DNA of 64,000 nt from NCBI GenBank assembly GCA_947479755.1, contig CANKAM010000004.1, positions 1 through 64,000 of the forward strand. The letters run 5' to 3'. A program made the translations under genes and the position numbers. Of the stretch, positions 1 through 64,000 are shown piece after piece. The stretch comes from Bacteroidota bacterium (GTDB taxonomy: Bacteria > Bacteroidota > Bacteroidia > SXHM01). Numbering within the stretch: the first letter of the stretch is position 1; each line of letters opens with the position of its first letter. The notes below the pieces were generated by a model, which was not told where the DNA came from, made no database searches, and saw only the letters and a program-made list of their open reading frames with translations.

Positions 1-20
1 CAAATACGTTTTCCATAAAA

Positions 21-1202
21 TCAAATGATAAATGCTTTAATAAAATAAGAAATGGCCATGCCTAAAAAATTTGCTGTTGCAAGTCCAACAAGTGCAGTAG
101 TAAGTCCAGAAACAACAATATCTCTGTTCTTCAAAACACTTGCCACAGGACCGATAAATGCAGGTCCGAAAATTCCTGCAGTTGATGTGATTAACACAGT
201 ATCAGCATCAATTTTAAAAATCCATGCAAGCAGGAAGTGAATCAATATTGAAAAGGTCATAACACACGCTACAAAACCAAATACTTCAGGACTGGAGTTT
301 ATCAGTTCACTGAAATTAGACAACGAGCCTATTCCGAGACAAAATATGAGTAAAAAATATTCGCCCAACTCATAGGTTTTAGGCAGTGTGCGGATTGTAA
401 GAGAAAATGAACAAGCTATTCCAAGTGATGTAATTCCGAATAAAATCAAGGGTCCTGTGAATTCATTGATGGCTTGTTCAGGAGTTCCTGTCCATCGTAA
501 AACAATTTTACCAAGTTCTGAAATGCCGAAACTTGATCCGATAGTTGCCGCAGAAATCAATACAGCAATTCCGAAATATTTGAGCAATTGCATTTTGGTG
601 TGGTTGCGATTTTGTGCATAGTGGAATGTACTTTCCCTGTCTGTGGTTTCAATTCGTCTGAATGAAGGAAGGAATTGCAACAACAGTTTTTGGGCAACTG
701 TCATCAGCAATAATAAATAGATACCGCTCATTACCACATCACTTGCATTCAGTAAAATAAATATCTCATGCTTTACACCCAGCGAAAGACCGATAGCAGC
801 CATGTTTGCAGTGCCGCCAATATAAACGCCACTCAACATTCCGGCTAATTTCCAGATGTCGGTTATTTGTCCATTGAAGATGTAGGTTGAAATAATTGCG
901 CTAAAAAAAACACCAATAACAGCAAGCGAGTATGAGAATACAGCTTTGCCAGCATATTTTATCCAACCCATAAAATCGGTGGAAAGCAGCAGTAACGAAA
1001 TAGCAACAAGAATGGCAACTTCGTAAGTGGTTTTTGAAATCTCTTTATTGATTTCGAAAAAATTATTGTTGCCCAGCAAAAAACCAACAGCATAACAAAT
1101 CACCACCGGACCAACAAGACCGGCAATTTTATTGCGCTTTACCAACTCAGCTACCACAGCAGGAAAGGCAAGCATAAATATGATTTGAATAATTGAACTC
1201 AA
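21..1202 (-). CDS. DUF819-like integral membrane protein
   Basis: Long ORF with many TM segments; sequence resembles DUF819/YjcL-type proteins. Confidence 0.75.
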   Translation of the reverse strand: MSSIIQIIFMLAFPAVVAELVKRNKIAGLVGPVVICYAVGFLLGNNNFFEINKEISKTTYEVAILVAISLLLLSTDFMGWIKYAGKAVFSYSLAVIGVFFSAIISTYIFNGQITDIWKLAGMLSGVYIGGTANMAAIGLSLGVKHEIFILLNASDVVMSGIYLLLLMTVAQKLLLQFLPSFRRIETTDRESTFHYAQNRNHTKMQLLKYFGIAVLISAATIGSSFGISELGKIVLRWTGTPEQAINEFTGPLILFGITSLGIACSFSLTIRTLPKTYELGEYFLLIFCLGIGSLSNFSELINSSPEVFGFVACVMTFSILIHFLLAWIFKIDADTVLITSTAGIFGPAFIGPVASVLKNRDIVVSGLTTALVGLATANFLGMAISYFIKAFII

Positions 1203-1205
1203 ACT

Positions 1206-2231
1206 TTAGAATCTAAACTCTTTAACTGTATCTACAAAGCATCGAACTTTATCTTTTTCAATATCCGGATACAACCCGTGACCAAGGTTAGCTATGTGTT
1301 TTTGCGGACCAAAAGCAAGCAACATTTTTTCTGTCTCAGTTTTAATCGTCTTGAAATCGGAGTACAATAAACAGGGGTCCATATTGCCTTGCAAAGTCAT
1401 TTTATTTCCAATCAATGCGCGGCTTTCATCAATCTCCATATTCCAGTCCAAACCGATCACATTACAGTTGAGTTTACTCATTTCTTCACGTGCGAAGAAT
1501 GCACCTTTTGCAAAAACAGTAAGCGGAACTCCGTTAATGGCATCACAAATCTGTGCAATGTATTTCAGTGAAAACTCACGGTATTGTTCAGGACTGAGTA
1601 TTCCTGCCCAACTATCAAACAGCTGCAACATATCCGCACCTGCTTCAATTTGTGCTTTCAGGTAATTGATTGTTGATGCAGTAATTTTCTCCAGTAAACT
1701 ATGAGAAAGCGCAGGATTGGTATAAAGCATTTTCTTGGCTACTGAAAAAGTCTTGGAGCCTTTTCCTTCAATCATGTAAGAGAAAATTGTCCAGGGTGCT
1801 CCTGCAAAACCTATCAAGGGAACTCGCCCGTTCAATTCTTTTTTAGTGAGTTTGATTGCGTCTAAAACATAATGTAGATCTGCACCTTCCGCAATTCTCA
1901 ACTTATCTACATCACTTTGAGAATGTACTGTATTTTCGAACCATGGCCCTTTGCTTTCTACCATCTGGTAGGGCAAACCCATTGCTTCAGGGATAACAAG
2001 AATATCAGAGAATATTATTGCTGCATCCACACCCAGAATATCAACGGGCTGAATGGTTACCTCACAAGCAAACTCAGGGCTTTCTACCAACTCTTTGAAG
2101 CCGCCTAACTTAGAACGCACTTCGCGGTATTCAGGTAATATACGCCCTGCCTGACGCATGAGCCAAACAGGAGTGCGCTCGGTTTTTTCGCCACGGGCAG
2201 CACGAAGAATTAAATCGTTTTGTAAAATCAT
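1206..2231 (-). CDS. hemE: Uroporphyrinogen decarboxylase
   Basis: [39 protein letters not shown] motif; start trimmed from the ORF call (2324) because the upstream 31 codons are a heptad-repeat intergenic sequence. Confidence 0.95.
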
Positions 2232-2344
2232 GGGTGCGAAGATAGGAAAGAGAGTCGATAGTCCACAGACCATAGTCCATAGTAGCAGCCCAACCGTGGA
2301 CTGTCGACTATGGACTGTGGACAAAAAAAACTACGTTTGCAATC

Positions 2345-2854
2345 ATGATTCAATTCAACTGTTTAATAGAACGCTTTGGCGAACAAGGTGAAAAAACCGG
2401 CTGGACATATATTCTTATTCCTTCTGAAAAAGCACAGTTGCTGAAGTCGGGCAATAAAAAATCATTTCGTGTAAAAGGAAAATTAGATAACGTTTCCATA
2501 AAACAAGTTGCGCTGTTGCCAATGGGCGAAGGTGATTTCATTATGGCTTTAAAAAAAGAATTGCTGAAAAAACTCGGCAGACGCAAAGGCGAAACACTTT
2601 CAGTGCAATTAGAAGAAGATAAAAGCGAGAAAATACTTTCTGCTGATTTAATGGAGTGCCTGGCCGATGATAAAGAGGCCATGACAAACTTTAATAAACT
2701 TTCACCTTCGCACCAACACTATTACAGCAACTGGATTGAGAGCGCCAAAACTCCTGAAACAAAAGTAAAACGCATTGCACAGGCGCTGAACGGACTTGCA
2801 AAAGGCTTTCATTACGGGGAGATGATTCGGGATTTGAAAAACAGTGGGCAGTAA
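2345..2854 (+). CDS. YdeI/OmpD-associated / DUF1905 domain protein
   Basis: ORF; DUF1905-like N-terminus (GWTYILIPSEKA...FRVKGKLD) and C-terminal SPSHQHYYSNWIESAKTPETKVKRI motif. Confidence 0.75.
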   Translation: MIQFNCLIERFGEQGEKTGWTYILIPSEKAQLLKSGNKKSFRVKGKLDNVSIKQVALLPMGEGDFIMALKKELLKKLGRRKGETLSVQLEEDKSEKILSADLMECLADDKEAMTNFNKLSPSHQHYYSNWIESAKTPETKVKRIAQALNGLAKGFHYGEMIRDLKNSGQ

Positions 2855-2915
2855 GCAGTAGACAGAGCTTACTAGTTAATGAAACACAAATCAAATCAAA
2901 TCGTTCAAAGTTGTC

Positions 2916-3797
2916 ATGAGAATTATTGAACTACTTAAAAACAAAACTGGTCCCACTATTTCGTTTGAAACCCTGCCACCGAAAACACCCAAGGGATGGG
3001 AAAACATTGATAACACTCTAGATGAGCTGGTATTGCTTAAACCCGATTTTTTTACAGTAACTTTTGGTGCAGGAGGAAAAAGAAGAGATGGATCTCTTGA
3101 AATGTTTGACAAAATAAAAAAGCAGCGCAGACAGGAATTGGTTGCACATATTTCCGGTTACGGACTGGGGCCTGATGATTTACTATCTGTGATGGATAAT
3201 TTTAAAAACTCAGGAATAGAAAATATTTTAGTAATCCGTGGAGACAAGCCTGAAACAGAGGGTTTTGAACCTCATCTTCAAAGCCTGAATTATGCCACTG
3301 AAATGATTAGTTTTATAAAACCAAAATATGATTTTTGCATTGGTGCTGCGGCTTACCCCGAAGGTCATATTGAAGCCAGTAGTTTAGAAAAAGACATGGA
3401 TTACCTGAAAATGAAAGAAGATAATGGTGCTGAATTTATTATCTGCAATTATTTTTATAACAACCGTTATTATTTTGATTTTATGGAACGGTGTCAAGCT
3501 CGGAATATCAAAATCCCAATTCTTGCAGGGGTTATGCCAATATACAGTGTTAAGATGCTATATATATTAGCAGAAATATGTGGCGCTACTGTAACGGATG
3601 AAATAAAAGAGGATCTTGCCAAAATTCCAGCTGATGACCAAAACGCATTGAATGAATTTGGAATAAAATTCGCAACGGAGAAATGCACCGAGCTTATTAA
3701 AGCGGGTGTTAAGGGTTTACATTTTTATACCATGGATAGATTTGTTTCGGTTAAGGCAATACTGACTGAACTTAGGAAAGGTGGTTTGTTAGAATAA
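2916..3797 (+). CDS. metF: Methylenetetrahydrofolate reductase
   Basis: ISFETLPPKT...FFTVTFGAGG...GDKP motifs of the MTHFR family. Confidence 0.9.
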   Translation: MRIIELLKNKTGPTISFETLPPKTPKGWENIDNTLDELVLLKPDFFTVTFGAGGKRRDGSLEMFDKIKKQRRQELVAHISGYGLGPDDLLSVMDNFKNSGIENILVIRGDKPETEGFEPHLQSLNYATEMISFIKPKYDFCIGAAAYPEGHIEASSLEKDMDYLKMKEDNGAEFIICNYFYNNRYYFDFMERCQARNIKIPILAGVMPIYSVKMLYILAEICGATVTDEIKEDLAKIPADDQNALNEFGIKFATEKCTELIKAGVKGLHFYTMDRFVSVKAILTELRKGGLLE

Positions 3798-3825
3798 AAA
3801 AGCCCTTCATTGCTAAAGGGCTTTT
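3796..3825 (+). terminator. Rho-independent terminator after metF
   Basis: AAAAGCCCTT-cattgct-AAGGGCTTTT hairpin overlapping the metF stop. Confidence 0.75.
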
Positions 3826-3859
3826 ACTATGGACTATGGTCTATCGACCATGGACTCTA

Positions 3860-5656
3860 TTAAAACGGATAAGCATTCGCTTCCACAATTCTTGCAGCAA
3901 CTCTTCTGCGTGCATCTTTGGTGTTAAGCGGATTTACTTTTGTAAAACGTTTCAAGCCCATCAACATCATGCGTTGTTCATCACCTGAAGCATATGAATT
4001 TACAGCATTTTTACCGGCAACGTTAATGCGGTCAGCAGCATCGTTAATGTAAACACGCATCATGTCTAAACGCTCTGCACATGCAGTTTCGCCTTGCAGG
4101 CTCACCAGTTTCTCGGTGCGCAACAATACAGATTCTGCGGTGTAAACATCAATCAGCATATCGGCAATGTTCATCAATACTTCCTGTTCTTTTGATAATT
4201 CCATCATCAGTTTTTGAACCGCTGAACCGGCAACCATCAAAGCCGCTTTTTTGAAGTTTTTGATGTATTTCTTTTCAGCAGCAAACAGTGTATCATCTTC
4301 GCCACCAAAATCAGGAATTGACATCAGTTCACCTGCTACTTTAGTTGCAGGGCCCATCAAGTCAAGTTCACCTTTCATTGCTTTTTTCAACATCATGTCA
4401 ACGGTAAGCATACGGTTGATTTCATTAGTTCCTTCAAAAATACGGTTGATACGTGCATCGCGGTAAGCGCGGTCCATAGGTGCTTCTGCGCTAAAACCCA
4501 TTCCGCCATAAATCTGCACACCTTCATCCACTGAATAATCCAATACTTCAGAACCATGCACTTTCAAAATAGCACACTCCACTGCATAGGCTTCTGTGCC
4601 TTTCAGTTTTGCTTTTCCTTCTTCCATTCCACCGGCAATAAGATCGTTGATAGCATTTTCAATATCCTGAGTAGCGCGGTAGGTAGCTGATTCAGAAGCA
4701 TAGATACGTGTTGCCATCTCCGCTAATTTATAGCGGATAGCTCCGTATTTTGCAATCGGGCGACCGAATTGTTCGCGCTCATTTGCATATTTCACGGCTG
4801 TAGTTACAGCATTTTTTGAACCACCAACTGCTGCAGCAGCTAATTTTATCCTTCCGATGTTCAGAATATTTACGGCAATTTTAAAACCGTTCTCTCTTGT
4901 GGAAAGCAGGTTTTCAACCGGCACTTCGCAGTTATTGAAAAACACCTGACGCGTTGAAGAACCTTTGATACCCATTTTCTTTTCTTCGGCATTCAAGGTA
5001 ATTCCACCGTAGTTTTTCTCAACGATAAAAGCACTCAGGTTTTTATCATCATCAATTTTTGCAAACACAATAAAAAGGTCGGCAAAACCTGCGTTGGTAA
5101 TCCACATTTTTTGTCCATTGATAATCCATTTCTTTCCGTCATCAGAAAGTTTAGCTTTTGTTTTTCCTGAGTTTGCATCAGAACCTGAACTTGGTTCAGT
5201 CAAAGCATAAGAAGCTTTCCACTCACCTGTTGCCAGTAGTGGAAGATACTTAGCTTTTTGTTCTGCATTACCATAATAAAGAATTGGTAATGTTCCAATA
5301 CCGGTGTGCGCTGATAAAGCAACAGAGAACGAATGTCCGCCACCTGTAGCTTCAGTCAGCAACATTCCTGTTGCAAAGTCTTTTCCGAAACCTCCGTATT
5401 CCTCAGGAACACTAACACCCAGCAAACCAAGTTCACCGGCTTTAGTAACCAGTTCGGGCATCAGGTCAGGGTTTTTCATTGAATCGATTTCATCCAGACG
5501 GGTAGCTACATTAGCAGCAATAAAATCGGTGCAGGATTTAGCAATCATCCGTTGCTCTTCGTCAAACTGTTCAGGAATAAATACGTCCTGTGCATCAGTG
5601 TCTTTTACCAGCCACTCGCCTCCTTTAAGCGCGGCTTTTTTTGTTGTTGTTTCCAT
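3860..5656 (-). CDS. Acyl-CoA dehydrogenase (fadE-like)
   Basis: Acyl-CoA dehydrogenase signatures (YALTEPSSGSDA, GIKGSSTRQVFF, QIYGGMGFS, RIFEGTNEINR); start METTTKK chosen because the preceding ORF extension is a heptad-repeat leader. Confidence 0.92.
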   Translation of the reverse strand: METTTKKAALKGGEWLVKDTDAQDVFIPEQFDEEQRMIAKSCTDFIAANVATRLDEIDSMKNPDLMPELVTKAGELGLLGVSVPEEYGGFGKDFATGMLLTEATGGGHSFSVALSAHTGIGTLPILYYGNAEQKAKYLPLLATGEWKASYALTEPSSGSDANSGKTKAKLSDDGKKWIINGQKMWITNAGFADLFIVFAKIDDDKNLSAFIVEKNYGGITLNAEEKKMGIKGSSTRQVFFNNCEVPVENLLSTRENGFKIAVNILNIGRIKLAAAAVGGSKNAVTTAVKYANEREQFGRPIAKYGAIRYKLAEMATRIYASESATYRATQDIENAINDLIAGGMEEGKAKLKGTEAYAVECAILKVHGSEVLDYSVDEGVQIYGGMGFSAEAPMDRAYRDARINRIFEGTNEINRMLTVDMMLKKAMKGELDLMGPATKVAGELMSIPDFGGEDDTLFAAEKKYIKNFKKAALMVAGSAVQKLMMELSKEQEVLMNIADMLIDVYTAESVLLRTEKLVSLQGETACAERLDMMRVYINDAADRINVAGKNAVNSYASGDEQRMMLMGLKRFTKVNPLNTKDARRRVAARIVEANAYPF

Positions 5657-5697
5657 TGTTAATTTTAGATTTGAGATGTTAGATATTAGGTTTAAGA

Positions 5698-6879
5698 TTA
5701 ATTCAATAATTCGAAGATACCTGCAGCACCTTGTCCTGTTCCAACGCACATGGTAACCATTCCGTATTTCTGTTTGCGTGCGCGCATTTCATTAAAAAGT
5801 TGCACTGAAAGTTTTGCTCCTGTGCAACCAAGCGGGTGTCCAAGTGCAATGGCGCCACCATTTACGTTTACCAAATCAGGATTAATTCCCAATGTGCGGA
5901 CAACAGCTAATGATTGAGAAGCAAACGCTTCATTCAATTCAAACTGCTCGATGTCTTGCAATTTCATTCCTGCTTTTTTAAGTGCTACCGGAATTGCTTC
6001 AATCGGGCCAACACCCATTACGCGCGGCTCTATGCCTGCAACACCGTAAGAAACCAAGCGTGCAATTGGTTCAACATTTAGTTTTTTCAACATTTCTTTA
6101 GAAACGATTAATACAAAAGCCGCTCCGTCTGAAGTCTGTGATGAGTTTCCGGCAGTTACCGAACCTTTAATATGAAACACCGGTTTCAATTTTGCCAATG
6201 CTTCAATGGTGCTTGCGCGTGGACCTTCATCCGTATCAACAATGTATTCTTTCTCTTTACGTTTCTCCTGTTCATCCAGGTAAACCTGCTTTACTTTAAT
6301 CGGAACAATGCCTTCTTTAAACTTTCCTTCTTTGATTGCTGCCAAGGCTTTGTTCTGTGAATTAAGGGCAAAGATGTCCTGATCTTCGCGTGAGATTTTA
6401 TATTCTTTCGCAACCGCTTCAGCAGTGAGACCCATTCCCCAATACCAGTCAGGATTATTTTTAGAAATATCATAATTCGGAGCAACTTTCCAGCCACCAA
6501 AAGGGATTGGGCTCATGGTCTCCACACCACCTGCAATAATACACTCGTTCAAGCCTGTGCTTATTTTTGCTGCTGCAATAGCAATAGTTTCCAAGCCAGA
6601 AGAGCAATAACGGTTTACAGTCATTCCCGGAACTTTAACAGAATTCAATCCCATTAAAGAAACCATCCTTCCGATATTCAATCCCTGTTCTGCCTCTGGT
6701 GTGGCATTACCGACAATCACATCGTCAATCCATTCTTTGTCAAGCGTTGGAACTGATGCTGCAAGGTGACGGATTACATCCGCTGCCAGATCATCAGGGC
6801 GTGTGAAACGAAAAAGTCCGCGGGGGGCTTTGCCTACAGCCGTTCTGTATCCGGCTACTATGTATGCTTCTAATTTCAT
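5698..6879 (-). CDS. fadA: Acetyl-CoA acyltransferase (thiolase)
   Basis: Thiolase motifs [43 protein letters not shown]. Confidence 0.93.
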
Positions 6880-6898
6880 TGTTTAGTGTGTTAAAGTG

Positions 6899-7576
6899 TT
6901 AATGTGGTATGTTGTTCGATTTTTGAATTTGCTGGTTTTGTTGCTGAAATCTTTTCTGCAAACTTTCCTGGCTTTCTTTTACTTCTTTGTCCTGTTGTTT
7001 TAAATCGTCATGGTTTACCGGCATTCCGTTTTGCATAATTAATAACCCTGCATCTCCGTAAACATAGGTATCTACCAACTCGCCTTTTGCATTGTAATGT
7101 TTCCATTCTCCTGTTTTGAATCCTTTGTTGTAACGACCTTCTGATTTCATCTCACCCGTTACAATATGGTAGTAAGTCCACTTACCATGTCGTTTTCCAT
7201 AACTGTAAAATCCCTCTATTTTGATGTCACCGGAATAATAGTAAAGACGGTATTCCCCATCTTTTTTTCCCTCAAAATATTCGGCTACTTCTTTTACTGT
7301 TCCGTTGTGCGGAAAATAGATAGTGGCCATACCGTGCTTAACATCGTGGCTGTAATTTACTTCAGCAATTAATGTATGTGTATAGGAATAGAATTTCCAA
7401 AGTCCGATTTTGCGCTCGTATTCATCACGCAAATTGCGGTGTTTACCACCAAAGGGCATGTATTGCGGACGCTCCTCATAAGCAGGACGCAGATCAGGGT
7501 CACTTTTCTGCGACAGGCTTACCAGCGGTGCTATGAGCAACGAAATCAATGTTATTATTTTAAAAGTTCTATTCAT
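6899..7576 (-). CDS. MORN-repeat / YwqK-like secreted protein
   Basis: Signal peptide; repeated G-x-x-x-G-x-W/Y-x-x-Y motifs (GKRHGKWTYYH, GFKTGEWKHYN). Confidence 0.7.
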   Translation of the reverse strand: MNRTFKIITLISLLIAPLVSLSQKSDPDLRPAYEERPQYMPFGGKHRNLRDEYERKIGLWKFYSYTHTLIAEVNYSHDVKHGMATIYFPHNGTVKEVAEYFEGKKDGEYRLYYYSGDIKIEGFYSYGKRHGKWTYYHIVTGEMKSEGRYNKGFKTGEWKHYNAKGELVDTYVYGDAGLLIMQNGMPVNHDDLKQQDKEVKESQESLQKRFQQQNQQIQKSNNIPH

Positions 7577-7582
7577 TAAGTA

Positions 7583-7615
7583 GTTCAGTCATCCGCCAAA
7601 GGCGGAGAATTGAAC
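7583..7615 (-). terminator. Hairpin between 3-hydroxyacyl-CoA dehydrogenase and MORN genes
   Basis: GTTCA...TCCGCC-aaa-GGCGGA...TGAAC inverted repeat; no clear U-tract. Confidence 0.35.
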
Positions 7616-7618
7616 GTA

Positions 7619-10072
7619 TTAGTTTCTCAAAGGTTTGCCCGAAGTAAGTATGCTCTGCATACGCTCCAATGTTTTCTTTTCACCGCACAGCGACAGGAAT
7701 ACCTGACGCTCCATATCCAAGAGGTATTGCTCGCTTACTTCAGTTGGTTCACTCAGGTCACCACCGCAAAGTGCGTACGCAAATTTGTCGGAGATAAGTC
7801 TGTCGTATTCTGAGATATAACCGCCTGAAACCATGCTGTATGCACCTGCTGCAAACATTCCTAATCCCTGCTTACCAAGGACTTTTATGTCTTTGCGTTT
7901 TGCAGGCATGGTGTAGCCTTTATCAAACAACTCAATTACAGAGCGTTTTGCATCTGCAATTCTGCGGTCGGGGTTCATGGATATTTCATCAATGCCTTTG
8001 CGGTAAATGCCCATTTCAAAAGCTTCAGCAGCTGAAGTAGCCACTTTTGCCATTCCGATAGTGAGGTAACGCTCTTTCAATTGGTTTAAAAGAATTCCTT
8101 CTTTTACGTATTCATCAGAAGCACGCAGTGCAAATTCTTTTGTTCCGCCACCTGCAGGAATTAATCCAACTCCGAACTCAACCAAACCTGTGTATGTTTC
8201 AGCAGCAGCTTGAACTTTATCGGCATGGAGTGCAATTTCGCATCCACCCCCTAAAGCCAATCCGTGAGGTGCAACTACAACAGGAATAGAAGAATAACGA
8301 ACACGCATCATCGTATTCTGGAAAGCGCGAACCGCCATATCCAACTCATCCCACTCTTGCTCAATGGCAAGCATGAATATCATTCCAAGGTTGGCACCGG
8401 CAGAGAAGTTTTCTCCGTTGTTTGCCACCACCAAACCTTTGTAGCCTTTCTCGGCAAGGTCAATTGCTTTGTTAATACCTTCAATTACTTCACCACCGAT
8501 TGCATTCATTTTGGTATGGAATTCCAAATTCAAAACTCCATCGCCAATATCAAAAATGGTAGTTCCTGAATTACCCCATACTTTAGAAGTGTTGCGGATA
8601 TTTTCAAGGATGATGAAGTTTTCTGCACCCGGAATTGCTTTGTATGATTTAGAAGGAATATCCCAGTATTTCTTTATTCCGTTTTCTAATTTATAGAAGG
8701 ATGTTGCACCTGTGGCCAACATATCGTAAACCCAAGCGGCAGGTTTTTGTCCTGTTGCTTCCATTGCTTTTGCTGTTTCGGCAACACCAACGGCATCCCA
8801 AGATTCGAAAGGACCCAATTGCCATCCGAAACCGGCACGTAACGCATCATCAATCTTATAAAGCTCATCTGAAATTTCGGGAACGCGGTTAGAAACGTAT
8901 TGGAAATTCGTATAAAAAGCTTTGCGGTAAAAATCACCGGCTTTGTCTTTTCCGGCAATTAATACTTTGTAGCGTTTGCGCAAATCATCAATTGGTTTTG
9001 CTGCTTCCAATGTTGCGAACTTCACTTTTGGTGATGGTTTGTATTCCATCGTTTTCAGGTCAAGCTCCAGAATTTCTTTTTTGCCATCAGCGCTTTTCAC
9101 TTGTTTGAAAAAACCTTGTCCGGTTTTTGAACCGAGCCAATTATTCTCCACCATTTTAGAGATGTAGCCGGGAAGAGTGAATGAAGCACGGGCTTCGTCA
9201 TCAGGGCAATTATCTTTTAAACCGTTGGCAACGTGAACGAGTGTATCCAGACCCACAACATCACAGGTGCGGAAGGTTGCTGACTTGGCGCGACCCAAAG
9301 TTGTACCTGTCATTTTATCCACCTCAGATGGGGTTAAGCCCATTTCTTCAACGAGGTGGAAGAGCGACATAATAGAAGCCACCCCTATGCGGTTAGCGAT
9401 AAAGGCAGGAGTGTCTTTGCAAAGAACTGTTGTTTTTCCAAGGAATTTATCTCCGTATTCCATCAGGAAGTCAACAACCGTTTTGTCGGCTTTAGGAGTT
9501 GGGATAATCTCCAACAAACGCAGGTAACGCGGAGGATTGAAGAAGTGTGTTCCGCAGAAATGTTTCTGGAAATCATCGCTTCTGCCTTCGGTCATTAAAT
9601 GAATTGGAATGCCGGAAGTATTAGAAGTAATCAATGAACCCGGCTTACGGAATTTCTCTACTTTCTCGAATACCAGTTTCTTGATATCGAGGCGCTCCAC
9701 CACTACTTCGATTACCCAATCGCTGTCGGCAATGTCTTTCATGTTATCATCAAAGTTACCGGTGGTGATAAGTTTTGCAGAAGACTTTTTATAGATAGGT
9801 GACGGGTTTGATTTCAGGGCAAAAGCAAGGGCATCATTTACGATGCGGTTGCGCACGCCTTTATTTTCAACGGTGAGGCCTTTTGCTTTTTCGGTATCGT
9901 TGGGTTCGCGGGGAACAATGTCTAACAACAATACCGGCAGACCGATGTTGGCGAAGTGAAGGGCGATGCGTGAACCCATTACACCTGAACCGAGAACGGT
10001 TACTTTTTTAATGGTGCGCGGGGCGGTAGTTACTGCTTTTGCTGTTGTTGGTTGTTGAAGTGTTGCTTCCAT
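7619..10072 (-). CDS. 3-hydroxyacyl-CoA dehydrogenase / enoyl-CoA hydratase (fadN/fadB-like)
   Basis: N-terminal VTVLGSGVMGSRIALHFANIG Rossmann fold, GLALGGGCE crotonase motif. Confidence 0.93.
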   Translation of the reverse strand: MEATLQQPTTAKAVTTAPRTIKKVTVLGSGVMGSRIALHFANIGLPVLLLDIVPREPNDTEKAKGLTVENKGVRNRIVNDALAFALKSNPSPIYKKSSAKLITTGNFDDNMKDIADSDWVIEVVVERLDIKKLVFEKVEKFRKPGSLITSNTSGIPIHLMTEGRSDDFQKHFCGTHFFNPPRYLRLLEIIPTPKADKTVVDFLMEYGDKFLGKTTVLCKDTPAFIANRIGVASIMSLFHLVEEMGLTPSEVDKMTGTTLGRAKSATFRTCDVVGLDTLVHVANGLKDNCPDDEARASFTLPGYISKMVENNWLGSKTGQGFFKQVKSADGKKEILELDLKTMEYKPSPKVKFATLEAAKPIDDLRKRYKVLIAGKDKAGDFYRKAFYTNFQYVSNRVPEISDELYKIDDALRAGFGWQLGPFESWDAVGVAETAKAMEATGQKPAAWVYDMLATGATSFYKLENGIKKYWDIPSKSYKAIPGAENFIILENIRNTSKVWGNSGTTIFDIGDGVLNLEFHTKMNAIGGEVIEGINKAIDLAEKGYKGLVVANNGENFSAGANLGMIFMLAIEQEWDELDMAVRAFQNTMMRVRYSSIPVVVAPHGLALGGGCEIALHADKVQAAAETYTGLVEFGVGLIPAGGGTKEFALRASDEYVKEGILLNQLKERYLTIGMAKVATSAAEAFEMGIYRKGIDEISMNPDRRIADAKRSVIELFDKGYTMPAKRKDIKVLGKQGLGMFAAGAYSMVSGGYISEYDRLISDKFAYALCGGDLSEPTEVSEQYLLDMERQVFLSLCGEKKTLERMQSILTSGKPLRN

Positions 10073-10125
10073 GTTTATTTAAAATTTACCGCTAAGGCGC
10101 TAAGGCGCAAAGTGGTTGTTATTGT

Positions 10126-10599
10126 TTATGCTGTTTCTAATTGTTGTTTTTTGCGGGCGGCTTCAAAGGGTTTGTGTTCCACTACTTTGTTTATTTCATT
10201 GATAACTTCAAAAAATACTAACAATTTTTCTTCGGATATGTTTTCGCGCACTGCGTTGTTGAAAGTTTTTACGGCCAGCTTGGCAAGTTCGCGTTTTGCT
10301 TTGCCTTCTTCGGTGAGGAAGATGATTACGGAGCGTTTATCTTTATCGTGTGCCTGCTTGTAGATTAGCCCGTTTTCTTCCATGGTTTTTAACATGCGAG
10401 TTAAGCTGCGTGTTTCCATACCCAGAAGTGGGGCTATTTTGGTGGCGGGGGTTCCGTTTTCGAGGTCTATATTCAATAAAACAAAACCCAGAGAGGCTGA
10501 TAATTCATACTCGCTGCCTCCATTGTTATACATACGGGAAATGGCGTGCCACGCGGTTTTGATGTTAAAACAAACGGATTGTTGTGCTGGTAATTTCAT
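10126..10599 (-). CDS. MarR family transcriptional regulator
   Basis: Winged-helix pattern LGMETRSLTRMLKTMEENGLIYKQAHDKDKRSVIIFLTEEG. Confidence 0.85.
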   Translation of the reverse strand: MKLPAQQSVCFNIKTAWHAISRMYNNGGSEYELSASLGFVLLNIDLENGTPATKIAPLLGMETRSLTRMLKTMEENGLIYKQAHDKDKRSVIIFLTEEGKAKRELAKLAVKTFNNAVRENISEEKLLVFFEVINEINKVVEHKPFEAARKKQQLETA

Positions 10600-10733
10600 G
10601 ATTTCAGATACAAAAGTATAAAATTATAGTATGCACGCATAACATATTTGTGAAAAAGTTTTTAACAGGGGGGTACCACTAAGGGCACAAGGCAACTGAT
10701 TAGAAAACTTAGTGAACTTAGTGGTAAGAAAAG

Positions 10734-11261
10734 CTACTCCACCGTAATCAACGGGTTAAGCACATAGCTGCCACCATTTTGCTGCACAGAACCGGCAACA
10801 TCTATATTAAGAACAATCTCTGCTTGCTGACCATCATAAATACCTACATCATCCAAAGGAAAGGTAAGCCCCGAGTTGGGATCATTAGAAACAACAAGGT
10901 CGTATTTAACACCGTTAATTTTTATGTAATTGTCATCACCCACTACAATGCGCATTTCAGAAAGAGCACCGGTGGGCATACGTTTTTTATTGGCAATTTC
11001 GGCATCTTCGCTATCAGAAAGAGAGGCTATATCAAACTGCTGGTTGTGGGCATCTAAAAAATATTTTCCGAATTCGTTATTCGTATTGGCATTGGCAAAC
11101 TTTACCTCTACTCTGCGTATGTCAATAACTATTTCATCATAGGTAACGGGTGCCCCCGAGTCGTGAATGGTCACGGTAACAGAACCGATTGGTGTTTTCT
11201 CGCAGGAAGTAAAAAGCAAGGTAGTTAAACCAAATACTAAAAAGGAGAGTCTGTGCATCAT
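10734..11261 (-). CDS. DUF4382 domain-containing lipoprotein
   Basis: Lipobox (LLFTSC) and GSVTVTIHDSGAPVTYDEIVIDIRRVEV pattern. Confidence 0.75.
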   Translation of the reverse strand: MMHRLSFLVFGLTTLLFTSCEKTPIGSVTVTIHDSGAPVTYDEIVIDIRRVEVKFANANTNNEFGKYFLDAHNQQFDIASLSDSEDAEIANKKRMPTGALSEMRIVVGDDNYIKINGVKYDLVVSNDPNSGLTFPLDDVGIYDGQQAEIVLNIDVAGSVQQNGGSYVLNPLITVE

Positions 11262-11307
11262 AATAAAGGAAGGTTTTTAGGCGCACATCTTACGATGAAG
11301 AGATTTT

Positions 11308-11339
11308 TTTGTTTCTTAATTCTATTACAAATACTTTTG
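11308..11339 (+). promoter_or_regulatory. Bacteroidota-type promoter (TTTG - 20 nt - TACTTTTG)
   Basis: Matches TTTG/TAnnTTTG consensus; ends 16 nt upstream of the ATG at 11356. Confidence 0.45.
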
Positions 11340-11355
11340 GCATTCGCTTAAGGCA

Positions 11356-11499
11356 ATGAAAACTTCATTTTTCTCTAACACTAATTCTACAATTACATCA
11401 CCTTTTTTGGGGTGCGCAGTTTCGTGCAAAAAGAAAAAAGGGAAGTGCTGCAAGAAATATAAAAAGGAGAAGCTGTGTAAAGATTGTCCGAAGGCGTGA
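11356..11499 (+). CDS. Small Lys/Cys-rich protein (47 aa)
   Basis: MKTSFFSNTNSTITSPFLGCAVSCKKKKGKCCKKYKKEKLCKDCPKA, read directly from sequence; promoter-like element just upstream; below the supplied ORF cutoff. Confidence 0.5.
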   Translation: MKTSFFSNTNSTITSPFLGCAVSCKKKKGKCCKKYKKEKLCKDCPKA

Positions 11500-11575
11500 G
11501 GAAAAAGACCATGGTCCATAGATAAGAACAAACGAATTAAACAACATTCAAAACATTCAAACATTCTAAACAAAA

Positions 11576-12643
11576 ATGAGAGAACAAAGCTGGAAATTTC
11601 TTGAAAAATATTTAAACAATGCCTCACCAACCGGTTTTGAATCTTCGGGACAGGCAATATGGTTAGACTATATCAAACCTTATATTGACTCTTATTTTAC
11701 TGATACCTACGGAACAGTTGTAGGCGTTATCAACCCCGATGCGAAATACAAAGTGGTGATTGAGGCACATGCCGATGAGATCTCGTGGTTTGTTCATTAC
11801 ATCACTAAAGACGGATACATTTACCTGAGACGCAATGGTGGTTCTGATCATCAGATTGCGCCTTCAAAACGAGTGAACATTCACACTGCAAAAGGAATTG
11901 TAAAAGGCATTTTCGGGTGGCCGGCTATTCACGTGCGCGATGCAGGAAAAGAAGAGGCTCCAAGCATGAAAAACATATTCCTTGACCTGGGTTGCAACTC
12001 AAGTGAAGAGGTGGAGAAAATGGGAGTGCACGTTGGTTGCGTTGCAACATTTGAAGATGAACTAATGGTGCTGAACAACCGCTATTATGTTGGCAGAGCG
12101 CTGGACAATCGCATCGGTGGATTTATAATTGCCGAAGTTGCCCGGATGTTGAAAGAGAAAAAGAACAAACTGAAATACGGATTATACATTGTAAACTCAG
12201 TGCAGGAAGAAGTGGGATTGCGTGGAGCCGAAATGATTTCACGTAAAATAAAACCCGATCTGGCTATTGTTACTGACGTTTGTCACGATACACAATCACC
12301 TATGTATGACAAAAAGAATAGTGGTGATTTATCGGCAGGGAGAGGACCGGTTCTTACCTACGGACCTGCAGTTCATAATAATGTTTTGAATGCCATTATT
12401 AAGCTTGCTGAGAAGAAGAAAATCCCATTCCAGCGCGCAGCTGTTTCAAGGGCTACGGGTACGGATACTGATGCTTTTGCTTATTCAAGCGAAGGTGTTG
12501 CTTCGGCACTTATTTCACTTCCCCTTAAATATATGCACACAACCGTTGAGTCGGTTCACAAAGATGATGTGGACAACGTGATTAAACTGATGTATGAGTA
12601 TTTAATTGAGTTGAAAGCAGGACACGATTTTAAATATCTGTAA
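11576..12643 (+). CDS. M42 family metallopeptidase
   Basis: EAHADEISWFV, RALDNRIGG, QEEVGLRGA motifs. Confidence 0.9.
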   Translation: MREQSWKFLEKYLNNASPTGFESSGQAIWLDYIKPYIDSYFTDTYGTVVGVINPDAKYKVVIEAHADEISWFVHYITKDGYIYLRRNGGSDHQIAPSKRVNIHTAKGIVKGIFGWPAIHVRDAGKEEAPSMKNIFLDLGCNSSEEVEKMGVHVGCVATFEDELMVLNNRYYVGRALDNRIGGFIIAEVARMLKEKKNKLKYGLYIVNSVQEEVGLRGAEMISRKIKPDLAIVTDVCHDTQSPMYDKKNSGDLSAGRGPVLTYGPAVHNNVLNAIIKLAEKKKIPFQRAAVSRATGTDTDAFAYSSEGVASALISLPLKYMHTTVESVHKDDVDNVIKLMYEYLIELKAGHDFKYL

Positions 12644-12690
12644 GTCTTGGTATTCGGTTATCAGTAATCGGTATTCGGTAAGGCGCAATT

Positions 12691-13608
12691 TCAATATAAC
12701 GGGGTTCCGTCCAATCCCCAACTGCCTTGAACAGGGATATCAAGGTATTTCATGATGCTTGGAAATACATCGGTGTTAGCAGCATTGCCTTGCTGATTAT
12801 GATTAGGAATTCCTTCACCATTTAGAACAAGAAACACATAACGGGTTGCAGGATTACCATCCTGCCCACCATGAGATGTTCCACTTCCACCATGGTCGGT
12901 GCAAACTACTACCATCCATTTTTCATTCAAGGTAGCTTCGCGTTGATGTATACTGATCATTATCTCTTTAATATAAATGTCCGTTTGCTCAATAGCTGAA
13001 ATATATTCAGGCTGCAAAGGATCAAAACCAAATGAATGTCCGGCATGGTCAGGGTCATCAAAATGCAGCACCAACATATCGGGGCTGCAATTATCCAATA
13101 ACCAGATGGTGGAGTCTTTCAATTCTACATCTGAAGCAACATCAACAGCGTAATCTTCATCAGCGGTAAGGCGAAGGAAGTTATACCAATTTGTAAGCAC
13201 ACATAAGTTATACTCAGGATGCTGCTGACGGATGTAGTAAAACATATCAGGATACTGAGCAAAGTTATCCTGCTGGTCAAATGAATTATCTAACAAACCA
13301 TGCTTGGCAGGAAAAACTCCGTGCAGCAATGTTGACCAACCAGGAACGCTTACCGTGTTTGGCCCCCGGTCAACCGTGCTGACAAATATTCCTGTTGCAA
13401 TCAGGGAATCAATTGCAGGAGTGTTTGAGTTCAGTAAAGCATCTGTACGGCAACCATCAATGCCGATGAAGAGGACTTTCTTTTTGTTTGATGAGGCTGG
13501 CTTGCAGTTGCGGATCTCCTGATCGAGGGGAAGTGTTTCGGAATTTGGGAGTTCTTTTTTGCAGGAGAACAGCAACAGCACTAAAATGAAAACCGAGAAC
13601 TTATTCAC
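12691..13608 (-). CDS. Alkaline phosphatase family / nucleotide pyrophosphatase lipoprotein
   Basis: Lipobox; FIGIDGCRTDALL and VCTDHGGSGTSHGG metal-binding motifs. Confidence 0.8.
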   Translation of the reverse strand: MNKFSVFILVLLLFSCKKELPNSETLPLDQEIRNCKPASSNKKKVLFIGIDGCRTDALLNSNTPAIDSLIATGIFVSTVDRGPNTVSVPGWSTLLHGVFPAKHGLLDNSFDQQDNFAQYPDMFYYIRQQHPEYNLCVLTNWYNFLRLTADEDYAVDVASDVELKDSTIWLLDNCSPDMLVLHFDDPDHAGHSFGFDPLQPEYISAIEQTDIYIKEIMISIHQREATLNEKWMVVVCTDHGGSGTSHGGQDGNPATRYVFLVLNGEGIPNHNQQGNAANTDVFPSIMKYLDIPVQGSWGLDGTPLY

Positions 13609-13610
13609 CT

Positions 13611-16600
13611 TTACATGTTCCTACGATACTGCCCACCTACCTCAAACAAGGCTTCGGTTATTTGTCCGAGTGAGCAATACTTGGCGGCTTCCATCAGTTT
13701 CTCAAATATATTTTCGTTGCGGATAGAGGCAAGTTGCAGCTCACGCAATAGTTCATGCGTTTGCGCTGCGTTTCCTTTGTGCAGTTCGGTCAGCATACTG
13801 ATCTGGTATTGCTTTTCTTCTTCGGTAGCACGTATAACTTCTTTCGGCAGTATGGTTGGCGAACCTTTAGAGGATAAATAGGTGTTCACGCCTATGATCG
13901 GGAACTCGCCTGTGTGTTTCAGTGTTTCGTAATACAGGCTTTCTTCCTGTATTTTGCCGCGCTGATACATGGTTTCCATCGCACCCAACACACCTCCGCG
14001 TTCGGTTATCTTATCAAATTCGGAGAGGACAGCCTCTTCTACTAAATCTGTTAACTCCTCTATGATAAACGAACCTTGTATGGGATTCTCGTTCTTAGAC
14101 AATCCTAACTCTTTGTTGATGATTAACTGAATTGCCATCGCCCTTCTCACGCTTTCTTCGGTTGGGGTGGTAATTGCTTCATCGTATGCGTTGGTGTGAA
14201 GCGAATTGCAGTTATCATAGATCGCATAGAGGGCCTGTAAGGTTGTGCGTATGTCGTTGAAGTCAATTTCCTGAGCATGTAAACTTCTTCCGGATGTCTG
14301 AATGTGATACTTCAGCATTTGAGAACGCTCATTGCCTTTATACTTCAGCTTCATTGCCTTTGCCCAAATCTTGCGGGCTACGCGACCTATAACAGCGTAC
14401 TCAGGGTCTATACCGTTGGAGAAAAAGAACGACAGATTGGGAGCAAAGTCGTCAATCTTCATTCCTCTTGAGAGGTAATACTCCACGTAGGTAAAGCCAT
14501 TAGATAAGGTAAAAGCCAACTGCGTTATCGGGTTAGCTCCTGCCTCTGCAATGTGGTAACCACTAATGGAAACAGAGTAGAAGTTGCGTACGTTGTTCTC
14601 AATAAAGTACTGCTGAACATCGCCCATGACACGCAGAGAGAATTCGGTGGAGAAGATGCAGGTGTTCTGCGCCTGGTCTTCCTTTAATATATCTGCCTGA
14701 ACGGTGCCGCGCACTTGTTTGAGCGTTTCTATCTTAATCTTTTCGTACACATCCTTTGGCAAGACCTGATCGCCTGTGATGCCGAGTAACATTAAGCCAA
14801 GTCCTTCGTTGCCGGCAGGTAAGTCTTCTTGGTATTTGGGGCGTTTTACTCCTTTCTTCTTATAGATGTCGGCAATCTTCTTTTCTACTTCCTTTTCTAA
14901 GCCATTAGCCTTTATGTACAGCTCACATTGCTGGTCGATAGCGGCATTCATGAAGAAGGCTGTGAGTGTTGGTGCCGGTCCGTTGATGGTCATAGAGACC
15001 GATGTGGTTGGACTGGCCAGATTAAAGCCGCTGTAAAGCTTCTTTGCATCATCGAGGCAGCAGATGGACACACCGCTGTTGCCGACTTTGCCATAAATAT
15101 CGGGACGCACATCGGGGTCGCGGCCGTACAGTGTTACGCTGTCGAACGCAGTGGAAAGGCGCTTTGCGGGTAAGCCTGTTGACACGTAGTGAAAGCGTTT
15201 GTTGGTCCGTTCCGGGCCTCCTTCACCTGCAAACATACGGGCGGGGTCTTCCTCCGTGCGTTTGAACGGGTAAACACCCGCAGCGTAAGGAAACTCACCC
15301 GGTACATTCTCCTGCAATACCCAGCGCAGCACATCGCCCCAGGCCTGATAGCGCGGAGTAGCCACTTTAGGAATTTGGGTATGCGATAAACTCTCGGTGT
15401 GGGTCTTAATCTTAATCACCTTGTCGCGTACTTTGAAGGAGTAAAACTCATCCTTGTATAACTTTGCTTTTGCGGGCCAGCCTTGGATGATATCCCAGTT
15501 GGCAGCAGCAAATGATTTACGAAGGCGGTCGAACTCTGCACGCATTACTTTCAGCACATCTTGTCTTTCATCCTTAGCAGAGCGAAGGATCTCCTCCATG
15601 GCTTCTTCGGGCTGCAATACCTTGTTAAGGGTAACATGCGAAACGGTTTTGATAGCCGTAAAGAGTGCATAGAGCTGATTGGCAATCTCTGCCTGTTCAT
15701 TCGCCCAGTTGTCGTAGCCACGGTTGTTCTCTGATATCTCGCTCAGGTAGCGGACGCGGGCAGGCGGGATGATGAATATCTTCTCACTCATTTCATCGGT
15801 GTGACCGATGTGCGTTTTAAACTCCGTGCCGGTCTTCTCCGTTATCTTGTCCATCACTGCTATGTAGAGTGAGTTCATGCCAGGGTCGTTGAATTGCGAG
15901 GCGATAGTGCCGAAGACAGGCGTTTTATCATCGGGCAGGTCAAATAACTGGCGGTTGCGTTTGTATTGTTTCTTTACATCGCGCAGGGCATCCTGTGCAC
16001 CGCGCTTATCGAATTTGTTGAGGGCAACTACATCGGCAAAGTCGAGCATGTCAATCTTCTCGAGTTGTGTTGCAGCCCCATATTCGGGCGTCATTACATA
16101 TAATGAAACATCGGAGTGGTCAAGGATTTCGGTATCACTTTGTCCGATGCCTGATGTCTCGAGTATGATTAAATCGTAGCCAGCGGCTTTCACTACGTTC
16201 ACCGCTTCCTGCACGTACTTTGATAGGGCGAGGTTGCTCTGGCGGGTAGCCAGTGAGCGCATGTAAACCCTGTCGTTGGCGATAGCGTTCATGCGAATAC
16301 GGTCGCCTAACAATGCACCCCCTGTCTTGCGTTTGGAAGGATCGACCGAAACGATGGCGATATTTTTATTTGGGAAGTCGATGAGGAACCTGCGCACGAG
16401 TTCATCTATGAGTGATGACTTGCCGGCACCTCCGGTGCCGGTGATGCCCAACACCGGAACCTTGGCGCTGAGGGCAATCTCCTCCACTTGTTTAAGGATA
16501 AGCTTTGCTTCTTCCGGGAAGTTTTCTGCTGCTGATATGATACGGGCAATGGCTTTTACATCGCGCTTGGCCAGTGACTTTACTTCGTCTTTAAGATTAG

Positions 16601-17045
16601 TACCCGAGGGGAAGTCGCACTGCTGCAACATATCGTTAATCATCCCCTGCAGGCCCATGGAGCGGCCATCGTCAGGGGAGTAGATACGGGTGATGCCGTA
16701 GCGCTGCAGTTCTTCTATCTCTGTAGGGAGAATTGTTCCGCCACCTCCGCCAAAGATTTTGATGTGAGAGCAATCTGCCTGCTTCAGCAGGTCGAACATG
16801 TACTTAAAGAACTCAAGATGCCCGCCCTGATAGGAAGTGATGGCAATGGCCTGTACATCTTCCTGAATGGCACAGTCCACTATCTCCTTCACGCTGCGGT
16901 CGTGGCCAAGGTGTATGACCTCAGCCCCGCTTGCCTGAATAATTCTGCGCATGATATTGATGGCAGCATCGTGCCCGTCAAACAGCGAAGCAGCTGTAAC
17001 AATGCGGATTTTGTTCTTCGGCTTGTAAACTTCTGTTTTATCCAT
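13611..17045 (-). CDS. icmF: Fused isobutyryl-CoA mutase-type protein (IcmF-like)
   Basis: One 1144-aa ORF with B12-binding domain, MeaI-like G domain ([13 protein letters not shown]) and mutase large domain ([28 protein letters not shown]). Confidence 0.88.
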
Positions 17046-17114
17046 TTTTTGTTTAGCAGGGCAAAACTATTGATTTTAAGATAGTGTAACAAACGAATTT
17101 ACTAAACTTGTGCA

Positions 17115-17591
17115 ATGAAAAAAGGATTATACCCCTGCCTGTTTGTGCTTTTTGTTGGTGCTGCTACCTCGTGCAGAACAACGGAGCAAACTGCTGCGAC
17201 TGATGAAGTGGTAAAGACCGTAAGCTCTTCCATTAACGAGCTTGCATCGGCACAGGCCAAGATTATCGGGAAGATAATCTGGATTGACGAAGTGCGGGAG
17301 GCAGAGGGCCCCTGCGCAAAAGCGCCCTGCCGGGCACGCATTGTAATTAAAACACTGGAGAAAAAGGGCAGTCTGTATCAAGGAGGCAATGCGGGCGACA
17401 CGCTGAGTGTTTCGTTTGCCTTTACCCTTGCTGCCACCACACCTGAATTGTTTCCGGGTATGAAGACCAGCTTTCCCGGACTAAGTGTTAACGACCGCTT
17501 TGAAGCCAAGATAGAAAGCCGCCTTGCCCTGAATGAGCAAGGTGTTGCCTACCTTATTTACGAATACAAAAAGTTTACTTATGAAAAATAA
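17115..17591 (+). CDS. Hypothetical lipoprotein
   Basis: Lipobox GAATSC; ORF; 3' end overlaps the next start by 11 bp. Confidence 0.65.
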   Translation: MKKGLYPCLFVLFVGAATSCRTTEQTAATDEVVKTVSSSINELASAQAKIIGKIIWIDEVREAEGPCAKAPCRARIVIKTLEKKGSLYQGGNAGDTLSVSFAFTLAATTPELFPGMKTSFPGLSVNDRFEAKIESRLALNEQGVAYLIYEYKKFTYEK

Positions 17592-20397
17592 AATCCTTAT
17601 TACTATTGCAGTTATTCTTGCTCTTTCGTGCATACTTACGTTGGTGATTATGCAAACATCAGATGCGGCAAAGGTTCCGGGTGATGCGTATGAAGAAGGA
17701 ACCGTGAAGGGGCAGAGTGCCCGCAAACAGCGCGACTGGAATATGCTGCACGACCCTGCTACGGGCGAGATACCCGCAGGTATGCGCGCCAAAGAACTTG
17801 CTTTTGCGCAAACCTTGCCAACGGATTACAGTCAGGAGAAGACCGCACAGGGACAGGACTTTGTTTTGCAGGGCCCTTACAACGTGGGCGGACGAACACG
17901 CGCACTGGCGATAGATGTTACCAACGATTATGTGTTGTTTGCCGGAAGCGTTTCGGGTGGGTTATACCGTAGCCCTGACGCGGGAACATCGTGGACTAAA
18001 GTTACCTCCCCTACCCAATACCTTGGCGTTACTTCCATCGTGCAGGACACCCGCACAGGAAAAACAAACACATGGTATTACAGTACCGGTGAGGGTTACG
18101 GAACCTCTGCCAGTGGCGGTGAGTCATTTTACCTTGGTGACGGAGTATTTAAGTCAACCGATGGCGGTATGAGCTGGAACCCGCTTTCAACCACCGCAGT
18201 GGGTAATGCACAAACCTTTACCAGTAACTGGCAGGTGATATGGAACATGGCAACGCACCCGAGTATTACAGAAGATGCGGTGTTTGCAGCCACCTACGGT
18301 GCTATCTATAAAAGTGCTGATGGTGGCGATAACTGGACCGCCATGCTCAGCAGTTCGGTTTCGGGCTCTGATTCATACTTCAGTGATGTTGCCGTTGCCA
18401 CTACGGGCACGGTGTATGCCACCATGAGCAGTGACGGACAGAAGCGCGGTATCTGGCGCTCCAGCGATGGCACAGCCGGCTTTGTAAACATTACCCCACT
18501 CAACTTTTATGATGGCAGCGACACCTTGCACTGGCCCGCAGTGTATGACAGAACGGTTATCGGCATTGACCCTAATGACGAAGATGTGGTTTACTTCTTC
18601 TCGCACACTCCGGGCTATGGATTACCTTCCTTAGACTTCAGAGGCGACACCAACTGGGTCTCCCTCTGGAAATACGAATACCTCAGCGGTGACGGAGACA
18701 GCAGCGGAGGCTTCTGGACTGACCTCTCGCTCAACATGCCCTATGACGGAAGCGCATTGGGTAACATTGTGGTGCAGGGTTCTTATGATATGCTGGTGCG
18801 CGTTATGCCCGGCAACTCTGACATTGTGTTTTTAGGCGGCACCAACCTCTACCGCTCTACCGATGGCTTTACAACCAACACCAACACCACACAGATTGGC
18901 GGCTATGGCATTGGCTCTACCCTGCCCTTCTATACCGAGTATCCCGACCACCATCCCGACCAGCATAACATTGCGTTCTGGCCGAGCAACCCCAACCTGA
19001 TGTACTCGGCATGCGATGGAGGAGTTTACATGACGGGTGATTGCCTTCAGGATAACGTAGTCTGGACTTCGAAGAACAATGGCTACTACACATCACAGTA
19101 CTACACACTGGGTATTGACCATGGCACAGCGGGCAGCAATGTTATCACGGGCGGGCTTCAGGATTGGGGCTCGTGGTGGACTAACTCCAGCGACCCGCAG
19201 GCGATATGGACCTTCCCTTCACAGGGCGATGGCTCGTACTGTGCTGTTGCCGATGGTGGCGGAGCCTATTACTTCTCCAGGCAGCAGGGCAAAATGATGA
19301 AGGCAACGCTGGACGGAAACGGAATTGTAACAGCTTTCAGACGGTTTGACCCTATCGGACCCAACAAAGATGATTACCAGTTCATCAATCCCTTTGTGAT
19401 GGACCCGGTGGATAATAACATCATCTATTTAAGCGTGGGCGAAGACCTGTGGCGTAATGATGACCTTGCTGCTATTCCGCTTGACGGAGCGTGGGACACC
19501 ATCAGCACGGGATGGAGCCAATACAGCTTCAGTCTTGCCGATACCAACATGAATATTACGGCAATGGCCGTTAGCACGGCAGGTGCGGCACACCGTTTAT
19601 ACTTCGGCACCGATAAGAAGAAGGTTTACAAGATGAATAATGCCAATACCGGAAATCCTACACCAACAGAAATTACCTTCACGGGAATGCCCGGAGCAGG
19701 GTATGTAAGTGCCATTGCCGTTGACCCGCGCGATGCCGACAAGGTGATGGTGGTATTCTCTAATTATAAGGTGTACAGCATTTACTATTCAGAGAACGGA
19801 GGCAGCAACTGGAAAAAAGTAGCAGGCAACTTAGAGCAAACGCAGAGCGGAAGCGGCAACGGGCCTTCCATCCGCACCGCGGCCATATTGCCGGTGGCTG
19901 ACGGAACGGTTTACCTGATTGGCGCGAGCACGGGACTGTATGCCACCGACACGCTGATTGCCGACAGCACCGTTTGGATACAACAGGGAGCCAACACTAT
20001 CGGTAACGTGGTGGTTACTGCCCTGGAGACACGCGCCTCTGACGGATTTACCGTTATCGCTACGCATGGCAACGGACTGTATACTACTAACTATACTTCG
20101 GTAGCGGAGGTGGTTGGGGTGGAAGAAGCGGCAGGCGGCAGTTGGCAGTTGGCAGTATATCCAAATCCGGCTAATGACAATACTAACATTGTGTTTGAGT
20201 TACCTGAGAATACTAAAGCGGAACTTGTTATTTATGACGAGATGGGGCGCCTGGTTGACAAGGTGCTGAATACGCAATTACCAAAAGGCAAGCACAGTAT
20301 TGCTATCAACACCAGCAGCTACCGAAGCGGGGTTTATTATTGTGCGCTTACTACGGATAGGGGCAGAACGGGGAAGACCTTGATTGTTGCGAAGTAA
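17581..20397 (+). CDS. Sortilin/BNR-type beta-propeller secreted protein with T9SS type A sorting domain
   Basis: SPDAGTSW, STDGGMSW, SADGGDNW, SENGGSNW BNR-like repeats; C-terminal YPNPANDNTNIVFELP...GVYYCAL tail; start trimmed to MKNKILIT. Confidence 0.85.
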   Translation: MKNKILITIAVILALSCILTLVIMQTSDAAKVPGDAYEEGTVKGQSARKQRDWNMLHDPATGEIPAGMRAKELAFAQTLPTDYSQEKTAQGQDFVLQGPYNVGGRTRALAIDVTNDYVLFAGSVSGGLYRSPDAGTSWTKVTSPTQYLGVTSIVQDTRTGKTNTWYYSTGEGYGTSASGGESFYLGDGVFKSTDGGMSWNPLSTTAVGNAQTFTSNWQVIWNMATHPSITEDAVFAATYGAIYKSADGGDNWTAMLSSSVSGSDSYFSDVAVATTGTVYATMSSDGQKRGIWRSSDGTAGFVNITPLNFYDGSDTLHWPAVYDRTVIGIDPNDEDVVYFFSHTPGYGLPSLDFRGDTNWVSLWKYEYLSGDGDSSGGFWTDLSLNMPYDGSALGNIVVQGSYDMLVRVMPGNSDIVFLGGTNLYRSTDGFTTNTNTTQIGGYGIGSTLPFYTEYPDHHPDQHNIAFWPSNPNLMYSACDGGVYMTGDCLQDNVVWTSKNNGYYTSQYYTLGIDHGTAGSNVITGGLQDWGSWWTNSSDPQAIWTFPSQGDGSYCAVADGGGAYYFSRQQGKMMKATLDGNGIVTAFRRFDPIGPNKDDYQFINPFVMDPVDNNIIYLSVGEDLWRNDDLAAIPLDGAWDTISTGWSQYSFSLADTNMNITAMAVSTAGAAHRLYFGTDKKKVYKMNNANTGNPTPTEITFTGMPGAGYVSAIAVDPRDADKVMVVFSNYKVYSIYYSENGGSNWKKVAGNLEQTQSGSGNGPSIRTAAILPVADGTVYLIGASTGLYATDTLIADSTVWIQQGANTIGNVVVTALETRASDGFTVIATHGNGLYTTNYTSVAEVVGVEEAAGGSWQLAVYPNPANDNTNIVFELPENTKAELVIYDEMGRLVDKVLNTQLPKGKHSIAINTSSYRSGVYYCALTTDRGRTGKTLIVAK

Positions 20398-20407
20398 TAC
20401 CGTCATG

Positions 20408-20454
20408 CTGAACTTGTTTCAGCATCTTAATGCAAGACCCTGAAACAAGTTCAG
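20408..20454. repeat. Inverted repeat CTGAACTTGTTTCAG / CTGAAACAAGTTCAG
   Basis: Perfect 15-bp arms directly downstream of the 17581 gene. Confidence 0.8.
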
Positions 20455-20500
20455 GGTGACGAGGGTGCGCTGAAAGAGTGCAGTGGTATGTTGAATAGAT

Positions 20501-20630
20501 TCCTCGCTGCGCTCGGAATGACAATAAGAACAGGACAAAGGAAGGGAGGGAGCAGGCGCGCTTCGCGCGCCTGCTCCCTCCCTTTACTACTTATAATAAG
20601 GCTGTCATTCCGAGCAGAGCGAGGAATCTC
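20501..20630. repeat. Nested palindromic element with perfect 20-bp-stem hairpin (20542-20584)
   Basis: Outer arms gattcctcgctgcgctcggaatgac / gtcattccgagcagagcgaggaatc; inner AAGGGAGGGAGCAGGCGCGC-ttc-GCGCGCCTGCTCCCTCCCTT. Confidence 0.85.
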
Positions 20631-20692
20631 ATAGAATGAAGTAATGACTATGAATAGGAGATTGCTTCGGATGAAAAACCCTCGCAATGACG

Positions 20693-22318
20693 TTACCTCA
20701 CCACCTCCACCTTCTTAGTAACCCTGCCCTCACTGCTTTGCAGCGTAAGGTAATAGATACCCTGCGTAAGGTTTAGCTCTATCGTTTTCTTATACATGCC
20801 TGCGGCAGCATTTTCAGTATGGGAGTAAACAAGCTGTCCTTGCAGGTTGCGGATTTCTGTTTGGAGGGGAGTGGCGGATTGGAGTGTAGTTTCGAGGGTA
20901 GTTTCGAGGGTGAAAGAGGTAATGAAAGGATTTGGATATAAAGAAAGGTTAAAGAAATCATTATCTATATCTTTAATAGATATAATAATATCAGGGGCTA
21001 ACTTTACAACCCAATAATCAAAACCACCACTATTGCTTGTGGCATCTCCATCATTAGAGTTTGAGTATCCACCAGTAATATACCCTCCATCATTTGTTTG
21101 CTGCACATAATTAGGTCTGTCTTCAGACGTTCCTCCTATTGACTTCTCCCATTGAATAGTTCCTACAGAATCTAATTTAACTAACCAGAAATCACTTGTA
21201 TTAACAGAGCCGTGATGCCCTGTAACATCACCATCAACAGATTGTGAGAATCCTGATATAATAAAACCTCCATCTACCGTTACATTGGCATAATAGGAAT
21301 ACTCATCCCTTGTTCCACCAAGTGATTTCTCCCATTGGACTAGACCAACACTATCTAATTTAACTGCCCAATAATCAAGGGTAGTATTATCACCATGATG
21401 CCCTGTAATATCACCATCAACAGATTGTGAACTTCCAGTTACAAAATAACCACCATCTGCTGTTTGTTGAATAGATGAAGCTATTTCGAGCCCATTCCCC
21501 CCAAATGATTTTTGCCATTCTATAACTCCTGCCGTATCTGTCTTAACTACCCAATAATCTTCACTTTCTCCATGATTACCTGTAACATCCCCGTCCTGTG
21601 AATTTGAAAAACCGGCCAAAATATAGCCTCCATCACTAGTTTGTTGAAGAGACTCAAGTGCATCGCCACCTGTTCCTCCTAAACATTTTTGCCAAGCAAT
21701 TGTCCCATTAACATCTAATTTAACAATCCAGTAATCAGAACCACCATTAAAACCTATTACATCTCCATCAGAGGAATTAGTTGATGCTCCAACAATGTAT
21801 CCGCCATCTGTAGTTTGCTGAACAGAGTATGCGGCATCAGAAACTCCTGAGCCTCCTAAGCATTTTTGCCACTCAATAGTCCCGTTAATATCTAATTTAA
21901 CAACCCAGACATCATACATAAGAATAGGCCAAGGTCCGCTATAATGATATCCTGTAACATCTCCTCCGTTAGCAGTAGCATAACCAACTACAATGTATCC
22001 ACCATCATTGGTTTGTCTAATGCACTGTCCTTCATCTGCACCTGGCCCTCCTAATGATTTCTGCCATTGAACAGTTCCACTATTACTCAATTTAACTACC
22101 CATGCATCTTGTCCTCCATGATTGCCTGAAACATCTACATCATTAGATTCGGATTGACCAGAGACAATGTATCCTCCCTCACTATTTTGTTGGATATAAT
22201 CAACTATATCAATACTTGTCCCACCTAAAGACTTTTGCCATTCAATTACAGGAGCTTGCTGCCCCTGCACAAAACTATTGCACACAATTAACACAATAAG
22301 GAACAACAGTTTTTTCAT
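20693..22318 (-). CDS. Secreted repeat protein with T9SS type A sorting domain
   Basis: Signal peptide; about seven repeats of the form IEWQKSLGG...QQTxDGGYIVxGxSxSxDGDVTGxHG; C-terminal YPNPF...GIYYLTL tail. Confidence 0.85.
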   Translation of the reverse strand: MKKLLFLIVLIVCNSFVQGQQAPVIEWQKSLGGTSIDIVDYIQQNSEGGYIVSGQSESNDVDVSGNHGGQDAWVVKLSNSGTVQWQKSLGGPGADEGQCIRQTNDGGYIVVGYATANGGDVTGYHYSGPWPILMYDVWVVKLDINGTIEWQKCLGGSGVSDAAYSVQQTTDGGYIVGASTNSSDGDVIGFNGGSDYWIVKLDVNGTIAWQKCLGGTGGDALESLQQTSDGGYILAGFSNSQDGDVTGNHGESEDYWVVKTDTAGVIEWQKSFGGNGLEIASSIQQTADGGYFVTGSSQSVDGDITGHHGDNTTLDYWAVKLDSVGLVQWEKSLGGTRDEYSYYANVTVDGGFIISGFSQSVDGDVTGHHGSVNTSDFWLVKLDSVGTIQWEKSIGGTSEDRPNYVQQTNDGGYITGGYSNSNDGDATSNSGGFDYWVVKLAPDIIISIKDIDNDFFNLSLYPNPFITSFTLETTLETTLQSATPLQTEIRNLQGQLVYSHTENAAAGMYKKTIELNLTQGIYYLTLQSSEGRVTKKVEVVR

Positions 22319-22378
22319 GGCTTAAGCTACCGCAAACCTAACAATTTCCCCCTATAAAACCACCTCCGCCCTAAAAAA

Positions 22379-22392
22379 GTGCGATTTCGCAC
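22379..22392. promoter_or_regulatory. Perfect palindrome GTGCGATTTCGCAC (candidate operator)
   Basis: 6-bp perfect arms, 45 bp upstream of the Crp/Fnr start; same site recurs at 23030-23043. Confidence 0.7.
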
Positions 22393-22436
22393 ACCTAATT
22401 TTCATAAATTTATTTCCCTTTGTAAAAAACTACACC

Positions 22437-23003
22437 ATGAATCTAAGCACTAACCAGCAGAAATTCAAAGCCTTTCTGCTAACACACACCGACCTTACCG
22501 AAACGGAAATCAACGAACTGATTGCTAACTCTACTGAACAGCACCTTGCAAAAGGCGAATGCTTTGCCGAAGAAGGCAGGCATTGCAAACAGATTGGCTT
22601 TGTGGTAAGCGGAGTGCTGTATGCCATTGCCACCAATGCCGCAGGCACAGCGTATGTATCCTCCTTTTATGAACCCGACCAGTTGGTTACTGCCTACAAG
22701 AGTTATCACGAAGACATAACATCGTGTTGCAGCATTATAACCTTACAAGCCTCTACCGTGTTGGTGATAGACCGTGATGCATTGAAAAACCTGCTGCCAC
22801 CCGCTTACGAGAAAGACTTGCTGCTCGCTTTTTTGCATACCAGATACCTGTTTGCCGATGAACATGCAACGGAACTTGCCACCCTGAGTGTAGCCGAGCG
22901 GTACAACCACTTTTTAAAGCATCACGGTACGGTGGCTAACACTGCGCCAAAAACATTTATCGCCTCTCATTTAGGTGCTTCTCGCGGTATGCTCAGCCGA
23001 TAA
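22437..23003 (+). CDS. Crp/Fnr family transcriptional regulator (C-terminally short)
   Basis: cNMP-binding-like N-terminus; HTH TFIASHLGASRGMLSR followed immediately by the stop. Confidence 0.8.
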   Translation: MNLSTNQQKFKAFLLTHTDLTETEINELIANSTEQHLAKGECFAEEGRHCKQIGFVVSGVLYAIATNAAGTAYVSSFYEPDQLVTAYKSYHEDITSCCSIITLQASTVLVIDRDALKNLLPPAYEKDLLLAFLHTRYLFADEHATELATLSVAERYNHFLKHHGTVANTAPKTFIASHLGASRGMLSR

Positions 23004-23029
23004 AAGAAATTAATTACGCCTTGCATTTT

Positions 23030-23043
23030 GTGCGAAATCGCAC
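23030..23043. promoter_or_regulatory. Perfect palindrome GTGCGAAATCGCAC (candidate operator)
   Basis: Reverse complement of the site at 22379-22392; lies between the Crp/Fnr stop and array 1. Confidence 0.7.
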
Positions 23044-23126
23044 TGCGTTTTGCTTTTCAATACCCTTCCTTTGTTGCCGACTTTAATCAAAAGGCAATGA
23101 ACAACCAACGCATAAATTCTTCGTCA

Positions 23127-23378
23127 CTGCGGTCAGCGACTGCCGACCACACTGCGGAGAACGATTTACTGCGGTCAGCGATTACCGACCACACTGCGGA
23201 AGGCGATTTACTGCGGTCAGCGACTGCCGACCATATTGCCAAGGACGATTTACTGCGGTCAGCGATTGCCGACTGCATTGCGGAGAACGATTTACTATGG
23301 TCAGCGACTGCCGACTGCACTGCGGAGGGCAATTTGCTGCGGTCAGCGATTGCCGACTACACTGCGGCAAGTTTTTTA
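23127..23378 (+). repeat. Array 1: six gapless 42-bp tandem units
   Basis: Units start at 23127, 23169, 23211, 23253, 23295, 23337; consensus CTGCGGTCAGCGAYTGCCGACCACACTGCGGAGAACGATTTA. Confidence 0.95.
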
Positions 23379-23417
23379 ATCCCATCACCAATTATAAACC
23401 CTTAAAAACACCTCATC

Positions 23418-24317
23418 ATGGAACAGACCTGGAAATACGTTGACGACCAATTTATATCGGCAACCAAAAAGAGCTACAAAAAAGCCCTTAAACTCAGCAA
23501 CTATCATGACTCGGCTTTGGCGACAGCATCCACGCATGACCCTGCAATACTGATTATTTATAACCGCTACCATCCGCTGCACCTTAACTTCATCACCAAA
23601 TACAACCAGTGGATAAGCGCAGGCGGCAGTCAGGAAGGACAAACCCTGAACGTAAAGCAACAGCTCAAAATTGCCAAACTCAAAATTGTGGATTGGGAAG
23701 TAGCCATACAGGTAGTCTATCCCAAAACTACACCACGCTATAAATCCATCTTTCCTGACGGGCGCAAACCTTTTAACATCGGTGGCGTGGATTCAAACAT
23801 CAATGCCTTCAGCATCCTGAGCCTTAACATAGGCATAGACCCCGCACTGGCAATCGTAAAAGCAGAAGTGGATGCCGCCTACCTCCTCTTAGACACCGCC
23901 CGCGATAATCAGGAAGGCGCCATAGCCGAAACCAAGCACGGCAGCGGAAACGTAGAGACCGCGCGTATTGAAATCATGACCATGCAGTACCGCGACACGG
24001 CATGGGTAATGGATAACTATTACACGGATCGCGAAACGATGTGCAACACACTGATAGACCTGCAAACGCTGCGCGATAAACAGCAGAGCACGTACAATGC
24101 CACCCTTGCCATTGGCGAAACCAAGCCCATGTTGGTGCGTACTTTCGTTGCCGATGACGAGCTGCGCCTCAAAGTAGATGGGGAAGGACCTGTGGTCTTC
24201 TACCTCGCCACCACCGCAGGCGGCACCGACAGCACGGCAGTAATCCGCAACACCAACCAAGATGAGAAGGCCCTTATCAGCGAGTTTAACGTAAGCAACT
24301 ATGGCACCCACCGCTAA
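23418..24317 (+). CDS. Conserved hypothetical protein downstream of array 1
   Basis: 300-codon ORF; no signal peptide; in-frame coding-like tail continues past the TAA to 24374. Confidence 0.75.
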   Translation: MEQTWKYVDDQFISATKKSYKKALKLSNYHDSALATASTHDPAILIIYNRYHPLHLNFITKYNQWISAGGSQEGQTLNVKQQLKIAKLKIVDWEVAIQVVYPKTTPRYKSIFPDGRKPFNIGGVDSNINAFSILSLNIGIDPALAIVKAEVDAAYLLLDTARDNQEGAIAETKHGSGNVETARIEIMTMQYRDTAWVMDNYYTDRETMCNTLIDLQTLRDKQQSTYNATLAIGETKPMLVRTFVADDELRLKVDGEGPVVFYLATTAGGTDSTAVIRNTNQDEKALISEFNVSNYGTHR

Positions 24318-24411
24318 CTGACTGCCGTAAACAACAGCGGAGTAGTAACACACATTGTGGTGGAGGTGGTGTAGCAGACCTCAGCCCTGCCGTCCTAAGC
24401 CTCACCCCTGA

Positions 24412-24438
24412 CCCCTCTCCTTGAAATAAGGAGAGGGG
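24412..24438. repeat. REP-like hairpin CCCCTCTCCTT-gaaat-AAGGAGAGGGG
   Basis: Perfect 11-bp arms; related hairpin at 24520-24544. Confidence 0.8.
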
Positions 24439-24519
24439 AACAGAGCTACCACACCCGGGCAAGTAATTCTATTTTAAAGGCAGTTAAGCAGCACAGCTAA
24501 TGTGCAGGCAGATTGGCAT

Positions 24520-24580
24520 CCCTCTCCTTTTTTCAAGGAGAGGGACCGAGGGTGAGGTCATAGTTTCCGAGGGTGAGGTC
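24520..24580. repeat. REP-like hairpin CCCTCTCCTT-ttttc-AAGGAGAGGG followed by duplicated cgagggtgaggtc
   Basis: Perfect 10-bp arms; 13-mer repeated within 35 bp. Confidence 0.8.
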
Positions 24581-24637
24581 TTGCAACAGCGGAGTAGTGA
24601 CACACATTGTGGTGGAGGTGGGGTAGCAGACCTTCCT

Positions 24638-24801
24638 GTTAGCTAAAGGGCTAAAGCCCTCCGCATAATTCATTAATCATCTTACACCCCGGCCTGAAGG
24701 CCGGGGCAACTACAACACGATTATTATCAGTTGCCCCGACCTTCAGGTCGGGGTAAACAAAACACTATGGAAATGCAGGGCTTCAGCCCTTCCTTTAACT
24801 A
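24638..24801. repeat. Nested palindromic element between convergent genes
   Basis: CCCCGGCCTGAAGGCCGGGG (24687-24706) and CCCCGACCTTCAGGTCGGGG (24734-24753) inside outer arms agctaaagggctaaagccct / agggcttcagcccttcctttaact. Confidence 0.8.
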
Positions 24802-24883
24802 AGATTATGTGTTAATGATTTATGTGTTCAGGTCGGCACCCTTCTTTGCGCCTTAGCGTCTTCGCGGTAAAAACCTCCGCGCT

Positions 24884-27800
24884 CTACCTAATCAACGTCA
24901 CGTTCCCTGCAATCCTATTCTGCTTGCCGGCTTCGTCACGGAAGTAGATGGTATAGACATACACATCCTGCATGGCTTCCTTCACGCCTTTGGGTGATAT
25001 CCCGTCCCAGCCCTGAAAGACATCGTTGGTATAGAACATGAGTACGCCCCAGCGGTTATACACCCTCAGTTCGTATTCATAGATGTCAGAGCCTTTGGGC
25101 ATCCAGATGTCGTTGATGCCATCATCATCGGGTGTAAATGCACTCGGTACCCAGATGGTAGGGAAAGGATTGATGATAACGCGGTGGAAGGCATCGGAAA
25201 AGCAACCGTAATCGTTCTCCACGTGCAGGTAAACGTAATAGGTTCCTGTATCGCGGTAGGTGTGTATAGGCGAACTGATGCTGGAGGAGTCACCATCACC
25301 GAAGGTCCACTCCCAGATGCTTGCGCCTACCGAAAGGTCGGTGAATTTTATATCCGGTGCAATGATAGGTGTTATCTCGGGGTCAAGGCTGAAGTCCGCT
25401 ATCGGAACGGGACGTGAGATAATATAGTCTAGTATCTCAAACGTATCGCGGCATCCTTTATTGGAGATGGCAATCAGGGAGATATCATACGTTCCGGGCA
25501 CATCATATACTATCAACGGGTTGGGCAGCGAAGAAGTTTCCACCACTCCGAAGCTCCATTGATACTGTGTTACAGTTCCCGATTCAATAGTAGTGGCATT
25601 ATCAAACTGTACCGGCAGCGGCACACAGCCTGTGGTGTCTTCAGAAGAGAATAAGGCAACGGGCAAAGGGTTAACCGTAACCGTAACAGTGGCAAGTCCT
25701 GCGGGCGTTCCGCATCCATCGGTAACGGTAAGGGTATACGTTGTGGTGGTATCAGGTGAAACGGTGTGCGGACCGGTAGTGGCCGGCAGCCCGTTGTCCC
25801 ACGTGTAGGTCAGATTGTTATCGCCACCCGTGGCAGAGGATGTAACCTGTCCGCTTTCATTCAGACAAATCTCAAACGAAGGTGAAATGGTAACCGAAAT
25901 AGCAGGGCGAACCAACACCTGCACCGTATCAGGTCCGGCAACGCAGTTGTTGGCATCGCGCACCGTAACATAGTAATTGGTATTCTGGTTAGGACCTACG
26001 GTTTGCGAGTTTCCTACAAATCCGTTGTTCCAGGTAAACGTGTAGGGCTGCACTCCGCCTATTGCATTGGCAGTAATAGTAGTGTTGCTTCCCAAACAAA
26101 TCGTTGTAGGCTGCGAAGCCGCCATCTGCAACTGTGTAGGCTGCGCCAATACCACACTCGCGTTGGCGATACAGCCATTAATGTCTATCACAGACACGGT
26201 GTTGTTTCCGGCAATCAGGTTAAAGTCCGTTGCCTGATTACCCCCCGAAGACCAGGAGTACGAATAAGGCGGAAAACCGCCCAGCGCCTGCACGGTAGCC
26301 TCTCCGTCACTTCCGCCAAAGCAGTTTACATCTACCGATGAAATAACCGAAGCGGTCAATACATCAGGTTCAATAACAGTGTGCGCTAATTGCACAGAAC
26401 AAGCGTTGCCGTCTGTAATGGTAACCGTATAATTTCCTGCGGCAAGGCCGGTGGCGGTGGCGTTTGTTTGTCCGTTGCTCCAGGCATAGGTAAAGGTGTT
26501 GGTTCCTCCCTGTGCCACTACTGTTGCAGTGGCATCGCTGCCCCCGTTGCAGCTAACCATGGTAAAGGTTTGCATACTCGCAAGAATGGTATCAGGCTCT
26601 GTAAGCGTGATACTGCCGGTGGCAACGCAGCCATTGGCATCGTTCACCGTTACATCGTAAAAGTCGGCAACCAAGTTGGATGCGGTGGTGGTGATTTGCC
26701 CGTCAGCCCACAGGTAGGTATATCCCGGAGTTCCGCCAGCGGCAAGCACCGTTGCAAACCCGTCAGTACCACCGTAACAATTTATATTGGCAAAGGCGTT
26801 GATCACTGCGGTAAGCTGCGCAGGCTGTGCAATAGTTACGGAAGTAACTGCCGTGCAGTTGTTGTTGTCGGTAACCGTTACCGAGTAGCTGTTGGCGCCC
26901 AATAATACCGCGGTGGCGTTGGTTTCTCCGTTACTCCACAGATAAAGATAGGGAGCGGTAGCTCCGGCAGCCGTAACGGTGGCCGAGCCATCGCTGCCGC
27001 CAAAGCAGGTAGTAAGTGTTTGTGCCGTGATGTTGGCAGTAAGTTCGGTGGGTTCGGTAATGGTAATGTCGTCAGTGGCAGTGCAGCCGTTGTCGTCCGT
27101 AACCGTAACAACGTGATTGCCTGCATCCAGAAACTGTGCAAAGTCGCCTGTCTCGGTATTGTCCCACACGTAGGTGTAGGGCGAGCTTCCGCCCAGAGCA
27201 GCAGCATTGGCTGTTCCGTCACTGCCTCCGAAACAAAGTGTTGGCGTAGAAGCCGTAACCGATACACTTATAGCAGGCGGCTCACTCATAGAATAAGATG
27301 TGTCGGCCGTACAACCGTCATCATCGGTAACAGTAACGGTGTAGGTTCCCGCTGCCAGCCCAGTTGCAGGGTTAGTGGTTTGTCCGTTGTCCCACAAATA
27401 GCTGAACGTAGGAGAACCGTTAACAACGGCAACGGTAATCGTGCCATCGGCACCACCGTTGCAGCTGGCATCAACGGCTGAAGTAAGCGTAAAGGTTATC
27501 TTCGGAGGCTCGGTAACGGTAGCATCCACCGTTGCAATGCAACCCGTTCCTGATTGCGCAGTAAAGGTGTATAAGCCGGCCACTAAGCCCGTAAAGTCTG
27601 GCGATACCTGAAAGTTTACACCGTCAATGGAATACGTGTAGGGCGTTGTGCCGCCTGCGGCAGCAACACTCACCGCGCCATCGTTACCGCCATAGCACGT
27701 TACATCGGTAACAAGGGTAAGGTCAACAGTGGTGGTTTGTATGGCAGCCGTGTAGAAAGGGTTGCTCGTCATGGTAACGGCACCGATAGGTGTTCCGTTC

Positions 27801-28462
27801 CAGGCTGCATTACCCTGTGCGTTAACGTAACTGCCTTCAAACTTGTGGTACGAAAGCAATCCTGTTTGTGTAGTAGGTGAAGGCAGGTTGTTCATGTTCG
27901 CCTGTATCTCGGCCTGCGTGCGGGCTACGTTCCAGATACGCACTTCGTCAATGTAGCCAACAAACTGCTCGCACTCGCAATCATCGCGGTTAGCGATAGA
28001 GGTTTCCCAATCGTTCTGGAAGAGGTTGCCTGTTGCGTTGGTAGTGCCGGTAAGACAACCGTTAACGTAATACTTTAGTGTAGCCCCATCATAAACAGCC
28101 GCCAGATGATAGGGTGTATTGTCAACCAGCGCATAGCTGTTTACCACATTGGCGTAGCCATTGGTAGTGGTCATTTCAAAGCCACCGGCACGCAAGAGGT
28201 AGTTTAAGTCGTTAGGACTTGCATGCTTTGAAACAATGTTCACACTGGGGCCCGTGCGGGTTACCAGTGCCTCAACGGTGATCCTATTTCCGGGTACATC
28301 TAAATCACCAATCTCAACGTGGCGGATAGCGCCAGCCGTGGTGTTAAGCCAGTTCTGAGAAAAGCCCGTAAAGGCAAACAAAACCGAAATAAAGAGGAGA
28401 CAAATTCTATTCAATGGAAAGCAGCTGCAAAAAAAGCAGAGCAAATGTAAAGATAAAAGCAA
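24884..28462 (-). CDS. SprB-repeat / LamG / PKD adhesin with CHU_C-type C-terminus
   Basis: LamG-like N-terminal region; many CFGGSDGxAT...YxWSNGQT...VTVTDxNGC repeats; PKD WxFGDGD; C-terminal PSAFTPDDDGINDIWMPKG...VYNRWG. Confidence 0.9.
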   Translation of the reverse strand: MLLSLHLLCFFCSCFPLNRICLLFISVLFAFTGFSQNWLNTTAGAIRHVEIGDLDVPGNRITVEALVTRTGPSVNIVSKHASPNDLNYLLRAGGFEMTTTNGYANVVNSYALVDNTPYHLAAVYDGATLKYYVNGCLTGTTNATGNLFQNDWETSIANRDDCECEQFVGYIDEVRIWNVARTQAEIQANMNNLPSPTTQTGLLSYHKFEGSYVNAQGNAAWNGTPIGAVTMTSNPFYTAAIQTTTVDLTLVTDVTCYGGNDGAVSVAAAGGTTPYTYSIDGVNFQVSPDFTGLVAGLYTFTAQSGTGCIATVDATVTEPPKITFTLTSAVDASCNGGADGTITVAVVNGSPTFSYLWDNGQTTNPATGLAAGTYTVTVTDDDGCTADTSYSMSEPPAISVSVTASTPTLCFGGSDGTANAAALGGSSPYTYVWDNTETGDFAQFLDAGNHVVTVTDDNGCTATDDITITEPTELTANITAQTLTTCFGGSDGSATVTAAGATAPYLYLWSNGETNATAVLLGANSYSVTVTDNNNCTAVTSVTIAQPAQLTAVINAFANINCYGGTDGFATVLAAGGTPGYTYLWADGQITTTASNLVADFYDVTVNDANGCVATGSITLTEPDTILASMQTFTMVSCNGGSDATATVVAQGGTNTFTYAWSNGQTNATATGLAAGNYTVTITDGNACSVQLAHTVIEPDVLTASVISSVDVNCFGGSDGEATVQALGGFPPYSYSWSSGGNQATDFNLIAGNNTVSVIDINGCIANASVVLAQPTQLQMAASQPTTICLGSNTTITANAIGGVQPYTFTWNNGFVGNSQTVGPNQNTNYYVTVRDANNCVAGPDTVQVLVRPAISVTISPSFEICLNESGQVTSSATGGDNNLTYTWDNGLPATTGPHTVSPDTTTTYTLTVTDGCGTPAGLATVTVTVNPLPVALFSSEDTTGCVPLPVQFDNATTIESGTVTQYQWSFGVVETSSLPNPLIVYDVPGTYDISLIAISNKGCRDTFEILDYIISRPVPIADFSLDPEITPIIAPDIKFTDLSVGASIWEWTFGDGDSSSISSPIHTYRDTGTYYVYLHVENDYGCFSDAFHRVIINPFPTIWVPSAFTPDDDGINDIWMPKGSDIYEYELRVYNRWGVLMFYTNDVFQGWDGISPKGVKEAMQDVYVYTIYFRDEAGKQNRIAGNVTLIR

Positions 28463-28576
28463 TAGAGTCTATTCGTCTTTTGTTAAGACGCAGTTAATTT
28501 ACATTTCACATAATTTAACAATAATACTCACGAAGGAGCGTTGTTATGATAGAAATACTCAGCACTTTTGCACGCG

Positions 28577-29239
28577 ATGATTAAATTGCAAAACATAAAC
28601 AAGAGCTACACCATGGGAGATAACAAACTCCATGTGTTGAAAGGGATTGATGTTCACATCCGCGAGGGAGAGCTGGTGTCCATCATGGGTTCATCCGGCA
28701 GCGGCAAATCAACGCTGCTCAACATTCTGGGCATCTTAGATAATTACGACAGTGGCGAATACCTGCTTAACAATACGCTTGTAAAAGACCTGAGTGAGAC
28801 AAAGGCAGCTATGTACCGCAATCAGTTTATCGGTTTTGTGTTTCAGTCGTTCAACTTGGTAAGTTTTAAAAACGCGATGGAGAATGTGGCCTTGCCGCTT
28901 TACTACAAAGGCGTGAGCCGCAAGAAGCGCAACTTAATGGCATTGGAATACCTCGACAAAATGGGACTGCGCAACTGGGCCGAGCACATGCCCAACGAGC
29001 TGAGTGGCGGACAGAAGCAACGGGTTGCCATTGCCCGCGCTTTGATTTCCCAACCCAAAGTTATCCTTGCCGATGAACCAACCGGGGCACTCGACTCGGT
29101 GACGTCTTTGGAAGTGATGAACATACTGAAGGAGGTAAACCAGCAAGGGATTACAGTAATCATTGTTACGCACGAGAAAGATATTTCGGAGATGACACAG
29201 CGGGTGATACGCTTACGCGATGGGGTTATTGAGAACTAA
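28577..29239 (+). CDS. ABC transporter ATP-binding protein (MacB/LolD-like)
   Basis: Walker A GSSGSGKST, signature LSGGQKQRVAIARAL, Walker B VILADEPTGALD. Confidence 0.93.
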   Translation: MIKLQNINKSYTMGDNKLHVLKGIDVHIREGELVSIMGSSGSGKSTLLNILGILDNYDSGEYLLNNTLVKDLSETKAAMYRNQFIGFVFQSFNLVSFKNAMENVALPLYYKGVSRKKRNLMALEYLDKMGLRNWAEHMPNELSGGQKQRVAIARALISQPKVILADEPTGALDSVTSLEVMNILKEVNQQGITVIIVTHEKDISEMTQRVIRLRDGVIEN

Positions 29240-29259
29240 TACACGAACACACCAACACA

Positions 29260-30492
29260 TTGTTTGACTTAGACAAATGGGAAGAAATACTTAGTTCCAT
29301 CGGCAAGAACAAGCTGAGGACCTTTCTCACGGCCTTCAGTGTGTTCTGGGGAATCTTCATGCTCATTATTTTGCTCGGTGCAGGCAATGGATTAGAGAAC
29401 GGTCTGAAGAATGAGTTCAGTAATGATGCCATCAACACCATCTGGGTCTATAGCGGGATGACAAGTATGGCGCACAACGGCATGAAACCCGGTCGCCACA
29501 TTCAATTTACCAATACCGACATTGAAGAAATAAAACGCACGGTGCCGGGAGTGGTGCACATTTCAACGCAGACCAACATCTATGGCCAAACGCAGGTAAA
29601 CTACAAGAACGAGCAAGGTTCTTTTGAAATACGGGCCTCCTACCCCGGCCACCGCCACATCGAAAAGCTCGAAATACTGGAAGGACGGTTTATCAACGAG
29701 GCCGACATCATGGGATTCAGAAAAGTAACAATTCTGAGCATAAGTGTCAAGAATGCATTGTTCAAAGAAGAAGACGCCATCGGGAAATACATCCGCATCA
29801 ATAACATTCCCGTAAAGGTGGTAGGCGTATTTGACGACAGCGGAGGCGAGAAAGGAAGGCAGCAGATCTATCTCCCGGTCACAACGGCTCAAAAGGTGTT
29901 CAGCATGCAAAACCGCATCGACAATTTTATGATGACCATCAACACCACTTCCTTAGAAGAGAGCAACGCAATAACAGAGAAGATAAGGGCAAAGGTTGCT
30001 GAGCGCCACAACTTCGCCATCGAAGACCAGAACGCTGTATTTATCTCCAACAAAATTAAAGAGTTGAAAAAGTTCACCAACATTTTTGACGGAGTCAATA
30101 TATTCATCTGGATCATTGGCATAGGAACCATCATTGCAGGTATTGTGGGCGTTAGCAATATCATGACCATCGTGGTAAAAGAGCGCACCAAAGAAATAGG
30201 AATCAGAAAAGCGCTGGGCGCAACGCCCTTCTCAGTGGTGAGTTTAATTGTGCAGGAAGCAATAATCATTACCTCCGTGGCGGGTTACTTTGGATTAGTT
30301 GCCGGGGTGGGCTTGTTGGAAGCGGTGGCAAAAAACATACCTCCAACACAGTTCTTCGACAGGCCGGAAGTAGATATAATGATTGCAGTATATGCAACGA
30401 TTTTACTGGTTGTGGCAGGAACGCTTGCGGGAATATTTCCGGCAATGAAGGCCGCACAGATTAAGCCGGTTGTAGCACTTCGTGACGAATAG
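29260..30492 (+). CDS. ABC transporter permease (MacB-like)
   Basis: MacB periplasmic core plus FtsX-like C-terminus (VKERTKEIGIRKALGATP); TTG start. Confidence 0.9.
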   Translation: MFDLDKWEEILSSIGKNKLRTFLTAFSVFWGIFMLIILLGAGNGLENGLKNEFSNDAINTIWVYSGMTSMAHNGMKPGRHIQFTNTDIEEIKRTVPGVVHISTQTNIYGQTQVNYKNEQGSFEIRASYPGHRHIEKLEILEGRFINEADIMGFRKVTILSISVKNALFKEEDAIGKYIRINNIPVKVVGVFDDSGGEKGRQQIYLPVTTAQKVFSMQNRIDNFMMTINTTSLEESNAITEKIRAKVAERHNFAIEDQNAVFISNKIKELKKFTNIFDGVNIFIWIIGIGTIIAGIVGVSNIMTIVVKERTKEIGIRKALGATPFSVVSLIVQEAIIITSVAGYFGLVAGVGLLEAVAKNIPPTQFFDRPEVDIMIAVYATILLVVAGTLAGIFPAMKAAQIKPVVALRDE

Positions 30493-30499
30493 ATAAGAT

Positions 30500-31762
30500 A
30501 TGTTTGACCTCGACAAATGGCATGAAATTTATCTGACGCTTAGCCGTAACAAGCTGCGTACGTTCCTCACTGCCCTTGGTGTGTCGTGGGGAATCTTCAT
30601 GCTCATCATTATGCTGGGAGCAGGCAAAGGACTTGAAAACGGTGTGATGCAGGGCTTCGGTGACTTTGCAACCAACAGCATGTATGTGTGGACCGACAAC
30701 ACAACCGTATCTTACAAAGGCTTGCCTGCGGGAAGGAATTTCAACCTCAATAACGGTGACATCGATCTTCTCAAACGCAACGTCCCCGAGATTGAAACAC
30801 TCGCACCGCGCAACCAGCTCAACGGCTACAGCGAGGGAAACAACGTAACGTATAACAACAAGGCAGGCACATTTGAGGTGTTTGGTGATTACCCCGACAT
30901 GATGAAGATACAACCTAAGAAACTGATGCAGGGGCGTTTCCTCAACGACAAAGATTTAAAGGACAGCCGCAAGGTTGCTGTCATCGGCAAACGGGTGTAC
31001 GATGTTTTATTTGCCAAAGACGAAAACCCGATTGAGAAGTACATACTCATAAACGGGGTTTATTTTCAGGTGGTGGGCTTATATAACACTGCAGGAACAT
31101 CCAACATGAATGCAAGAGAAACCGAAGAGATTTTTATCCCCTTCAGTACGTTCCAGAACGCCTTCCATTATGGCAACATAGTGGGATGGTTTGCCATCAC
31201 AGCCAAACCGGAATACAAAGCCTCGATGATTGAGGAGAAGATAAAAAATGTTCTTAAAAAAAGCCACCAGGTTGCACCCGATGACGACCGTGCTTTTGGC
31301 TCCTTCAATGCAGAAAAAGAATTCGGACAAATGATTGGTGTATTCAGCGGCATCAGATGGCTCACCGTTTTTGTAGGCGGTGCAACACTGCTCGCAGGTG
31401 TTATCGGCATCAGCAACATCATGTTGATTATTATAAAAGAACGCACCAAGGAAATCGGCATTAAGCGCGCCATCGGTGCAACACCTGCAAATATTATGGT
31501 TCAGGTAATATTAGAGTCTGTAATACTCACTTTTGTTGCCGGATACTTTGGATTAGTAGCAGGCGTTGGTTTGCTTGAATTAGTTGCCTGGGGATTAGTA
31601 GAATTTGAGGTAGAAGCTGAAATGTTCAGCAACCCCACCGTTGATTTAGGTGTGGCACTAAAAGCATTAGCAGCATTAGTAGTAGCAGGAATTACAGCAG
31701 GTTTAATACCTGCTTACAGAACAACAAAAATAAAACCGGTAGAAGCATTAAGAGCGGAGTAA
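30500..31762 (+). CDS. ABC transporter permease (MacB-like), paralog of the preceding gene
   Basis: Same architecture; IIKERTKEIGIKRAIGATP. Confidence 0.9.
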   Translation: MFDLDKWHEIYLTLSRNKLRTFLTALGVSWGIFMLIIMLGAGKGLENGVMQGFGDFATNSMYVWTDNTTVSYKGLPAGRNFNLNNGDIDLLKRNVPEIETLAPRNQLNGYSEGNNVTYNNKAGTFEVFGDYPDMMKIQPKKLMQGRFLNDKDLKDSRKVAVIGKRVYDVLFAKDENPIEKYILINGVYFQVVGLYNTAGTSNMNARETEEIFIPFSTFQNAFHYGNIVGWFAITAKPEYKASMIEEKIKNVLKKSHQVAPDDDRAFGSFNAEKEFGQMIGVFSGIRWLTVFVGGATLLAGVIGISNIMLIIIKERTKEIGIKRAIGATPANIMVQVILESVILTFVAGYFGLVAGVGLLELVAWGLVEFEVEAEMFSNPTVDLGVALKALAALVVAGITAGLIPAYRTTKIKPVEALRAE

Positions 31763-31872
31763 AAATAATTAGATAATTAGCTGATGAGATAATTAGCTAA
31801 TGTAAAATCAGAACAGAAATAAAAACAATTCAAATAATCAGCTAATTCGCTAATCAGCTAATCAACAAATCA
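31763..31872. repeat. Degenerate 8-bp tandem repeats (TAATTAGC / TAATCAGC)
   Basis: taattagc-tgatgaga-taattagc-taatg and taattcgc-taatcagc-taatcaac. Confidence 0.7.
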
Positions 31873-31877
31873 AACTT

Positions 31878-32984
31878 ATGAAAATCGCAATCAGAATTAT
31901 TGTCTTACTTATTATCCTTGGAATTTTTGGAGGAACGCTTTATTACCTCTACTCCAAAAACGAGGAGAAGCCTGTAGTCTTCACCACTCAAAAAGCGTTT
32001 GTCACCAACATCGTAATGAAAACAGTTGCCACAGGCTCTGTTGTTCCGCGCAGAGAGATTGATGTAAAATCAAGAGTATCGGGAATTATAGACGAGCTTT
32101 ATGTGGAAGCAGGCAAGAAAGTAAACAAAGGTGATGTTCTTGCTAAAGTTAAAATCATCCCCGACATGGTTCGCCTCAATGAAGCGGAGAGCCGTGTCAG
32201 TCGCGCGAAGATTACGTTGGAAGATGCACAAACAGCCTACAACCGCCAGAAACAATTACTGGATCAGAAGGTAATTGCAGAGAGTGAATTTATGCCTTTA
32301 AAACTGGCACTTAACAATGCCAATGAAGAAGTGAACACAGCAGAAAATAATCTTGCGCTGATTAAAGAAGGTGCATCAAAAAAGTCAGGTGAAGTTTCCA
32401 ATACTATGATTCGTGCAACCGTTACAGGCACCGTTTTGATTGTGCCGGTAAAAGTGGGAAGCTCCGTAATTGAAAGCAACACGTTTAATGAAGGAACAAC
32501 TATTGCCACTGTTGCTGATTTAGGTGAAATGATTTTTCAGGGAAAGGTGGATGAATCAGAAGTAGGAAAGATAAAACCCGGAATGGAAATGCTATTGAAC
32601 ATCGGAGCAATTGAAAAGGAAACATTTAAAGCAAAGCTAGAATTTATTGCACCGAAAGGTGTTGAAGACAAAGGCGCTATTAAGTTTGAAATCAAGGCAG
32701 CTATCTCATTGAAAGACTCTGTATTCATCCGCTCGGGCTACAGTGCCAGTGCAGACATTGTATTGGATAAGCGCGACAGCGTTCTTGCTATTCCCGAAGG
32801 GTTGATTACTTTTTCAAAAGACTCTGCATTTGTGGAAGTGGAAACTGCCCCGCAAACATTTGAAAAACGCTATATCAAAACCGGTTTATCAGACGGAATA
32901 AACATTGAAGTAATTTCAGGAATTGACAGCATGGTTAAACTGAAACAGCCTTTAGCCTTGGAAAACCAAATGATGCCGGATTAA
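31878..32984 (+). CDS. Efflux periplasmic adaptor (MacA/HlyD-like)
   Basis: N-terminal TM, VKSRVSGIIDELYVEAGKKVNKGDVLAKV biotinyl-lipoyl-like motif. Confidence 0.88.
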   Translation: MKIAIRIIVLLIILGIFGGTLYYLYSKNEEKPVVFTTQKAFVTNIVMKTVATGSVVPRREIDVKSRVSGIIDELYVEAGKKVNKGDVLAKVKIIPDMVRLNEAESRVSRAKITLEDAQTAYNRQKQLLDQKVIAESEFMPLKLALNNANEEVNTAENNLALIKEGASKKSGEVSNTMIRATVTGTVLIVPVKVGSSVIESNTFNEGTTIATVADLGEMIFQGKVDESEVGKIKPGMEMLLNIGAIEKETFKAKLEFIAPKGVEDKGAIKFEIKAAISLKDSVFIRSGYSASADIVLDKRDSVLAIPEGLITFSKDSAFVEVETAPQTFEKRYIKTGLSDGINIEVISGIDSMVKLKQPLALENQMMPD

Positions 32985-33013
32985 TATTCCGACAACCTAC
33001 TGTATTTAATACC

Positions 33014-33133
33014 CTAAAGAAACGAAACTAACGATAACACTGCAAGTGTTGAAATCAATGAAACTGCGGCTAAGAAAATAATCTTATCCATAATCGTCTG
33101 TGATCGTTCAAATTTATTTGGATAGCTTTTCAT
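33014..33133 (-). CDS. Possible 39-aa membrane miniprotein
   Basis: MKSYPNKFERSQTIMDKIIFLAAVSLISTLAVLSLVSFL read by eye; one TM segment; no homology check possible. Confidence 0.3.
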   Translation of the reverse strand: MKSYPNKFERSQTIMDKIIFLAAVSLISTLAVLSLVSFL

Positions 33134-33284
33134 ACCAATCGGATTTTAGTTCTTACAAAGAGAACGATTAAACAGCTTATTTATTATCTGCTGTTCAGGT
33201 TTTATTAACCGGCAATTGTTTATTACACAGCAGTAATTATCAATAATTGAAACAATTGTTATCTTGCGTAAAATTTCAATTAGC

Positions 33285-34556
33285 ATGAAAAAACTCTACG
33301 CCTTTTTTCTTTTACTGACTTTCAGTCAGCAACTATTCTCGCAATCACAACCAACACAACCAACCAGCGGACCGGGCGGCAGCGATTACACGCACAGCGA
33401 TGTAACGTTTTATAATTATGCTACCAACCCCGATGGCTTCTATCTTTTTGAGCCCTCCTCTCCTATTCCCGATTCTGCAAACGTAGTGGTGTTTCTGCAC
33501 GGACTATCATTGGTTAGTCCTCACTTGTATGGCGCATGGATTAATCATCTTGTAAAACATGGCAACATTGTTATTTATCCTAAATACCAGGATGCAGGAA
33601 GTGCAGTTCCCGCATCAGAATTTAATGCCAATGCAGTTACAGCAATTATCAATGCGCTAGACACACTCACGCATACAGGACATGTTAAACCTCGTCTTCA
33701 GAACTTTGCTGTGGGCGGACATTCTTATGGAGGCCTGATGACTGCCAACATGGGAATTCTTGCAGCTACATCTGGCTTTCCACAGCCTAAAGCATTGTTC
33801 TCCTGCCAGGGCTACACCGACAATACAACCGATACCCGCTTACCGAATTATGCTGTTATGCCTGCTGATGTAAATCTGTTAATCGTGGTTGGTGACAACG
33901 ATGCGATTGTTGGCACCACCTTCGGACATTTTCTGATGGACTCAACTGTGAACGTCCCTACTTCTCACAAGAATTTAATCACGCACCATTCCGATAATCA
34001 TGGGACTCCTACTATTGGCTCAACGCACTTTGAGCCCTGCAGCCGCGATGATGCTTACGATACGGGCGAAACTAATTTGTTTACCACTGTTTGCGGGTTA
34101 GGAACAAAAACCGATGCAGTAGATTATTTCTGTTACTGGAAATTATTTGACGCACTAATGGATTGCGCATTCTATGGCGAGAACTGCACTACTGCTTTTG
34201 GCGATACACCAGAACAACACGGCATGGGTGAATGGAGTGACGGGCAACCTCTTGTTGTCTTAACTGTTGAACCTTCTGAAGGAACAGGAATAGAAGATGA
34301 AAACAAAAACCGATTTAGCATTTATCCAAATCCTACTCAAGATGAGGTTTACATCAGTTTTGATTTAAACGAAAAAGAAGAAGTCTTGATTGATATTTTC
34401 AATGCACAAGGGCAATTGGTAAAATCAACACGCAAGAATTATGCAGCAGGAATGGTGAATGAAAAAATAAGTTTAGAAAACCTTGCCACAGGAATTTACA
34501 ACGTGCAAATTCAGTTGAACGAAAACAAATACGCGCAGAAAATTGTAGTTCGCTGA
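33285..34556 (+). CDS. Alpha/beta-hydrolase-type secreted protein with T9SS type A sorting domain
   Basis: Signal peptide MKKLYAFFLLLTFSQQLFSQ; GGHSYGG nucleophile elbow; C-terminal YPNPTQDEVYISFD...GIYNVQI. Confidence 0.82.
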   Translation: MKKLYAFFLLLTFSQQLFSQSQPTQPTSGPGGSDYTHSDVTFYNYATNPDGFYLFEPSSPIPDSANVVVFLHGLSLVSPHLYGAWINHLVKHGNIVIYPKYQDAGSAVPASEFNANAVTAIINALDTLTHTGHVKPRLQNFAVGGHSYGGLMTANMGILAATSGFPQPKALFSCQGYTDNTTDTRLPNYAVMPADVNLLIVVGDNDAIVGTTFGHFLMDSTVNVPTSHKNLITHHSDNHGTPTIGSTHFEPCSRDDAYDTGETNLFTTVCGLGTKTDAVDYFCYWKLFDALMDCAFYGENCTTAFGDTPEQHGMGEWSDGQPLVVLTVEPSEGTGIEDENKNRFSIYPNPTQDEVYISFDLNEKEEVLIDIFNAQGQLVKSTRKNYAAGMVNEKISLENLATGIYNVQIQLNENKYAQKIVVR

Positions 34557-34568
34557 TGCAACAGGCAA

Positions 34569-37500
34569 CTACTGCGGCCTGCCACTCAGCACTGTTACGC
34601 GCCCTCTGTAAGTGTGCAAGCCATCATACATATCTTTTATAAGAAAGGTATAGCTGTAAACATCCTGCGTTGCCAGTTGATTTGATTTTTCAATTACTCC
34701 GTTCCACTTTATATCTTCATCAAACGAAGAGAAAACCTGCTCGCCCCAGCGATTATAAATACGCATTTCATAACCGGTAATTCCTATGCCTGTTCCATAG
34801 AAGTAATCGTTATTACCATCTTCATTTGGTGTAAATGTGTTGGGAATATAGAACGTGAAACTCGGGTCTATGTAAACAGTGAAATAAGCCGTGTCTTTGC
34901 ATCCAAACTGATTGGTAACAATCTGTTCAATAATATAGGTTCCGGTGTCGGGATAATTGTGTGAAGGCTGTTGTAAAGGCGAATTAGTGTTGTCACCAAA
35001 ATCATATTGCCATTGATTTGCACCTGAAGACAAGTCGTTGATTTCAATGTAAGGATAAATGATTTCGGCACGCTCGGGTGTAGCTGTAAAAGAAGCAACA
35101 GGTTTAGGATAAACGGTAATCATTGAAAATGCAGTATCGCTTACAGTACAACCGTTGGAGGTTTTGGCCTGCAGAACAACATCAAACACTCCGGCAGTGT
35201 CGTAAATGTGTAAAGGATTTTGATCAGATGCTGTGTTACCATCACCAAATTCCCAAAGCCACCATACAATGTTATAACCGGGAGCAACAATAGAAAGGTC
35301 AGTAAAATTAACAGGTAGCGGTTGACAACCTTCTATAATATCGGAAGTAAAATCCACATCAGGCAGAGGGAAAACCTCAACAGGCAGAATAACATCGGCA
35401 ATGCAACCGCTGTCTGAAGTAACAGTAAGGTTCACATTAAATATTCCGGCATTGGAGTAGGTATGAAAAGAGTTCTGCAAGGTGGAAGTTCCGCCATCAT
35501 TGAAATTCCAGTCCCAGTTAATGATGGTTCCCTGAGGAATAGTTGACTCATCAGTAAAAGCAGTTGTTGCATTGAGGCAAACGGATGTGGCGCTGAAATC
35601 TGCTGTTGGAACAGGATGAACGCGTATTGTAAAAATCGTATCTTCTTCACAACCAAAATCGCTGGCAACGGTAAGGCTTACATCAAATGTTCCGTAAGTA
35701 GAAAATGTATAAAGCGGATTTGCATTATTGGTAATAACACCATTGTCATCAAAATCATAGGTCCATGATTCAACACCGCCAAAAGCAATATCGCTTAAGT
35801 CGGTAAAGGCTGTTGCTGTACCCAGACACTCGGTTGTTGCAACAAAATCAGGAACAGGAGTTGGATAAACACCAATTGTTTGTTCGATGGTGTCTTTGCA
35901 GCTTCCGCCTGATGTAACAATGAGTTGTACATCATAGCCGCCCCAATTAGGAAATGAATGTGCAGGTGGTGCAGCACCAACAAACACAGCACTTCCATCA
36001 TCAAAATCCCATTCCCATTGGGTAATGTTTCCGGAGGGAATAGTGCTTTCATCCACAAACACTGCTGTTTCGTTCTGACAAATATCTGTGAAAGAAAAAT
36101 CAGCAACCGGTAAATCAGAAACTGTGATAGGTCCGGTTTCACTATCGGTGCAGCCATCGTTGCTGGTTACCTGAATGCCTACAGTATAATTTCCGGGAGC
36201 GAGGTATTGATAAACGGTATCCTGAGCAGCAACCGAAAATATTCCATTACCGAACGACCAAACCCAGCCTGTTATAGTTCCCGCAGGAATTGTTGAATTA
36301 TCTGTAAACGTGCTGATATCACCGAGGCAGGCATCGGTAGCTGTAAAATCTGCAACTGGGACATGATACACCGTTACAGGTTGTGTGATTGCATCGGTGC
36401 ATCCAAAATCAGAAACAACAGAGAGCGTAACATTGAACGTGTTGCCAACGCTGTAAATGTGTTGTGCGTTAATATCGGTTGAAGGTGCTGTTCCGTCACC
36501 AAAGTTCCAGTTCCAGGTTGCAATTAAACCGGTATTGATGACTGTTAAATCAGTGAAATCGGTTACGCTTGCAGCACAAACGGAAGTGCTGCTGAAATCA
36601 GCAACGGGAGCAGGATAAACTGTTACAGGGTATGAGATGGTGGAAGAACAATTTGCATTAGATGTTGCCGTAAGCGAAACATTGTACGTTCCGTCTGCGG
36701 CATAAATGTGTGGCGGATTTTGTGAAGCAGAAGTATTTCCGTCATCAAAATCCCAATCCCATTGATTGATGGTTCCGGAAGTAATGGTGCTCAGGTCAGT
36801 AAACTGAGTTGCAGTTCCCATGCATTCAGTTGTGGCTGAAAAATCAGGTGTCGGCAGCGGGTTCACGGTGATGATAACATCATCGGTTCCCTGACAACCA
36901 TTGACATCGGTAACGGTAAGTGTGTACGTTGTTGTAGCGGCAGGATTGGCAACAGGATTAGAAATAAACTGATCACTTAAACCGGTGTTGGGCGACCAGA
37001 GGTAATTACCGCCACCGCTTCCGGCAAGCGTAACATTGCTGCCTTCGCAAAAAGCATCATCGGCACCGGCATTGGCGGTTGCAGCCGCAAAGATGGTAAC
37101 AGCAGTAGTAGTGGCTTCAGAGCATCCGTTGATATCGGTAACCGTTAAGGAGACCGTGTAGTTTCCGGCAGCGAGATACGTATGGCTTGGGTTCTGATCG
37201 GTTGAAGTGGTTCCATCGCCAAAATCCCAGAGCCATGACAAAATAGGACCGATTGGGCTATAGCTCTGGTCATTGAAATTCGTGACAACACCCAAACAAT
37301 TATTAGAAGGCGCAATAAGAATAACGGGATTAATGGCCACACAAAAACGTTGGTCGTTTTGCGCACCGCCTGTTCCTGCGGTAAAGCCCCAGTAAACATT
37401 CGGGTTTCCACCGAAGATGTTATTGATAATATCACCGGTGTAAGAGGCAATCAATACTCCGTCAAGGTAAACGCTGAAGGAATTGGTAGCCGGATCCCAG

Positions 37501-37988
37501 GTGATACGCATAACATGATAAGCGCAGTCTTCAATATTTGCAATGCCAAAAGGACCTGCAAGATTGTTTCCACTGCCATGATTTACATCACCGTTTTGCA
37601 AAATCGCGATATGGTCGGCACCCGGATCCCAGCCGTTCTGGTAGGTATCTATTTCCACGCCCAGCGAAGGGGTAATGCCTGCATAACCTAAGCCACCACC
37701 ACTGCCACCAACAGTAGTACTCACAGGCTGCAATACAAAAACAATTCCATCCGCCCCGCCATCGTTACAACCCAGAAACACATCAAAATAAAAATCAAAA
37801 GCGTTGGTTAAATCAATCTGATTGAGATTCCAAACGGAACCACTCTGTCCGCCTGCATTGGGAGTAAGCTGATAACAGTTGCAGGAAATCTGTGAGGCAT
37901 TGCCGTTAACAGCGTATTGTGCGGAAGCCGGGAAGAAGCAGGCAGTAAAAAGTAAGCAGCAGACAGTACGTAGTAAACGCAGGAACAT
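34569..37988 (-). CDS. Multi-PKD adhesin with L-type-lectin-like N-terminus and CHU_C-type C-terminus
   Basis: Repeated WxWDFGDGxxS...NPxHxY PKD units; C-terminal IPNTFTPNEDGNNDYFYGTGIGITGYEMRIYNRWG. Confidence 0.9.
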   Translation of the reverse strand: MFLRLLRTVCCLLFTACFFPASAQYAVNGNASQISCNCYQLTPNAGGQSGSVWNLNQIDLTNAFDFYFDVFLGCNDGGADGIVFVLQPVSTTVGGSGGGLGYAGITPSLGVEIDTYQNGWDPGADHIAILQNGDVNHGSGNNLAGPFGIANIEDCAYHVMRITWDPATNSFSVYLDGVLIASYTGDIINNIFGGNPNVYWGFTAGTGGAQNDQRFCVAINPVILIAPSNNCLGVVTNFNDQSYSPIGPILSWLWDFGDGTTSTDQNPSHTYLAAGNYTVSLTVTDINGCSEATTTAVTIFAAATANAGADDAFCEGSNVTLAGSGGGNYLWSPNTGLSDQFISNPVANPAATTTYTLTVTDVNGCQGTDDVIITVNPLPTPDFSATTECMGTATQFTDLSTITSGTINQWDWDFDDGNTSASQNPPHIYAADGTYNVSLTATSNANCSSTISYPVTVYPAPVADFSSTSVCAASVTDFTDLTVINTGLIATWNWNFGDGTAPSTDINAQHIYSVGNTFNVTLSVVSDFGCTDAITQPVTVYHVPVADFTATDACLGDISTFTDNSTIPAGTITGWVWSFGNGIFSVAAQDTVYQYLAPGNYTVGIQVTSNDGCTDSETGPITVSDLPVADFSFTDICQNETAVFVDESTIPSGNITQWEWDFDDGSAVFVGAAPPAHSFPNWGGYDVQLIVTSGGSCKDTIEQTIGVYPTPVPDFVATTECLGTATAFTDLSDIAFGGVESWTYDFDDNGVITNNANPLYTFSTYGTFDVSLTVASDFGCEEDTIFTIRVHPVPTADFSATSVCLNATTAFTDESTIPQGTIINWDWNFNDGGTSTLQNSFHTYSNAGIFNVNLTVTSDSGCIADVILPVEVFPLPDVDFTSDIIEGCQPLPVNFTDLSIVAPGYNIVWWLWEFGDGNTASDQNPLHIYDTAGVFDVVLQAKTSNGCTVSDTAFSMITVYPKPVASFTATPERAEIIYPYIEINDLSSGANQWQYDFGDNTNSPLQQPSHNYPDTGTYIIEQIVTNQFGCKDTAYFTVYIDPSFTFYIPNTFTPNEDGNNDYFYGTGIGITGYEMRIYNRWGEQVFSSFDEDIKWNGVIEKSNQLATQDVYSYTFLIKDMYDGLHTYRGRVTVLSGRPQ

Positions 37989-38449
37989 TGCCTCAAATAT
38001 ACGGAAATTTGGGTTAAGCGGTTGGGTAGGGACGGTGAATTATGAGTATAAGGATGTGGAAAAAGTTTGCTTTTAATGCAAACAGAATAGGGTTAGCTGG
38101 TTTTTACCGCAAAGGGCGCAAAGGAAGAGCGCAGAGAAGCGCAAAGGTTAAATTCGCTGTTAAGCGTTGCGTCACGCTACGCTTGTTTTAATAAGTCCTC
38201 CGGAGTTTTTTATTTCATTTATTGCGGCAGGATGCCGGTTAAACTGGTCGTAGCGGGACGCTACGACCAACGGGGAAAAATAAACTGTGTCATTTTATTG
38301 AGGTTGTGGAATTTTTATACTTTAGCTGTGAAAAGTATTGTTGACTGGACGGTAAAGAAGAAGTGCAATGAGGGAGAGAGCTTAACTGCCGCGGATAAAC
38401 ATTAAGTATTTTCAAAGTTCACCATATTCAAACAACAAAAGCAAAAAAA

Positions 38450-39265
38450 ATGTATTCACAAATTAGAAATTCTGCAAAATACCAGGGCGCCCTAAGTTGT
38501 CCATCCTGCGGGGAACTGGATATGGCATTTGGAACATTTATTCAAGAAGGGGAAAAGGAAAGTAAATGTATGTTTTGTTCTCAAACTGTTCCATCATACG
38601 AACCGAGGCTAACTTTTTTCTTTTCGCTAGATGTAATTAGAGAACTTATTAATATCTGTCGAGGTGAAGATTATCCAAGTCCTTTCCCGGAGTTTAAAAA
38701 TATTCTTAATTATTTTTTAAACAATGTTGAGCTCCCACCACAAGAGAAAATTAAAGAATTTCAATTACTTTTAGAAAGCATCGCATTAAAAGGTTTGGGC
38801 TCAATAGAAATTGGAGGGTCAGTTAGATTTTATGAAAAGCAAAAAGTTATATTATTTGAGGATGAGGATGATGAGGGTAGAATAACCGCTTTAGAAATCT
38901 GTGTGCATGTAATTAAATACTTGCTCAATTTCAACATGCATTTAGCATCCATCCATATGCCTGAAAAACATCATATTCAACCGAAGGCTGAAAAGTATAT
39001 AATGATTGCACATTTGTCAAATAGCCTTGAGGATGAATTAGAAGAAAAAGCAAAATGTGAAATTCAAAAAAATCTTGATAATCCTATATTAAGAGCAACT
39101 TTGATAATGCACACAATAAACTTTACATCAAACTCTTTCAAAGAAGTCTTCCTTAAAAATAAAGAAAAATTAGGGTGTACTGAAAAAGAAATTACTGAAA
39201 CAATTCACGCAATAACAAAAAAAATTTCAAATAAATATTTAAAAAACAATCCACTTGTTGACTAA
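38450..39265 (+). CDS. Hypothetical protein with N-terminal zinc-ribbon-like CPSCG...CMFC
   Basis: 271-aa ORF in an AT-rich segment. Confidence 0.65.
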   Translation: MYSQIRNSAKYQGALSCPSCGELDMAFGTFIQEGEKESKCMFCSQTVPSYEPRLTFFFSLDVIRELINICRGEDYPSPFPEFKNILNYFLNNVELPPQEKIKEFQLLLESIALKGLGSIEIGGSVRFYEKQKVILFEDEDDEGRITALEICVHVIKYLLNFNMHLASIHMPEKHHIQPKAEKYIMIAHLSNSLEDELEEKAKCEIQKNLDNPILRATLIMHTINFTSNSFKEVFLKNKEKLGCTEKEITETIHAITKKISNKYLKNNPLVD

Positions 39266-39309
39266 TTATTTTTGAAAATGCTTATTGCAAAATTTAAACC
39301 GTACTACAT

Positions 39310-39705
39310 TTAAATTAACTCATCCTCATCTGACATTTCATTAATAATTACGTCTGACAAATCAGTTCCTGTTAAGTCAGCGCCTGCTAAGTCAGCGTAT
39401 GAAAAGTTAGTGTTTTCAAGGTTAGCTTTAGAGAGATTAGCGTTTTTTAAGTTTGCCCATGATAAATCAGCCATTGATAAATCAGCGCCTGTAAGGTTAG
39501 CACCAGTGAGGTCAGCCTCCATTAGATTAGCGCCTTTTAGATTTGCGTTTCTTAGATTTGCGTTTCTTAGATTTGCGTTAGATAAATCAATATTAGATAA
39601 GTTGGCACCTTCAAGTAATATCTCTTTTAAATATCCCCCACTTAAATCAAATTTATCCTGATTGCCTTCTCTTACCTGTTCTAAAATCTTTTCTTTATCA
39701 GTCAT
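39310..39705 (-). CDS. Pentapeptide repeat protein
   Basis: Tandem A(N/D)Lxx units (ANLSNIDLSNANLRNANLRNANLKGANLMEADLTGANLTGADL). Confidence 0.9.
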   Translation of the reverse strand: MTDKEKILEQVREGNQDKFDLSGGYLKEILLEGANLSNIDLSNANLRNANLRNANLKGANLMEADLTGANLTGADLSMADLSWANLKNANLSKANLENTNFSYADLAGADLTGTDLSDVIINEMSDEDELI

Positions 39706-39885
39706 GAATTTTTTCTTTCAAAAGTATATATTTTTTTAACATTTTTTTCATGGCTATCTGAAAAATATATTTATGCTAATGGAAAAGAAAAATTCGCAGC
39801 ATTTTATATTAATAAATTTAAAACCCAAAAAAATAAAAATACCTTTGTTTGGATATATAAGTAGAATTAAAAAAAATTAGAAAAA

Positions 39886-40677
39886 ATGCCAATTGTAGAC
39901 GATAATCCAACTCTAATAAAACCTAAGAGCAAACAAGTTTTGGTTAAATATTTGGACTTAATTAAATTTATTTCTTTATTAAACAATCAAGCTCTTTTCT
40001 TTTGCAGGTTAGATATACTAGAAGATAAATTTGAAGGAACTACAGCAAGAAAAAACAGACAATTAAGAATTAATTCATGGGCATCTTCAAATAGACCAAA
40101 AACCTTCAATAGTCCAACATCGAAGGAACAAATTATTAATAATGTTAATAATTACTTTGAGTTCGAAGAAAAATTAAAAAGTTTAACATTGATTAATTGC
40201 TGGAATAAAAGCAATAACGAATCTGCTGCTCTTTGGAAGATATATTCAGATAATGGTAAAGGGATTATGATAAAAACAACTGTTGAATCACTTATGAAAT
40301 CACTTCAATATTCTTCTGAAATTATTCGTATTAGTGAAGTTAACTATATAGATTATGAAAGAGAAGAAATGTTAGATGGAAATACTATGTTTCCAATAAT
40401 ACATAAACAAAATGCTTATCATTATGAGGAAGAAGTGCGTCTATTTCATGAAATAGACTCCGACTTTAACTTTACTTATAATTGGTCAAAGGAAAAAGTA
40501 AAAGAGGGAAGAAATATTAAGGTTGATATTGACGAATTAATTAATGAAATAGTAATTGGTCCTTTTACCCCTATTTGGATTATCGACTTAATCAAAGATA
40601 TTTGTTTAAAATATAAGCTGAATAAAGAAATATCATTATCAAAATTAACATTGCCAATAGAGAGCTTCTCCGATTGA
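39886..40677 (+). CDS. DUF2971-like protein
   Basis: YLDLIKFISLLNNQALFFCRLDILEDKFEGT ... NCWNKSNNESAALWKIYSDNGKGIMIKT pattern of DUF2971. Confidence 0.7.
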   Translation: MPIVDDNPTLIKPKSKQVLVKYLDLIKFISLLNNQALFFCRLDILEDKFEGTTARKNRQLRINSWASSNRPKTFNSPTSKEQIINNVNNYFEFEEKLKSLTLINCWNKSNNESAALWKIYSDNGKGIMIKTTVESLMKSLQYSSEIIRISEVNYIDYEREEMLDGNTMFPIIHKQNAYHYEEEVRLFHEIDSDFNFTYNWSKEKVKEGRNIKVDIDELINEIVIGPFTPIWIIDLIKDICLKYKLNKEISLSKLTLPIESFSD

Positions 40678-40719
40678 TTTTGTTATTATCTAAATCACCA
40701 ACTTAAAGTTTGCAATATT

Positions 40720-41904
40720 ATGTCTTTCCAATTCTCTTTCTTCCCGACTTATTTAAAAACGGATATGGAAGAAATTATGAGTAAGATAAATACTTATGTT
40801 AAACAATCAGATGGTAAAATAATATTAGGTGGACATTTTAAAAGTGTTAAAGGAACAAAGCGTAATGCTATAGCACGCTTTAATGAAGATGGCAGTTTAG
40901 ATACTTCTTTTAGTCCACCGAAAACTAAGTTAAATACTGTTTGTTGCGTTGTGTTGCAGCCTGACGGAAAAATAATTGTGGCTGTTATTTTTAAACCATT
41001 TTTTGAATCAGGGCGGTCTCATATTTTTCGACTTAATACTGATGGTAGTTTAGATACTTCTTTTATTACGGACAGAGGGAGTGAGAATGCGGAGTTTGAC
41101 GGGCATGTATATTCTATAGTGATACAAAAAAACGGGAAGATAATTGTGGGAGGAGATTTTAATCATTTTAATGAAATGACACGGGTAAATATTGCTCGTT
41201 TAAATATTGACGGCACATTAGACCTTTCATTTAATCAGGAAGTATGGAAGAATAATGCTGAGATTGAACACCTGAACAGTATTCATTCCTTAATACTCCA
41301 AGCTGATGAAAAAATTGTAGTGGAAGGATACCTTACTTGCAATACCGCTGAAGGGCAGGACGAAATAATTCGTTTGAATAACGATGGCAGCCTTGATTCT
41401 TCTTTTAACTGTTTAGAAAAGCCCAGAATTATTAATTCAATTACCCTGCAAGACGATGGAAAATTCATTCTGAATTTTTATAATGATGATGAGAAGGAAT
41501 GTAATATGAGATTGAATGAAAATGGCAGCGTAGATGATACATATTTTATTCATGAATTACCACCGATGAAAGTATCATGTGAACCGGAAAAGGACGATAA
41601 TTATTTCAAAAGCAAGGAATATCTTTATGCAGATTATGAGCAGGAAGGAAGATTTATAAGTTGGGCACTTGTGATGGACAGAATGGATGAGGGTAGCTTT
41701 ATTACAGAATTTCCTGAACAACTGAAAAGAAGCAAGGAATTCAGGGCTTGTCCTGAATGTAACTGTCCTGCGGAACAATTAACATGGATAAATTTTAGCA
41801 CCCCAAGATATATGTGGCTGAAACTTGTAGGAAGCCAAGGTTATATGGGCATCTGCCAACCCTGCAAACGACAGGTGGGATATTATGAAATACGGTGTAG
41901 GTGA
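40720..41904 (+). CDS. Delta-60-type repeat protein with C-terminal Cys-rich (zinc-ribbon-like) domain
   Basis: Repeats QxDGKIIxGGxF...IARFNEDGSLDTSF; C-terminal CPECNCPAEQ...CQPCKRQVGYYEIRCR. Confidence 0.75.
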   Translation: MSFQFSFFPTYLKTDMEEIMSKINTYVKQSDGKIILGGHFKSVKGTKRNAIARFNEDGSLDTSFSPPKTKLNTVCCVVLQPDGKIIVAVIFKPFFESGRSHIFRLNTDGSLDTSFITDRGSENAEFDGHVYSIVIQKNGKIIVGGDFNHFNEMTRVNIARLNIDGTLDLSFNQEVWKNNAEIEHLNSIHSLILQADEKIVVEGYLTCNTAEGQDEIIRLNNDGSLDSSFNCLEKPRIINSITLQDDGKFILNFYNDDEKECNMRLNENGSVDDTYFIHELPPMKVSCEPEKDDNYFKSKEYLYADYEQEGRFISWALVMDRMDEGSFITEFPEQLKRSKEFRACPECNCPAEQLTWINFSTPRYMWLKLVGSQGYMGICQPCKRQVGYYEIRCR

Positions 41905-41973
41905 AAGAGAAAGCCATTATTGCTAAATAAACTACAACAACTGATTTACCAGTAAAATCAATATCCCAAAAAC

Positions 41974-42010
41974 AAAAAAAGCCCTTCCGCAAAGCAGAAG
42001 GGCTTTTTTC
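41974..42010. terminator. Bidirectional terminator between convergent genes
   Basis: AAAAAAGCCCTTC-cgcaaagca-GAAGGGCTTTTTT. Confidence 0.85.
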
Positions 42011-42022
42011 ATTAGCAAACAC

Positions 42023-42733
42023 TTAGGCTTCCAGCACTTTTTTGCTTACAGGCTCGCTAAGTATGCTTACCCCGGCAGCATTTACTGCCCAGTAATACAT
42101 ATAATAAGTAGCCCCTATCTGCAAACCGCTGAAGGTTTTTTTACGCGCTTTATTAAAGTCGGCAATAAAGCGCAATGTACCTGTCATTGCCGGTGCTGCC
42201 GGTCCCGCTACTCCGTTATCAGTGTCAACGATTTGTCCGTTAGCATTAATACCCGTTCCCGGAGGCAACAGCTCAGCGGTAAGCAGTCCCCCGTAGCTGT
42301 CAGCACCTTCCACCACTGCACACTCGGTTACAAAGGTACCCGGCACTTCGCGGGTAATGGTAACCTGCTGTGGCTGCGAGGGCGGGTTAGACTGACTGAT
42401 ATTGCCCTTAGTAGGTACAAAGCCTGCCAGCAAAATAATGTTGGCATCGCCCAGCGCAACGCCATCTACATAGGCAGCCAGCGTATCAAAAGCCTCCATC
42501 AATGCCTCTTTGGCAATATTAAAAGGCCCCTTCTGCGCTATACCCCCGTTCTTATAGGCGCTGTAGGTATTTAAAAAGGCATCTATCAGTGCCTGCAATT
42601 GTGCCACCGAAAGCGGTGGTGTCATAAATACGACTACGTTGCCATAAATACCATCGCGTATGCCAATGGCAAATACTTCCATGTTATCATTTTTATAGAA
42701 GTGATAGCTTAATCTGCATCTTACTTTTCTCAT
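42023..42733 (-). CDS. Conserved hypothetical with helical N-terminus and fibronectin-III-like C-terminus
   Basis: FSGLQIGATYYMYYWAVNAAGVSILSEPVSKKV resembles an FnIII G-F strand; lies downstream of array 2. Confidence 0.7.
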   Translation of the reverse strand: MRKVRCRLSYHFYKNDNMEVFAIGIRDGIYGNVVVFMTPPLSVAQLQALIDAFLNTYSAYKNGGIAQKGPFNIAKEALMEAFDTLAAYVDGVALGDANIILLAGFVPTKGNISQSNPPSQPQQVTITREVPGTFVTECAVVEGADSYGGLLTAELLPPGTGINANGQIVDTDNGVAGPAAPAMTGTLRFIADFNKARKKTFSGLQIGATYYMYYWAVNAAGVSILSEPVSKKVLEA

Positions 42734-42747
42734 AATAATTGTTATTA

Positions 42748-42764
42748 GTGGCGCTTTGCGCCAC
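42748..42764. promoter_or_regulatory. Perfect hairpin GTGGCGC-TTT-GCGCCAC in the 5' region of the 42023 gene
   Basis: 7-bp perfect arms ending 15 bp upstream of the start codon. Confidence 0.5.
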
Positions 42765-42848
42765 GGGTTAGTATTAAATTCTTTAATTGTCTTTTGTTCT
42801 TAAATCTGTTTGCCGCACAGGCGGCTAACCTTTATATATAAGGCTGAT

Positions 42849-43275
42849 GAATACTTCTTTTTATGCAAAATATATGCTGCGTGACGGAGAATGTATTTTT
42901 TATAACAAAGAATACATTTTCGCTTGTGCCGAATATATTGCGTTCCGTTTTTAATGGATTAAAAGTTGCATAAACTATATCCTGCGCTGCGCTGAATGTA
43001 TTGCCGCCAGACTATAATACATTTCGGATGATGCGGAATGTATTAAAAGCTGAGCAAGATGTATTCTAAATCATTTTTAATGTATTTGGCATTACGCTGA
43101 ATACATTGTTTATAACACGGAATACATTATTTGTCGTCCGTAATACATTCGCAACCGTGCTGAATGTATTCTCAGTCGTTGAGGATATATCTTTTGCTGC
43201 GCTGAATATATTCTCAGCCGTTTTAAAAGTATCATCAGCCGTTTTAAAGGCATTTGGAGTGTTTTCCAGTATGTC
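42849..43275 (-). repeat. Array 2: ~19 gapless 21-bp units, 9-bp core plus 12-bp variable segment
   Basis: Core (G/T)AAT(R)(Y)ATT at 42889, 42910, 42931, 42952, 42973, 42994, 43015, 43036, 43057, 43078, 43099, 43120, 43141, 43162, 43183, 43204, 43225, 43246; degenerate units at both ends. Confidence 0.9.
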
Positions 43276-43430
43276 AAAGAACGCCAAAGCGCTTGTGCTT
43301 TGTGGCGGCAAGTGTATAGCAACAGCGCAAGGCGGCAAGGCAATACTTAGCGGAGGATAGGGTTTGGCTGACGAAAAGCGGGTTTTACTAAACGAAGAAA
43401 AGGGCTGAAACCCGAATTCGGCTTTGTTTA

Positions 43431-43874
43431 TTAAAGCCTCCAGAGGGCAAGTACTTCTTTCAGCGCTGTGCGTTTATCGGGTGCTACATACAGGCTGGTA
43501 TCTTTCAGATAGCACAGTTTAAGGATACCATCGGCACCGCGAAAGCGTATCATGCGCAGGTTTATGATGGTACCGCGGTGTATGCGCATAAAGCCAATAA
43601 GAGTGGGCATTTCTTCAACTGATTTAAGGGTGGCGCAAATGCGGTAGCGCTTTACATTTTCAGTAAGGTATGATTCTACTACATAAAAATCAACGTAGTT
43701 GCCTTCCGCCTGCGCATACAGGATATCGCTTATAAAAACGGAGTAAGCACCATCTGCACAGGGCAACTCAATTTTATGCCCCTGCTGTATATAGGTGAGG
43801 TTGGCACCGCAAGAAGGGCAATGCCAGAGGGATAAACCTGTTGACGGAAATAAAGAATACTGATGCTGAATCAT
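43431..43874 (-). CDS. Stand-alone LytTR-domain regulator with N-terminal CPSCG motif
   Basis: ILYAQAEGNYVDFYVVE...FMRIHRGTIINLRMI typical of LytTR; start trimmed to MIQHQYSLFP. Confidence 0.75.
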   Translation of the reverse strand: MIQHQYSLFPSTGLSLWHCPSCGANLTYIQQGHKIELPCADGAYSVFISDILYAQAEGNYVDFYVVESYLTENVKRYRICATLKSVEEMPTLIGFMRIHRGTIINLRMIRFRGADGILKLCYLKDTSLYVAPDKRTALKEVLALWRL

Positions 43875-43970
43875 AGCGTTAAGGTTTAGTTTAACAATAC
43901 AAGAAAAACAACAGACACCCGCTGCGGGGCTTTTGTACTCCGCAGCCGGCAAGGCTCTGTAAAAATTATG

Positions 43971-44131
43971 AAGTTGTTTAAAGTTAAGGTTTCAGAATTT
44001 TTATTGGGATATTTTTCGATAGACGAGGCGGAGTTTGCAGCTGATAGCAGAGCTTCTCTCAGCAAAAACGACAACGAAGTATAGCGGAAAATATCCCATA
44101 ACAAAAATTAAAGGTTAACTTCAAACAACTT
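43971..44131. repeat. MITE-like inverted-repeat element (~161 bp)
   Basis: Left end AAGTTGTTTAAAGTTAAGG...ATTGGGATATTTTT mirrors the right end (reverse complement AAGTTGTTTGAAGTTAACC...TATGGGATATTTTCC), ~45-bp TIRs. Confidence 0.75.
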
Positions 44132-44290
44132 CTATATATATAGAATAAGCGCAGCCTGCGACAGCAGGCAGGGCTTATGTTACATTTTAATTCAGGTAAC
44201 GCTGTTTCAGCAAGCGCTAAAATAGTAAAAAAATAACAGAGTGTATGTATAAACGTTAGGTCGGGATAAGGTTTTTATTCGTAGAATATT

Positions 44291-44449
44291 TTGATCAGGT
44301 CGCTCCTACGGAGCTAAAGAATACACGCTATACAAATTTCTAGAAACAGTTCGCCCCTCCGGGGCTACAAAAAGCCTTGTTAGAGGCGGCCTGTTTGTAG
44401 AAAAACTAACAAGAAGATATAATTAGCTCCATAGGAGCGACCTGTTATA
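44291..44449. repeat. Palindromic element with caggtcgctcctacggagct / agctccataggagcgacctg outer arms
   Basis: Inverted repeats with inner cgcccctccggggctac palindrome. Confidence 0.75.
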
Positions 44450-44484
44450 ATTTGTTTTTTATTCCGATCGGTTATAAGTTTATT

Positions 44485-47400
44485 CTACTCCCCCGCCAGC
44501 ACCGTCACCTTACCCCTATACGAATGGTCATTACCAAACACATCAGTAATACGGAAAGCATAGACATAGACATCCTGGGCGGCTAATTGGTTGGTCTTTG
44601 TGATTACCCCGTTCCACTTTTCGTTTTCATCAAATGCGGCAAACACTTGTTCGCCCCAACGATTGAAGATGCGCATTTCATAACCGGTAATTCCTATGCC
44701 GGTGCCGAAGAAATAATCGTTATCGCCATCGGCATTGGGTGTAAAGGAATTGGGGATGTAAAAAGTAAAGGCAGCATCTATGTTAACGATGCGCTGAATG
44801 GTGTCCTTGCAGCCGAACTGATTGGTAACAATCTGCTGAACAATGTATGTTCCTGTATCGGCATAGGAATGTTGCGGGCTTTGTAAAGCTGCATTGGTAT
44901 TGTCACCAAAATCATATTGCCACTGATTGGCACCCGATGAATTATCGGTAAAATCAAGGTGCGGATATATGATAGTAGTTGGTTGTGGTGAAGTACTGAA
45001 GTTGGCCACCGGCTTGGGATGCACGGTAATCATATTTGCAATGGTGTCTGAATTATCGCAGCCGTTTCCTGATTTTACATGCAATATAACACTGAACACA
45101 CCGGCAGTATCAAAAACGTGTAACGGATTTTGAAAGGATGAAGAATTGCCGTCACCAAAATCCCAGAGCCACCACACAATGTTATAACCGGGCGCAATGA
45201 TGGATAGGTCGGTAAAATTAACCGCCAGCGGCTGACAGCCTTCTATAATATCGGAAGTGAAATCTACATCGGGAGCAGGGAAAACCTCAACAGGAAGGAT
45301 GGCATCAGCAACGCAACCGCTGTCGGAAGTAACGGTAAGGTTTACGTTAAAAATGCCTGCGTTGGAATAGGTATGCGAAGAATTTTGAAGTGTTGAAGTA
45401 GCGCCATCGTTAAAGTTCCAGTCCCACGCAACATTATTGCCAAAGGGAATGGACGACAAATCAGTAAAGTCAGTTACAGTGCCCAGACAAACGGCAGTTG
45501 CAGAAAAATTAACATCCGGCAGTGCATTTACAATTACTGAATACGTAGTGTCAGCCTCGCAACCAAAATCACTGGCAACGGTAAGGGTAACATCAAAAAT
45601 GCCATTCGTTGAAAAGGTGTAAAGCGGATTGGAGTTATTGGTGATAACACCGTTGTCGTTAAAATCATAGGTCCATGATTCAACATTGCCAAAAGCAATT
45701 CCGCTTAAATCAGTAAAGACTGTTACGGTTCCGTAACAAGCTGTTGTAGCAGTAAAATCGGGTTCGGGAATGGGATAGACTGCAATGTTATTAAAAGTTG
45801 TATCGCTGCAGCCGCCCTGCGAAGTAACAATGAGCGAAACGGTATAAAGTCCCATGTTACCATAGCTATGTGCAGGCGGATTGCTGCCTGAAAACACGGG
45901 AGAACCATCACCAAAATCCCAATCCCATTGTGAGAGAATGCCTGTTGCGATAAAACTCTGGTCTGTGAATATTGCAGCATCATTCTGACAAATATCGTTG
46001 GTTGCAAATGCTGCAACCGGAATGTTGTCAACCAGTAACAATGTGGTTTGGGTGTCGGTGCAGCCCATGTCAGATACCACTTGCAGCCCCACTAAATAGC
46101 TTGCTGCAACCGGGTAGGCATAAACAGTATCCTGAGCCGAAGAAAAATTTCCGTTACCAAAACTCCATGTCCATGCATTGATTGAACCGGATGAGATGGT
46201 TGACAAATCGGTGAACACACTGGTATCACCAAGACAGGAATTGGTGGCGCTGAAAACTGCAACAGGCTTGGGATAAACGGTAACGGTTTGCGTGAGTGAG
46301 TCCATGCAACCGAAGTCGGAAGTAAGCACCAGCTTCACATCAAAATTTCCATCGGCAGAATAAATGTGAACCGGATTTTGCTCGTTGGAATTACTGGAGA
46401 TATCACCAAAGGTCCAGTCCCAGGCAACAATGGAACCATTAGCAATGGTTGAGTTATCGGTGAAGTCGGCAGGACTTTGTTCGCAGGCAGTAGTGTTACT
46501 GAAAGCAGGCAACGGCAAGTCGCGCACCGTTATATTTTGTGAGAGCGAACCCGGGCAACCATTATCCGAAACAACTGAGAGCGCTGCATTAAAGTTGCCT
46601 GTTGCAGGATAACTGTGTACCGGATTTTGTTGCGCAGAGGCGGGGCTTCCGTCACCAAAATCCCATGACCACGAATTGATTGTTCCCGCTGCAAGGATTG
46701 ACTGGTCGGTGAATTGCAGTGCACTGTTCATGCAGGCATTGGAAAAACTAAAATCGGGAACAGGTATAGGAAATGCTTCAACGGTTTGCGAAAAAGTAGT
46801 AGTGCAATTATTATCAGCGGTGGCAACCAGCGTAACATTAAACTGCCCTGTGTTAGTGAAACTGTGTGTTGTATTTTGTGTGTTGGCAACCGGAGAACCG
46901 TCACCAAAATTCCATGTCCAATCGGTAATGCTTCCGGAAGGGAAAGCAGTCTGGTCGGTGAAGTTCACCACTGTTCCTGCGCATTCATCTGTGAATGCAA
47001 AATCGACCTGCGGTGCAGGATTTACGGTAACATCCTGCAAAATGGTATCGCGGCAACCGATGTTATTTTCAGAAACCAAACGCACGGTAAATGTTCCCGA
47101 AGAATTAAAAGTATGCACAGGATTTTGAGCGATGGAAGTATTACCATCACCAAAATCCCAATTCCATGACGTAATGTTGGTGCCTCCCCCGCTTTGCGAT
47201 GCATCAGTAAAATTGGTAGCTGAACCTTCGCAGGCAGTATTGAATGTAAAGTCAGCAACCGGATTGTTGATGTACGTGATCACAACAGTATCACTGCCTG
47301 TGCAGCCATTGAGTGCATCCGTAACATCTGCATACCATGTTCCTTCAGCAGCATTGATGGAAGCTGAGGTTTCGCCTGTGTTCCAGAGGTAAGTGTAATT

Positions 47401-48660
47401 TCCGTTGCCGCCTGTAACCGTTGCATTCAGGGCGGTCTGGTTAACGCAGGAAATATTCTGGTCGGCACCTAAATCAACATTAACGCCTTCTACGGTGATG
47501 CAAAAAGAATAAACCGAAGTGCCGTAATACTGACAGTTATCGTCTTTTACCTGCACGGTAAAACAATGCGGAATGTTGCTGATGTCGGCTTGCGTGGGTG
47601 TCCAGCAAAACTGCGCCTGCGGGCGTTGTCCGTTACCGGCATTAAAAGTTGCCGCAGGAATTGCGTTGTTCCAACTGAGCGATAAATTCTGTGCGACATC
47701 AGCATCAAAACTATTGATAAAGAAACAGAGATTAGCATTCGCACAAGTTGAAATGGTGTAGTTTCCGCTACCCGTTCCTGCACCTGTTAAATCAATGCCA
47801 TCAATAGAAGGCAAGTCATTGGTACAGTTAACAACGCGTATCTGCAAATCGCGCATCACCGAACCAATCAGTTGTCCGTTCCGGTATTCTTGCACCAACA
47901 CAGCAACCACCGCCACTTCCAATGCCTGCGGTGTCATGCAGATATCACCTGTGGCATTATCAAACGTAACGGCAGGATTGGAACTCAAAGGTTGAGTAGC
48001 CGAAAAACCACCTAAATAGGTTACAGAAGAACCCGAAGCATTTAAAGGTGCAACCAATGAATACACGAGCGAATCTCCATCGGCATCAATGGCACCGTGA
48101 TTGAAACAAAAGGTTTGTCCCACGCAGATAAACGGCACCGGATTATTTGAAAATGCAGGAGAACTGTTGCAGGTAACATTCAGGTTGTCGAGCGTTGCTT
48201 CAACCCGAATGTTCTGATTTCCGGGATCAAAAATAGTATTGGTAGCAGTATTGCGGCAACACAAATCGTAACTAAAAACCCAGTCGCTGCAATTGGCAGG
48301 AAGCATAACAGTGTTGGTGTAAATATATTCTTGTACGCCCGGCAGAACACCGCCCGAACATTCGGTAGTAGCACTTTGGCAAATGGGAGAAACCTCCTGC
48401 CCCGTTCCGGGAAGCGGATTTAAGTTGATGGTAAAATTTTGTCCGCACGTTGCTGAACTCACAGTAATGATAGCAGCGTTGGGCGCAGCCACACCCGCAC
48501 AATCACGGTAAAAGGAAAGCGTAACACGGTATTGATTTCCGCCAAGACACTCATACGTTAAGTCGGCACCCTGAGAATGCGAAGCACTCACGCTTCCGGC
48601 TGAAAAGAACAAAGCAAGAAGCAGAACAAAAACTTTGAAGATGCAGTTCCTGTTAAACAT
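44485..48660 (-). CDS. Very large multi-PKD adhesin with CHU_C-type C-terminus, paralog of the 34569 gene
   Basis: Signal peptide, about nine PKD-like units, IPNSFTPNADGDNDYFFGTGIGITGYEMRIFNRWG tail. Confidence 0.9.
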   Translation of the reverse strand: MFNRNCIFKVFVLLLALFFSAGSVSASHSQGADLTYECLGGNQYRVTLSFYRDCAGVAAPNAAIITVSSATCGQNFTINLNPLPGTGQEVSPICQSATTECSGGVLPGVQEYIYTNTVMLPANCSDWVFSYDLCCRNTATNTIFDPGNQNIRVEATLDNLNVTCNSSPAFSNNPVPFICVGQTFCFNHGAIDADGDSLVYSLVAPLNASGSSVTYLGGFSATQPLSSNPAVTFDNATGDICMTPQALEVAVVAVLVQEYRNGQLIGSVMRDLQIRVVNCTNDLPSIDGIDLTGAGTGSGNYTISTCANANLCFFINSFDADVAQNLSLSWNNAIPAATFNAGNGQRPQAQFCWTPTQADISNIPHCFTVQVKDDNCQYYGTSVYSFCITVEGVNVDLGADQNISCVNQTALNATVTGGNGNYTYLWNTGETSASINAAEGTWYADVTDALNGCTGSDTVVITYINNPVADFTFNTACEGSATNFTDASQSGGGTNITSWNWDFGDGNTSIAQNPVHTFNSSGTFTVRLVSENNIGCRDTILQDVTVNPAPQVDFAFTDECAGTVVNFTDQTAFPSGSITDWTWNFGDGSPVANTQNTTHSFTNTGQFNVTLVATADNNCTTTFSQTVEAFPIPVPDFSFSNACMNSALQFTDQSILAAGTINSWSWDFGDGSPASAQQNPVHSYPATGNFNAALSVVSDNGCPGSLSQNITVRDLPLPAFSNTTACEQSPADFTDNSTIANGSIVAWDWTFGDISSNSNEQNPVHIYSADGNFDVKLVLTSDFGCMDSLTQTVTVYPKPVAVFSATNSCLGDTSVFTDLSTISSGSINAWTWSFGNGNFSSAQDTVYAYPVAASYLVGLQVVSDMGCTDTQTTLLLVDNIPVAAFATNDICQNDAAIFTDQSFIATGILSQWDWDFGDGSPVFSGSNPPAHSYGNMGLYTVSLIVTSQGGCSDTTFNNIAVYPIPEPDFTATTACYGTVTVFTDLSGIAFGNVESWTYDFNDNGVITNNSNPLYTFSTNGIFDVTLTVASDFGCEADTTYSVIVNALPDVNFSATAVCLGTVTDFTDLSSIPFGNNVAWDWNFNDGATSTLQNSSHTYSNAGIFNVNLTVTSDSGCVADAILPVEVFPAPDVDFTSDIIEGCQPLAVNFTDLSIIAPGYNIVWWLWDFGDGNSSSFQNPLHVFDTAGVFSVILHVKSGNGCDNSDTIANMITVHPKPVANFSTSPQPTTIIYPHLDFTDNSSGANQWQYDFGDNTNAALQSPQHSYADTGTYIVQQIVTNQFGCKDTIQRIVNIDAAFTFYIPNSFTPNADGDNDYFFGTGIGITGYEMRIFNRWGEQVFAAFDENEKWNGVITKTNQLAAQDVYVYAFRITDVFGNDHSYRGKVTVLAGE

Positions 48661-48836
48661 TTTGCTTCAAATTTAGGAATTAATGGAGGCGGGGGGGAAT
48701 AAAGAGCGAGCATAGTTGTTTACAAACAACTGTTAGTTTGCAGTCACGGAGATGTATATTTATCGTTAATATTTTCTGCAAGCTCGAAAACGCAATGCAA
48801 GATTAAACGCTAATTTAGCGCCTCAATTTAAAAACT

Positions 48837-51254
48837 ATGCTTACGCTGCTGAAGCGCGAACTATTTAGTTTTCTCAACTCACTCACCGGCTATATTGTGG
48901 TGGGTGTTTTTCTGCTTATCACGGGTTTGTTCATGTGGGTTATTCCTTATGAATCAAATGTGCTGGACAATGGCTATGCCACTATTGATAGCTTGTTTGC
49001 ACTCGCGCCCTGGGTGTTTATGTTTCTGGTTCCGGCCATTACCATGCGCTCGTTTGCCGATGAAAAGAAAAGCGGAACCATAGAATTATTACAAACCAAA
49101 CCGCTTACTGATTTCCAGATCATTTTTGCAAAATATGCTGCGGGGGTGTTGCTCGTTCTTTTTTCAGTTGCACCTACTCTGGTTTATTATTTTTCTGTTT
49201 ATCAGTTAGGCTTTCCGGCAGGTAATATTGACAGCGGAAGTGTTATGGGATCTTACTTCGGACTGATTTTTCTTGCCGCAGCTTTTGTTGCTATCGGTGT
49301 TTTTGCTTCGTCTATAACAGAGAACCAGATTATTTCATTCATCATGGCTCTGTTTCTGTCCTGGTTTTTCTTTGATGGTTTTGCCAGTATTAGTTCCCTT
49401 GATATTTTCGGGAAGGTGGATAACATTCTGCTTAACATCGGAATGCTGGAGCATTACATCAGCATGAGCCGCGGAGTGCTGGATACACGCGATATGGTTT
49501 ATTTCATCAGCCTGAGTGCAGTGTTTATTGTGCTGACACAAATTATTCTCCAGCGCGGAAAATCTTCTGCTTCCTCTCTTTTGGAAAGGGCCGGGGTGAG
49601 GCTCTTTGCTGTTCTGATTATCATCGTAGCAATTAATATTATTGGCAGTTTTCTTTTTAAACGCTTTGACCTTACAGCAGAAAAACGTTACTCGCTCTCA
49701 CCTACCACCATTGATTTGATCAACAAGCTGGATGATGTGGTGTATGTGAAAATTTATCTGGAAGGTGATTTTCCGGCAGACTTCAAACGCCTGCGCAACA
49801 AGACCAAGGAAATGCTTGATGAATTCCGTGCTTACGGAAAAAATAAAATTGAATACGAGTTTATTAATCCGTCTGAAAATTCGGATAAAAAACAGCGCGA
49901 GAAACTGTATCGTCAGTTGGTGAAACAAGGTTTGGAACCCACTACTTACAAGTTAAATGAAAAGGAAGGCGCTGTTCAGAATACCATTTTTCCCGGAGCA
50001 ATATTTTATTACCGTGAAAAGGAAATGCCATTGCAACTGCTGAAAAGCAGGTTGGGAGCTGCACCTGTTGAAATGCTGAATAATTCAATTGAAGATCTGG
50101 AATACGAAATCTCCAATACCATCCGCAAATTAAGCGAAGACAAAACAGATAAAATAGCTTTTGTAATGGGGCATGGTGAACTGGCAAAACCTTTTGTGGC
50201 TGACATTGCGGGAGCGCTGAGTGAATATTATTTGGTTGACACAGTAGCTATCAATGCGCGACTGAATAGTTTAGATGATTTTAAAGCCATAATAATTGCT
50301 AAGCCGGACACGGCTTTTGATGAAAAGGACAAATTTATTATTGACCAGTTTGTGATGCGCGGAGGAAAAGTTTTGTGGCTGGTTGATGGCTGCAAAGCCA
50401 GCATGGACAGTCTGCAAAATGCAAGCGCAACTCTGGGAATGCCTGTGGATGTAAACATTTCCGATCAGCTTTTTAAATACGGTGTACGGATTAACACCAA
50501 TGTATTACAGGATTTGCGTGCAGCGGAAATTCCTGCTCCAACAGGGTATGTGGGAAACCAAGTACAATGGGGATTACAGCCCTGGCTTTTCTTTCCGCTG
50601 ATAGTGCCTACCAGTGAGCATCCGGTGGTGCGCAACCTGAATGCTATCCGCACTGAATTTGTATCAAGTATTGATACCGTTGGTGCAAAAGGCGTGAAGA
50701 AAACCATTCTGTTAGCATCTTCAAAATATTCGCGCACTATGCCAACACCTGTTAAAGTTGGACTGGAAATTCTGGTGAATAAACCGGATGAAGCACTGTT
50801 CAGCAAATCGTATGAGCCTGTTGCCGTTTTATTGGAAGGTGAATTTGAATCGGTATTTACCAATCGTGTTCCACCTTCCATCCAGTTGAGTAAAGAAATA
50901 GGTTTTAAAGAAAAAAGTGTTGCTACTAAAATGATTGTGATTTCGGACGGTGATGTGATAAAGAATAAATACAAGCAAAGCACAGGCGAAGTTTTTCCGC
51001 TGGGCTTTGACCCTTATACCGAACAGACTTATGGCAACAAGAAATTTATTCTCAACTGCATTAATTATCTGTGTGACGACTCGGGATTAATCTCTGTGCG
51101 TGCACGGGAATTAAAAATACGTTTGCTGGATAAAAAGAAAATAGCAAAGCAGCGTTTGCAATGGCAGTTGCTGAATGTGGCATTGCCTGTTCTTTTGATT
51201 ATTATTTTTGGAGTTGTGCAAACTATTTTGAGGAAAAGAAGATATGGAAGATAG
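48837..51254 (+). CDS. gldFG: GldF-GldG fusion (gliding-motility ABC transporter permease plus Gldg-type domain)
   Basis: N-terminal ABC-2 permease (MLTLLKRELFSFLNSLTGYIVV) then FLFKRFDLTAEKRYSLSPTT GldG start in the same frame. Confidence 0.88.
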   Translation: MLTLLKRELFSFLNSLTGYIVVGVFLLITGLFMWVIPYESNVLDNGYATIDSLFALAPWVFMFLVPAITMRSFADEKKSGTIELLQTKPLTDFQIIFAKYAAGVLLVLFSVAPTLVYYFSVYQLGFPAGNIDSGSVMGSYFGLIFLAAAFVAIGVFASSITENQIISFIMALFLSWFFFDGFASISSLDIFGKVDNILLNIGMLEHYISMSRGVLDTRDMVYFISLSAVFIVLTQIILQRGKSSASSLLERAGVRLFAVLIIIVAINIIGSFLFKRFDLTAEKRYSLSPTTIDLINKLDDVVYVKIYLEGDFPADFKRLRNKTKEMLDEFRAYGKNKIEYEFINPSENSDKKQREKLYRQLVKQGLEPTTYKLNEKEGAVQNTIFPGAIFYYREKEMPLQLLKSRLGAAPVEMLNNSIEDLEYEISNTIRKLSEDKTDKIAFVMGHGELAKPFVADIAGALSEYYLVDTVAINARLNSLDDFKAIIIAKPDTAFDEKDKFIIDQFVMRGGKVLWLVDGCKASMDSLQNASATLGMPVDVNISDQLFKYGVRINTNVLQDLRAAEIPAPTGYVGNQVQWGLQPWLFFPLIVPTSEHPVVRNLNAIRTEFVSSIDTVGAKGVKKTILLASSKYSRTMPTPVKVGLEILVNKPDEALFSKSYEPVAVLLEGEFESVFTNRVPPSIQLSKEIGFKEKSVATKMIVISDGDVIKNKYKQSTGEVFPLGFDPYTEQTYGNKKFILNCINYLCDDSGLISVRARELKIRLLDKKKIAKQRLQWQLLNVALPVLLIIIFGVVQTILRKRRYGR

Positions 51255-51351
51255 AACGCAGATGAAGCGGATTGAGCGATCTTCACTGATTTAAAAAATC
51301 CGCGCTAATCTGTTAAGTCCGTGTCATCCGCGTGCCATTAAAGAATACAAT

Positions 51352-52404
51352 ATGAAAAAAAACAAAGTCTTCATTATCATAGCCCTCTTGCTGACAGCGC
51401 TGGCAGTTTATTTAGTCATCAACAAGAGCAGCTCAACGCTGAATGTAGAAAAAACAAGTTTTGCTGTAGAAGATACGGCTGCTATAACCAAACTGTTTCT
51501 CGCGGATAAAAGAGGTTTTGCTGTAACATTGAACAGAGTAAGCGCTGGCGAATGGAATGTAAACGGAAATTATCCTGCACGTCAGGACGGAATAAATTCG
51601 CTGCTTGCCACCATAAAAAAAGTGGAAATGAAAGCGCCAATTGGAATCAATGCGCGCGAAAATATTCTGAAAGATCTGGCAGCACGAGGAATTAAAATTG
51701 AGATTTATACCAATGATGATGAACCGGAAAAGGTTTATTATGTAGGCGGTCCAACACCAGATAATTCCGGAACGTATATGGCACTGGAAGATGACGGAGA
51801 TTTTTCAGATCCATACATCACACACATTCCGGGCTTCAATGGTTACCTGACTACACGTTACATTGTTCTGGATTATAAATGGCGTACTTCTGCTATTTTT
51901 AAAAGTGCTTACAGCGAGATTAATTCGGTTAAAGTGGAGTATTTCCAAAAACCGGATGACTCCTTCGAAATTTTAAAAAACGAAAACGGAAAAATCGTCC
52001 TAAAATCACTGAAGTTCAATGCACCGGTCGCTAATTTTGACAGCATTGCTGTAAAAGAATATTTAGTGAATTATGCAAACATCCACTTTGAAGCATTTGA
52101 AAAGCTGAAAGCCGAAACACGCGATTCAATTCTTGCATCGCCAAAATTTTTCAGCATTGCACTAACAACAAATACAGGTAAGACAACTACCGTTATTGCC
52201 TATGCAATTAAAGCAAAGCCCGGTGCAGTTGACCTTAAAGACAATCCGATTGATTATGACCCCGACCGCATGTATGCAAAAATTAATGAAGAGCAAGACC
52301 TTGCACTCATTCAATATTTTACTTTTGACAAACTAATGAAACCGCTTTCGTGGTTTGAGACTGATCCGGTGCAGCCGAAGAGAATTTCGCCACGAGGCAA
52401 CTAA
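51352..52404 (+). CDS. DUF4340-like protein
   Basis: Position after gldG and MKKNKVFIIIALLLTALAVYLV...FLADKRGFAVTLNRVSAGEWNVNG. Confidence 0.7.
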   Translation: MKKNKVFIIIALLLTALAVYLVINKSSSTLNVEKTSFAVEDTAAITKLFLADKRGFAVTLNRVSAGEWNVNGNYPARQDGINSLLATIKKVEMKAPIGINARENILKDLAARGIKIEIYTNDDEPEKVYYVGGPTPDNSGTYMALEDDGDFSDPYITHIPGFNGYLTTRYIVLDYKWRTSAIFKSAYSEINSVKVEYFQKPDDSFEILKNENGKIVLKSLKFNAPVANFDSIAVKEYLVNYANIHFEAFEKLKAETRDSILASPKFFSIALTTNTGKTTTVIAYAIKAKPGAVDLKDNPIDYDPDRMYAKINEEQDLALIQYFTFDKLMKPLSWFETDPVQPKRISPRGN

Positions 52405-52418
52405 ATTTTAATTATATC

Positions 52419-52949
52419 ATGAAAAAAACTACAATTTTATTTTCGTTTCTTGTTGTATTTATTACAACTGTATCAGCTCAGGTTCCGCGCTTTACTAAAT
52501 ATCAGATAAACGAGACTGGCAGGTATGCCTATTTCCCTGAAGACCCAGGCACTGTTGAACCTGTAATGTCCGATGATGGTTCAGATGTTTATACTTATGA
52601 AGTAGAATTTGAAAACACTTTTTACGGAACAATCATGGTAGATTTTACTGATGATGCTTTTAAAGAAAACAGCAAAGAAGAAATGGAAGAAGTATTGATC
52701 TCTTATCTTGATTACCTTCAGGGAGCATTTAGCATAACCGAAACTGCCGGTTATGGCAAAGGTCATACATTAGAATCGAATCCTGATGCAGTTGGAGTGC
52801 TTGATTACTGGGAAGATGCAACCGGTGAGCCCTGGGTTATAAAAGGCTGGGTAGATCAAAACTCCTTGGCTGTGATGTATATGTATAGCACAGAATTACC
52901 TGCCCAAGGAATACAAGATGTTTTTCTGAACGGATTCCGTTTCAATTAA
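52419..52949 (+). CDS. Hypothetical secreted protein
   Basis: Signal peptide MKKTTILFSFLVVFITTVSAQ; ORF. Confidence 0.65.
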   Translation: MKKTTILFSFLVVFITTVSAQVPRFTKYQINETGRYAYFPEDPGTVEPVMSDDGSDVYTYEVEFENTFYGTIMVDFTDDAFKENSKEEMEEVLISYLDYLQGAFSITETAGYGKGHTLESNPDAVGVLDYWEDATGEPWVIKGWVDQNSLAVMYMYSTELPAQGIQDVFLNGFRFN

Positions 52950-53566
52950 TAAAGGTCTTCGAGAATTCCTTTCCCCTGACGCAGAATTTCAGCACTGCCG
53001 TTAGAACAATCAATAACGGTGGAAACATGGTTATCACCAAAACCACCATCAATAACCATGTCCACCATGTCTTCGTACTTCTCGTGAATCAATTCAGGAT
53101 TAGTAGTGTATTCAATCACTTCGTCCTCGTCATGAACCGAAGCAGACATTAGAGGATTGCCTAAACGGTTTACAATTTCGCGGGCAATATTGTTTTCAGG
53201 AATACGAATTCCAACTGTTTTCTTTTTGCTTTTAAATAAATCGGGCACTGTATTTTTGGCTTGCAAAACAAACGTAAACGGACCCGGAAAAGCTTTCTTC
53301 ATCAACTTGTAGGTTGTAGTATCCACATTGCGCGCAAAATCTGAAAGGTGACTTAAGTCGTAACAGATAAAAGAGAAATTCGCTTTTTTTCTGTCAATAT
53401 TTCTGATGCGACAGATACGTTCAACCGCTTTCTGATTATAAATATCACAACCAATTCCGTAAACAGTATCAGTAGGATAAATAATCACACCCCCATCACG
53501 CAGGCAGTCGATAACCTGATCGATTTTTCGTTGTTCCGGATTTTGCGAGTGGATTTTGAGTATCAT
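52946..53566 (-). CDS. L-threonylcarbamoyladenylate synthase / YciO-YrdC family
   Basis: GGVIIYPTDTVYGIGCD, FPGPFTFVL, TVGIRIPEN motifs. Confidence 0.88.
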   Translation of the reverse strand: MILKIHSQNPEQRKIDQVIDCLRDGGVIIYPTDTVYGIGCDIYNQKAVERICRIRNIDRKKANFSFICYDLSHLSDFARNVDTTTYKLMKKAFPGPFTFVLQAKNTVPDLFKSKKKTVGIRIPENNIAREIVNRLGNPLMSASVHDEDEVIEYTTNPELIHEKYEDMVDMVIDGGFGDNHVSTVIDCSNGSAEILRQGKGILEDLY

Positions 53567-53573
53567 TCGATAG

Positions 53574-54224
53574 TTACTTTTTCCCTGCGTCAGAAAGAAA
53601 TTTCGCTAAACCAATATCTGTCAGTGGATGATTCAACAATGCTGTAATTGCACTCAACGGACAGGTAGCCACATCAGCACCAATTTCAGCGCACTTGATA
53701 ATATGAATAGGATGACGAACTGAAGCAGCAAGTATTTGTGTTTCGTAACCATAGTTATCATAAATCAAACGCATCTGCGCAATCAGTTCCAATCCATCCT
53801 GACTTACATCGTCTAACCTTCCGATAAAAGGTGAGCAATAGGTTGCTCCTGCTTTTGCAGCCAACAGAGCTTGTCCTGCTGAAAATATAAGTGTGCAATT
53901 TGTTCTGATTCCTTTTGATGAAAAATATTTCAGCGCCTTCACACCATCTTTAATCATCGGCACTTTCACCACAATCTGCGGATGTAAAGCAGCCAATTTT
54001 TCGCCTTCTTCTACAATACCTTTAAAGTCGGTAGAAATAACTTCAGCACTTACATCACCGTCAACGATATTGCAGATATCAATGTAATGCTGAATGATTT
54101 TGTCCTGATCTTTTATGCCCTCTTTCGCCATCAGCGAAGGATTGGTGGTTACTCCGTCAAGCACTCCGAGTTCCTGTGCTTCTTTGATTTGTGCGAGATT
54201 CGCAGTGTCTATGAAAAATTTCAT
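53574..54224 (-). CDS. fsa: Fructose-6-phosphate aldolase / short transaldolase
   Basis: [45 protein letters not shown]. Confidence 0.92.
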
Positions 54225-54382
54225 TTTTTGTTTTTAATGTTTTTTGCTTCTATGTCACCCTGAGCGAAGTCAAAGGGTTTAGGGAATAAAGATATACAGC
54301 CTCACAAAACACAGCGATAATTTTTATCAACAAAAAACTGACAGAAGAACAAAAGAGGAAATAAAGCTAATTTTGTAAAACT

Positions 54383-55189
54383 ATGACGAATAGAATTACT
54401 GAATCAGAATCCAATTACAATCACCTCGAAAAAATGTCGGTTGCAGAATTACTTACGGGCATTAATAACGAGGATAAAACAGTTGCATTTGCAGTAGAGA
54501 AAGCTATTCCACAAATTGAAAAATTAGTGGAAGCAATTGCAGAAAAAATGAAAAACGCTGGCAGATTATTTTATCTTGGTGCCGGAACCAGTGGCCGATT
54601 AGGAATTGTAGATGCATCTGAATGTCCTCCAACTTACGGAGTGGAACATGGTTTAGTAATCGGCATTATTGCAGGCGGAGATAAGGCGATCCGAAAAGCT
54701 GTAGAGTTTGCAGAAGATGATGAAACCCAAGGCTGGAAAGATTTGCAGGAATATCTCATAAACGCTAACGATACAGTAATAGGAATTACTGCTTCGGGAA
54801 CTGCACCTTATGTTCTAGGGGCATTAAAAAAATGCAATGATGAAGGAATTACAACAGGCAGCATCACCTGTAATCCGGGAAGTCCGGTTGCAGGGGCGGC
54901 AAAATTCCCTGTTGAAGTTATAGTGGGTCCTGAGTTTGTAACAGGCAGCACGCGAATGAAATCAGGAACAGCACAGAAACTGGTGCTGAATATGATTTCA
55001 ACCTCAGTAATGATAAAACTCGGAAGAGTGAAAGGAAATCGCATGGTGGATATGCAGCTGAGCAACAACAAACTGATTGATCGCGGCACAAAAATGGTAA
55101 TGGACGAACTGAAAGTAGATTACGAGACTGCAAATGAATTACTGAAAAAATTTGGAAGCGTAAGGAAAGCGGTAGAAGGAGGGAAATAA
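54383..55189 (+). CDS. murQ: N-acetylmuramic acid 6-phosphate etherase
   Basis: GAGTSGRLGIVDASECPPTYG, GSTRMKSGTAQK. Confidence 0.93.
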   Translation: MTNRITESESNYNHLEKMSVAELLTGINNEDKTVAFAVEKAIPQIEKLVEAIAEKMKNAGRLFYLGAGTSGRLGIVDASECPPTYGVEHGLVIGIIAGGDKAIRKAVEFAEDDETQGWKDLQEYLINANDTVIGITASGTAPYVLGALKKCNDEGITTGSITCNPGSPVAGAAKFPVEVIVGPEFVTGSTRMKSGTAQKLVLNMISTSVMIKLGRVKGNRMVDMQLSNNKLIDRGTKMVMDELKVDYETANELLKKFGSVRKAVEGGK

Positions 55190-55770
55190 TGCAGGACATA
55201 GAACCATTTTACAATTGGCGTGAGTTGTATATTTCAGAAGAAGATGTGCGCTCTCCTTTTTATGAAAGAGAGTATAGCGAATTTGAATACACGCATACCA
55301 TTTACAATTATTACATCCATCCGCAATGGGATTTTATGGGTTCGCCAACTCTTTTTATCAAAATTATTTTTGCAGATTATGAATCAGGTTTTGCAATTGT
55401 TGAATTGATTGGTGAATGGAATGATGCTATTAACAACGACATCATGATTCTGAAACGTGATATTGTAGATGAACTAATAAGACATGGAATCAGTAAATTT
55501 ATTCTGGTTGGTGAAAACGTGTTGAACTTTCACTCTTCAGATGATTCATATTACGAGGAGTGGTTTGATGATGTGGAAGAAGGCTGGATAGTTGGAATCA
55601 ATTTCAGGGAACACGTTTTGAAAGAAATGTCGCAGGCAAATATTGATTACTATATCACATTTGGCGGTGAGTTTAACTTTATGGATTGGAGAACTCATTC
55701 ACCGTTTCAGCTTCTTGAAAGAATTGAAAATGTGATGAGCAAAAGATTAGGAACAGGAACAGGTGGGTAG
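55189..55770 (+). CDS. Conserved hypothetical protein, translationally coupled to murQ
   Basis: ORF begins with TAATG overlap. Confidence 0.7.
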   Translation: MQDIEPFYNWRELYISEEDVRSPFYEREYSEFEYTHTIYNYYIHPQWDFMGSPTLFIKIIFADYESGFAIVELIGEWNDAINNDIMILKRDIVDELIRHGISKFILVGENVLNFHSSDDSYYEEWFDDVEEGWIVGINFREHVLKEMSQANIDYYITFGGEFNFMDWRTHSPFQLLERIENVMSKRLGTGTGG

Positions 55771-55771
55771 T

Positions 55772-56221
55772 TTATTCTACCCGTTTTATAATAACCTGCA
55801 TTTCGCCTTCGTTATTTTCAAAAAATCCTTTCGCATCATTTGGATAAAGATTGAGAAGACCGGTTTTCCTCATTTTCTTTTTAATTCCTGTACCGATTGA
55901 AAAGTGATGGGATTTATTAATGCTTGCACAAAGCATCATGTAATTTTCCAAAGGCATTCTTTTCAGGATTCTGCCCAACATTAAAAATGCCTTATTCGGT
56001 GGAAAACCGTTTGCATCAGTTGCAGGAAAACCAGCGTCAACCCACTCACCATAGACTTTTATATCATATACTTCATTCCTGGCAACAGTAATTTTACTTG
56101 GAGTTATAAAAATATTTGCAGGGACAATAATCTGAACACTATCTCCCACATTAAGATTTATTTGAGCATTAAGCTGAAAACAAGAAATCCAAAATAAAGA
56201 AGAAAAAATCAGTTTTTTCAC
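55772..56221 (-). CDS. Hypothetical secreted protein
   Basis: Likely GTG start VKKLIFSSLFWISCFQLNAQ; the longer ORF call would overlap the upstream gene. Confidence 0.5.
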   Translation of the reverse strand: MKKLIFSSLFWISCFQLNAQINLNVGDSVQIIVPANIFITPSKITVARNEVYDIKVYGEWVDAGFPATDANGFPPNKAFLMLGRILKRMPLENYMMLCASINKSHHFSIGTGIKKKMRKTGLLNLYPNDAKGFFENNEGEMQVIIKRVE

Positions 56222-56229
56222 GCTCAATT

Positions 56230-56673
56230 TTAAGCACCGAACTGGCGGAAATGATGATCGATATGCTTGTAAGCGATTTTGCCCCATTCCTCACGGCTCA
56301 TTTCTCCAAAAATAGGATGTGGTGAAAATTTATGTCCTTCCTGTTTAGAAAGAAAGCGGTCAAACGTGATGAGAAAATTATCCATTTCAATCTGAAAAGA
56401 AGCGGGATTATCGTTCTTCATTTCTTTAGCGGTCATCAGATTATTAGACCATGGAACTCTGATGCCAAATGTTAACACAGCAATGCGACTGATTATTTTA
56501 TTGAACCACGGCTTAACAGGAATATCACCCAGACCCATGCGCATCTGAGCGCTCAAATGCCAGAGCATTTGTTCTACACTCATTTTTCCCCACAAACGTT
56601 CCGAGTAAGGTTTGAGCGTTTTTGTCCTGCGCAAAATTTCTTCCTGAACTTCTTTTTCAAAAATTGATTTCAT
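56230..56673 (-). CDS. DinB/DUF1569-like protein
   Basis: MSVEQMLWHLSAQMRMGLGD ... HPIFGEMSREEWGKIAYKHIDHHFRQFG. Confidence 0.75.
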   Translation of the reverse strand: MKSIFEKEVQEEILRRTKTLKPYSERLWGKMSVEQMLWHLSAQMRMGLGDIPVKPWFNKIISRIAVLTFGIRVPWSNNLMTAKEMKNDNPASFQIEMDNFLITFDRFLSKQEGHKFSPHPIFGEMSREEWGKIAYKHIDHHFRQFGA

Positions 56674-57932
56674 CTTTCTAAAAACTCAACTATTGCATTA
56701 TAAATATAGTCCAAATCTTCATCACTGATGCAATACGGTGGCACAAGATAAATAACATTTCCAAGTGGACGAATGAGGATGCCTTTTGAAATAAAGAACT
56801 GATACAGTTCATTTCTCATTTTACTGAAGTAACCATCTTCACCTTCAAATTCCATAGCAATAATAGTCCCCAGACAGCGAACATTTTTCAACCTTTTATT
56901 ACCTCTTATTTCATTTGCAAAAGTTATATGTCTTTGAGAAATTCTTAATATAGTTTTTTGCGTTTCTTCTTTTTCCAACAATTCAGCACTCGCAAAGGAG
57001 ACTGCACAAGCTAGTGGATTTGCAGTATAAGAATGTCCGTGAAAAAATGTTTTCAATTTATCTGAACTATCAGATAAAAAAGCTTCATAAATATTTTCAG
57101 AACAAGATGTAACACCTAATGGCATTGTACCTCCTGTAAGGCCTTTTGACAAACAAAAAATATCTGGTTGCTCGTTTTGATAATCGCAGGCAAAGAATTT
57201 TCCTGTTCTGTAAAAACCGGTGAACACTTCATCTGCAATGGAAATTACATTGTACTTCTTACAGAGTGAAAGCATTTTTTTCAGCAATTCAGGTGAATAC
57301 ATTTTCATGCCTGCCGTTCCTTGTAAGAGTGGCTCAAAAATGAAAGCCGCCACATCTCCTTTTGTAAACAGATTTTCTAATTGAGCAAGTGTTTTGCTTT
57401 CGGCAGATGGGAAATCCACAAACTCAACCTCAAATAAAAACGATTGAAAAGGCGCAGTAAATGCGCTGCGCGCACTGGCACTCATCGCACCGAATGTGTC
57501 ACCATGATATGCTCCATCCAAAGCCCCCAATTTTGTTTTCTTTTCGCCTTTGTTATGCCAATACTGCAAAGCCATTTTTAGCGCCACTTCCACAGCAGTA
57601 GAACCATCATCGGAATAAAAAACTTTCGTTTGGTTTTCAGGTAAATGAAACAACAGTTTCTCTGCAAGATTCACTGCCGGAGCATGTGTAAAGCCTGCAA
57701 ATATTGAATGTTCAATTTTTTTAAATTGTTTATTGATGGCTTCTCTTAAATAAGGATGCCCATGTCCGTGCAGATTTACCCACCACGATGAAATAGCATC
57801 AATGTATCGGTTTCCGTTTTCATCAAAAAGATAAGCACCTTCCCCTCTATCAATCACAATATTTGGCAATGCATCCTTCATTTGTGTATAAGGATGCCAT
57901 ATAAAATTTTTATCTTTTTCTGAAATACTCAT
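56670..57932 (-). CDS. bioA: Adenosylmethionine--8-amino-7-oxononanoate aminotransferase
   Basis: IWHPYTQMKD, SSWWVNLHGHGHP, SIADEVFTGFYRTG, SKGLTGGTMPLGVT. Confidence 0.93.
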   Translation of the reverse strand: MSISEKDKNFIWHPYTQMKDALPNIVIDRGEGAYLFDENGNRYIDAISSWWVNLHGHGHPYLREAINKQFKKIEHSIFAGFTHAPAVNLAEKLLFHLPENQTKVFYSDDGSTAVEVALKMALQYWHNKGEKKTKLGALDGAYHGDTFGAMSASARSAFTAPFQSFLFEVEFVDFPSAESKTLAQLENLFTKGDVAAFIFEPLLQGTAGMKMYSPELLKKMLSLCKKYNVISIADEVFTGFYRTGKFFACDYQNEQPDIFCLSKGLTGGTMPLGVTSCSENIYEAFLSDSSDKLKTFFHGHSYTANPLACAVSFASAELLEKEETQKTILRISQRHITFANEIRGNKRLKNVRCLGTIIAMEFEGEDGYFSKMRNELYQFFISKGILIRPLGNVIYLVPPYCISDEDLDYIYNAIVEFLER

Positions 57933-59200
57933 TTCTTAAACGGTCTTATTATCAACCTGACACCTCGATCGTAATTAAAATAGCTCCACATCCAGTTGAC
58001 CAGTGTTACTGCTCGATTGCGCCACCCTACCAATGCCATAAGGTGAACGAACATCCAAACCAGCCATGCAAAAAATCCATTCATTTTCATAAAGGGAAGT
58101 TCTACAACTGCTTTATTTCTTCCTATGGTTGCCATCGAACCAAGATCTATGTACTTGAATGGTTTCAGTGGCTTATTGATTAATATATTTTTAAAGTTTT
58201 TTGCTAATAAACTACCTTGCTGAATTGCCGGTTGGGCCACCATAGGGTGACCTTTTGGAAACCTTTCGTCATTGATAATATTTGCTACATCGCCAATTGC
58301 AAAAATATTATCATACCCTTTCACTCGGTTAAATTCATCAACTGCCAATCTTTTATTTCTGAGCAGTGCCTCACCTTCAATTCCTTTTACTGAAGCACCT
58401 TCAACCCCAGCAGCCCATATGACTGTTGATGAAATTAAATCAGTACCGGTGTTTGTTTTTACCCTTTCACCATCATAATCCTGAACTGCTGTATTCAACA
58501 AAGTTTTAACTCCTAAATCTGAAAGAAAATCTAATGTATGCGATGAAGAAATTTCTGAAAGTGCAGGTAACAATCGGGGGCCAGCTTCCAATAAATGTAT
58601 CTGCATTTGACTTGCATCCAGGCCAGGATAATCAGCAGGAAGAACATGTGTTTTCATTTCTGCAAGCGAGCCCGCCAGTTCAACTCCTGTGGGACCACCT
58701 CCTACTACTACAAAATTCAGAAGTTTTTCAATTTCAAGAGCATCGGTGGAGAGCATTGCCTTTTCGAAATTTTGTAAAATCAAACTTCGCAGGTCAAGTG
58801 CCTGGGGAATTGACTTCATAGACATGCTGTTCTGTTCCACGTTTTTCAATCCGAAGAAACCTGTTTGTGAACCTGTAGCCAAAACAAGATAGTCGTACTT
58901 CAATTCACCAATTCCTGTAACAATGGTATTCTTTTTAGAAATAATTTCCAGAACCTCCGTCATTCTGAAAAATAAATTTTTCTGATTGCGAAAAATTTTT
59001 CGGATTGGAAATGCAATGGAATCAGGCTCTAGACCCGAAGATGCAACCTGATACAGCAAGGGCTGAAAGGTGTGATAATTATTTCTGTCGAGCAGGATAA
59101 CTTGCACAGGGACATCTTTTAATGAGCTTGCTAAACTGAGCCCTCCAAAGCCACCGCCAACAATTACTACACGAGGAAGATTTGTTTCTGGTATATTCAT
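57929..59200 (-). CDS. NAD(P)/FAD-dependent oxidoreductase (type II NADH dehydrogenase-like)
   Basis: VVIVGGGFGGLSLA, VVVGGGPTGVELAG, FAIGDVA; start trimmed to MNIPETN. Confidence 0.9.
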   Translation of the reverse strand: MNIPETNLPRVVIVGGGFGGLSLASSLKDVPVQVILLDRNNYHTFQPLLYQVASSGLEPDSIAFPIRKIFRNQKNLFFRMTEVLEIISKKNTIVTGIGELKYDYLVLATGSQTGFFGLKNVEQNSMSMKSIPQALDLRSLILQNFEKAMLSTDALEIEKLLNFVVVGGGPTGVELAGSLAEMKTHVLPADYPGLDASQMQIHLLEAGPRLLPALSEISSSHTLDFLSDLGVKTLLNTAVQDYDGERVKTNTGTDLISSTVIWAAGVEGASVKGIEGEALLRNKRLAVDEFNRVKGYDNIFAIGDVANIINDERFPKGHPMVAQPAIQQGSLLAKNFKNILINKPLKPFKYIDLGSMATIGRNKAVVELPFMKMNGFFAWLVWMFVHLMALVGWRNRAVTLVNWMWSYFNYDRGVRLIIRPFKK

Positions 59201-59276
59201 AAAACAGGGCAAAGATATATTGATTTAAACACTGACTGATTTCATTACTTTTGGCAGATAACAAAAATTACTCGCT

Positions 59277-60197
59277 ATGAAAAAATGGTTACTGAGAATT
59301 CTGCTTTTTATTGTTTTACTGATTGGCGGCTATACTGCTCTTTATTGGCAAAACGACATTCCGCTTGAAACACTGAAAAAGAAATACTGTAATGAACAGT
59401 CGAAATTTATTGCCATAAACGGACAACAAATTCATTACCGCGATGAAGGAAACGGATATCCTTTGGTTCTCGTTCATGGAACATCTTCATCACTACATAC
59501 ATGGGATGCATGGGCAAACGAGCTGAAAAATGATTTTCGTATTATACGAATGGACATTCCTGCTTTCGGAATTACAGGTGAAACAAAAGAGCGTAATTAT
59601 ACAATTGAAAATTATGTGAAATTTATTGATGATTTTACGACTGCTTTAGGTGTTGACACATTTTATCTTGCAGGAAATTCATTGGGTGGTGAAATAACCT
59701 GGAACTATGCATATACACATCCGGAGAGGGTGAAGAAAATGATCCTGATTGATGCAGCAGGATACAAAAGAACCGGCCCTACTCCACTTGCTTTTATCAT
59801 TGCAAAAAATAGTGTACTTAATAAGGTTATGACCAAAGTTACACCCAAGCGAATTATTGAAAAATCAATGCACGACATTTATTATGATGACAGCAAAGTA
59901 ACCGATTCTGTTGTGACACATTATTTTGAAATGCTTCTGCGCCCGGGCAATCGTCAGGCTTTTGCAGACCGCGTTAGAGTAATAAAATATGAAGCGGAAG
60001 AAAAAGTAAATAAAATTAAAACGCCAACGCTTATTCAATGGGGACAATACGATAACTGGATTTTACCAGAAGACGCTGAAAAATTCAAAAAAGATATAGT
60101 TGGCTCTGAAGTGAAATATTATTCTGCAGGGCATGTTCCCATGGAAGAACTGCCGACAGAAACTGCAAAAGATGCGAAAGATTTTTTGCTGAAATAA
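59277..60197 (+). CDS. Alpha/beta hydrolase
   Basis: VLVHGTSSSLHTW, LAGNSLGGEI. Confidence 0.9.
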   Translation: MKKWLLRILLFIVLLIGGYTALYWQNDIPLETLKKKYCNEQSKFIAINGQQIHYRDEGNGYPLVLVHGTSSSLHTWDAWANELKNDFRIIRMDIPAFGITGETKERNYTIENYVKFIDDFTTALGVDTFYLAGNSLGGEITWNYAYTHPERVKKMILIDAAGYKRTGPTPLAFIIAKNSVLNKVMTKVTPKRIIEKSMHDIYYDDSKVTDSVVTHYFEMLLRPGNRQAFADRVRVIKYEAEEKVNKIKTPTLIQWGQYDNWILPEDAEKFKKDIVGSEVKYYSAGHVPMEELPTETAKDAKDFLLK

Positions 60198-60227
60198 TTC
60201 GGTAAATTCGCGCCTGAAAAGAAAAAC

Positions 60228-62069
60228 ATGGCTGATATTATTCAACTTCTTCCCGATTCAGTTGCCAACCAGATTGCTGCAGGTGAGGTAATTCAACGCC
60301 CTGCATCGGTGGTGAAAGAGTTACTTGAAAATTCTGTTGATTCGGGAGCCTCACACATTCAACTGATCATAAAAGAAGCCGGAAGAACGCTGATACAGGT
60401 TATTGATAATGGGTGCGGCATGAGTGACACTGATGCACGCATGTGTTTTGAGCGCCACGCAACTTCAAAAATTCGAGAAGCGAATGATTTATTTGCCATA
60501 CGCACTAAAGGTTTCAGAGGTGAAGCAATGGCATCAATTGCCGCTATTGCACATGTGGAAATGAAAACCCGCCTCCACGACCAGGAACTAGGAACACGCA
60601 TAGACATTGAAGGTTCAGAAGTAAAGCGTCAGGAAATTTTCCATTGTTCGCCCGGCACAAGCATAGCCGTAAAAAATCTATTTTACAATGTTCCGGCTCG
60701 CAGGAATTTTCTGAAATCTAACAGCATTGAAACCAAACACATCATTGAAGAATTTCAGCGCCTAACACTTGCACACCCTGAAGTTGGCTTCAGTATGCAC
60801 AACGATGGCAAAGAAGTTTTTCACCTGAAAGCAGGAAGCATACGGCAACGAATTGTAGAAATTTTCGGTAATCCTATTAACGAAAAATTAGTTCCACTGG
60901 AAGAAGCAACCAGTATTATAAAAATCACAGGATACATCGGAAAGCCTGAATACGCAAGGAAGACGAGAGGTGAGCAATATTTTTTCGTCAACAACCGTTT
61001 TATTAAAAGCCCTTACCTGCATCATGCCGTGCAAAGTGCTTTTAATGATTTGTTGAATTCTGACAGTTTCCCTTCTTACTTTTTATACTTTGATGTAAAG
61101 CCTGATTTTATTGACATTAACATTCATCCTACAAAAATAGAAATAAAATTTGAAGACGAGAAATCGGTTTACGCTATTCTGCGTTCAGCGGTAAAACTCT
61201 CATTGGGTAAATTCAATATTGCACCTACCATTGATTTTGAAATGGAGGCAAGCATGGATATTCCGCCACCGCCTAAAAACATGACGCTTATTCAGCCTGA
61301 GATAAAATTTAATAAAGATTACAATCCTTTTAAGATTGAAAAGACGACTGCTTCAGGACGAACAAAAGACAAAATTCTGGAGCGCAGTAAACGTGACGAC
61401 TGGCGGAAACTGTATGAAGACATTGACAGTCATGCCGGCAAAAAAACGGAAACGGAGATAGAATTAAAACCTATTATTCCTGAAGAAGAGCAGGAAAAAC
61501 TACAGGTAAAAAAACATCATTATCAGCTGCACAACCGCTACATTATTTCGCACATTAAATCAGGCATGATGCTTATTGACCAACACCGGGCGCACGAGCG
61601 GATTTTGTATGAGAACTTTCTGGCTTCGCTGGAAGTTGGTGTGAGTATTAACCAACAACATTTATTTCCGCATGAGCTTGCATTTTCTCCTGCAGATTTC
61701 AACCTGTTATTAGAGATGGAAGAAGACCTGCGCAACCTTGGAATTAGTTTACGACAGATTGGCAAAAATACATTTGCAGTAGATGGTGTGGCATCACATT
61801 TTCCATCCGATAATATTCCGCAATTATTGGATGACATGCTGGAGTTTTTTAAAAACGAATTTTCGGAAAGCCGCAACAGACATGATGCACTGGCAAAATC
61901 ACTGGCCCGAAAATCAGCCATAAAATATGGCAAAGCGCTGAGTACAGAAGAAATGAGCGACCTTGTTGACAAACTCTTTGCCTGCAAAATGCCTTATTAC
62001 TCACCGGGCGGAAAACCCGTTATCATCAAATTATCACTTGACGATTTAGAAAAGAAATTTCAGAAATGA
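60228..62069 (+). CDS. mutL: DNA mismatch repair protein MutL
   Basis: IIQLLPDSVANQIAAGEVIQRPASVVKELLENSVDSGA, GFRGEAMASIAAIAHV. Confidence 0.97.
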   Translation: MADIIQLLPDSVANQIAAGEVIQRPASVVKELLENSVDSGASHIQLIIKEAGRTLIQVIDNGCGMSDTDARMCFERHATSKIREANDLFAIRTKGFRGEAMASIAAIAHVEMKTRLHDQELGTRIDIEGSEVKRQEIFHCSPGTSIAVKNLFYNVPARRNFLKSNSIETKHIIEEFQRLTLAHPEVGFSMHNDGKEVFHLKAGSIRQRIVEIFGNPINEKLVPLEEATSIIKITGYIGKPEYARKTRGEQYFFVNNRFIKSPYLHHAVQSAFNDLLNSDSFPSYFLYFDVKPDFIDINIHPTKIEIKFEDEKSVYAILRSAVKLSLGKFNIAPTIDFEMEASMDIPPPPKNMTLIQPEIKFNKDYNPFKIEKTTASGRTKDKILERSKRDDWRKLYEDIDSHAGKKTETEIELKPIIPEEEQEKLQVKKHHYQLHNRYIISHIKSGMMLIDQHRAHERILYENFLASLEVGVSINQQHLFPHELAFSPADFNLLLEMEEDLRNLGISLRQIGKNTFAVDGVASHFPSDNIPQLLDDMLEFFKNEFSESRNRHDALAKSLARKSAIKYGKALSTEEMSDLVDKLFACKMPYYSPGGKPVIIKLSLDDLEKKFQK

Positions 62070-62806
62070 GTTATCAACAATATCGCCCTTCGGGGTTCAG
62101 CATACTTCCTCCAGTTGTAAAAAATCTACTGATTATTAATGGCTTATTTTTCTTAGCCACTATTACACTTACTCAATTTGATTTAATTGAAATGCTGGGA
62201 TTGCATCCATTCGAGTCGCAGTTATTTAAACCATATCAATTAGTTACGCACTTCTTCATGCATGGTGGGTTTATGCACATTTTCTCGAACATGCTTGCGC
62301 TGTGGATGTTTGGAAACGCACTTGAAAATTACTGGGGCGGCAAACGTTTTCTCATTTATTATTTGTTCACAGGATTAGGCGCTGCAGCACTGCACCTTGG
62401 AATAATTGAATTCCAAATACACAGCCTATTATCAGACATTTCTCCTGAAAATGTTTCTATTGTAATGAATGACGGAGCAGGAATTTTGGAAGGGTTTCAA
62501 AATTATACCGACCCACAAATGGCAAAACTGAATATGCTGCTTAACACTTCAACGGTTGGAGCTTCAGGCGCTGTTTTTGGTGTCTTGCTTGCATTCGGAA
62601 TGATGTTCCCTAACACAATAATCTATGTTTATTTTGCGTTACCAATCAAAGCAAAATACTTTGTAATGCTTTACGGTGCTTTTGAGCTTTACTCAGGAAT
62701 ACAAAATAATCCGAGTGATAATGTTGCACACTTTGCACATATCGGAGGTATGATTTTTGGTTATTTCCTTATCCGCTTCTGGAACAAAAACCGACATACC
62801 TTTTAG
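62066..62806 (+). CDS. Rhomboid family intramembrane serine protease
   Basis: TVGASGAVFGVLLAFG, HFAHIGGMIFGY. Confidence 0.9.
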   Translation: MSYQQYRPSGFSILPPVVKNLLIINGLFFLATITLTQFDLIEMLGLHPFESQLFKPYQLVTHFFMHGGFMHIFSNMLALWMFGNALENYWGGKRFLIYYLFTGLGAAALHLGIIEFQIHSLLSDISPENVSIVMNDGAGILEGFQNYTDPQMAKLNMLLNTSTVGASGAVFGVLLAFGMMFPNTIIYVYFALPIKAKYFVMLYGAFELYSGIQNNPSDNVAHFAHIGGMIFGYFLIRFWNKNRHTF

Positions 62807-62809
62807 TGC

Positions 62810-63718
62810 ATGAGTTCCTTTGCTGATGATATAAAATCACCTTTCAGAACGGGAAACAGTGTCGGGCAATTGCTCGTCATCAACATTTCCGTTTTTCTTG
62901 CACTGGTAATTTTTCAGTTCATCTTAACCATTTCCGGTTTTCCACCGGATGAAAGTTCTTCTATTTTTCATAGCGTAGTGAGTTGGATTGCTGTGCCTAT
63001 GCATTTTAATGAATTGCTTTACAAACCATGGACTTTTTTCACGTATATGTTTGTACATTACAGCCTGTGGCACATCTTCGGAAATATGTTAATGCTGTTT
63101 GTTTTCGGAAAGATCTTTCAGGAATATGCAAGCAGTAAAAGAGTTTTTGCAGTTTATATGTATGGTGCTTTAATAGGAGCTTTATTGGCATTGATTACCT
63201 ATCAATTTATTCCAACATTTAAATTGCATGCTCCTGCGGATTTTATGGTGGGCGCAAGTGCAGGGGTTATGGCTATTGTACTTGCTGCTGCAACGCTGGT
63301 TCCTGATTATGTCTTACACCTTCTTCTTATCGGTCCTGTAAGATTGAAATACATTGCACTGTTTGTAGTAGTGCTGGATATGATTGGAGTAACTTATTTC
63401 GATAATGCTGGTGGCCATCTTTCACATCTTGGCGGTGCATTATTCGGTTATGTATTTGTCGCACAAATGAAAAAGGGAAAAGATTTATCATCAGGGTTTA
63501 ACAGTTTTATTTTTCGTCTGAAACAATTATTTCAAAGAAAGTCTAAAATAAAAGTTGTTCACAAGCGTTCTATAAGTGACGAAGAGTATAACCTAAAACG
63601 AAAAATAAGACAAGAAGAAATAGATGAAATATTAGACAAGATTTCATCTTCGGGTTATGAAAGTCTGACTAAAAAAGAAAAAGAAATTCTGTTTAAAGCG
63701 AGTAATGAAAACAAGTAA
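62810..63718 (+). CDS. Rhomboid family protein (second copy)
   Basis: MVGASAGVMAIVLAAATLVPDY, HLSHLGGALFGY. Confidence 0.85.
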   Translation: MSSFADDIKSPFRTGNSVGQLLVINISVFLALVIFQFILTISGFPPDESSSIFHSVVSWIAVPMHFNELLYKPWTFFTYMFVHYSLWHIFGNMLMLFVFGKIFQEYASSKRVFAVYMYGALIGALLALITYQFIPTFKLHAPADFMVGASAGVMAIVLAAATLVPDYVLHLLLIGPVRLKYIALFVVVLDMIGVTYFDNAGGHLSHLGGALFGYVFVAQMKKGKDLSSGFNSFIFRLKQLFQRKSKIKVVHKRSISDEEYNLKRKIRQEEIDEILDKISSSGYESLTKKEKEILFKASNENK

Positions 63719-63720
63719 AT

Positions 63721-64000
63721 GAAAAATCTGTCGCTCTTTAACAAGATTGTTTTTTTCTTCAACCTTCTCGCTGAATTTGCACTGCTACTCTCCTATCTCG
63801 CATCATTTATTAGTCCTGAAAAGGCTTGGTATCTCGCATTTTTCGGGTTGGCTTATCCGTTTATCCTTATCATAAATATACTGTTTGTTATTTACTGGGC
63901 GGTGCAAATTAAATTGCAGTTTCTCGTTTCACTGATCACGATTGCAATCGGTTATCAATTTATTCTCGCGTCTTACAGTTTTGGAAACAAAGAACAAACA
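63721..64000 (+). CDS. Partial: N-terminus of a membrane protein, probably endonuclease/exonuclease/phosphatase family
   Basis: ORF starting MKNLSLFNKIVFFFNLLAEFALLLSYLASFISPEKAWYLAFFGLAYPFILIINILFVIYW running off the window; family inferred from typical neighbourhood. Confidence 0.5.

Follow-up and report, generated by a model that had tools for sequence, protein, structure and literature searches.

LytTR proteins bind 9-bp repeats that mostly lie 12 bp apart, and the spacing of these sites is better conserved than their sequence (PMC6193735). The small regulator BldC forms filaments through cooperative binding to phased direct repeats, whose number varies (PMC5859096). boxA precedes long untranslated transcripts, among them CRISPR arrays and rRNA (PMC7862264, PMC5725501). 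In Porphyromonas gingivalis, the minisatellite MITE BrickBuilt is composed of 23-nt tandem units and occurs in many intergenic copies; elements with 41-nt units are mentioned in the same paper (PMC4596501). Tandem repeats can also be reported by CRISPR finders as false CRISPRs (PMC5294841). Here, a 21-bp array is described that is located between a LytTR regulator gene and the gene for a 236-aa protein in the window, i.e. the whole 64,000-nucleotide stretch of Bacteroidota DNA that was analysed. Judged by sequence, it belongs to a class in which geometry is common and sequence is private: The period is almost always 21 bp across about 100 arrays, a number obtained by extrapolation.

The array in the window and its cassette

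From position 42868 onward, 19 units follow each other in exact 21-bp steps, as the preliminary description had reported (Table 1). Within 42868-43275, identity is 0.49 at lag 21 and drops to about 0.25 at the two neighbouring lags (20 and 22); the best lag exceeds all 2000 dinucleotide shuffles (null maximum 0.379). Unit columns 7-8 read AT in 19 of 19 units and, therefore, a net phase shift is absent. The array edges are approximate, since the outermost few units on both sides are weak. Columns 2-9 are the best conserved ones (0.7-1.9 bits), and the cores comprise AATGTATT and AATACATT (five each), AATATATT (two) and seven degenerate forms. AATATATT is a palindrome, and one transition suffices to turn it into either AATGTATT or AATACATT, so that no inversion of units has to be assumed: The flip of core polarity described before is explained by two alternative transitions of one symmetric core. 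Column 15 is a pyrimidine in all 19 units and columns 17 and 18 are conserved, too. This means, the 12-bp parts belong to a degenerate repeat and are not independent spacers. They vary, as had been noted, but not freely, and the related 12-mers that had looked duplicative are less diverged copies of this repeat.

Consequently, the term 'CRISPR-shaped' does not apply. The array is not a CRISPR array: Instead of near-identical repeats and unrelated spacers, it has a degenerate 9-bp core and the three constrained columns named above. No cas gene is present among the neighbouring ORFs that were read, four of which were checked against Pfam. An origin from a 7-bp microsatellite was rejected, as signals at lags 7 and 14 are absent from the window array and other families have 20 or 22 bp. 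A described structured RNA was rejected as well, since Rfam yielded no match at the gathering threshold in the window.

A minus-strand frame of the window array reads NTFSxxx heptads, and more arrays than column-permuted versions contain an open frame. Both observations would suit a protein of seven-residue repeats or its decayed remnant. Against this reading, stops occur in six of six frames across the window array, with two in-frame stops and no conserved start codon seen, 14% of the arrays have a period not divisible by 3, and open frames are found antisense (41/79) as often as sense (42/79). As the sense-strand frame is not preserved, a repeat-protein coding sequence was rejected. Coding by the window array is very unlikely, and heptad coding as an explanation of the arrays has hardly any probability left. 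The earlier statement that the register is kept without coding is therefore borne out.

Read along the minus strand, the LytTR regulator is followed by the boxA-like motif GTTCTTTGACATA, the array and the 236-aa protein gene. The predicted structure of the 236-aa protein has a mean pLDDT of 91, and its best PDB matches are Fn3 domains. GYTCTTTGA lies on the transcribed strand and differs at one position from the gamma-proteobacterial boxA consensus GYTCTTTAANA (PMC5725501). In the 3.9-Mb assembly, the exact motif YTCTTTGACATAYTG has five sites and no others, each of which precedes an array and a paralogue of the 236-aa protein gene. The form for comparison with rRNA leaders is GYTCTTTGACATA; 16S rRNA is absent from this assembly. 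Thirteen one-mismatch matches at contig ends were discarded as copies of one repeated element. With 13 or more copies, this element (L048, L050-L061 at contig ends of G000) interrupts the assembly; its conserved end contains GTTCTTTGAAATATTG, which differs from the boxA-like motif by one mismatch. The window contains a second array flanked by a Crp-type regulator gene and a long-helix protein gene; its unit is found again near 88228 on contig C7, in an orphan array.

Table 1. Features of the window
Feature	Position	Strand	Remarks
21-bp array, 19 units, core RAATRYATT (plus-strand reading)	42868..43266	-	lag-21 peak, above all shuffles
Putative boxA-like motif GTTCTTTGACATACTGGAAAA	43262..43282	-	array 5' edge; GYTCTTTGA without variation at 14 array loci within the genus
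236-aa protein gene	42023..42733	-	helical N-terminal part, C-terminal Fn3 domain
Gap between array and start codon, 134 bp	42734..42867	-	
LytTR-domain DNA-binding regulator	43431..43874	-	Pfam LytTR 7e-10; ORF start possibly upstream, 43952
Second array, 42-bp (2 x 21) units	23126..23367	+	
Cyclic-nucleotide-binding (Crp-type) regulator	22437..23003	+	upstream of second array
Long-helix protein, poorly modelled beta-rich C-terminus	23418..24317	+	downstream of second array; mean pLDDT 70
Two large related repeat proteins, gliding-type C-termini	34569..37988 and 44485..48660		flanking region
Pentapeptide-repeat-like coding sequence	39310..39705		15-bp period; ordinary coding repeat

Recurrence in relatives and within the genome

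Homologous cassettes recur. Of 60 relatives, 11 have homologues, as do 52 of the 395 genomes examined from the class. A sample of 396 genomes from across the phylum yielded six with homologues, two of which lie outside the class. A periodic array is present in 95 of 111 regions upstream of homologues (three further regions were too short) compared to six of 64 downstream controls, the other 58 having none; as the homologues share ancestry, these counts are not independent. Arrays in the same phase are present in relatives, and the preliminary description thereby passes its own test, since random periods in close relatives or absence at orthologous loci had been named as outcomes that would speak against it. 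Homologue-linked arrays occur in 12 families of the class. The top lags of the 95 arrays are 42 (53), 21 (16), 63 (11) and 44 (5), followed by 66, 61 and 62 (two each) and 65, 41, 40 and 20 (one each). Mean unit length is 21.03 +/- 0.34 bp (s.d.), in agreement with the two-helical-turn geometry suggested before. Gene calls were simple ORFs, and array edges were set by a threshold. Many arrays of family f8 (L127, L150, L152, L156, L157, L171), whose sole sampled genome is GC-rich, have 22-bp units with lags of 44 and 66.

Unit sequences are mostly unrelated between arrays despite the common period. Most arrays of the own genus adjoin a DNA-binding regulator gene, of LytTR, LuxR or Crp type according to Pfam or XRE-like by ORF reading. 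Since regulators were picked automatically and partly wrongly, only one pair of loci (L062/L082) is relied on: Its regulators are 83% identical and its arrays strongly diverged, and a strict pairing of regulator and array was rejected. Proteins up to 87% identical may carry unrelated arrays. The proteins of L324, L325 and L209 have differing helical N-termini and a common C-terminal stretch, LRIKNTTAGPxIGGLFFYxA...QNQGP, which suggests that array-linked proteins might be assembled modularly. Among the proteins read as helical plus beta-sandwich, a carboxypeptidase-regulatory-like domain was found in three of ten tested with Pfam and Fn3 in seven of 25 members of alignment A2; beyond such generic domains, our scans assigned the genes to no specific family of Pfam, NCBIfam or PHROG.

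When 1.25 Mb of the own genome were scanned without bias, 34 intergenic periodic arrays emerged and, in addition, one 15-bp coding repeat. Lags are 21 (11), 42 (16), 63 (2), 41 (3), 47 (1) and 7 (1), so that 32 of 34 arrays are at lag 21, 41, 42 or 63. A further 0.27 Mb gave a similar picture. The density of about 27 arrays per Mb extrapolates to about 100 per genome. This density, the common period of private sequences and the recurring gene cassette go beyond what had been seen in the window. By our reading of the genes, about half of the scanned arrays lie 5' of helical and beta-sandwich genes of several families. One 21-bp array (L034, contig C34, 1105-1360) precedes the gene for a different long-helix protein and adjoins a run of CTGTTGG heptamers. 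The 34 arrays are mostly unrelated to one another, and a BrickBuilt-type MITE with its one sequence was accordingly rejected.

The other half of the scanned arrays are orphans away from such genes. Several lie between convergent genes, where an obvious promoter to control is absent between the terminators. One orphan of about 24 21-bp units (L319, contig C6, ~71301-71921) is located between an OmpA-like gene and parA; two species of the genus (G000, G001) have this array in front of parA, and two others (G003, G004) lack it. In 400 kb from two genomes without the gene family, one weak lag-21 match and no strong array were found, and 400 kb from two genomes with the family contained none outside coding sequence. 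Orphans may therefore be specific to this genus.

Of 18 orphans tested, eight have a unit that recurs in one other array of the genome, although two of these matches are weak (65-72% identity). The partner precedes a helical/beta-sandwich gene in seven of the pairs; in the remaining, eighth pair, each array follows the same small HTH-type gene. Except for this eighth pair, similarity is mostly limited to the array. Such pairs would be expected if a cassette product recognized its private unit at its own and at orphan arrays and thereby organized or co-regulated distant loci. The identities of 72-87% are, however, equally consistent with decayed copies, two pairs are weak, no orphan partner was found for the window array, and orphans are absent in 400 kb from two other families. 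Recognition in trans is accordingly regarded as improbable.

Alternatively, the arrays might be satellite-like elements without host function, spread and homogenized by unequal exchange and copying. In-register exchange would preserve the period, and orphans would be tolerated insertions. Several observations are in line with this idea: The sequences are private and turn over fast, repeats of higher order (42 and 63 bp) exist, the fraction of transitions is ordinary (0.49) and free of strand bias, and orphans occupy tolerant intergenic sites, with presence or absence upstream of parA. The idea is at odds with the fixed position beside one gene family in 12 families, the rarity of indels, the narrow period across unrelated sequences and the conserved motif and order. 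We consider a satellite-like origin unlikely, but it remains live. The transition data also led to the rejection of programmed mutation. Reverse-transcriptase copying of orphans was rejected, too, as RVT_1 was not found in the genome, whose assembly lacks some repeats. The same applies to a phage or plasmid origin: tblastn gave no match for one distant member, and A1 has no relative on viral contigs.

DNA-level dyads or an RNA leader

Self-complementarity of the arrays exceeds that of two controls, namely column-permuted versions (z -1.9 on average, p ~2e-13) and synthetic arrays assembled from random genomic units (z -2.24 vs. 0.01 on average, p 7e-7). This self-complementarity has no strand preference (p 0.86), and compensatory substitutions are not in excess (209 seen, 212 expected). 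Both results favour DNA-level dyads over a maintained RNA fold, and hairpins maintained by compensatory change were rejected. Two turns correspond to 21 bp in B-DNA and to 22 bp in A-form RNA; the mean unit is nearer to the former. Indels and substitutions number 4:259 in arrays and 16:282 in flanks of homologous loci (Fisher p 0.011). Per substitution, indels are thus about fourfold rarer in arrays, a ratio based on few events and approximate edges. Intrinsic AT-tract bending was rejected, as a 10.5-bp AT-tract signal is absent (mean z 0.02). Of the DNA- or RNA-level role proposed before, these sequence comparisons favour the DNA side, with the arrays acting as dyads in phase.

The array could instead act as RNA: A boxA-antiterminated repetitive leader might serve, e.g., as scaffold for the Fn3-type protein or control termination or translation. 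The boxA-like motif was observed in this genus only; it is found on the sense strand at 13 of 89 arrays, never antisense (0.7 expected), and is located at the array's 5' edge. The array ends at most 60 bp from the start codon in 30 of 95 loci, which leaves little room for a promoter. Motif and short gap suggest that the array is transcribed, boxA is known upstream of CRISPR arrays (PMC7862264), and self-complementarity would suit a folded leader. The lack of strand preference and of compensatory changes, a period that fits B-DNA and not A-form RNA, orphans between terminators and the lack of an Rfam match in the window argue against an RNA-level function. An RNA role also remains live, though we think it unlikely.

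A proposed phased platform and its relation to known systems

We tentatively prefer a helically phased DNA platform for cooperative binding by the cassette regulator, which may also be transcribed as a boxA-protected leader. The recurring cassette would comprise a small DNA-binding regulator, the boxA-like motif, a private 21-bp array and a helical/beta-sandwich gene. A short dyad-like core every two B-DNA turns would place all sites on one face of the helix. The cassette regulator, in the window the LytTR protein, would load cooperatively over about 400 bp and thereby control how the gene downstream is expressed. The array might double as an untranslated leader, with the boxA-like motif providing antitermination. 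Unit length, self-complementarity without strand bias, rare indels, adjoining regulators, LytTR geometry and the sense-strand motif lend the platform its provisional support. Orphans with no obvious promoter to control, the absent AT-tract signal and a boxA-like motif confined to one genus count against it and keep our preference a guarded one. For the window, the fit is specific: A core in columns 1-9 and a 12-bp interval adjoin a Pfam LytTR gene (43431-43952), so that the neighbouring gene may be relevant, as had been supposed; the window core has no match to the published LytTR consensus. The weak point of the platform is its generality, because arrays beside other regulator types have the same period and arrays change faster than regulators and proteins. 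As regulator types vary while the period stays, LytTR geometry cannot explain the whole class.

If the platform proposal holds, some Bacteroidota genomes contain about 100 non-coding arrays that keep their geometry but not their sequence, and selection on DNA phase would be separable from selection on sequence. Natural 20-, 21- and 22-bp variants, one being the 22-bp family f8, would be available for studying helical-phase dependence. An unstudied regulatory or chromosome-organizing system would be indicated. That it is a previously undescribed multi-copy Bacteroidota cassette system, in which each helical/beta-sandwich gene has a private, fast-changing array in two-turn phase and orphans are recognized in trans, is rather doubtful.

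A limited keyword search of the open-access literature found no described system that matches this arrangement. False-CRISPR tandem repeats are similar in being a repeat class that CRISPR finders can report; a common period, cassette or orphan partners are not described in the part of that source consulted (PMC5294841). Like BrickBuilt, the arrays are intergenic, tandem and multi-copy in Bacteroidota. BrickBuilt, however, has one common sequence and terminal inverted repeats, whereas the arrays are private and located in gene cassettes (PMC4596501). As with boxA-led CRISPR arrays and rRNA, a boxA-like motif stands before a potentially long, untranslated, repetitive transcript, but here it is putative, the unit has 21 bp and spacers are lacking (PMC7862264, PMC5725501). 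BldC resembles the proposed platform in its cooperative loading of phased repeats; its repeat step is shorter, its repeats are few, and a BldC homologue was not identified here (PMC5859096). LytTR operators share with the window array the 21-bp step of 9-bp sites and 12-bp spacers, the primacy of spacing over sequence and the adjacent regulator gene. They differ in having two sites per promoter instead of 19, and other arrays of the class are located beside XRE, LuxR or Crp-type genes (PMC6193735).
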